NCBI GenBank assembly: GCA_003696605.1
Contig: RFGV01000334.1
Coordinates: forward strand, 1 to 32,254
Reading direction: 5' to 3'
Length of the DNA stretch: 32,254 bases
From: Chloroflexota bacterium
Lineage (GTDB): Bacteria; Chloroflexota; Anaerolineae; Promineifilales; Promineifilaceae
Part shown: positions 1 through 32,254 of the stretch, one piece after another
Numbering within the stretch: position 1 is the first letter of the stretch
Layout: every line of letters starts with the position of its first letter
Position numbers and translations under genes: made by a program
Notes under the pieces: generated by a model
The model's database searches: none
Told to the model about the DNA's origin: nothing
The model's input: the letters and a program-made list of their open reading frames with translations, nothing else

Positions 1-1
1 G

Positions 2-739
2 CCATTGGGGACGGGGAATTCGTTTGCAAAGGAGTTGGGATTGCCACGGCCGAATTTGCTAAATAGGCATCGGTTGTTGGCAGCAGCAGAAGCACTGGCA
101 AACGGCCGAATTTACAGGATGGATGTGGGCTGGATAACAACAGGGGAGGAATACGGCCGTTTCTGGCTTCTTTGGGCTGGCACTGGCGTAGATGGTTATC
201 TGGTTGATCACCTTGAACCACGCCCCAAATGGTCTAAACGGCTGGGTCCCCTGGGCTACCTGTTACAAAGCCTGGCACATGCTCCCGGTTTTCGGGCTGT
301 TTCTGCCACCCTCACTGTAGACGGCCGTACTTTTCACGAACCAGCACTTGTTCTCGCCCTCATCAGCAATTGCCGCCTGTATGCTGGCGGTGAGCTAGAA
401 CTCACACCACAGGCACAGTTAGATGACGGCCGTTTTGAACTGTGGCTATTTCGTGGTCACAATGCAGTGGATGTCATAAAATATATGTGGCAGGCACGCA
501 CAAAACGGCCGTTTCCACCCCAAAACGTCACCATGCTCCCATGCCACTCCCTCACCATCCACACCGAACCCACCATGCCCTGCCAGACCGACGGCGACCG
601 GGCTGGTAAAACACCCATCACCTGCCAGCTAAAACCCAAAGCCCTAAACCTGCTTGTGCCATCAACCGCCCCCGACGGGCTGTTTATGCAACCAGGTACA
701 CCATTGACAAAATTTATTAAAAACAGGAGTGGACATTGA
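2..739 (+). CDS. Diacylglycerol/lipid kinase family protein, C-terminal part (5' end outside window)
   Basis: This is the C-terminal part of a YegS/BmrU/DgkB-type lipid kinase, which phosphorylates diacylglycerol or a related lipid at the inner membrane face. The reading frame is open to the window edge. It begins with Pro-Leu-Gly-Thr-Gly-Asn-Ser-Phe-Ala, matching the family's nucleotide-binding GTGN/GTAND loop, so roughly 80-100 N-terminal residues are missing. Further family signs are a GxGVDG-like segment (AGTGVDGYLVD), a LDDGRFELWLF strand and a late QTDGDRAG motif that corresponds to the usual QxDGE. No membrane segment is visible. Its TGA overlaps the TTG start of the next gene (TTGA), so the two are translationally coupled. 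The family call is firm; the lipid substrate is not known. Confidence 0.85.
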   Translation, partial: PLGTGNSFAKELGLPRPNLLNRHRLLAAAEALANGRIYRMDVGWITTGEEYGRFWLLWAGTGVDGYLVDHLEPRPKWSKRLGPLGYLLQSLAHAPGFRAVSATLTVDGRTFHEPALVLALISNCRLYAGGELELTPQAQLDDGRFELWLFRGHNAVDVIKYMWQARTKRPFPPQNVTMLPCHSLTIHTEPTMPCQTDGDRAGKTPITCQLKPKALNLLVPSTAPDGLFMQPGTPLTKFIKNRSGH

Positions 740-1797
740 ACAAGATAAAGTTTGATTACCGGTATGTTCTCTTATTAGCTATCCCCGTTGCATTTCTTGC
801 CGAGCCGTTAGGGTGGGGAGACGTTGTCCAATTCCTCGCCGCTGCTATAGGCATCATCCCCCTTGCCGGATACATCGGCGAAGCCACAGAAGAACTGGTG
901 GCGCACACAAACCCCAAAATAGGGGGGCTGCTCAATGCCACACTGGGTAACGCCGCCGAACTCATCATCACCATCGTTGCCATTCGAGAAGGCGTCCTGG
1001 AATTGGTCATCGCCTCCATTACCGGTTCAATTTTGGGTAACTTATTGCTGGTTATGGGGCTAAGCATCTTTTTGGGAGGATTGCGCCACAAGCGACAGAC
1101 ATTCGACCAGAGTCTGGCCACAACCAATGCCACCATGATGATTTTGGCAATTGCGGCGCTGATGGTTCCGGCCATCTTCGGTGCGTTTATTGACGTGCAG
1201 CATCATGAAGCGTTGCAACCATTCAGCCTTGGTGTTGCCATCGTGATGATCACCATTTACGGGCTGGGTATTTACTTTTCCTTTGCAGATGAGGCTGAAA
1301 ACCCCCTGACGCGCGACCCAGCCCATCTTCATGAGGCTTCCTGGTCAGTACGTAAAGCGGTGATTGTCCTGGCAGTGGCTACCATTGGTATTGTGTTCAT
1401 GAGTGAACTGCTGGTGGCGGCTGTTGAGCATGTTGTAGCCACACTGGGATGGAGTGAGTTTTTCCTGGGTATTATTATTGTGCCGCTGGTGGGAAATGTG
1501 GCAGAGCATCTGGTAGCGGTTCAGGTGGCCATGAAAGATCAGATGGATTTGAGTATGGAGATTTCGCTGGGTTCCAGCCTGCAAATAGCCTTGTTTGTGG
1601 CACCGGTGCTGGTAATTATAGCGGCATTGATGGGGCGAGAATTAGCGTTTGCCTTTAATGAGTTTGAATTGGTCGCACTGGCTGCTGCTGGTCTTGTGTC
1701 TGTGTTTGTCTTTAAGGACGGAAAGACGAATTGGCTGGAAGGGGCACAGTTGTTGGCGCTTTACGCGATTTTGGGTGTGGCGTTCTTTTTCCTCTAA
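736..1797 (+). CDS. cax: Calcium/proton antiporter, Cax family
   Basis: This is a cation/proton exchanger of the CaCA superfamily that would expel Ca2+ in exchange for protons. Its 353 residues match bacterial Cax proteins. The two alpha repeats are visible: repeat 1 contains GEATEELVAH followed by GGLLNATLGNAAELI (about residues 47-75), and repeat 2 contains PLVGNVAEHLVAV (about 250-262). The acidic residues in these repeats bind the ion. About eleven hydrophobic segments are present, with an acidic stretch near the centre (FADEAENP). The start is TTG, chosen because AGGAGT lies 5 bases upstream and the initiator overlaps the preceding stop. The gene ends in a 4-base convergent overlap with the rlmA-like gene, with no terminator between them. 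Confidence 0.9.
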   Translation: MNKIKFDYRYVLLLAIPVAFLAEPLGWGDVVQFLAAAIGIIPLAGYIGEATEELVAHTNPKIGGLLNATLGNAAELIITIVAIREGVLELVIASITGSILGNLLLVMGLSIFLGGLRHKRQTFDQSLATTNATMMILAIAALMVPAIFGAFIDVQHHEALQPFSLGVAIVMITIYGLGIYFSFADEAENPLTRDPAHLHEASWSVRKAVIVLAVATIGIVFMSELLVAAVEHVVATLGWSEFFLGIIIVPLVGNVAEHLVAVQVAMKDQMDLSMEISLGSSLQIALFVAPVLVIIAALMGRELAFAFNEFELVALAAAGLVSVFVFKDGKTNWLEGAQLLALYAILGVAFFFL

Positions 1798-2672
1798 TTT
1801 GATACAGGTTTGAAACTTTGTAAGACGAAGCTGGCTGTAAGCTGGAGGGTGTCCAGGTTGGCCAGCTTTTCTTTTTGTGTGGGGGTCAGGTGGTGGTAGC
1901 TGGGGGTCATGTGCCACAGGTCGTTTAGATGCGGCTGGGTAAGGGTGAAGGTGAATTCGGTTTGTTTTTGTGTGATGGGTTGGAACCAGGGGTGAAGCTG
2001 GCGGGTGATGTGGTCTGTTTTTTGGGGTTGGATGGAGAGGATGCCGGGATATTGGCGGAGTTGGTGGAGGTGGTTAGGGGTGGGGTGGATGAGGAGTAAT
2101 CGGCCGTTTGGGGCTAACACACGCCGAAATTCTGTGGGATTGCGTGGGGCGAAGATGTTGAGGAGTACAGAAACGGCCGAATTTGCTACCGGAATTTGCT
2201 GCCATACATCCCCTACTACAAATCGCATCGTTGGATAGCGACGTGCAGCCAGACGAACGGCCGTTTTGCTCACATCCATACCCAGCCAGGCAACATCCCT
2301 GTTACGACAATATATTCTGACCTGGTTAAGAAAATATCCCTCCCCGCACCCCACATCCAAAACGGCCGTTTCTCCTTCAGATTTATCCGCCAGCCACTCA
2401 GCCACATACTCCCCCACCATTTGGGCCAATGGCTCATAATACCCCGCTTCCAAAAATCGCCGTCGTGCCCGTACCATCTCCGGCAAATCACCTGTTACTT
2501 TTGTTTGTTTCCCCCCTGCCAACAAGTTGACATACCCCTCACGCGCAATATCAAATACATGCCCATCCGGACAACGCAAAGAATTCGTGATACGCTCCAA
2601 CCCTTGCCCACAAACCGGACACAAAAACGGCCGTCCTGTTTGCCATTGCCTGAATCGTTCTTCCACCATCAA
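1794..2672 (-). CDS. rlmA: 23S rRNA (guanine-N1)-methyltransferase, RlmA family
   Basis: This is an S-adenosylmethionine-dependent methyltransferase expected to modify a guanine (G745/G748) of 23S rRNA. The 292 residues start with a zinc-finger module with ligands C18, C21, C34 and H38 (CPVCG ... CPDGH), followed by FDIAREGYVNLL, a segment diagnostic of RlmA. The SAM-binding loop DVGCGEGY is at about 106-113, and a short linker LNIFAPRNP follows later. The gene is divergent from the threonine aldolase across 79 bp and converges on cax. It carries about five copies of the CGGCCG palindrome, one of the densest clusters in the window. Whether the target is G745 or G748 cannot be read from sequence, so tylosin-type resistance should not be assumed. 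Confidence 0.88.
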   Translation of the reverse strand: MMVEERFRQWQTGRPFLCPVCGQGLERITNSLRCPDGHVFDIAREGYVNLLAGGKQTKVTGDLPEMVRARRRFLEAGYYEPLAQMVGEYVAEWLADKSEGETAVLDVGCGEGYFLNQVRIYCRNRDVAWLGMDVSKTAVRLAARRYPTMRFVVGDVWQQIPVANSAVSVLLNIFAPRNPTEFRRVLAPNGRLLLIHPTPNHLHQLRQYPGILSIQPQKTDHITRQLHPWFQPITQKQTEFTFTLTQPHLNDLWHMTPSYHHLTPTQKEKLANLDTLQLTASFVLQSFKPVSN

Positions 2673-2751
2673 AATCCCGTACCCTTCACCAAATTTTACC
2701 CTTCATTCTACACATGCTTGCAATCTGCACAATATTACGTAAACTTCAAGC

Positions 2752-3792
2752 ATGGACAAAATTGATTTTCGTTCCGATACAGTGACCTGGCCCACTCCGG
2801 CCATGCGAGAAGCAATGGCACGGGCGCAAGTGGGCGACGACGTGTACGGTGAAGACCCCACAGTCAACGAACTGGAAGCACTGGCTGCGGCCAAAACCGG
2901 AAAAGAAGCCGGCTTGTTTGTGGCCAGCGGCACAATGGGCAACCTGACCGCCATCCTGACACATGCCGGGCGTGGCGATCAGGCAATTGTGGGAGAGGAT
3001 GCACACACATACCGGTATGAAGCAGGCGGCATGGCTGCATTAGGCGGCATTATGCCCTGCCCATTGCCTACTGACGAAACGGGGCAGATGGATGTGGCCG
3101 CCGTAGAATCGGCCGTTTCCCCCAACGATCCTCACTTCCCCCACACCCGTCTCATTCTGCTAGAAAACAGCTACGGTGCCAAAAACGGCTACCCGCTCCC
3201 ACCCACCTACTTTCAAGCCATCCGTACCGTTGCCGAACGCCACCAATTGAGCATCCATCTCGACGGAGCACGTCTCTTCAATGCGGCCGTTGCCCAAAAC
3301 ATCCCCGTCACCGAAATCACCCGCCATGTAGATTCTGTCAGCTTTTGCCTGAGCAAAGGACTATGTGCACCTGTTGGCTCAGTTCTGTGCGGAACGGCCG
3401 AATTCATCCAACGCGCCCGCCGCATCCGCAAAATTCTTGGTGGCGGCATGCGCCAGGCCGGCGTATTGGCCGCCGCTGGCATCATCGCCCTCAACAGCAT
3501 GATAGAACGCCTTAGTGACGACCACACCAACGCCCGCATTCTCGCCGAAGGATTGGCCCGAATACCCGGCATTATCATCCAGCCCGAACGAGTCAAAACC
3601 AACATCATTTTCTTTGAACTGGCAGCAGAAGTACCCATGACTGCAGACGAAGTGGTCAACACCTTGCGCCAAAAAGCCAACATCTGGTTGAGTGCCACAA
3701 ATTCCCGACAATTTCGGGCTGTTACCCATTACTGGGTTGGCCAACCAGAGGTAAATTTGTTGCTAGAAACACTGGCTGAAATTTTACGCTAA
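2752..3792 (+). CDS. ltaE: Low-specificity L-threonine aldolase
   Basis: This is a PLP-dependent enzyme of fold type I that cleaves L-threonine or allo-threonine to glycine and acetaldehyde in the cytoplasm. The 346-residue length is typical. Family signatures are [17 protein letters not shown] at the N-terminus, [15 protein letters not shown] (28-42), the PLP phosphate-binding ASGTMGNL (58-65), [10 protein letters not shown] (169-178) with the aspartate that pairs with the pyridine nitrogen, and the Schiff-base lysine K202 in [14 protein letters not shown]. All catalytic residues appear present. I see no strong ribosome-binding site before the ATG. The gene stands alone between a divergent methyltransferase and the kinase gene 78 bp downstream. 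Confidence 0.93.
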
Positions 3793-3870
3793 AATTAAGT
3801 CAAACTCTCTTGGCCACATTAGCCCTGTAATCCTTATGTCAGCAGAGGATACAACCTGGAGTAGGACAGC

Positions 3871-6800
3871 ATGAACACTTTTGTCGGTCGTACAATCAAC
3901 AACCGGTATCGTCTCGAATCCCTCATTGGGGATGGTGGCATGGGGACGGTATATCGGGCACATGATATGAACCTGAACCGACCAGTAGCGATTAAATTGA
4001 TGCATCCCCATTATGCCCGTCAGCCAGAATTTCGGGCGCGGTTAATTCAGGAAGCCCAAACTGCTGCTCAGCTTGACCACCCCTCTATTGTGCAGATTTT
4101 TGACTTCGGGCAATCTGCCGAGGGGTTGTTTATTGCCATGGAGTATGTAGATGGTGGCAGCTTGCGGGCGCATTTACGGCGCTTGCAGGAGATGCAAAAG
4201 TTTTTGCCGCTGACACAAAGCTTGCAAATAGTAGCGCAAATCGCAGATGCACTGGATTATGCGCATCATCGCCGAATTGTACATCGGGATGTGAAGCCGG
4301 GTAATATCTTGCTGAAGCGATTGAGTCGGGCCGAATCGCAGGGGGAGCAGCCATTTCGGGCGTTGCTAACTGACTTTGGGTTGGTGAAGGTGCTGGAAGG
4401 CACTGGCATGACAGAAAGCGGCACCACCTTGGGAACACCTACATATATGTCGCCAGAGCAGTGTGAAGGACGGCCGTTAGATGGCCGTGCTGACATTTAT
4501 GCCCTGGGGGTTGTGTTATACGAGCTGGTTACCAATCGTTTGCCGTTTAGTTTTAGCAATCTTTCGGAAGCGATTGCCATTCATAGTCGTGGCGAGATGC
4601 CTCGACCTGCCCATGAAGTGCGACCAGACGTTCCCCCGATTATTGATGCAATTTTGGATAAGGCATTGGCAAAAAATCCAGATGATCGCTTTGCCACAGC
4701 GGCTGAAATGGAATCGGCTTTGCGGAGTGCAATGGTGGCGCTGGAGGGTGCGCCCACACAGGTGATCACCCGGCGTGAAATGGATATTTTGGAGCGAGTG
4801 GATGAACCCCCGGCAGGGTATGAATTGCAGATCGATACACCTGGTCATCCGCCGAGCCACGTACCGCTAACCAAGTCGGTGGTTACACTGGGGCGACATG
4901 CTGATAATGATATTGTGTTGCCCGCGGATGGGGTGTCCAGACATCATGCCCGTTTGCAGGCTACGTCATTGGGATGGGAAATTGTAGATTTGGGGGGGAT
5001 TAATGGGACGTTTGTGAATAGTCAGCGGTTGCGGCCAGAAGAGCCTGTGCCGTTGCTGCCAGGGGCTTTGGTGAAGATTGGCCCGTATGAGTTGGTGTTG
5101 CATGGCCCGGAAATTACGCAGACAGGGATGAAATTGCCTACACGAGAGGATACGGCCGTTGTACCCCCACTTGGTCCTACAACGCCTCCCCCTCAGCCGG
5201 TTGAGCCACTGGCTATCTTTTTGCCGCGCGAAACTGTGCCGGTTACTCCAGGGGAGCGCGTGGATGTTAAGGTGGAGGTGGTCAATCGAAGTCGGGTGGA
5301 TGATCGTGTGAGTGTGCGGGTGCAGGGTATTCCAGCGCATTGGGTAGTGACACCAGGTGAATTTGTGACAGTACCTGCCGGCGAAACGGCCGTTATTACG
5401 ATTGGCATCCGTCCGCCTCGTCATCGTAGCACGCCCACTGGTCGCCAGCGTGTGCGTCTTGCTCTGGTTTCCCAACGCCATCCCGGGCTGGAACAAGCAG
5501 CCATGCTTACCCTTATTGTTGGTACATTTGTTGCATTTGAAGCGACACTGGCCCAAGAGCAAGTGCGTGTCCCTGATACTGTTGTGGTAACAATTGAAAA
5601 TACAGGCAACGCGCCAGCTGATTTTAGTCTGGTAGCGCGTGACCGGCAGGGGGGGCTGCGCTTTCGGGGAGAACGGGGGCGAATTCGGCTGGAACCCGGC
5701 CAGACAGCCACCGTAGAATTGGAGATTGAAGCACGGCAATCTTCCCTGTTCGGCCAGGGGGAGATTTTCCCTTTTGAAGTGGAAGTGGTGGCCAATAATG
5801 GCGCGCGTCAGATTCTGACGGGGCAGGCACGTTCGGGTACAGCCTTGCCGCCTGTATTGGTGTATGGTTTGGTGTTTGTTGTAATGTTTGCGTGTGTGGT
5901 TACTGCTGGCGCATTGCTGATGAGCCGGTTGGGGGGGACGAGGCCAACTGCGACGGTGGATCAGGCGAGTATAGCGATGACAGAAACGGCCGTTTCTGCC
6001 TCCGTCGTTGCCCCTGTTACCACAACCATCACAATTACCCCCACGACTATTGCTGGCAACGATAGAGACGAAGACGGCCTTAGTGACCAACAAGAGTCAC
6101 TTATCAATACCAACCCTGAAGACCCCGATACTGATAAAGACGACCTGACCGATGGGGAAGAAGTATTGATCATTGGCAGTGATCCACTTAAACGGGATAC
6201 CGACGGTGACTTGTTACTGGATGGTGACGAGGTTAATCTATACAAAACCAGTCCTACCAATGCCGATACTGATGGAGATGGCGTGCCCGATGGTGTGGAA
6301 ATAGCCGAAGGGAGCGATCCGCTGGCAACACCTGTACAAACGCCAACTGACACCCCATCACCCACACCAACTACCGAAGTGACACCGGAAGACACACCAA
6401 CGGCGACACCAACCCCCACAATTACTTCCACACCCACCATTACCAGCACACCAGAGCCTTCCGCAACCTTTACGCCTACACCAACGATTACCAGTACGCC
6501 AACCCCAACTTTATCCCCTACACCAACAGCGACGGCAACTGTTACCCCCACACCTACCAATACGCCAATGCCAGCCCCTGTCCTGGTCTGTCAGAGTACG
6601 CCACCTGTGATTGATGGGCTGTTTCAGGTGACGGAATGGCCGTCGGCACCACTTTTCCAATTTGCCCCGGCGAATAATCCGAATGGGCTGGTGCAGGTGT
6701 ATGTAGCCCGCGATACGACACATATGTATATGGCATTCCTGATTAATGATGCCACAGTTGATGCCAGCGATTCTTTGCGCGTTTATTTTGACACAACCAA

Positions 6801-7143
6801 CAATGGTGGCGACCCGGATACGTCGGATCGCTTTTTCCTGATTGTGCGTGATGGTACGCTACTGGTTCAGGCAGGCACGGGGAGTAATACGGATGCCCGT
6901 AACTGGAATTCGGATTATTCGAGTAGTAACTGGCAGGCAGCTATTGGGGAGCCTGGAGGTGGCCAGTGGGTAGTAGAGATGGATATTGATGTATCGGCCG
7001 AAATGGGCGCACTGGCCAATCCGTTTGGCTTGATGGTGCAGGTGTTGTACACGGGTGATCTGGCTGCCTGGCCAGAAGGTGGTGTTTCTACGGATTTGAA
7101 TAGCTGGCAAGATGTGGAAGATGTGACGTGTCCAACGCCTTGA
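3871..7143 (+). CDS. Membrane-anchored Ser/Thr protein kinase with FHA, Ca2+-repeat, Thr/Pro linker and CBM9-like sensor domain
   Basis: This 1090-residue Hanks-type kinase looks like a transmembrane signalling receptor. In order it has: a kinase domain at about 12-290 with glycine loop GDGGMGTVY (20-28), ATP-binding K42, HRDVKPGN (138-145), DFG (168-170) and TPTYMSPEQ; an FHA phosphothreonine-binding domain at about 335-410 ([24 protein letters not shown]); two beta-sandwich stretches at about 445-655; and one transmembrane segment at about 661-686. Then follow thrombospondin type-3 calcium repeats at about 730-818 (DRDEDG, DTDKDD, DTDGD, DTDGDG), a Thr/Pro linker at about 820-902 and a C-terminal domain at about 903-1090 resembling family-9 carbohydrate-binding/DOMON sandwiches (VIDG at its start, cysteines 907 and about 1087). 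By topology the C-terminus is outside. GGAG lies upstream of the ATG. The ligand is unknown. Confidence 0.92.
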
Positions 7144-7799
7144 TGTGGGCGGAGCAACTGTGGCCGCGGTGGATGGAGACGTGTGAGGGGGTGGCGGATA
7201 CGGCCGTTTTGGCCGCGTTGTTTGCCGATCTCGTGCGTCATTATGAAGAAAACGGCCGTTATTATCACAACCTGCAACATATTTACCATATGTTTACCGT
7301 GGCTGATTCACTGGCTTATCCCATTGTCGATCCAGTAACATTTGAACTTGCACTTTGGTATCATGATGTCATTTATAATCCCCGTGCCTTGGATAATGAA
7401 CAACAGAGTGCCAGGTATGTTGCTGGTGTACTCCCCCAGCTGGGCATAACAACAGGGCAAATTGAACGAATACAACAAATGATTTTAGCAACAGCACATG
7501 GCGCAGGAGAAACGGCCGTTTTCGATTCCGACACCTGTTATTTGTTAGACCTTGATCTGGCCATTCTCGGTGCAGAACCAATGACATACAACCGATATAG
7601 TCAGGCTATTCGTCGTGAATATGCACACATTCCCGATGCCCTATACCGTCAGGGGCGAGCTGCTATCTTGCAACAATTTTTGCAACGACCACACATCTAT
7701 CACACAGAACCTATGCGCCAGCTTTATGAAGCTCATGCCCGCCAAAATTTACAGCGCGAGCTTCATGAACTGCTTCAATCGTCAGACCACTACGACTAA
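7143..7799 (+). CDS. HD-domain metal-dependent phosphohydrolase
   Basis: This is a predicted cytoplasmic HD-superfamily phosphohydrolase of the COG4339 type, about 218 residues. Metal-binding signatures are YYHNLQHI near residue 45 and LWYHDVIYNP near residue 80, followed by an ATAHGAGE segment and a DSDTCYLLDLDLAILG segment containing the later aspartates. The substrate is not known; relatives are annotated only as predicted hydrolases. I chose the ATG at 7143 because it overlaps the kinase stop (TGATG), an arrangement typical of translational coupling; a GTG 15 bases upstream (7128) is an alternative. Coupling to a receptor kinase suggests a role in the same response, which is inference. 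Confidence 0.82.
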   Translation: MWAEQLWPRWMETCEGVADTAVLAALFADLVRHYEENGRYYHNLQHIYHMFTVADSLAYPIVDPVTFELALWYHDVIYNPRALDNEQQSARYVAGVLPQLGITTGQIERIQQMILATAHGAGETAVFDSDTCYLLDLDLAILGAEPMTYNRYSQAIRREYAHIPDALYRQGRAAILQQFLQRPHIYHTEPMRQLYEAHARQNLQRELHELLQSSDHYD

Positions 7800-8021
7800 A
7801 ACCAACCGTATTTCCCATTGGTCAGGCTGATTTTCTTGATTATCATATAAATATCATTAATATTGATATGGTGTCATCTTACGGAGCCGGCAAAGTTTGA
7901 CTATTTGCCATTGCAAAAGCGCAGAGACGGAGCCTTACCAATTAGCCTCTTGTGTTTTTGCTTGCATTGCAGCACCGATGGCACACCTCATAAACCTTTA
8001 ACAGGCAGGTGAAATGGCACA
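7800..8021 (+). promoter_or_regulatory. 222-bp leader with inverted and direct repeats before the 78-residue membrane protein
   Basis: This non-coding stretch starts AT-rich and contains the inverted repeat ATATCA-N7-TGATAT (7851-7869), which could be an operator. It is followed by a GC-richer part with two direct copies of ACGGAGCC at 7881-7888 and 7927-7934, and several GCAAA blocks between them. The arrangement looks like a structured 5' leader, but it lacks the conserved core of any riboswitch class I can name. Confidence 0.3.
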
Positions 8022-8258
8022 ATGAGTATGTTTTTCCATAGCATACGGCGGCTGACGCCGGAAGATATTCGTACTTTGCTGATTATTTTGGCAGGTAGTG
8101 TGATTGGTGTGCTGGCTGCGGGCGCGTTTCTGTTCTGGATAATTGCTTACGTACATCGTCTGGGATGGATCGCGCTTTTGCTGGCAAGTGTGTTGGGAGC
8201 CGTTATTTTTAGCACTGTCATTTGGGAAGCGATTCGCTTGTTTTTGTCCCGTAAATAG
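8022..8258 (+). CDS. Small two-helix membrane protein, unknown function
   Basis: This predicted 78-residue inner-membrane protein has a basic N-terminus (SIRRLTPEDIRT), two hydrophobic helices at about 19-43 and 48-70 joined by a short HRLGW turn, and a basic C-terminus (RLFLSRK). By the positive-inside rule both ends are cytoplasmic. It has no catalytic or metal motif and I do not recognise a family. The ATG follows GGCAGGTGAA, a plausible but distant Shine-Dalgarno. It reads in the same direction as the kinase and HD genes but is separated from them by a 222-bp leader, so it is probably a separate unit. Coding-like hydrophobic periodicity and a clean two-helix topology are the main support. 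Confidence 0.6.
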   Translation: MSMFFHSIRRLTPEDIRTLLIILAGSVIGVLAAGAFLFWIIAYVHRLGWIALLLASVLGAVIFSTVIWEAIRLFLSRK

Positions 8259-8274
8259 TTTGAGCGAACAGGCA

Positions 8275-8347
8275 AAAACGGCCGTTTTCCCAGTATAAGT
8301 TTCCCTTACCTATTCATCAATTCAGGCCGCGGATGAAACCCATCCGC
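8275..8347 (+). other. Two adjacent stem-loops after the 78-residue gene
   Basis: Directly after the stop lies the perfect 14-bp palindrome AAAACGGCCGTTTT (8275-8288), an intergenic copy of the window-wide repeat that ends in a T-run. About 40 bp on is a second hairpin, GCGGATG-AAACC-CATCCGC (8329-8347). Either could end transcription from the left, but the first has no loop and the second has no T-tract, so terminator activity is uncertain. Confidence 0.4.
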
Positions 8348-8379
8348 AAGGCATGCCCTTCTCTATCTTTCCATCACCC

Positions 8380-8415
8380 AAAAAGGGCGTGAAGCCCCAA
8401 TAGAACCTCACGCCC
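8380..8415 (-). terminator. Intrinsic terminator of the DUF2330 gene
   Basis: Read on the minus strand, the 8-bp perfect stem GGGCGTGA / TCACGCCC (8385-8392 with 8408-8415, loop 15 nt) is followed immediately by five T residues. It begins 24 bp after the stop codon of the leftward DUF2330 gene. Confidence 0.85.
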
Positions 8416-8438
8416 ACATTCACCAGTTTTGGGTGCAA

Positions 8439-9662
8439 CTACTTTTGTCGTGTGCGCCGCCCCATCCAGACACCCACACCAATTAGACCACCGGCGACCA
8501 GTGCGCCACCTACGCCAACAACGATTCCATTACCAAAGCCATCATTGGAAGAATTGGTCTCTGATTCATCATTTGAAAAAATTTGCTCAATCAGATTGGG
8601 TCCATCTTCACATTCATATACGCCCCGTTTATTTGACAAGTCATGAATATTGGAAACGTCTGGGCGTTGTGGATCGTAGTCAAAAACCGGATCGACGGTC
8701 ATTTCTTCAGGGGAGATAACGGTGTTCAGGCGTGTCAGATACCGATGCTTTTGTGACAGCTCAACCAGAAGTGGATTGGAGAAAGCAATTTCGCCAGTTG
8801 GCCCGGCGTATTCCGTTATGAATGCCTGCCCGTTGAAACGATCGGCTTTTTTACCCATGAGTCGTCGGTAATTGTTGCCAAAAGCAGTGAAGCGAATTTC
8901 ATCATCTGAAATTTCCATATGGGTGTAGTTGACGGGGATGGCTTGCGCATCGGCAAAGAACCAGGTCAGGACTGCCATATCAGGATTGGCCGCAACGGCC
9001 GTCAGGCGCAAGGGGATCATCGGCCGTTCTGAGCGGTATGTCACCTGTATCGGTTGAATATCCTGAGTGCCCTTTTCTGGCAAGAGTCGCATGGCTAAAA
9101 AGGCAAACTGCTCTTCTACATACACATTAATCAGTGGTTCCATTTCTGGAGTAACCCGATAATTATTTTCTCGTAGCCAGGTAATTAATGCTTCTGGGTC
9201 TTCTGAGCCAATTACATCGAACCCGTAAGGGCCGACTTCACCGCTGGCAAAAATTTCTACATCCCCAGTGGTTTCAGATTCTGTTAAAGCCATTTCGGGA
9301 ATTGCAAGGCAATCGGGTGGTGGCGGTGGCAGATAAACAGGATTGGTTGCCAGTTCCAGTTCAGTGAAGGCATCCATTGCATCCTCTGGTACTTCAAGTG
9401 CGTCGGCGGAAATGGCAGATGGTAATGGCAGAATCCAGGAAAAGTCTTCAGCAAAACCAGTGTATTGAATCTGGATAATTGCAGTTACAGTGCCATTATC
9501 GTTCTGGACGAAAATGATACGTTCTGCATTTTGGTCAACAGGGGAATTTTGGCAGAAAAGGCCGCCACAGGCGTAGGCAGAAACGGCCGTTTTGCCAGCA
9601 AACCACAAAATTCCTCCACCCCATATCAACAACAAGAGCAAACGGGACAATCGTGTATTCAT
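8439..9662 (-). CDS. DUF2330 family exported, membrane-anchored protein
   Basis: This 407-residue protein matches the DUF2330 family, whose function is unknown. It has an N-terminal signal peptide (basic MNTRLSRL, then a Leu/Ile/Trp/Gly-rich core to about residue 29). Next come the family hallmark YACGGLFCQN at about 30-39, and VDQNAERIIFV and FSWILPLP further on. A proline run lies near 111-115, and a C-terminal Gly/Val-rich helix (about 380-400) is followed by arginines and a lysine that would stop transfer. Most of the chain should therefore lie outside the membrane, anchored at its C-terminus. AGGAG sits 8 bases before the ATG, and a TATAAT-like hexamer (minus strand, 9713-9718) lies about 50 bp upstream without a clear -35. 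The gene stands alone, with its own terminator. Confidence 0.88.
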   Translation of the reverse strand: MNTRLSRLLLLLIWGGGILWFAGKTAVSAYACGGLFCQNSPVDQNAERIIFVQNDNGTVTAIIQIQYTGFAEDFSWILPLPSAISADALEVPEDAMDAFTELELATNPVYLPPPPPDCLAIPEMALTESETTGDVEIFASGEVGPYGFDVIGSEDPEALITWLRENNYRVTPEMEPLINVYVEEQFAFLAMRLLPEKGTQDIQPIQVTYRSERPMIPLRLTAVAANPDMAVLTWFFADAQAIPVNYTHMEISDDEIRFTAFGNNYRRLMGKKADRFNGQAFITEYAGPTGEIAFSNPLLVELSQKHRYLTRLNTVISPEEMTVDPVFDYDPQRPDVSNIHDLSNKRGVYECEDGPNLIEQIFSNDESETNSSNDGFGNGIVVGVGGALVAGGLIGVGVWMGRRTRQK

Positions 9663-9934
9663 ATATATCTCCTTTTTGTAAAGCCAATGCTTTTGGCAAA
9701 AACAATATCTGCATTATAAACGATACCCCCCTGGTAATTGTTCCCACAAGCAAAAGTTTACCGAAAATCGTCCTATTGGGGTGAGTTTGTAAATGAATCT
9801 CAAGTTAATGTTTGGCGAAAACAGGCAAAAGACTTCATGTAGTCATTGTGGATGCGGGAGTTGGTCAGGTAAAATGTGGTCTGCCCAAAATTTTTTGGCT
9901 TTAGATTTCGCAAGACAAGCGGGGTGATTTTAGC

Positions 9935-10609
9935 ATGCAGGAGACAATGAAGCAGAACCGATTGGCAGAGAAGCCACAGAAAAGACGCAAAGGGTGTGTC
10001 TGGACGGCCGTTTTGTTGGCTGGCTTGTTTGCATTTCCTTTTGTCTGGCGGGCTGCTGTAAAGGAGTGGTATGGGCGGCAAATTTACTCAGTGGATGATG
10101 TGCCTGCGGAGCGAGTAGCGATTGTGTTCGGTGCGGCAGTGTATGGAAACGGCCGTCTTTCGTCAGTGTTGCGCGATAGGGTAGAAACGGCCGTTGCCCT
10201 CTACCATGCCGGACGTGTACAAAAAATCATTGTCAGTGGTGACAACAGTTCCCCCAATTACAACGAACCAGCCGCAATGATGGCCTATGCCATTGAACGG
10301 GGCGTGCCTCCCGAACTGATCCAGCCAGACTACGGTGGCCGACGCACCTACGATACTTGCTATCGGGCACGACATATTTTTGGCGTGGAATCGGCCGTTC
10401 TCATCACACAGGAATTTCATTTGCCACGTGCCATTTTTACATGCCAGAGTTTGGGCATTGAGGCCAGCGGGGTAGGGGCTGATTTACGGCCGTATCGCGG
10501 AGCACGCTGGTACGAAATTCGGGAAACAGCCGCCACTCTCGTCGCTCTGTGGGATGTTATCCGAAAATCTCCGCCACCAGTTTTGGGTGAGCCAATTTCG
10601 CTGGAGTAG
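9935..10609 (+). CDS. SanA/YdcF-like (DUF218) membrane protein
   Basis: This 224-residue protein belongs to the DUF218/SanA-YdcF family, which is linked to envelope integrity or vancomycin sensitivity in enterobacteria, with no settled biochemical role. A basic N-terminus is followed by one membrane helix at about 21-40. The outside domain has the family motifs [53 protein letters not shown], the [14 protein letters not shown]-like block (here with RRTYDT), and [19 protein letters not shown] with the conserved histidine. Two ACGGCCGT palindromes sit 38 bp apart inside it. Either the ATG at 9935 or the one at 9947 (preceded by AGGAG) could be used. The 272-bp gap upstream shows no strong promoter to my eye. 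Confidence 0.85.
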
Positions 10610-10679
10610 GGTTAGTCTGAGCTAACAGGCTGTATATGGTGAAATCTGGCCATCTCCTGGCTCGCCCAAAGGGTAGCAC

Positions 10680-11675
10680 TCATAGCACGGAAAGAATGGC
10701 GTTAGCGGCTGCGATGCCAGACAGGAATGCCCCTTCCACACGTGGGCCGTCGAATGCGTCGCCAGCGAAGACAAGGGGGTGGTGGTATTGAGACAGGTAG
10801 TATTTTTCGGGATGCAGGGAAACAGGCAGGGCATGAGGCCAGCGGATAATTGTTGATTGTCGAATCGTGGCGTTGGTGTCCAGATACGGCCGTAACGCCT
10901 CCAACAACGTTTCCCGAATGATTTCGTTGGAAGCATGCCAGTACCAGCGGCTGTGTTCTGGTCCGGCATGAACCGTGATGGTTGGATTGGTAGCCAGATC
11001 TTTGCACCGGTTGTCAGCTATCCAGCTAATCGCTGCTTCAGGTTGCTGAATAGCCCCTGGTTCTGGCAGGTGGACTGTTCCTTTTATTTGAAAGACCCCA
11101 CACAGGCAGGGTGCATAATGAATCTGCTTTAGGGTAGTTGTGTCTTGGGTGGAAAGGGTGGTGAAGCCTGCCTTGAGCAGGTTGAGGGAAATGGGGACAG
11201 GTGGGGTGAGGATGAGCGCGTTGGTATTGTAAAATTGGTTATTTTGGTCAATGAGTTGCCAGCTGTGAGAAACGGCCGTTATTGTCCGTACTTCAACACC
11301 TGTACGCACATCGACATCACGTGCCAGCCAGTCAGCAATGGTTGCCATGCCACCTTTGGCGGCATAACGAGCGTGTCCATCCAAATGTGGTGCGCTCATT
11401 GATCCATCTGACCAGCCCTGTGTCCACTCGAGTACGATGCCTTCTGCCAGCCAGCGATCGACATAGGCCTGGAATTCTGGTGTACGCGCAGTAAAAAACT
11501 GGGCACCGATATCTGCGCGGTCTTCACCCAGAATCAGCGTTGCCATGCGGCCACCAGGATGTTTGTTTTTTTCCAATACCTGAACGGTGACGTCATGTTC
11601 TTGTAAAGTGCGGGCAGCCATAAGTCCGGCTATGCCTGCGCCAATGATGATTACTTGAGGGTTGAAGGCTGTCAT
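10680..11675 (-). CDS. FAD/NAD(P)-dependent amine-oxidase-fold oxidoreductase, renalase-like
   Basis: This 331-residue flavoprotein has the dinucleotide-binding GAGIAG loop at 12-17, followed by the second-strand acidic residue in [14 protein letters not shown] (about 33-46), and a [10 protein letters not shown] segment characteristic of renalase-type proteins. The C-terminal FAD-binding block [28 protein letters not shown] is also present. Bacterial renalases oxidise off-pathway isomers of NAD(P)H, but the substrate here cannot be read from sequence. The start overlaps the stop of the HDAC-fold gene by 4 bases (ATGA), so the two form an operon. The gene converges on the SanA-like gene across 70 bp, where only a weak GTTAG-CTAAC hairpin is seen. 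Confidence 0.87.
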
Positions 11676-12592
11676 AGCTCACTTCCGTTATTTGTGTTTG
11701 CAAACGTTGCGGCAATCGTAACAGTTTGCAGGTAAAGGTCAACAGTTTCTGCAATGGAACGGCCGTATCCGCCAGCCATCAGTACCACTACAGGCAGCCC
11801 TGCCTGGCGGCACAATTGCAACACCATCCGGTCGCGCGCCGCCAGCCCTTCCTGACTAAGTGCCAGGCGTCCCAAACGATCGTTGATGTGTGGATCAGCG
11901 CCGGCCAGATAATAAACGATTTCAGCCTGAGACTCATCAAGAGCCTGTATCAGTGCTGGTTCCAAAGCTGCCAGATATTCCTCATCCCCTGTATTATCTG
12001 GCAGGCCAATGTCCAGGTTGCCAGGAATTTTGCGAAAAGGAAAGTTGTGTTCACCGTGAATAGAAAAGGTGTAGATGGAGGCGTCATTGGTGGTAATTTC
12101 GGCTGTGCCATTTCCCTGGTGGACATCGCAATCTACAACCAGCACACGCTGGACACGACCTTCAGCCTGGAGGGTGCGGGCAGAAACGGCCGTGTCGTTA
12201 TACAAGCAAAATCCCTGTCCGTGATCACGGCAGGCATGATGGGTCCCTCCCCCCAGCGTGACAGCGATACCATCTTGCAACGCCATTCGGCCAGCTGCAA
12301 TTGTGGCGCCTACTGTAAATCGCACCCGCCGCACCAACTCTGGCGACCAGGGGAGGCCAATGCGGCGAATTTCCGCACTGGTGAGTAACCCGGCTTCCAG
12401 GCGACGAATATAGTCGGGGGTGTGTGCCCGTGAGAGTTGGGTATCGGTGGCGGCGGGAGCTGCCAGCAGGTTTTCTGGTGGAACAAGTCCGGCTGCCATT
12501 ACCCGTTGCCGCAACAGAGTATACTTGTTTGCCGGAAAGCGGTGGTTGGGCGGCAAAGGAAATGTGTGTTGGTCGTAGTAAAAGATTTTCAT
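11672..12592 (-). CDS. Histone-deacetylase-fold (AcuC/AphA-type) amidohydrolase
   Basis: This zinc-dependent deacetylase-fold enzyme has 306 residues. The fold's catalytic parts are all visible: the histidine pair in GGGTHHA (118-119), [10 protein letters not shown] with charge-relay and zinc ligands D154, D156 and H158, the third zinc ligand D233 in [11 protein letters not shown], and the late glycine-rich AGGYG tyrosine loop. Bacterial members deacetylate acetyl-CoA synthetase (AcuC), polyamines or other acylated small molecules; which applies here is open. It is co-transcribed with the renalase-like gene. No clear Shine-Dalgarno precedes the ATG; the sequence there is AACGGCC, a truncated copy of the repeat palindrome. 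A role in protein or small-molecule deacylation is well supported; the substrate is not. Confidence 0.88.
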
Positions 12593-12668
12593 GGCCGTTC
12601 TGGTTATTTGTTAATCCTCTGTTGTCTTTATCATAACTAAATTGGGCGGCATGGCAATGGCTTTTGGG

Positions 12669-15041
12669 TTATTCTCGAAAAGCTAACAGGCGCAGGCCGT
12701 TTAGTGAGACGAGGACTGTGCCGCCTTCGTGGCCGACAACGGCAAAGGGTAGGGAAAGGTTGCTGGTGAAAATGGCAGTGAGCATTAGCAGAATCATGAA
12801 CATGGCGAATCCAAGATTGATGGCGAGTGTTTTGCGGGTTTGGCGGCTGAGTTGGATGATGTAGGGGAGTTTGGTGAGGTCGTCGGACATCAGAACAATA
12901 TCGGCCGTTTCCAGGGCAACGTCTGTGCCAGCGGCTCCCATGGCAATACCGATTGTGGCGGCAGCCAGAGCCGGTGCATCGTTTACACCATCTCCAATCA
13001 TGGCGACGGGACCGAAACGTTTTTGCATATCACGAACGGCCGTTACCTTGTCTTCTGGCAGCAGTTCGGCATACACAGCATCCACCCCTGTTTCGGCAGC
13101 AATACGGGCGGCTACTTGCTGATTGTCACCAGTGAGCATAATGACGTGTTCTATGCCCAGTTGGCGCAAACGGTGTACAACCTGTGCTGCTTCTGGTCGG
13201 ATGATGTCGGCAAAGGCAATGACGCCGAGAATGGTGGCTGTTTGTTCATCGTCACTCATTTGAGCAACGATAACGCTGGTCTTGCCTTCGTTTTGGAGGT
13301 TGGTAACGATGGTTTCGGCCGTTTCTTGCCCCACACAGTGTACATCTTCAAAATAGCGCAGATTGCCCACCCGAATATGACGGCCGTTTACCATTCCCTT
13401 TACTCCCTTTCCTGTTACGGCCTGAAAAGCCAGCGAATCCGAAAGGGCAATATCGCGCGCCTGTGCTGCTGCCACCGTTGCCTGCGCCAGCGCATGTTCA
13501 GAACGGGATTCTACTGCTGCGGCTAAAGCCAGTAATTCATCTTCAGTTCCTTGCCAGATGGCTGGATCGGCCGTTACGATAACATCTGTTACTTGTGGGC
13601 GTCCCATGGTTAGTGTGCCAGTTTTGTCAAAGGCAATTGCTTTGATAGTGGCCATATTTTCCACATAGACGCCTCCTTTGAACAACACACCACGGCGTGC
13701 CCCGTTACCAATTGCAGAAAGAACGGTTGCGGGTGTGCTAATGACGAGCGCGCAAGGAGAAGCAGCGACCATAACCGTCATGGCGCGGTAAAATGTTGTG
13801 TTGAAGGGGTCACCCCAAAGTAGCGGCACAATCCCTACTAGCGCTGTAAAAATAATAACGCCAAGTGCGTAGTATTGTTCGGCCGTGTCAATAAACCGTT
13901 GGGTTTCTGCCTTTTCGCTTTGGGCTTCTTCTACCAGCCGAATCAGACGAGCGAGTGTTGAGTCTTGGGCACGCTTGCTGACGCGAATTTCCAGGCTGCC
14001 ATTTTTGTTAATTGTGCCGGCAAAGACCTTGTCGCCAATCTGTTTGGCTACTGGTATGGATTCACCTGTAATAGAGGATTGGTCCACGCTGCTTTCGCCC
14101 GCAACCACGACCCCATCCAGCCCGATTCGTTCGCCAGGTTTGACGATAATGAGTTCACCAATTTGGATTTGGTCAATGGGAACGGTAATGGTTTTGTTGC
14201 CGCGCCGTACGGTTGCACTGTCGGGGCGGAGTTGCATGAGTGCTTTGATGGCGTGGCGGGTGCGATCCAGCGCATAGGTTTGCAGGACGTTGGAGAGGGA
14301 GAAGAGGAATAGCAGGATGGCGCCTTCAAATGGTTCGCCCACGATGGCCGCTCCGATGGCGGCCAGAATCATGAGAAGATCAACGTCTATGGTAAGGGCG
14401 AGTAGGGATTCGATGCCGGCCTTGAAGCCAAATGCGCCGCCGGCGATGTAGGCGACTACATAGGCGATGGTGGCGAGTGTGGGGAGTTCTTGCCGTTGTG
14501 CGATGAGGGCTGTGATTATGGCGAAGAAGGTGATGATGGTAAAGAGACGTTCGAGTTGGTCGGCGGTGAATAGGGGGCCGAATCTTGGGGTGGGGCGTGT
14601 GGGGGAAACGGCCGTTTCTGCATAACTTTCATCTACAGGGACACCCAATTTTTCCACTCGGCGGGCAATTTCTTCAGGCGTAATCACCGAATCATCATAT
14701 GTCACATTAAGTACACCCCCCACATAAGTTGCCGTGGCACGCCGCACACCCGGCAAATTCCCCACTTCCCGTTCTAATGCCAGCGCACAAGATTCACACG
14801 GACGTCCACCTCGCCGCCCCAAACGCAATGTGCAATTTTGCCACCGTTGCTCAAGCACTGGTCTGACTTTGTGCGCTATAACATCTAATTCTGGGGGAGT
14901 AATTTGTTCCGGGTTGTAATCGAAAGTCACCTGACGATTTCGGGTATCCAGGCTAATCATGATAATGCCCTTTTTGTCAGCCGTCAGATCATGAATGGTT
15001 TCCACACAGCTTTTATCACTGTTGGTTGTTTGCCTGTTCAT
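12669..15041 (-). CDS. P1B-4-type heavy-metal transport ATPase
   Basis: This 790-residue metal-exporting P-type ATPase has N-terminal cytoplasmic metal-binding-like segments, one with PCESCALALE (81-90). The actuator loop TGES is at 325-328, the transport-site motif SPC at 428-430, the phosphorylated aspartate at D472 in DKTGTLT, and MIGDGVNDAP in the hinge. The final helix carries HEGGT at about 771-775. SPC together with HEGGT defines subgroup P1B-4 (CoaT, CtpD, PfeT), whose members move Co2+, Fe2+ or sometimes Ni2+/Zn2+. GGAG lies 7 bases before the ATG. The gene is solitary with a long divergent upstream region containing a candidate operator. The subgroup is secure; the metal is not. Confidence 0.92.
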   Translation of the reverse strand: MNRQTTNSDKSCVETIHDLTADKKGIIMISLDTRNRQVTFDYNPEQITPPELDVIAHKVRPVLEQRWQNCTLRLGRRGGRPCESCALALEREVGNLPGVRRATATYVGGVLNVTYDDSVITPEEIARRVEKLGVPVDESYAETAVSPTRPTPRFGPLFTADQLERLFTIITFFAIITALIAQRQELPTLATIAYVVAYIAGGAFGFKAGIESLLALTIDVDLLMILAAIGAAIVGEPFEGAILLFLFSLSNVLQTYALDRTRHAIKALMQLRPDSATVRRGNKTITVPIDQIQIGELIIVKPGERIGLDGVVVAGESSVDQSSITGESIPVAKQIGDKVFAGTINKNGSLEIRVSKRAQDSTLARLIRLVEEAQSEKAETQRFIDTAEQYYALGVIIFTALVGIVPLLWGDPFNTTFYRAMTVMVAASPCALVISTPATVLSAIGNGARRGVLFKGGVYVENMATIKAIAFDKTGTLTMGRPQVTDVIVTADPAIWQGTEDELLALAAAVESRSEHALAQATVAAAQARDIALSDSLAFQAVTGKGVKGMVNGRHIRVGNLRYFEDVHCVGQETAETIVTNLQNEGKTSVIVAQMSDDEQTATILGVIAFADIIRPEAAQVVHRLRQLGIEHVIMLTGDNQQVAARIAAETGVDAVYAELLPEDKVTAVRDMQKRFGPVAMIGDGVNDAPALAAATIGIAMGAAGTDVALETADIVLMSDDLTKLPYIIQLSRQTRKTLAINLGFAMFMILLMLTAIFTSNLSLPFAVVGHEGGTVLVSLNGLRLLAFRE

Positions 15042-15076
15042 TTTTAACTCCGTTTATAACCGGTATGTTTAGTGCC

Positions 15077-15095
15077 TATTCCCTGAAAGGGTATA
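15077..15095 (-). promoter_or_regulatory. Candidate operator: inverted repeat upstream of the P1B-4 ATPase
   Basis: The 19-bp near-palindrome TATTCCCT-GAA-AGGGTATA has 7 of 8 positions matching between its arms. It lies 36 bp upstream of the ATPase start, where a metal-responsive regulator would be expected to bind. No regulator gene is adjacent, so the binding protein is unknown. Confidence 0.4.
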
Positions 15096-15097
15096 AG

Positions 15098-15145
15098 AAG
15101 CGCTATGTTAACAGGGAAATGAATCAGTTTTAAGCGCTTGTTATC
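15098..15145. repeat. Direct repeat pair AAGCGCT..TGTTA in the ATPase upstream region
   Basis: Two similar elements, AAGCGCTATGTTAAC at 15098-15112 and AAGCGCTTGTTATC at 15132-15145, are spaced about 34 bp apart (roughly three helical turns). This would suit cooperative binding of a regulator, but no function is demonstrated. Confidence 0.35.
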
Positions 15146-15202
15146 AGCTTAATTATACGGGTTTTCACACTGGTTACAAAATTTATTAACTGATGTTCTA
15201 AA

Positions 15203-15227
15203 GAAAATTAACACGAGTTAAATTTTC
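15203..15227. other. AT-rich hairpin with ACGA loop
   Basis: GAAAATTAAC and GTTAAATTTTC pair around an ACGA loop, with one bulged base. There is no T-tract on either side, so it is not a terminator. It could be an operator or a leader structure. Confidence 0.35.
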
Positions 15228-15575
15228 TGGGTGGCGAAGAGAATTTACGGTATTTTGAGCAAGCTTTGTGAAATCTGTTTGCGTAACTAAAGGGATATTC
15301 TGCCTAATTTTAAGGTGGTTTGCATACTTTTTCTTAGAATTTTGTGATAAGATGTAAAGGGCAGATCAACAAGCCAGTCATCTTGCAGGAACTCCGTAAA
15401 GTACAAAAATTTCATAAAACCGTCGTAATGATGCCTTTATGTCCACCTGACTGGGGTAAAGAGACAGATTATTTGTTTTTAGGAAAGGCAAATAGTAGGG
15501 TGTGCGTCTAGTATAAACGACGAACAGACAAGATATCAGGGTGTCAGGTTTAGATGTGGTGCAGAGGAGTGAATT

Positions 15576-16892
15576 GTGGTTACTCAACCATTAAGAAAAA
15601 CTCCCGCCCATCATATTTTTACACAGGAGCAAATGCAGGCAGTGGATTATTGCTTGCAAGCGGGTGAATACGAAAAATTGGATCGGATGCTTTGCCGATT
15701 AGAGAGTTTGGCTAATGCTGAGGAAAATGAGGTGATTGGTCATGTGTTGGCCGTGTCGCGGCAAATTTGTCAGGTGATGGTGGCTTGTCGGCAGGAGCAG
15801 GCTGCACATGTTCAGGCATTTGAGGAGATAGCTATTCGGGAACAGGCGTTGCGTGTACATTTGTGTGCGTTGTTGCAGGGGGAGCCTTTGGATGGGAAAG
15901 AGGGGGATGTGGTATCGCAAAATGGGGTGAAGCAAGAAGTGCGCACCTGGCCGGTAGCGGATCGTTTGCGAACATGGGTGGGGCGGCATTGGCCGTTGGG
16001 TAAGCGAGCGGATGCAGATGGGAGGGATGTTATGGTGTCGGGGTTGGTGGTGGAGGGGAATACGGCCGTTTCTTCTTTGCCTGATTTGTCGCCACCCTCT
16101 CCTGTTTCTCCACCTGAAGCGACTCAAGGTGTTCAGCTTACTGTTTATTTGTTGGGTACTTTCCTGGTTTATGAAGATGATCAGCCAATTCTTAATTGGG
16201 TCAGTGGCAAGGGGAAGTCTATTTTCAAATATCTGGTATTACATCGCAAACAGCCGGTTATGCGAGATGTTTTGATGGATTTGTTTTGGCCGGAGGCGGA
16301 TCTGGAAGCAGCACGCAATAACTTGAATGTAGCGGTTTATGGCTTGCGTAAGGCTTTGCGTAACGGGCACAGTGAATTTTCCCACATCTTATTTCAAAAT
16401 GGGGCTTATGTGCTGAATCCTGAAATGGATATTTGGGTGGATAGTGAGGAATTTTTGCGTGCAGTAGAAACGGCCGTTCGCCTGGAACAGCAACAGAAAC
16501 AAGCAGAAGCAATTCAAGCCTATCATGCAGCATCTGTGCTCTATAGTGGCGAATTTCTGTCTGAAGACAGATACGAAGATTGGGTTACCCCATTTCGGCG
16601 CCGCATAGAAGAAGCCTATTTTCAAGTGCTTAATCGTCTTAGCCGCTATCATTTTGAACAACAAGAATATCCCACCTGTATTGAGTTCTGTCACAAATTG
16701 TTGGAACTGGAGCCTTGTTATGAGGAAGCACACGAGTTGCTCATGCGGGCATATAGCCGACAGGGCCAACACTTTTTAGCCATGCGCCAGTTTCACACAT
16801 GTCAGGATGTACTGGCAGAAGAGCTGGAAATACGGCCGTCTCCCCATCTCTGCAAACTCTACAATCGAATTCGCCATCACGAAATTGTCTAA
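15576..16892 (+). CDS. BTAD-containing (SARP-like) transcriptional regulator
   Basis: This 438-residue cytoplasmic regulator has an N-terminal helical region (about 14-105) rich in Glu, Gln, Cys and Leu with no family I recognise, then a Ser/Pro linker (about 165-185). An OmpR/SARP-type winged helix follows at about 187-282, starting VQLTVYLLGTFLVYEDDQPI and including the FWPEADLEAARNNLNVAVYGLRKAL recognition segment. The bacterial transcriptional activation domain is at about 283-430, a TPR-like helical block with YSGEFLSEDRYEDWV and the typical CxxCxELLxxEP-like repeats. Architecture and the SGKGKSIFKYLVLHRKQPV segment match many Chloroflexi BTAD proteins. The start is GTG, chosen because GAGGAG lies 8 bases upstream. 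Its targets are unknown; the next two genes in the same direction are candidates by position only. Confidence 0.88.
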   Translation: MVTQPLRKTPAHHIFTQEQMQAVDYCLQAGEYEKLDRMLCRLESLANAEENEVIGHVLAVSRQICQVMVACRQEQAAHVQAFEEIAIREQALRVHLCALLQGEPLDGKEGDVVSQNGVKQEVRTWPVADRLRTWVGRHWPLGKRADADGRDVMVSGLVVEGNTAVSSLPDLSPPSPVSPPEATQGVQLTVYLLGTFLVYEDDQPILNWVSGKGKSIFKYLVLHRKQPVMRDVLMDLFWPEADLEAARNNLNVAVYGLRKALRNGHSEFSHILFQNGAYVLNPEMDIWVDSEEFLRAVETAVRLEQQQKQAEAIQAYHAASVLYSGEFLSEDRYEDWVTPFRRRIEEAYFQVLNRLSRYHFEQQEYPTCIEFCHKLLELEPCYEEAHELLMRAYSRQGQHFLAMRQFHTCQDVLAEELEIRPSPHLCKLYNRIRHHEIV

Positions 16893-16981
16893 ACTCAAGC
16901 CAATTAATTTTTCCCCTTTCCAGACTTAAGTTATTAGAAACTTTTGATTAAGCCAATTTTGGTAGAGTCCAATTGTGCTAG

Positions 16982-17004
16982 TTGCCAAACGGGCCCATTG
17001 GCAA
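16982..17004. promoter_or_regulatory. Inverted repeat TTGCCAA-N9-TTGGCAA upstream of the 149-residue gene
   Basis: A perfect 7-bp arm pair encloses a loop containing GGGCCC. It lies 66 bp before the ATG of the small beta-rich protein and 90 bp after the BTAD gene. There is no T-tract on the plus strand. It is a plausible operator for the downstream gene, possibly for the BTAD regulator, though that is speculation. Confidence 0.4.
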
Positions 17005-17069
17005 GTTGTTCAACGCAGAACCAAAAACTAGAAGGATGTATTGTTAATTATTTACGGAGGTAAACCAAA

Positions 17070-17519
17070 ATGACTCACGCAGCGTTTGAAACACCATTGG
17101 GGGCAGGTTCGCCATTATTACGCGGTACAATTTCTGCTGCCGTTCATGAGCATGGTGGCGTATCACCCACCACCATTATTCGTACCGACACACCCGCTTC
17201 AGTTCATATTAAATGGAGATTGGAAGGTCCCCTTGCTTCTATGATTTGTGGTAAATGGCATGTTCACGTCAATCTGGAGTCTATCGGCCCCGGTCGGGAA
17301 TACTCCCTCTTTGATCGTGACTGTCAGCTTGACCTGAATCCGGGTGGGGATGGCAACTATGAATGTCACTTTGACATTCCACCGGGCACGGTGCGCGCGG
17401 CTCATCAGGGCACGCCCTATAAAATGGTGGTTACTCTAACTTACCGCGATCCAACTGGCCGGCCTGGCCCAATGGCAGCCTACTACGAAGGCCCAATTTT
17501 ACAGTTCTTTAATCCATAA
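17070..17519 (+). CDS. Small beta-rich cytoplasmic protein, unknown
   Basis: This 149-residue protein has no signal peptide or membrane helix, is predicted to be mostly beta strand, and I do not recognise a family. Visible features are an N-terminal SPLLRGTISAAVHEHGG, two tryptophans (in HIKWRLEG and GKWHVHV), and cysteines in MICGKW, DCQL and YECHF. The C-terminal half reads HFDIPPGTV then GTPYKMVVTLTYRDPTGRPGPMAAYYEGP, the pattern of an Ig-like sandwich. The end of the next gene has a matching strand pattern (VLPAGG, GVYRPSVLIRTLDKRPLYSYIELP), so the two may share a fold. GGAGG lies 9 bases before the ATG. An intrinsic terminator follows 68 bp after the stop, yet the neighbour continues in the same direction. 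Confidence 0.75.
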   Translation: MTHAAFETPLGAGSPLLRGTISAAVHEHGGVSPTTIIRTDTPASVHIKWRLEGPLASMICGKWHVHVNLESIGPGREYSLFDRDCQLDLNPGGDGNYECHFDIPPGTVRAAHQGTPYKMVVTLTYRDPTGRPGPMAAYYEGPILQFFNP

Positions 17520-17544
17520 GCGGGCAACAAAGTTGAGGTGTACC

Positions 17545-17576
17545 GTTTGCCCTGGTGGTATATTGCCAGGGCAAAC
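17545..17576 (+). other. 11-bp perfect stem-loop between the two beta-rich genes
   Basis: GTTTGCCCTGG pairs perfectly with CCAGGGCAAAC around a 10-nt loop. It has no T-tract and lies 11 bp before a true intrinsic terminator. It may stabilise the upstream mRNA 3' end or act with the terminator. Confidence 0.6.
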
Positions 17577-17587
17577 AGGTATCCATT

Positions 17588-17612
17588 GGGGAACGGTGAC
17601 GTTCCCCTTTTT
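17588..17612 (+). terminator. Intrinsic terminator after the 149-residue gene
   Basis: A perfect 8-bp stem GGGGAACG / CGTTCCCC closes a GTGA tetraloop and is followed directly by TTTTT. It separates the transcript of the 149-residue gene from the HhH gene, unless read-through occurs. Confidence 0.9.
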
Positions 17613-17691
17613 GTCTGTATTGGGATGATGTGGAGTGGTACGGCTGACAGACGTTTATTTGTGTTTGTAGCTGTCCAGTGAGGAATAGCAA

Positions 17692-18642
17692 ATGGAAACT
17701 GTATCAAGTAGCTCTGCCAAACCCGTTACATCTGCCCTGAAAAAACCGGATGATCTGACACGTATTAAGGGCATTGGTCCTGTTCGGCAAAAATGGTTGC
17801 GAGCGCATTTGGGCATTAATTCGTTTGCTGAACTGGCGAATTTGCAAGTGGATGAACTTTTGGACAGGATGAAAGAGGCAGGGCAAACTGTTTCACCAGA
17901 GGAAGTTGAGTCATGGATTGTGCAGGCAAAAGAGTTGGTCCGGAAAACGGCCGAATCCGATCCCGCTGTTTCAGACGTTTCCCAAAAAACAGCCAAAAAA
18001 CTAAAGAATGGCTGGACGCCCTTCGCTTCGTTTGTGGTAGAGTTTCAGAGCCGCAAGGAAAACGGTGACGTGGCATTTCGAACGTCGGTACATCATGTAG
18101 AGCGAGATACCGGTGAGGTATGGCCTGGAATTGCTGGCGAACAGCTAGGCCAATGGATAGAGACAGTGGTTGATCAGGAAATTCCTGCCCGACAGGCAGA
18201 AGCTGCACAGGAATTGGCAATTCAGTCAGGGGAAGTGCCAGAAATTGCATTGGCACGTGTTCGTGTTTTTCAACCACCAGATGGTCCGCAAATAGGTGGC
18301 CTGGAAGAAGGGCGACAGTTTTTAGGTATGGTGGAGGGAGGAAAGCCGTTTGTTATGGAAGTGGCGCTCAGGCTATCTGGTGATGTGCCAATAACTGTTT
18401 TGCCATCGCCAGAACAGTATGAGGTGCAGTTGTATGTGCGAAATATGGTGACTGGCCTGGATGAAGATGTGCATGCTATGCGGATTGAGCCGCACCAGGA
18501 AGATGACAGGCTTGTGTATCAAGTTGTCTTACCGGCTGGTGGGTTGCAATCGGGTGTGTATCGGCCGAGTGTGTTGATTCGCACGTTGGATAAACGGCCG
18601 TTATACAGCTACATAGAACTCCCGTTGTTGCATGTTATGTAG
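17692..18642 (+). CDS. Helix-hairpin-helix plus beta-sandwich protein, unknown
   Basis: This 316-residue cytoplasmic protein has an unfamiliar overall arrangement. Residues about 20-90 form a helix-hairpin-helix module of the DUF4332/RuvA-like kind: DDLTRIKGIGPVRQKWLRAH, then SFAELANLQVDELLDRM and SPEEVESWIVQAKELV. Such modules usually bind DNA backbone or act as interaction units. A short Lys-rich linker follows, then a region containing FVVEFQSRK and a TSVHHVERDTGEVWPG segment. The C-terminal sandwich (about 220-316) has strand spacing resembling the upstream 149-residue protein. A GAGGA motif precedes the ATG at good spacing. It is probably related functionally to its upstream neighbour; no biochemical role can be assigned. 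Confidence 0.75.
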   Translation: METVSSSSAKPVTSALKKPDDLTRIKGIGPVRQKWLRAHLGINSFAELANLQVDELLDRMKEAGQTVSPEEVESWIVQAKELVRKTAESDPAVSDVSQKTAKKLKNGWTPFASFVVEFQSRKENGDVAFRTSVHHVERDTGEVWPGIAGEQLGQWIETVVDQEIPARQAEAAQELAIQSGEVPEIALARVRVFQPPDGPQIGGLEEGRQFLGMVEGGKPFVMEVALRLSGDVPITVLPSPEQYEVQLYVRNMVTGLDEDVHAMRIEPHQEDDRLVYQVVLPAGGLQSGVYRPSVLIRTLDKRPLYSYIELPLLHVM

Positions 18643-18702
18643 GCAAGAATGTGGTGAAATGTGGTTGTGGAAACGGCCGTTTGTCCGGTGCACCCTTTTA
18701 CC

Positions 18703-18746
18703 GGGTAACAGGCGACTGGGGCAGAGTCCGCCTGTTACCCATTTTT
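18703..18746 (+). terminator. Strong intrinsic terminator between convergent genes
   Basis: GGGTAACAGGCG (18703-18714) pairs perfectly over 12 bp with CGCCTGTTACCC (18729-18740), with a further ACT/AGT pairing inside. ATTTTT follows on the plus strand. It ends the HhH gene; on the minus strand the downstream T-run is weak, so action on the opposing 82-residue gene is doubtful. Confidence 0.88.
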
Positions 18747-18762
18747 GCTTTTACAGCCTGTT

Positions 18763-19011
18763 TCAGGCCACGGCCTCTTCCGCACTGGCTTCTGCCTCGA
18801 CTGTCAGCTTTGGCATCTCATCCGGTGCCTGGAAAAAACTATGAGAAGCTTCCGGATCGCCAAAATTGATATACACCCTGGTTTCAACCAGAATGACATC
18901 ATTCTCATCCACCTCTGCTGCAAAGGCATACCGACACTGCTGGCATTCAAAAATACGCAGACCGCCCGGATACTTTACGTCTTTCATTTTTAATTGATGA
19001 TGTTTAGACAT
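18763..19011 (-). CDS. 82-residue protein with a single CxxC, unknown
   Basis: This small acidic protein has a basic His/Lys-rich start (MSKHHQLKMKDVKYPGG), then RIFECQQCRYAFAAEVDENDVILVETRVYINFG and an acidic Ala/Glu-rich tail (TVEAEASAEEAVA). One CxxC knuckle is present, half of a zinc ribbon, so a metal site would require dimerisation or another partner. I do not recognise a family. GAGGTAG lies just before the ATG. A strong terminator-like hairpin is 17 bp beyond its stop. No copy of the window's palindrome occurs in it or in the neighbouring sulfotransferase gene. Confidence 0.6.
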   Translation of the reverse strand: MSKHHQLKMKDVKYPGGLRIFECQQCRYAFAAEVDENDVILVETRVYINFGDPEASHSFFQAPDEMPKLTVEAEASAEEAVA

Positions 19012-19204
19012 GCTCTACCTCTTTTCCTCCTGCATATTTCGGCAGGGACTGATAACTATATTGTGGCAATTTTGCGGAAAAGTGGTATGGGATTCTTGCC
19101 CCATGACGACAGAGCTATACAGACGCCATTCCAGACAGCAGCCTGCCACCAAAAGATACAAACACTTACTTCAACTGTTTGCTGGGAAAGCTCCCACCCG
19201 CTTT

Positions 19205-19840
19205 TCAGTTTGCTGCATTCTTTTCCAGTTTTTCCTGGCGATTACGATATAAATTCGGATCAATGACATCGGCCATTTGCTTTACATTCAAACTCCCGCC
19301 ACAAAAAGCATTAATTTGCTCAATATATGGCCAGGGATCTGCCAGCATGTCATTATAATGCACATATAAAACGGAAATGTTGGGTTGAGTTGCCAGCCAT
19401 TCCCGCACTGTTTGTAAATGCTTTTCGAATAACATGGCCATTTTTTCATCATCCATGTCATTCGGATTTTCCCCGCGATGTGCCAGCATCTTACGCTGGG
19501 AGGCCAAAATTTCTTTCATGTTCCGGCGCATAAAAATAACGCGATACTCATATTCTGAGGGTAAATGCTTTAATAACGCCGAAATGACCTTTACCGATTT
19601 GCCAACGGCGTCTGGTAACCAGGCTGTATCTCCCTTGTCTAGCTGCTTGACGCGCTCAAATTCATAATAGCCTTTGGGATTGTCTGCGTCAGGGGTGCGT
19701 AATTGATCGGTTAATGGGGGGATACCACCGGCTTCCAGCATTTTCATCATCATAGATGTACCAGAGCGGGGTAAGCCAGACACAATGGTAATGACCTGTT
19801 TTTCTTGTGACTTGAACAGTTTGCTCAGTAGTCCTTTCAT
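19205..19840 (-). CDS. Sulfotransferase-family P-loop protein
   Basis: This 211-residue PAPS-dependent sulfotransferase-like protein transfers, by family, a sulfuryl group from PAPS to a hydroxyl or amine acceptor. The 5'-phosphosulfate-binding loop is GLPRSGTSMMMKML near the N-terminus, followed by NPKGYYEFERVKQL. The 3'-phosphate-binding strand-helix is probably YRVIFMRRNMKEILASQRKML, and LYVHYNDMLADPWPYIEQINAFCG is typical of bacterial members. I chose the ATG at 19840, preceded by CAGGAAG at good spacing, rather than an upstream TTG that would add 15 residues of poor character. The acceptor is unknown. The 193 bp between this gene and the 82-residue gene contain nothing I can identify. 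Confidence 0.82.
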   Translation of the reverse strand: MKGLLSKLFKSQEKQVITIVSGLPRSGTSMMMKMLEAGGIPPLTDQLRTPDADNPKGYYEFERVKQLDKGDTAWLPDAVGKSVKVISALLKHLPSEYEYRVIFMRRNMKEILASQRKMLAHRGENPNDMDDEKMAMLFEKHLQTVREWLATQPNISVLYVHYNDMLADPWPYIEQINAFCGGSLNVKQMADVIDPNLYRNRQEKLEKNAAN

Positions 19841-19925
19841 TCTAGCTTCCTGTAAGTTTGTTGATTCTGGGTATTTTGCGGGCAATAGTGCTCAGATAAT
19901 ACTACCACTTTGCTGCCAATCGTTC

Positions 19926-19982
19926 AAAAAAGGGTGACCGGCGCATTTTTTGCCAGGGATTCACACGGAGGCGCCGGTCACC
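19926..19982 (-). terminator. Intrinsic terminator of the ZntA-like gene
   Basis: On the minus strand the perfect 12-bp stem GGTGACCGGCGC / GCGCCGGTCACC (19971-19982 with 19933-19944, 26-nt loop) is followed by C and six T residues. It begins 38 bp after the stop of the leftward metal ATPase gene. Confidence 0.85.
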
Positions 19983-20020
19983 ATAAGCCTGATGTTTTTG
20001 GGAATGTTTGTTTGGCTTTT

Positions 20021-22225
20021 TTATAGCGAAGTTTGCTTAAGAACTGGCTTAAGTGGGGTGGGAGATTTTAGGCGGCGCATGCCATTGAGGGTTACAAGCA
20101 GGGAGGTGCCAACGTCGGCGAGAACGGCAAGCCACATGCTGCCCAGTCCGGCCAATACGAGTAACAGGAACAGGAGTTTGGTGCCGATGCTGAGGGCGAT
20201 GTTGGCTTGGATTGTTTTCATAGTGGCTCGGCTGAGGCGGATGGCAAAGGGAAGGTGGTCGAGGTTTTCGTTCATGAGGACGATGTCGGCCGTTTCCATT
20301 GCCTGGGCTGTGTTGCCAATGGCAATGCCTACGGAGGCGGCGGCCAGCGCTGGTGTATCGTTGATGCCATCACCAACCATGGCGACTGTGCCGAGTTCAT
20401 TGCGTAAGGTAGAAACTATCTTTACTTTGTCTTCCGGCAGGCAGTTGGCATACACTTCTGTAATACCTGCTTGCTCGGCAATTTTTTGGGCAGTGGTAGC
20501 ATTATCCCCTGTGAGCATTACCAGCCGGTTGATGCCCAGTTCTTGCAGTTGCTTGATGACGGTGCGGGTAGACGGCCGTATCTTATCTGCCACAGCCAAA
20601 AACCCCACATATTCATTATTCTGACTAACCAGCATCGTTGTCAGACCAGCTTCATCTGCCTGGCGTACTGTCTGGCAATAGGGGGTGTGGGGAATTGCCG
20701 AATCGAAATAGGTATGACTGCCAATAAAAATCTGACGGCCGTTTATTTCCCCTTGAATCCCTTTTCCAGTGATGGTTTGCACGTTGTTGGCGGCGGGATA
20801 ACGGCCGTTTACCCCCCGCGCTTCCGATGCACTCAATACCGCTTGCGCCAGTGGGTGATTACTTTGCTCTTCCACGGCACTCGTCAGCGCCAACAAATCA
20901 TCACAATACACACACGACGCCTCGCCTACACAGGCCGCCGCCTCATACCGAACCACAGATGGACGGCCTTCAGTCAAAGTACCCGTCTTGTCAAAAGCAA
21001 TGCCCCGCACCTGACTCAGCGTTTCCAGATGTGCGCCACCCTTAAAAAGGACACCATGCCGTGCCCCATTACTGATAGCACTAATGAGACTGACCGGCGT
21101 GCTGATAACCAGCGCACAAGGGCAGGCAACCACAAGCAATGTTAACCCCCGATATAACCAGCCGGAAGAAGCACCAGTAGGCCAAAATGGTTCTCCGAAG
21201 AACAGCGGCGGTATAATAGCCACCAACATCGCCAATACCACAACCGCAGGGGTATAGTACCGGGCAAACCGGTCCACAAACCGTTGGGCAGGCGCTCGAT
21301 GTTCCTGTGCTTCTTCTACCATACGAATCAGACGGCTAATCGTGTTGTCTTCGGCCCGGTGAGTTACTTCGATAATCAATACGCCTTCACCATTGATGCT
21401 GCTGGCAAACACTTCATCTCCCGGCTGCTTTTCTATCAGACGACTTTCACCAGTAATGGGCGTCTGGTTGACGGATGAATGACCGGAGCGGATACGGCCG
21501 TCCATTGGAATCTGCTCTCCCGGTTTCACCAAAATAACATCCCCCACAGCCAATTCATTTACGGACACACGCCCCTCTGCCGGTTTCAGCCGCATAGCCT
21601 CATTGGGAACGACTGCCATCAGGCTGCGAATCGCGTGACGTGCCCGGCTCGTTGTGTAGCCCTCCATTGCTTCACCAATGGCAAACAGTACCATTACCAG
21701 CCCTGCTTCTGTATATGCACCAATAAACAATGCTCCAATAGCTGCCAGACTCATCAACACATTGATATTAATCTCCCGGTTGATGCGTACTGCCTGCCAC
21801 GCACTCCGAAATACGGGCAGCCCGGCCGTGCCCATTGCCAGCACTGCCAGCCACTCTATCACCGGATGATGAATACCCAGGCCAGGGAGCAATTCGTTAA
21901 ATAAAAGGGAGGGCAAGATAAGTAATGCCCCTACCAGTGCCAGCCGTGTATCCTGTCGCTCCCACAAAAACTGCCAAAATGAGGGAGGGGCAATAGTGGT
22001 TTCCTGGTTTGACGGTGTTTGTACATCATATCCCAGCTCACGAATGCGTTCGATGATTTCGGTATCAGAAACAGTGCCAGAAACGCGCAAAGTTTCTGTG
22101 CTGAAGTTTAGGGAACAGGTATCAACGCCAGGCAGTTTTTTGATGCCCGATTCGATAGTGCGGGCACAACTGGCGCAATCCATGCCGCTTATTTGGAACT
22201 GCTTTTCTTGGGTTGTTTGTTTCAT
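20021..22225 (-). CDS. zntA: P1B-2-type Zn2+/Cd2+/Pb2+ exporting ATPase
   Basis: This 734-residue heavy-metal efflux ATPase of the ZntA/CadA type has one N-terminal HMA domain with GMDCASC (C17, C20). It has TGES at 258-261, the intramembrane CPC at 368-370, the phosphorylated aspartate D412 in DKTGTLTEG, and MVGDGINDTPALA in the nucleotide-hydrolysis hinge. The last helices contain a lysine (TKLLFLL, about 683) and D704 in ADVGTSLLVTLNGMRRL, the residues that define group P1B-2 rather than copper pumps. A cysteine cluster (AACVGEASCVYCDD, about 432-445) in the nucleotide-binding domain is unusual. GAGGTAG precedes the ATG. It lies directly behind a MerR gene, and its promoter, listed separately, is of MerR type. 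Confidence 0.94.
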   Translation of the reverse strand: MKQTTQEKQFQISGMDCASCARTIESGIKKLPGVDTCSLNFSTETLRVSGTVSDTEIIERIRELGYDVQTPSNQETTIAPPSFWQFLWERQDTRLALVGALLILPSLLFNELLPGLGIHHPVIEWLAVLAMGTAGLPVFRSAWQAVRINREININVLMSLAAIGALFIGAYTEAGLVMVLFAIGEAMEGYTTSRARHAIRSLMAVVPNEAMRLKPAEGRVSVNELAVGDVILVKPGEQIPMDGRIRSGHSSVNQTPITGESRLIEKQPGDEVFASSINGEGVLIIEVTHRAEDNTISRLIRMVEEAQEHRAPAQRFVDRFARYYTPAVVVLAMLVAIIPPLFFGEPFWPTGASSGWLYRGLTLLVVACPCALVISTPVSLISAISNGARHGVLFKGGAHLETLSQVRGIAFDKTGTLTEGRPSVVRYEAAACVGEASCVYCDDLLALTSAVEEQSNHPLAQAVLSASEARGVNGRYPAANNVQTITGKGIQGEINGRQIFIGSHTYFDSAIPHTPYCQTVRQADEAGLTTMLVSQNNEYVGFLAVADKIRPSTRTVIKQLQELGINRLVMLTGDNATTAQKIAEQAGITEVYANCLPEDKVKIVSTLRNELGTVAMVGDGINDTPALAAASVGIAIGNTAQAMETADIVLMNENLDHLPFAIRLSRATMKTIQANIALSIGTKLLFLLLVLAGLGSMWLAVLADVGTSLLVTLNGMRRLKSPTPLKPVLKQTSL

Positions 22226-22265
22226 TCGACTACCTCACTTCCGATGCTATATGGATGACAGTCGA

Positions 22266-22297
22266 ATCATACACCTTCAACCTGACTTTAAGGTCAA
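22266..22297 (-). promoter_or_regulatory. MerR-type stretched promoter and dyad operator of the ZntA-like gene
   Basis: On the minus strand TTGACC (22292-22297) and TATGAT (22266-22271) are separated by 20 bp, longer than the optimal 17 and typical of promoters that MerR proteins activate by DNA distortion. Between them lies a 22-bp dyad (22273-22294) with arms ACCTTnAA and TTnAAGGT. The operator touches the last codon of the MerR gene and lies about 48 bp before the ATPase start. This strongly supports metal-induced control of the exporter by the adjacent MerR protein. Confidence 0.85.
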
Positions 22298-23082
22298 GGG
22301 GTTGGGGGGATTTGGTTTTCGGTTTCTTGCTCCAGGGCCAGAAAAAAGCGGGCAAAGATGAATGCGTTTTCGCCACGAGCCACAAAGAGATACCCTTCAT
22401 CGTTGTAAGTTAGTTCTGGCTCAGGATGAGTGTGTACCTGACAGTTGCCTTCCAGTTGTGCCAGTTGTTGCAGCGCGTGACCAATTTCGTCATCGTGGCC
22501 GACAACAAGGATGCAGTAGGCGTCATTTTCTTGCCAGATGTGGAAGTGCCGGTGACGCAGGATGTTAATGATGGTTTGGGCGGTATTGCTGGCCAGTACA
22601 CAGCCTGTGTATCGTCGTAGCCAGTCGAGAATGGTGGTGGAGGTGGGGGGAGCGGCCGGATTGGTGCAGATGTGGGAGAGGAGTTCGTCGAATGGGGTGG
22701 TTGTGTGTTGGGGGTGTTTTTGATGGAGGTCCTGGAGGAAGAGTTCGAGTTCGTGTTGCAGGACAAGGAGTTCGGTGATTTGTTTTTCCAGGGTCATGTA
22801 TCTGGTTTCGGCCGTTTTGATGAGTGTTTTGTCGTTCAGGTTGCCGTGTTCCCATGCATGGAGCAGGGTGCGGATGTCTGCCAGTGAGAAGCCTACTCTT
22901 TGGGCGCGTTGGATCAGGCGCAGGCGTTGTTCTGCTTTCGGGTGGTACAGGCGGTATCCGGCTTCAGAACGGCCGTTTGCCTGGAGTAATCCCTCCTTTT
23001 CGTAATACCGCAAGGTTGATGTGCGGACACCTACCCGTTTTGCCAGTTCACCAATTGTTAGCATGTGTGGTTCTTTTTTCAA
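22294..23082 (-). CDS. MerR-family regulator with an unusual C-terminal domain
   Basis: This 262-residue regulator has a MerR winged helix at about 8-75: MLTIGELAKRVGVRTSTLRYYEKEGLL, then a GYRLYH wing. A long dimerisation helix follows (about 85-122). Typical Zn, Cu or Pb sensors are about 130-150 residues and have a cysteine near the start of that helix; none is seen here, and the first cysteine is C139. Beyond residue 150 there is an extra domain of about 110 residues (ILDWLRRYTGCVLASNTAQ ... EGNCQVHTHPEPELTYND) with Cys and His that might bind the inducer. The start is TTG, chosen because GGAG lies 6 bases upstream; an ATG 18 bases in has no such site. It is upstream of and probably controls the ZntA-like gene. 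Confidence 0.88.
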   Translation of the reverse strand: MKKEPHMLTIGELAKRVGVRTSTLRYYEKEGLLQANGRSEAGYRLYHPKAEQRLRLIQRAQRVGFSLADIRTLLHAWEHGNLNDKTLIKTAETRYMTLEKQITELLVLQHELELFLQDLHQKHPQHTTTPFDELLSHICTNPAAPPTSTTILDWLRRYTGCVLASNTAQTIINILRHRHFHIWQENDAYCILVVGHDDEIGHALQQLAQLEGNCQVHTHPEPELTYNDEGYLFVARGENAFIFARFFLALEQETENQIPPTP

Positions 23083-23127
23083 GGCATGCTCCTTTTCTTG
23101 TTTTTATCATATGAGATTTTGGTTGAT

Positions 23128-23155
23128 TTGACATCTTTGGTGTGTTGCCTATAAT
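23128..23155 (+). promoter_or_regulatory. Consensus sigma-70-like promoter of the mntR-ABC operon
   Basis: TTGACA (23128-23133) and TATAAT (23150-23155) are both perfect hexamers, 16 bp apart, the best housekeeping promoter in the window. The predicted start of transcription falls within the operator pair just downstream. A divergent weaker promoter for the MerR gene (TATGAT on the minus strand near 23108) shares the same intergenic space. Confidence 0.85.
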
Positions 23156-23186
23156 TTAGTCATACCTAAATTTAGATTTGCCTAAA
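23155..23186 (+). promoter_or_regulatory. Tandem DtxR/MntR-type operators, TTTAG-N6-CTAAA twice
   Basis: Two 16-bp inverted repeats abut without a gap: TTTAG-TCATAC-CTAAA (23155-23170) and TTTAG-ATTTGC-CTAAA (23171-23186). The first overlaps the -10 hexamer and both cover the transcription start. Their form resembles DtxR/IdeR/MntR boxes. They lie immediately before the DtxR-family regulator gene, so metal-dependent autorepression of the whole operon is the natural reading. Confidence 0.85.
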
Positions 23187-23197
23187 TTTTTGATTAG

Positions 23198-23935
23198 ATG
23201 CAACGTATTCAAATGACACAAACTTACTCGCAAGCGTTTGAAGATTATCTGAAAGTTATCCACAAGCTGGTGCGGCGAGCCGGGCGGGCAACAACCAGTG
23301 AAATTGCTCGTTGTCTGGATGTCAGGCCGGCTTCGGTGACGGGGATGTTGCAAAAGATGGCGGAGTTGGAGCCGCCGTTGGTGTCATATGAGAAGCATCA
23401 AGGGGCAGTGCTTACGGAGGCGGGGGAGGTAGAGGCTTTGCGGGTTATTCGCCGACATCGGTTGCTGGAGCTGTTTTTGCATGAGTATTTGAATTATAGC
23501 TGGGATGAGGTGCATGAGGAAGCGGAACGGCTGGAGCATGTGATTTCGGATAAGTTGGGGGCGCGTATTGCGGCTTTGCTGGGAGATCCAGATCGGGACC
23601 CGCATGGGCATCCGATTCCTTCGGCTGATTTGGTGTTACGGCCGTTGACGGAGTTCCCTTTGTCCCAATTGCCGGTGGGAGGATGGGGGATTGTGCGGCG
23701 TGTGCGCGATGATGAACCGGCTGTGTTGCGGTATGTCGGGCGGTTGGGGTTACGGCCGTTTGCCCCAATACGGTTGGTGTCCCATGTGGCGCTGGATGGC
23801 ACGTATCATGTTTTGGTGCTGGAGACTGGGGAAACGGTGGTGTTAGGGACGGCCGTTGCCGAGGCCATTTTTGTTGATCACCTGTCTGTGCCGCTAATGA
23901 TTACCAATCAATCCAATGCAGAAGATGAGGACTAA
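23198..23935 (+). CDS. mntR: DtxR/MntR-family metal-dependent repressor
   Basis: This 245-residue metalloregulator has an N-terminal winged helix (SQAFEDYLKVIHKLVRR, then TSEIARCLDVRPASVTGMLQKM). The metal-binding and dimerisation helices follow, with HRLLELFLHEYLNYSWDEVHEEAERLEHVIS and the family's DPHGHPIP turn. A C-terminal SH3/FeoA-like domain runs from about 165 to the end (LPVGGWGIVRRVRDD ... GETVVLGTAVAEAIFV). It probably senses Mn2+ or Fe2+ and shuts down the importer that follows. ATG 23198 is taken as the start; ATG 23213 (MTQTYS) is equally possible because neither has a good Shine-Dalgarno. The substrate-binding gene begins 2 bp after its stop, so the regulator is the first gene of a five-gene operon. 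Confidence 0.9.
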   Translation: MQRIQMTQTYSQAFEDYLKVIHKLVRRAGRATTSEIARCLDVRPASVTGMLQKMAELEPPLVSYEKHQGAVLTEAGEVEALRVIRRHRLLELFLHEYLNYSWDEVHEEAERLEHVISDKLGARIAALLGDPDRDPHGHPIPSADLVLRPLTEFPLSQLPVGGWGIVRRVRDDEPAVLRYVGRLGLRPFAPIRLVSHVALDGTYHVLVLETGETVVLGTAVAEAIFVDHLSVPLMITNQSNAEDED

Positions 23936-23937
23936 AT

Positions 23938-24879
23938 ATGAAGCGAATGGAATTGATTCTATTAATGTTGTTAACGCTGATTGGTCTGGCAGGTTGTGGC
24001 AATGTTGGACAAGGTCGGGCGTTTGCTGCCGATGAGCAACGACTGAAAGTGGTGACTACCACCGGACATATTGCTGATGCTGTGCAGAATGTGGGTGGAG
24101 AGCATGTGGCTGTGGTGGGGTTAATGGGGCCGGGCGTTGATCCGCACTTGTATGTGGCCAGTGAGGGGGATGTGCTTTTGTTGGCAGAAGCGGATGTCAT
24201 TTTTTATAACGGTTTGTTTTTGGAAGCACAGATGGAGAAGGTGTTGGAACGGATTGGGGAACGGAAAACGGCCGTTCCTGTTGCCGAAAGCATCCCCAAA
24301 ACTCGCCTCATTCCATCCAGCACCTATACCGATGAATACGACCCCCACGTCTGGTTTGATGTAGAACTGTGGATGATAGTTGTTGCCACCATTCGCGACA
24401 CACTTATCCAGGCCGATCCCACCCATGCTGCCGACTACGAAGCCAATGCAACCGCCTATCTGGCAAAACTTCAGGATTTACATGAGTATGTCAAATCTCA
24501 GGCAGCACGAGTGCCCGAAAAACAGCGAGTGCTCATTACAGCACATGATGCATTCAGCTACTTTGGGCGTGCCTATGGTTTTGAAGTACGTGGTTTACAA
24601 GGCATCAGCACTGCTTCTGAAGCCAGCACAGCCGATGTGCAGGCATTGGCTGATTTTATTGCTGAACGGCAAATACGGGCATTGTTTATCGAAACATCTG
24701 TACCCGTGCGAAACGTGGAAGCGGTAAAAGCTGCTGTTGCTGCCAGAGGGTTCGAGGTAACAATTGGCGGCTCTCTTTTTTCCGATGCGCTTGGTGATCC
24801 GGGCACACCGGAAGGGACCTATATTGGCGTGGTTCGCCATAACATTGACACCATTGTAACTGCCCTGCTGGGTGAATAA
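23938..24879 (+). CDS. mntA: Metal ABC transporter substrate-binding lipoprotein (MntA/ZnuA/TroA family)
   Basis: This 313-residue cluster A-I solute-binding protein captures Mn2+ or Zn2+ outside the membrane. A lipoprotein signal ends in LAGC with C20 as the lipidated residue. Predicted metal ligands are H70 (GVDPHLY), H137 (YDPHVWFD), E252 (FIETSVP) and D283 (FSDALGD). The His-His-Glu-Asp set is that of Mn2+-binding members such as MntC and PsaA, whereas zinc-specific members usually have three His and a His-rich loop, which is absent here. GAGGA inside the end of mntR serves as ribosome-binding site. It is the second gene of the operon. Confidence 0.92.
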   Translation: MKRMELILLMLLTLIGLAGCGNVGQGRAFAADEQRLKVVTTTGHIADAVQNVGGEHVAVVGLMGPGVDPHLYVASEGDVLLLAEADVIFYNGLFLEAQMEKVLERIGERKTAVPVAESIPKTRLIPSSTYTDEYDPHVWFDVELWMIVVATIRDTLIQADPTHAADYEANATAYLAKLQDLHEYVKSQAARVPEKQRVLITAHDAFSYFGRAYGFEVRGLQGISTASEASTADVQALADFIAERQIRALFIETSVPVRNVEAVKAAVAARGFEVTIGGSLFSDALGDPGTPEGTYIGVVRHNIDTIVTALLGE

Positions 24880-24900
24880 GTGCCAAATTGGGAGGCAAGT

Positions 24901-25692
24901 ATGACAGAAAGACGATTTGCAATTGAAGTGGAAGACCTGACATTAGCATATCAGGACAAGCCGGTGTTGTGGGATATTGATTTGCACGTACCGGAAGGAA
25001 TTTTGATGGCCATTGTGGGGCCAAATGGGGCTGGTAAGACAACTTTGATTAAGACGATTTTAGGGTTGCTGAAACCGGCTGCTGGTCGCATTACGATTTA
25101 TGGCAAGCCGTTTGTGGCACAGCGCAAGCTGGTTGCCTATGTGCCGCAACGGGGGAGTGTGGATTGGGATTTTCCGACAAATGTATTGGATGTGGTGATG
25201 ATGGGGCGATACGGCCGTCTTGGCTGGGTGAAATGGCCGGGTCGCGAAGATCGGGAGTTGGCGATGGAGGCTTTGCGCAAAGTTGGTATGGCCAATTTTG
25301 CCCATCGGCAAATTAGCCAGTTGTCTGGTGGTCAGCAACAACGGACATTTTTGGCGCGGGCGCTGGTACAAGATGCCCAAATTTACTTTATGGACGAGCC
25401 ATTTCAGGGGGTAGATGCCACAACAGAACGGGCAATTATTCAATTGTTGAAGGAGTTGCGCGCGGCTGGAAAAACAGTGGTTGTTGTCCATCATGACTTG
25501 CAGACGGTATCAGAGTATTTTGATTGGGTGACATTATTAAATGTACGTCGCATTGCCAGCGGGCCAGTGTCACAGGTGTTTACAGAAGAGAACTTGCGGT
25601 TGACGTATGGCGGGAAGGTGGCGTTTTTAAGTAAAACGGCCGTTTCCCAAAGCACTCCCGATACACTACAGCCAGCCAGCAGCGGAGGGTAA
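24901..25692 (+). CDS. mntB: Metal ABC transporter ATP-binding protein
   Basis: This is the ATPase subunit of a Mn/Zn-type importer, 263 residues from the chosen ATG. Walker A is GPNGAGKT (40-47), Q-loop Q83, signature LSGGQQQR (141-148), Walker B YFMDEP (162-167) and H-loop H198. The segment [30 protein letters not shown] is characteristic of manganese/zinc/iron chelate uptake ATPases. GGGAGG precedes this ATG; an upstream in-frame GTG at 24880 has no such support. It lies 21 bp after the binding-protein gene and 3 bp before the first permease gene. Confidence 0.93.
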
Positions 25693-25695
25693 CCA

Positions 25696-26835
25696 ATGGA
25701 ACTGTTAAACAGTCTGCTCTTCGACTACACACTACGTACTGTGGCACTCGGTGCAGCCACATTGGGCATTGTTAGCGGTGCATTAGGCTCATTCGCCGTA
25801 TTGCGCCGCCAAAGCTTGCTGGGAGATGCGATGTCCCATGCAGCACTGCCTGGTGTTGTCATTGCCTTTATGCTTACCGGCAGCAAAACACCGGTCATTC
25901 TCCTGGTGGGAGCGGCCGTTGCCGGTTGGTTGGGCGCACTACTCATGAACGGCGTTGTACGCAACACCCGCATCAAAGAAGACAGTGCGCTAGGCATAAT
26001 CCTTTCTGTCTTCTTCGGCTTTGGCCTTATGTTACTCACTTTTCTGCAACGCAACCCAGATGCCCGTCAGGCAGGGTTGAACAGTTTTCTGTTTGGTCAG
26101 GCTGCCACCTTGCTCATATCCGATGTAATTCCAATGGCTATTTTAGGTACCATTGTTTTGTTACTTGTGCTTATCTTTTGGAAAGAATTCAAGCTTTTGA
26201 GTTTCGATCGGGACTTCGCCGCCAGTTTAGGGTATCCGGTGGCCTGGCTGGATGTCGTTCTAACCAGTTTATTGGTGCTGGCTATCGTTGTGGGGTTGCA
26301 AGCGGTTGGTGTGGTGTTAATGAGTGCGATGGTTGTTGCGCCGGCAGCGGCTGCCCGCCAATGGACCGATCGATTGGGTGTGATGGTATTCCTGGCCGCC
26401 CTGTTTGGGGCAATAGCAGGTGTTGGTGGTGCAATGATAAGCAGTTTGGGGTCGGGATTGTCAACGGGTCCGGTTGTTGTGTTGGTGGTCAGTGGCATTG
26501 TGCTGCTTTCCTTACTCTTTGCCCCTAACCGCGGGCTAGTATGGAATTGGGTACGACAACAGCGGGATCGGCGAAAGCTGCGCTTGCAGTCGGTGTTGAC
26601 TAACATGTATTACCTGGCAGAGCAACACGACGATATGGCTCATCCCCATGCGGTTACTGTTTTGCAGGCAATGAATTTTGGTCAAGGTGGGGTACGTCGT
26701 AGTTTGCATGTATTAAGAGAGCGGGGGTTGGTTCAGGAATCCAGCTCAGGGTTTTGGGCGTTGACTGCGGAAGGTGTTGAAGAGGCGCGACAGTTGATTG
26801 ATTCACGTCGGGCAGGAAAGGGGGGTGACAGATGA
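25696..26835 (+). CDS. Metal ABC transporter permease with C-terminal winged-helix-like tail (1)
   Basis: This is a membrane subunit of the ABC-3 family. The 379 residues comprise about eight transmembrane helices (1-280), including LGDAMSHAALPGVV (42-55) and VGLQAVGVVLMSAMVVAPAAAARQ (199-222). A cytoplasmic extension of nearly 100 residues (about 285-379) follows, which ordinary members of about 270-290 residues lack. The tail reads like a winged helix: a helix with LTNMYYLAEQHDD, an AVTVLQAMNFGQGGVRRSLHVLRERGLV helix-turn-helix, and GFWALTAEGVEEARQLI as wing and final helix. GGAGGG precedes the ATG. It overlaps the next gene by 4 bases (ATGA). Confidence 0.92.
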   Translation: MELLNSLLFDYTLRTVALGAATLGIVSGALGSFAVLRRQSLLGDAMSHAALPGVVIAFMLTGSKTPVILLVGAAVAGWLGALLMNGVVRNTRIKEDSALGIILSVFFGFGLMLLTFLQRNPDARQAGLNSFLFGQAATLLISDVIPMAILGTIVLLLVLIFWKEFKLLSFDRDFAASLGYPVAWLDVVLTSLLVLAIVVGLQAVGVVLMSAMVVAPAAAARQWTDRLGVMVFLAALFGAIAGVGGAMISSLGSGLSTGPVVVLVVSGIVLLSLLFAPNRGLVWNWVRQQRDRRKLRLQSVLTNMYYLAEQHDDMAHPHAVTVLQAMNFGQGGVRRSLHVLRERGLVQESSSGFWALTAEGVEEARQLIDSRRAGKGGDR

Positions 26836-27935
26836 GTGTGCAACTGGAAGTGCAATTGATTGCGGTTGTGGTAGCGGTTGCCTGTGCTTTGCCGGGGGTA
26901 TTTTTGGTTTTGCGGGGCATGGCCATGATGAGTGATGCAATTAGTCATACGGTTTTGCTGGGTATTGTGTTGGCGTTTTTCCTGGTGGGTGATCTGGATT
27001 CTCCGTTGCTGATTGTGGGGGCGGCATTGATGGGGGTGCTGACGGTGACGCTTGTGGAGCTATTGAATCAGACGCAATTGGTCAAGCAGGATGCGGCGAT
27101 TGGGTTGGTGTTTCCGGCGTTGTTTAGTGTGGCGGTTATTTTGATTTCCCGGTTTGCGCGGGGTGTGCATTTGGATGTGGATGCGGTGTTGTTGGGGGAG
27201 TTGGCGTTTGCGCCGTTTGATCGGGTGCAGTTTTGGGGATTGGATGTGCCGATTGCTTTGGCTGTGATGGGGGGGATTTTGGTATTGAATGGGTTGTTTA
27301 TTGGTTTGTTTTATAAGGAATTGAAGTTGGCGACGTTTGATCCGGCATTGGCGGCGGCGTTGGGGTTTTCGCCTGTGTTGTTGCATTATGGGTTGATGAC
27401 GCTTGTGTCGGTAACGGCCGTTGGGGCGTTTGACGCGGTTGGGTCTGTATTGGTCGTGGCGTTGATGATTACTCCTCCGGCAACGGCTTATTTGCTGACC
27501 AATCGCTTGTCTCATATGTTGGGTTTGAGTGCCGTCATTGGGGCGGGGAGTGCGTTGGCGGGTTACTGGTTGGCGCGTTTGTTGGATGCGAATATTGCAG
27601 GTTCTATGGCCACAATGACTGGGGCTATCTTTTTGGTGACGTTTTTGCTGGCGCCGGAACGGGGAATTGTGGCGATTTTGCGACGGCGACAACGACAACG
27701 GTGGGAGTTTGCACAGGCTGCGCTGACGATTCATTTGCTGCATCATGAAGATTCGCCACAGGCGGATGAGGAGTGTCGTGTGGATCATTTGGGTGAGCAT
27801 TTGCGGTGGCAACGGCCGTTTGCCGATGAGGTGGTGCGGTTGGCCCGACGTCATGGACTGGTGACACAAGATAACGGCCGTTTGTACCTGACCGACAAAG
27901 GGCGTCAGACTGTGCAGGATGCCATCGTCCGATAG
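26832..27935 (+). CDS. Metal ABC transporter permease with C-terminal winged-helix-like tail (2)
   Basis: This is a second ABC-3 permease, 367 residues, which should form a heterodimer with the first. Family segments are MSDAISHTVLLGIVLAF (33-49) and VGAFDAVGSVLVVALMITPPATAYLL (197-222). It too carries a cytoplasmic tail (about 284-367): ALTIHLLHHED, then DHLGEHLRWQRPFADEVVRLARRHGLV and GRLYLTDKGRQTVQDAI, again an HTH-plus-wing pattern. The two tails are related in layout but not close in sequence. Translation is coupled to the first permease by an ATGA overlap. It is the last gene of the mnt operon; no clear terminator follows within 200 bp. Confidence 0.92.
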   Translation: MSVQLEVQLIAVVVAVACALPGVFLVLRGMAMMSDAISHTVLLGIVLAFFLVGDLDSPLLIVGAALMGVLTVTLVELLNQTQLVKQDAAIGLVFPALFSVAVILISRFARGVHLDVDAVLLGELAFAPFDRVQFWGLDVPIALAVMGGILVLNGLFIGLFYKELKLATFDPALAAALGFSPVLLHYGLMTLVSVTAVGAFDAVGSVLVVALMITPPATAYLLTNRLSHMLGLSAVIGAGSALAGYWLARLLDANIAGSMATMTGAIFLVTFLLAPERGIVAILRRRQRQRWEFAQAALTIHLLHHEDSPQADEECRVDHLGEHLRWQRPFADEVVRLARRHGLVTQDNGRLYLTDKGRQTVQDAIVR

Positions 27936-28026
27936 GTAGGGAGTGGGGGAGCCATTTTCCATTGTTCAAGTCTCTTTGTTGATTTTTTTAATATTTCGTA
28001 AGTCTATTTGTAATTTTGGTTTTATA

Positions 28027-28066
28027 CATTACTGAAGTACTAGTTGGCTCCCAACCAACAGTAATG
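28027..28066 (+). promoter_or_regulatory. Bulged inverted repeat upstream of the response regulator
   Basis: CATTACT pairs with AGTAATG, and inside it GTTGG pairs with CCAAC, with a 9-nt bulge on the left arm. It lies 70 bp before the regulator's GTG in the 200-bp gap after the mnt operon. It might be an operator or leader hairpin, and there is no T-tract to make it a terminator. Confidence 0.35.
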
Positions 28067-28135
28067 TTTGATTAACTGCTGGACAGTGCAGTATCAATCC
28101 GGCCCCAGTACAGCTTTTCAGGAAGAGGCATAACA

Positions 28136-28522
28136 GTGAGTTGGTCTATTTTAATCGTTGATGACGAAGCAATGACTCGAAAGTTACTGCGAATGATGCT
28201 TGGTCCTGCCGGATATGAAATTTTTGAAGCGGAAGATGGCCTTGATGCATTGCACCAGGTGGCAAAACAGGTTCCTGATTTGATAATACTGGATATCATG
28301 ATGCCAAACATGGACGGCCTGGAGGTATGTCGGCGATTACGTGCCCAAAAGGAAACGGCCGATATTCCCATCATCATTCTAAGTGCCCGTACCAGTTCCC
28401 ATTACATTGAAGAAGGATTACGTGCCGGAGCAACTCGATACCTTACCAAACCGATTACACGTCAGGAAATACTTCACCATGTTCGTGAAGTTCTGGCAGA
28501 TGTTTCGGTCAGGACGAGTTAG
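28136..28522 (+). CDS. Single-domain response regulator (CheY-like receiver)
   Basis: This 128-residue protein is a receiver domain with no output domain. The acidic pair is D9/D10 (VDDEAM), the phospho-acceptor is D53 (ILDIMMP), S83 is the switch residue (ILSAR), and K105 is in LTKPI. All canonical receiver residues are present, so it should be phosphorylated by a histidine kinase and act through protein contacts. No kinase gene is nearby. The start is GTG with AGGAAGAGG about 7 bases upstream. It is transcribed alone and ends at its own terminator. Confidence 0.92.
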   Translation: MSWSILIVDDEAMTRKLLRMMLGPAGYEIFEAEDGLDALHQVAKQVPDLIILDIMMPNMDGLEVCRRLRAQKETADIPIIILSARTSSHYIEEGLRAGATRYLTKPITRQEILHHVREVLADVSVRTS

Positions 28523-28550
28523 CAAACACCTCTTGTGCCAGCTTGCATGT

Positions 28551-28586
28551 GTGGACCGTTCAAAAGCGGTCCACTTCTCTTTTTCT
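28551..28586 (+). terminator. Intrinsic terminator of the response regulator gene
   Basis: A perfect 8-bp stem GTGGACCG / CGGTCCAC (28551-28558 with 28567-28574) closes an 8-nt loop and is followed by TTCTCTTTTTCT. It begins 28 bp after the stop. On the minus strand it has no T-tract, so it does not serve the convergent argH. Confidence 0.88.
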
Positions 28587-28647
28587 AAAACAGAATAATA
28601 GGGTTAAGCCATCACTGTTGTGGATGTCTCTCGGTAATACCGTTAGG

Positions 28648-30021
28648 CTACATGCCTATGGCTTCGCGGGCGGCACGCAATTGTGCTTTTAACGCAGAAA
28701 GTGCTGTTCCACCAGGCACATTGCGTGCCGCCAGTGAGGCCTCCACAGTGAGTGTATCCAGAATATCGGCCGTAAAGTATGAACTGATCTCTTGCCAGTC
28801 AGATAAAGGTAGTTGGGTCAGGGAGATTCCTTTTGTTTCTGCTCGTCGAACAGCTTGCCCCACTAATTCATGTGCTTGCCGAAAGGGTACTCCCTTTTTT
28901 ACCAGATAATCGGCCGCATCAGTGGCCAGTAAGCCGGGTTCCAGTTGGGCGGCCATACGGTCAGGGTGAATTTTCAGGGTGTGAATGAGGCCGCTCATTA
29001 CCGGGAGTGCCATGATGAGGGTGTCGTAGGCATCAAAAACTGGCTCTTTATCTTCTTGTAAGTCTTTGTCGTAGGCAGAGGGGAGTCCTTTGAGTGTGGT
29101 TAATAGCCCGGTTAGATGACCGATAAGACGGCCGCTTTTACCCCGCGTGAGTTCCAAAGTGTCGGGGTTCTTTTTTTGGGGCATCAGGCTGGAACCAGTA
29201 CTGTAAGCATCGTCCAACTCCACAAAACCAAATTCCCGACTACTAAATAAAATGAGCTGTTCTGAGAGGCGGGCGAGATGCAGCCCCAACATGGCAGTAA
29301 CGTACAAAAAGTCGGCAGCAAAATCACGGTCGGAGACGGCATCGAGACTGTTGGGGCTAATGGTGCGAAAGCCGAGTTCAGCAGCCAGGGTGTCTCGGTC
29401 AATTGGGTAGGCTGTGCCTGCCAATGCACCAGAGCCGAGGGGAAGAACGGCCGTATCCCGTTGTACCCGTTGCAACCGTTGCCGATCACGCACCAACGGC
29501 CAGAAATGGGAAAGCAGCCAATGCCCCCACGTAACGGGTTGCGCATGTTGCAAATGCGTATAACCCGGCATGGGAACAGTCAATCCTTCTGCGGCACATG
29601 TAAGCAGAGCTTGCTGCAATTCATGCAACTGAGTTAACAAATGTCCTGCCGCTCGCATAACCCATAACCGAAAATCAGTCGCTACCTGATCATTCCGACT
29701 ACGGCCAGTATGCAGTTTTCCCCCAACATCACCCACCAATTCTGTCAACCGACGCTCTACAGCCGTGTGAATATCTTCATCGTGAGGCTGAAAGACAAAA
29801 GTCCCATTGTTAAATTCTGCGCGTACCTGTTCCAGCCCGTGAATAATGGCCTCTGTTTCTGCGGCAGTAAGAACACCCGCCTGATAGAGCGCACGTGCCC
29901 AGGCTATGCTGCCAGTAATATCTTCATCGTACAGGCGCATATCAAATGGCAGGCTGGCGTTAAAGAGATGCACACGTTCATCAATCTGGCGCTCAAATCG
30001 GCCACCCCATAACTTTTTCAT
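28648..30021 (-). CDS. argH: Argininosuccinate lyase
   Basis: This is the last enzyme of arginine synthesis, splitting argininosuccinate to arginine and fumarate. The 457 residues have the family start MKKLWGGRFE, the substrate-binding TGRSRNDQVATD (105-116), and GYTHLQHAQP (153-162) with the catalytic H156. The flexible catalytic loop GSSLMPQKKNPD (276-287) carries the active serine. All key residues are present. GGAGAG precedes the ATG. It is the final gene of the leftward arg cluster, 26 bp after the small membrane-protein gene. No strong terminator follows on its strand. Confidence 0.96.
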   Translation of the reverse strand: MKKLWGGRFERQIDERVHLFNASLPFDMRLYDEDITGSIAWARALYQAGVLTAAETEAIIHGLEQVRAEFNNGTFVFQPHDEDIHTAVERRLTELVGDVGGKLHTGRSRNDQVATDFRLWVMRAAGHLLTQLHELQQALLTCAAEGLTVPMPGYTHLQHAQPVTWGHWLLSHFWPLVRDRQRLQRVQRDTAVLPLGSGALAGTAYPIDRDTLAAELGFRTISPNSLDAVSDRDFAADFLYVTAMLGLHLARLSEQLILFSSREFGFVELDDAYSTGSSLMPQKKNPDTLELTRGKSGRLIGHLTGLLTTLKGLPSAYDKDLQEDKEPVFDAYDTLIMALPVMSGLIHTLKIHPDRMAAQLEPGLLATDAADYLVKKGVPFRQAHELVGQAVRRAETKGISLTQLPLSDWQEISSYFTADILDTLTVEASLAARNVPGGTALSALKAQLRAAREAIGM

Positions 30022-30047
30022 GAGTTTCTCTCCGTTATACGGTCAGT

Positions 30048-30257
30048 TCAGGCGACAAAAAACAGCCCCCAAATGCCTACACCTAACATGACAACACCCA
30101 TAATCAGGTAAAGAGCACGAGTTTTATTATCGCCGATGAGTTCGCGCGTGCGTCGAATTCGTCCCCGTTCCCAATAAAAATTGGGGCGGGTGATGACACC
30201 GTATAGGGTAAACAGACCATACAAAGTAAGAACGATACTTAACAAGTCAAAGCGCAT
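30048..30257 (-). CDS. Small two-helix membrane protein between argG and argH
   Basis: This 69-residue protein has two hydrophobic helices (about 5-22 and 49-68) separated by a strongly charged cytoplasmic loop with YWERGRIRRTRELIGDNKTRALY. The layout and the loop ending in a RALYLIMGVVMLGVG helix resemble the Imm17-like small membrane proteins, though I cannot confirm membership. GGGAGAG is placed well before the ATG. It is co-oriented with argG and argH, and its presence inside the arginine operon is unexplained. The 146 bp between it and argG contain no obvious terminator or promoter. Confidence 0.7.
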   Translation of the reverse strand: MRFDLLSIVLTLYGLFTLYGVITRPNFYWERGRIRRTRELIGDNKTRALYLIMGVVMLGVGIWGLFFVA

Positions 30258-30403
30258 AAAACTCTCCCTTGTTTGTGGATTCAGATACAGTAATTGGCAT
30301 TAATTGCAAGCAGCCGTCTCTTCATTATAGTTGGTGGGCGTGCCATTGGCGACCAATTGCAAACGACCGACATATTTGATGCCTGCACACAAACCATGCA
30401 CCA

Positions 30404-31669
30404 CTAATCCCGCTTGAATTTACTATAATCCGGCGCTGCATATCGAGTTTTGCCACCCCCACTCACTTCCATCATCGCCTTCACCTTCATCTGCAACCCA
30501 AACAAGTTGATAAACCCAATCGCATCCTTCTGGTCATACACATCTTCCTGACCAAAAGTAGCAAAATCCTCCCGATACAGACTGTGGGGGCTATACCGCC
30601 CCATAACGATCAGATTTCCCTTATAGAGCTTAAACTTTACCCAGCCAGTCACTGTTTCCTGCGTTTGTGTGATAAACGCTTGTAATGCTTCTCGCAAAGT
30701 GTGATACCATTTGCCAAAATAAACTAATTCAGCGTATCGGAGTGCAATCTGCTCTTTATAGTGCATGGTATCCCGATCCAGACACAGTGACTCCAGCTCT
30801 CGATGGGCAGCATAGAGAATTGTGCCTCCCGGTGTCTCATAGACGCCACGGGATTTCATGCCTACCAGTCGGTTTTCCACCAAGTCAATTCGGCCAAGGC
30901 CGTGCTTTGCCCCCAATTCATTCAGCTTTTCAATCAGTGAGGCTGGTGGCAATTGCACATCGTTTACAGCCACTGGTACGCCTTGTTCAAAATCAATTTT
31001 CACCAGTTCTGGCTCATCTGGCGCATCTTCCGGATCAACTGTCCACTGAAACATTTCTTTTTCTGGCGGATTGGCCGGATTTTCCAGGATGCCGCCCTCG
31101 TGCGAAAGATGCCACAGGTTACGGTCTCGGCTGTAAATGGATTTTTCTGTTTGGGTGACGGGCACATTGTGTTTGCGGGCATAGGCCAATGCGTCTTCCC
31201 GCGAGCGAATATCCCATTCTCGCCACGGAGCAATCACTTTGAGGGTGGGATTGAGTGCTTTGTAGGTTAGTTCGAATCGTACCTGGTCATTTCCTTTACC
31301 GGTGCAACCATGTGCGACGGCATCTGCACCTTCGGCTTCGGCGATGGCTACTTGCCATTTGGCAATGAGTGGGCGCGCGATGGATGTGCCCAGCAGGTAT
31401 TGTCGTTCGTATATTGCGCCTGATTGAAGCATGGGGAAGAGGAAGTCTTTGGCAAATTCGTGGCGCAGGTCTTCGACATAGACTTTGGTGGCGCCACTGG
31501 CTAAGGCTTTTTCTTTTAGTCCATCTAGTTCGTTGTCTCCCTGGCCAATGTTGGCGCAGAAGCAGATAACTTCACAGCCGTAGTTTTCGCGTAGCCACGG
31601 AACGATGACGGATGTGTCGAGACCGCCGGAATAGGCGAGTACAGCTTTGTTAATTTTTGGTTTGGACAT
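30404..31669 (-). CDS. argG: Argininosuccinate synthase
   Basis: This cytoplasmic enzyme joins citrulline and aspartate using ATP. The 421 residues include the ATP-pyrophosphatase P-loop AYSGGLDTS (12-20) and [18 protein letters not shown]. They also include [29 protein letters not shown], and later [22 protein letters not shown], all diagnostic. AGGAG lies 8 bases before the ATG, within the 20-bp region by which the upstream argA-type gene overlaps argG. This is the longest gene in the window without any CGGCCG palindrome. No defects are seen. Confidence 0.96.
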
Positions 31670-32153
31670 GATTTAACTCCTTTTGGATATGATTTGAGAG
31701 GTTTAGGACAACGGCCGTTTCATCACAAGCGTGTTGAAGTGGGCACAGGACACAATCCCGCCAGATTTTTTCAGGAAATTGTTCACGGGATACGATTTGA
31801 AAATTGAGACGCAAGAAAAACCGAACTGCCCGTGTCAGGGCAAACAAAACCGGCACCTGACGCTGGTGGGCGAGGGTGATGAGTTCGGTAACGAGTTGTT
31901 GGCCAACACCGTTGCCTTTGTGGGTGTCGGCAACAGCCAGGGAACGGACTTCGGCCAGGGTGGGGGTGTAGGTGAGCAGGGATACGCAGCCAATGATTTG
32001 CTGGTTGTCGTCGGTGGCTACCAGCCAGTCGGGCAGGGTGGCCTGGATAGATTCGGCCGTTCTGGGCAACAGGTCTCCCCGGCGAGCATGTTCGTTCACC
32101 AGTGTGAGGATGGCAGGAATATCATCGGGCTGAGCAGGGCGTATGTGTGTCAT
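31650..32153 (-). CDS. argA: N-acetylglutamate synthase, short GNAT type (ArgA-like)
   Basis: This 167-residue acetyltransferase would acetylate glutamate with acetyl-CoA, the first step of arginine synthesis. It consists of the GNAT domain alone, without the amino-acid-kinase domain of classical ArgA. Visible parts are [38 protein letters not shown] (acetyl-CoA pyrophosphate loop), [17 protein letters not shown], and the C-terminal [25 protein letters not shown]. The last segment closely matches the conserved cysteine-containing tail of short ArgA proteins. Its start overlaps the argD stop (ATGA) and its end overlaps argG by 20 bp, which makes the arginine role very likely. Confidence 0.85.
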
Positions 32154-32254
32154 GGGGCAACCTCTTGCAGACAGGTAGTGAGAATGTGAACGGCCGTATC
32201 TATTTGTTCTTTTGTCACGATAAGGGGCGGGGCGATACGCAAAACGGTTTCGCC
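32150..32254 (-). CDS. argD: Acetylornithine aminotransferase, C-terminal end (rest outside window)
   Basis: Only the last 34 codons lie inside the window, entering from the right edge. They read GETVLRIAPPLIVTKEQID and then [15 protein letters not shown] before a TGA. The phrase VLRIAPPLIVT is the usual C-terminal small-domain signature of class-III acetylornithine/ornithine aminotransferases. The stop overlaps the ArgA start, so argD is the upstream gene of the arg cluster. Residues past the window, including the PLP lysine, cannot be judged. One ACGGCCGT palindrome lies in this fragment. Confidence 0.85.
   Translation of the reverse strand, partial: GETVLRIAPPLIVTKEQIDTAVHILTTCLQEVAP

Follow-up and report, generated by a model that had tools for sequence, protein, structure and literature searches.

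The two permeases encoded at the end of a metal-transport operon in the window, that is, the whole stretch of 32,254 nucleotides of a Chloroflexota contig analysed here, each carry a long C-terminal extension (positions 25696-27935), which raises the question of what these tails are and what they do to the transporter. The operon lies on the + strand and comprises five genes, for a DtxR/MntR-type regulator, a metal-binding lipoprotein (SBP), an ABC ATPase, and the permeases P1 and P2 (Table 1). Both permeases match the ABC-3 model PF00950 far above its cut-off of 20.1 bits (238.1 bits for P1 and 152.9 bits for P2), they share the operon with an SBP (PF01297) and an ATPase (PF00005), and their frames overlap by four bases (ATGA). 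The regulator consists of a winged helix, a dimerisation domain, and an FeoA/SH3 domain; its best NCBIfam model is that of MntR (NF047407), under its cut-off, and the NCBIfam Mn/Fe ATPase models likewise match the ATPase below cut-off.

The operator-like site preceding the regulator consists of tandem AATTTAG/CTAAATT palindromes, with 18-nt arms that are 83% complementary and two perfect pairs of 7-8 nt at a spacing of 6 nt. Judging from its sequence and position, it is a probable MntR-type operator, the target of the soluble regulator. A MerR-family regulator gene (22294-23082, - strand) diverges from the metal operon and shares with it the short stretch between the genes in which the operator-like site lies.

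Table 1 Coordinates of the features discussed. Positions are those of the window, except in the last two rows, where they follow the identifier of each locus.
Feature	Position	Strand	Basis
Tandem palindromic operator-like site	23153..23189	.	inverted repeats, just upstream of regulator start
Soluble DtxR/MntR-type regulator	23198..23935	+	PF01325 3e-12, PF02742 7.5e-31, PF04023 6.5e-12
TroA/ZnuA-type metal-binding lipoprotein (SBP)	23938..24879	+	PF01297 3.9e-81
ABC ATPase	24880..25692	+	PF00005 2.5e-30
Permease P1 (TroC position), ABC-3 domain and tail, 379 aa	25696..26835	+	PF00950 1.5e-70, residues 12-275
P1 tail, residues 285-379, basic linker then winged helix	26548..26832	+	AlphaFold2 mean pLDDT 93.0, conservation, DtxR profile match 95.1%
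P1 conserved His	H311 26626-26628, H316 26641-26643, H318 26647-26649	+	tail alignment
Permease P2 (TroD position), ABC-3 domain and tail, 367 aa	26832..27935	+	PF00950 1.5e-44, residues 7-272
P2 tail, residues 284-367, basic linker then winged helix	27681..27932	+	AlphaFold2 mean pLDDT 91.1, Foldseek, conservation
P2 conserved His/Glu	H301 27732-27734, H305 27744-27746, E314 27771-27773, H319 27786-27788, H323 27798-27800	+	tail alignment
Anchored DtxR-FeoA loci, first set	L038:7301-8326, L077:7254-8357, L132:4710-5720, L133:4242-5321, L164:4918-5982
Anchored DtxR-FeoA loci, second set	L165:4703-5752, L166:4825-5910, L167:4317-5384, L168:4971-6002

The ABC-3 match covers P1 up to residue 275 and P2 up to residue 272, leaving about 95-104 residues behind it. 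The same genome encodes two further ABC-3 permeases, whose open frames reach only 296 and 280 aa, and the solved importers PsaBC and ZnuBC, although of the same permease family, are tail-less (282-290 aa for PsaC-type chains, 260 aa for ZnuB). AlphaFold2, given alignments of 74 (P1) and 78 (P2) tail sequences, folds both tails as winged helices with no segment below a pLDDT of 50, in the order H-H-H-E-E-H for P1. Foldseek against the PDB gives modest best E-values, from 2e-3 to 5e-3, with a probability of 1.00 and consistent neighbours: for P2 many MntR/DtxR-family chains, e.g. 6kta, 2h09, 2qq9, and 2f5f, as well as SloR and MepR, and for P1 MarR-type regulators, the manganese repressor DR2539, and IdeR. 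The earlier note, which had described 85-95 added residues of winged-helix-like spacing on each permease, is therefore borne out on both counts, and the predicted tails are ordered rather than disordered. The basic linker that follows the last membrane helix suggests that the tails probably lie on the cytosolic side. Both are conserved as protein across phyla, indicating that they result neither from read-through nor from a chance open frame.

The two tails differ from each other, as had been proposed. BLASTP finds no similarity between them, so they were not retained as BLAST-detectable duplicates, and profiles alone link them (93.5%). Profile comparison also connects each of them to the winged helix of the DtxR proteins encoded in these operons (95.1% for P1 and 93.1% for P2), whereas the maximum among 90 column-shuffled control comparisons is 8%. 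In the PDB the P1-tail profile has seven weak matches, four of them to members of the DtxR family. The tails and the DNA-binding domain of DtxR/MntR regulators thus have a common origin, a kinship computed at the level of profiles. The earlier assignment to the DtxR type holds in this sense of descent and not as membership of a Pfam family: PF01325 (Fe_dep_repress) is not among the matches of the tails and their relatives (74 and 78 sequences), and a Pfam scan of both permeases finds no PF02742 metal-binding/dimerisation domain. All Pfam and NCBIfam models stay below cut-off on the tails of the window, the best of them (HemN_C, HVO_A0261_N, PaaX, and WH_AprA) giving weak winged-helix matches, so the tails represent an unnamed domain in those libraries.

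Tails and operon recur together in about ten phyla and are not peculiar to one genome, which makes the earlier suggestion of an occurrence in some phyla correct but understated. Nearly all of 80 relatives of P1 come with both tails, in a set that is biased because the query contained the tail; these relatives include Chloroflexi, Desulfobulbus and other Desulfobacterota, Dadabacteria, Poribacteria, Electryonea, Bacteroidetes/Rhodothermales, Sumerlaeota, Omnitrophota, Bipolaricaulota, and others. A less biased count in 151 Chloroflexota genomes gives the P2 tail in 32 (E <= 2.3e-22), always on a TroD-like permease, and the P1 tail in 18 of those 32 (E <= 3.4e-16). Relatives of P2 with at least 45% identity align through the tail in all 39 Chloroflexota genomes that have them, the source included. 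One Chloroflexi MAG has P2 split into two adjacent frames of 203 and 184 aa (L067:3148-4311), reflecting a real break or an assembly error. Above a weak background, both tail profiles match only the C-termini of these permeases; stand-alone tail domains were not found in Chloroflexota, the weak matches inspected being DtxR/MarR regulators and membrane-anchored DtxR-FeoA proteins.

Outside the Chloroflexota, Paracoccus aestuarii has both tails, Deinococcus deserti only that of P2, and Fusobacterium neither. The annotated first permease of P. aestuarii (L116:3096-3923) seems to start late, with 275 aa including the P1-type tail. In the tree of the membrane domains, several tail-less P1 fall among tailed ones, including one clade of six with starred support. 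This nesting suggests that the P1 tail, which is missing in some lineages, has probably been lost more than once.

The features by which DtxR regulators contact DNA have disappeared from the tails. Ser46 and Thr48 are conserved in the recognition helix of the neighbouring DtxR; at these places the P1 tail has Gly and a highly variable residue, and the P2 tail a near-invariant Phe330 and a highly variable residue. The winged helices carry a mean net charge of -1.6 in P1 and -1.5 in P2, versus +1.8 in DtxR. DNA binding by the tails is therefore unlikely on the basis of their residues, and it can be performed by the separate soluble MntR-like regulator encoded beside the operator-like site.

The tails have instead gained other conserved residues, mainly His and Glu, and no conserved His occupies these positions in the DtxR winged helices from their own operons. 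Near-invariant in the P2 tail are H301 (99/99), H305 (97/99), E314 (98/99), and H319 (95/99); at position 323, about 80% of the sequences have His and most of the others Glu, with some Asn, Asp, Thr, and Ser. In the P1 tail, H318 (92/92) and H311 (89/91) are near-invariant and H316 is found in 71%. One helical turn separates H301 from H305, both on the helix 1 face with the conserved hydrophobic residues F293, L298, and L302, and likewise H319 from H323 in helix 2, a layout that might correspond to a two-helix metal site. H301, H305, and E314 are kept in all 11 loci whose P1 is tail-less, so a P2 site would not depend on P1, and an interface between the two tails is disfavoured as the sole reason for their conservation. 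The P2 tail of Deinococcus deserti is still winged-helix-like although most of the His/Glu are gone, which indicates that these residues are not required for every role of the domain.

Outside the permeases, the P2-tail profile scores best against proteins that combine a single N-terminal membrane helix with a winged helix, the DtxR metal/dimerisation domain, and FeoA domains. The part made up of anchor, linker, and winged helix aligns over its whole length with the permease C-termini (97.9% for P1 and 97.2% for P2), and the anchor itself matches only the segment of the permeases formed by the last helix and linker (about 90% for P1 and 72% for P2, at most about 14% for other membrane-domain segments). 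In those scanned, the winged helix fails the DtxR Pfam model and the metal domain (Fe_dep_repr_C) scores well. The gene is directly upstream of FeoB in all nine distinct loci (Table 1), L087 and L168 being counted as one, and FeoB is divided between two frames in every locus that shows both. In three of the nine, a single long operon reads DtxR-SBP-ATPase-P1-P2-[anchored DtxR-FeoA]-FeoB. This proximity to FeoB, together with the matching cassette, points to one membrane-proximal winged helix that serves two unrelated divalent-metal importers. The genome of the window also encodes a tail-less ABC-3 permease (L001) with the linker motif APxRG at its C-terminus, which suggests that the anchor derives from a permease rather than the reverse. 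The earlier idea that the tails tether a regulator to the membrane finds no direct evidence in the operon of the window, but relatives do possess a separate anchored DtxR-FeoA protein that shares both anchor and winged helix.

The reading that we prefer, and to which we would give slightly less than an even chance, is that the tails are cytosolic winged helices of DtxR descent, devoid of operator-binding features, whose His/Glu cluster senses the imported metal and regulates the importer. The earlier note had likewise suggested that the tails might sense metal and gate the transporter, which is plausible. The near-invariant His/Glu would bind the incoming divalent metal, presumably Mn2+, Zn2+, or Fe2+, in the cytosol. 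The metal-bound tail, held by its short basic linker to the last membrane helix beside the ATPase, could then slow or lock the transporter, resulting in trans-inhibition by a domain borne on the permease. The recurrence of last helix, linker, and winged helix on a protein whose gene immediately precedes that of the Fe2+ importer FeoB speaks for metal sensing, whereas the tail-less transporter of Fusobacterium, the loss of P1 tails in several lineages, and the Deinococcus P2 without most His/Glu speak against it, as does the placement of the regulatory domain on the ATPase, not the permease, in the trans-inhibited ABC importers that are known.

The main rival, which we regard as unlikely though worth serious consideration, is a structural or stabilizing role of the kind played by FeoC. 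FeoC is a winged-helix protein. As the tails would be, it is a small cytosolic partner of a metal importer, and it protects FeoB from FtsH (PMC10710835). The tails would similarly stabilize the P1-P2 heterodimer, dock the ATPase, or shield the permease from proteolysis, without sensing metal, and the conserved His/Glu would serve packing or protein contacts. The Deinococcus winged helix is consistent with such a role, as are W326 and F330 of P2, conserved at positions where DtxR would contact DNA, as expected of a protein contact surface. Nevertheless, the near-invariant His on the inner face of helix 1 and the H/E/N/D position look like ligands rather than packing residues, and P1 tails have repeatedly been lost while the transporter was kept. 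The tails also differ from FeoC, a separate protein with an Fe-S cluster, in having no conserved cysteine cluster and no FeoC match (PF09012) among the Pfam matches of either tail set.

An exit relay, in which His/Glu at the cytosolic mouth take the metal from the permease and pass it to cytosolic partners, agrees with the position of these clusters soon after the last membrane helix; we consider it improbable, as this function does not need a full DtxR-kin winged helix and homologues without tails exist in Fusobacterium and among the solved PsaC and ZnuB chains. More doubtful still is the binding or titration of the soluble DtxR/MntR regulator by the tails, which would couple transporter abundance or activity to transcription: tails and regulator are related and often encoded in one operon, but the tails do not include the DtxR dimerisation domain, and in many tailed operons the flanks retrieved contain no DtxR gene. 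Finally, that the tails are membrane-tethered DNA-binding regulators, as their fold and DtxR kinship could suggest, is very improbable given the replaced DNA-contact residues, the negative charge, and a soluble regulator with its own operator-like site in the operon.

Returning to metal sensing, the tails can be placed among known systems. With the DtxR, MntR, and IdeR repressors they share the winged-helix fold and detectable profile similarity; unlike them, they have no PF02742 domain, DNA-contact residues, or positive charge, and their His/Glu are at other positions. The regulatory domain of MetNI and ModABC is not known to be a winged helix. In these ABC importers, a cytosolic regulatory domain on the ATPase binds the substrate and blocks cycling (PMC10710835). 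The logic proposed here would be analogous, with substrate binding inside and the transporter stopping, except that the domain is carried by the permeases and not by the nucleotide-binding subunit. The TroABCD/TroR operon of Treponema is identical in content (SBP, ATPase, two ABC-3 permeases, and a DtxR-type regulator). TroD of T. pallidum and T. denticola has 366 and 367 aa, as long as P2, whereas TroC has only 304 and 298 aa (PMC2628430 Table 1), apparently without a tail of the P1 type. Treponema Tro fits a version with the P2 tail only, homology of the TroD tail being judged from its length, and this published length suggests that the architecture is old. Long TroD proteins and regulatory domains on ABC importers were known already; we found no description of the permease tails or of the membrane-anchored DtxR-FeoA proteins in the openly accessible literature, although other papers could contain one.

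We further propose, as a somewhat unlikely extension, that importers of divalent metals share a general module for feedback, a DtxR-related winged helix attached to the last helix of the permease, which is used by TroCD-type transporters in about ten phyla and, in its detached form, acts on FeoB. How ABC importers of Mn2+, Zn2+, and Fe2+ are shut off once the metal is inside is little understood, and the solved examples found here, of the PsaC and ZnuB types, have no tails. A widespread family whose members naturally carry two tails, one, or none, and a conserved domain in which the candidate ligands are clear, open post-translational control of metal uptake to direct tests. If the metal-sensing reading is correct, the DNA-binding domain of a repressor would have been re-used as a transporter part, and if the feedback module is indeed general, a transcription-factor fold would have been turned into a transporter brake.
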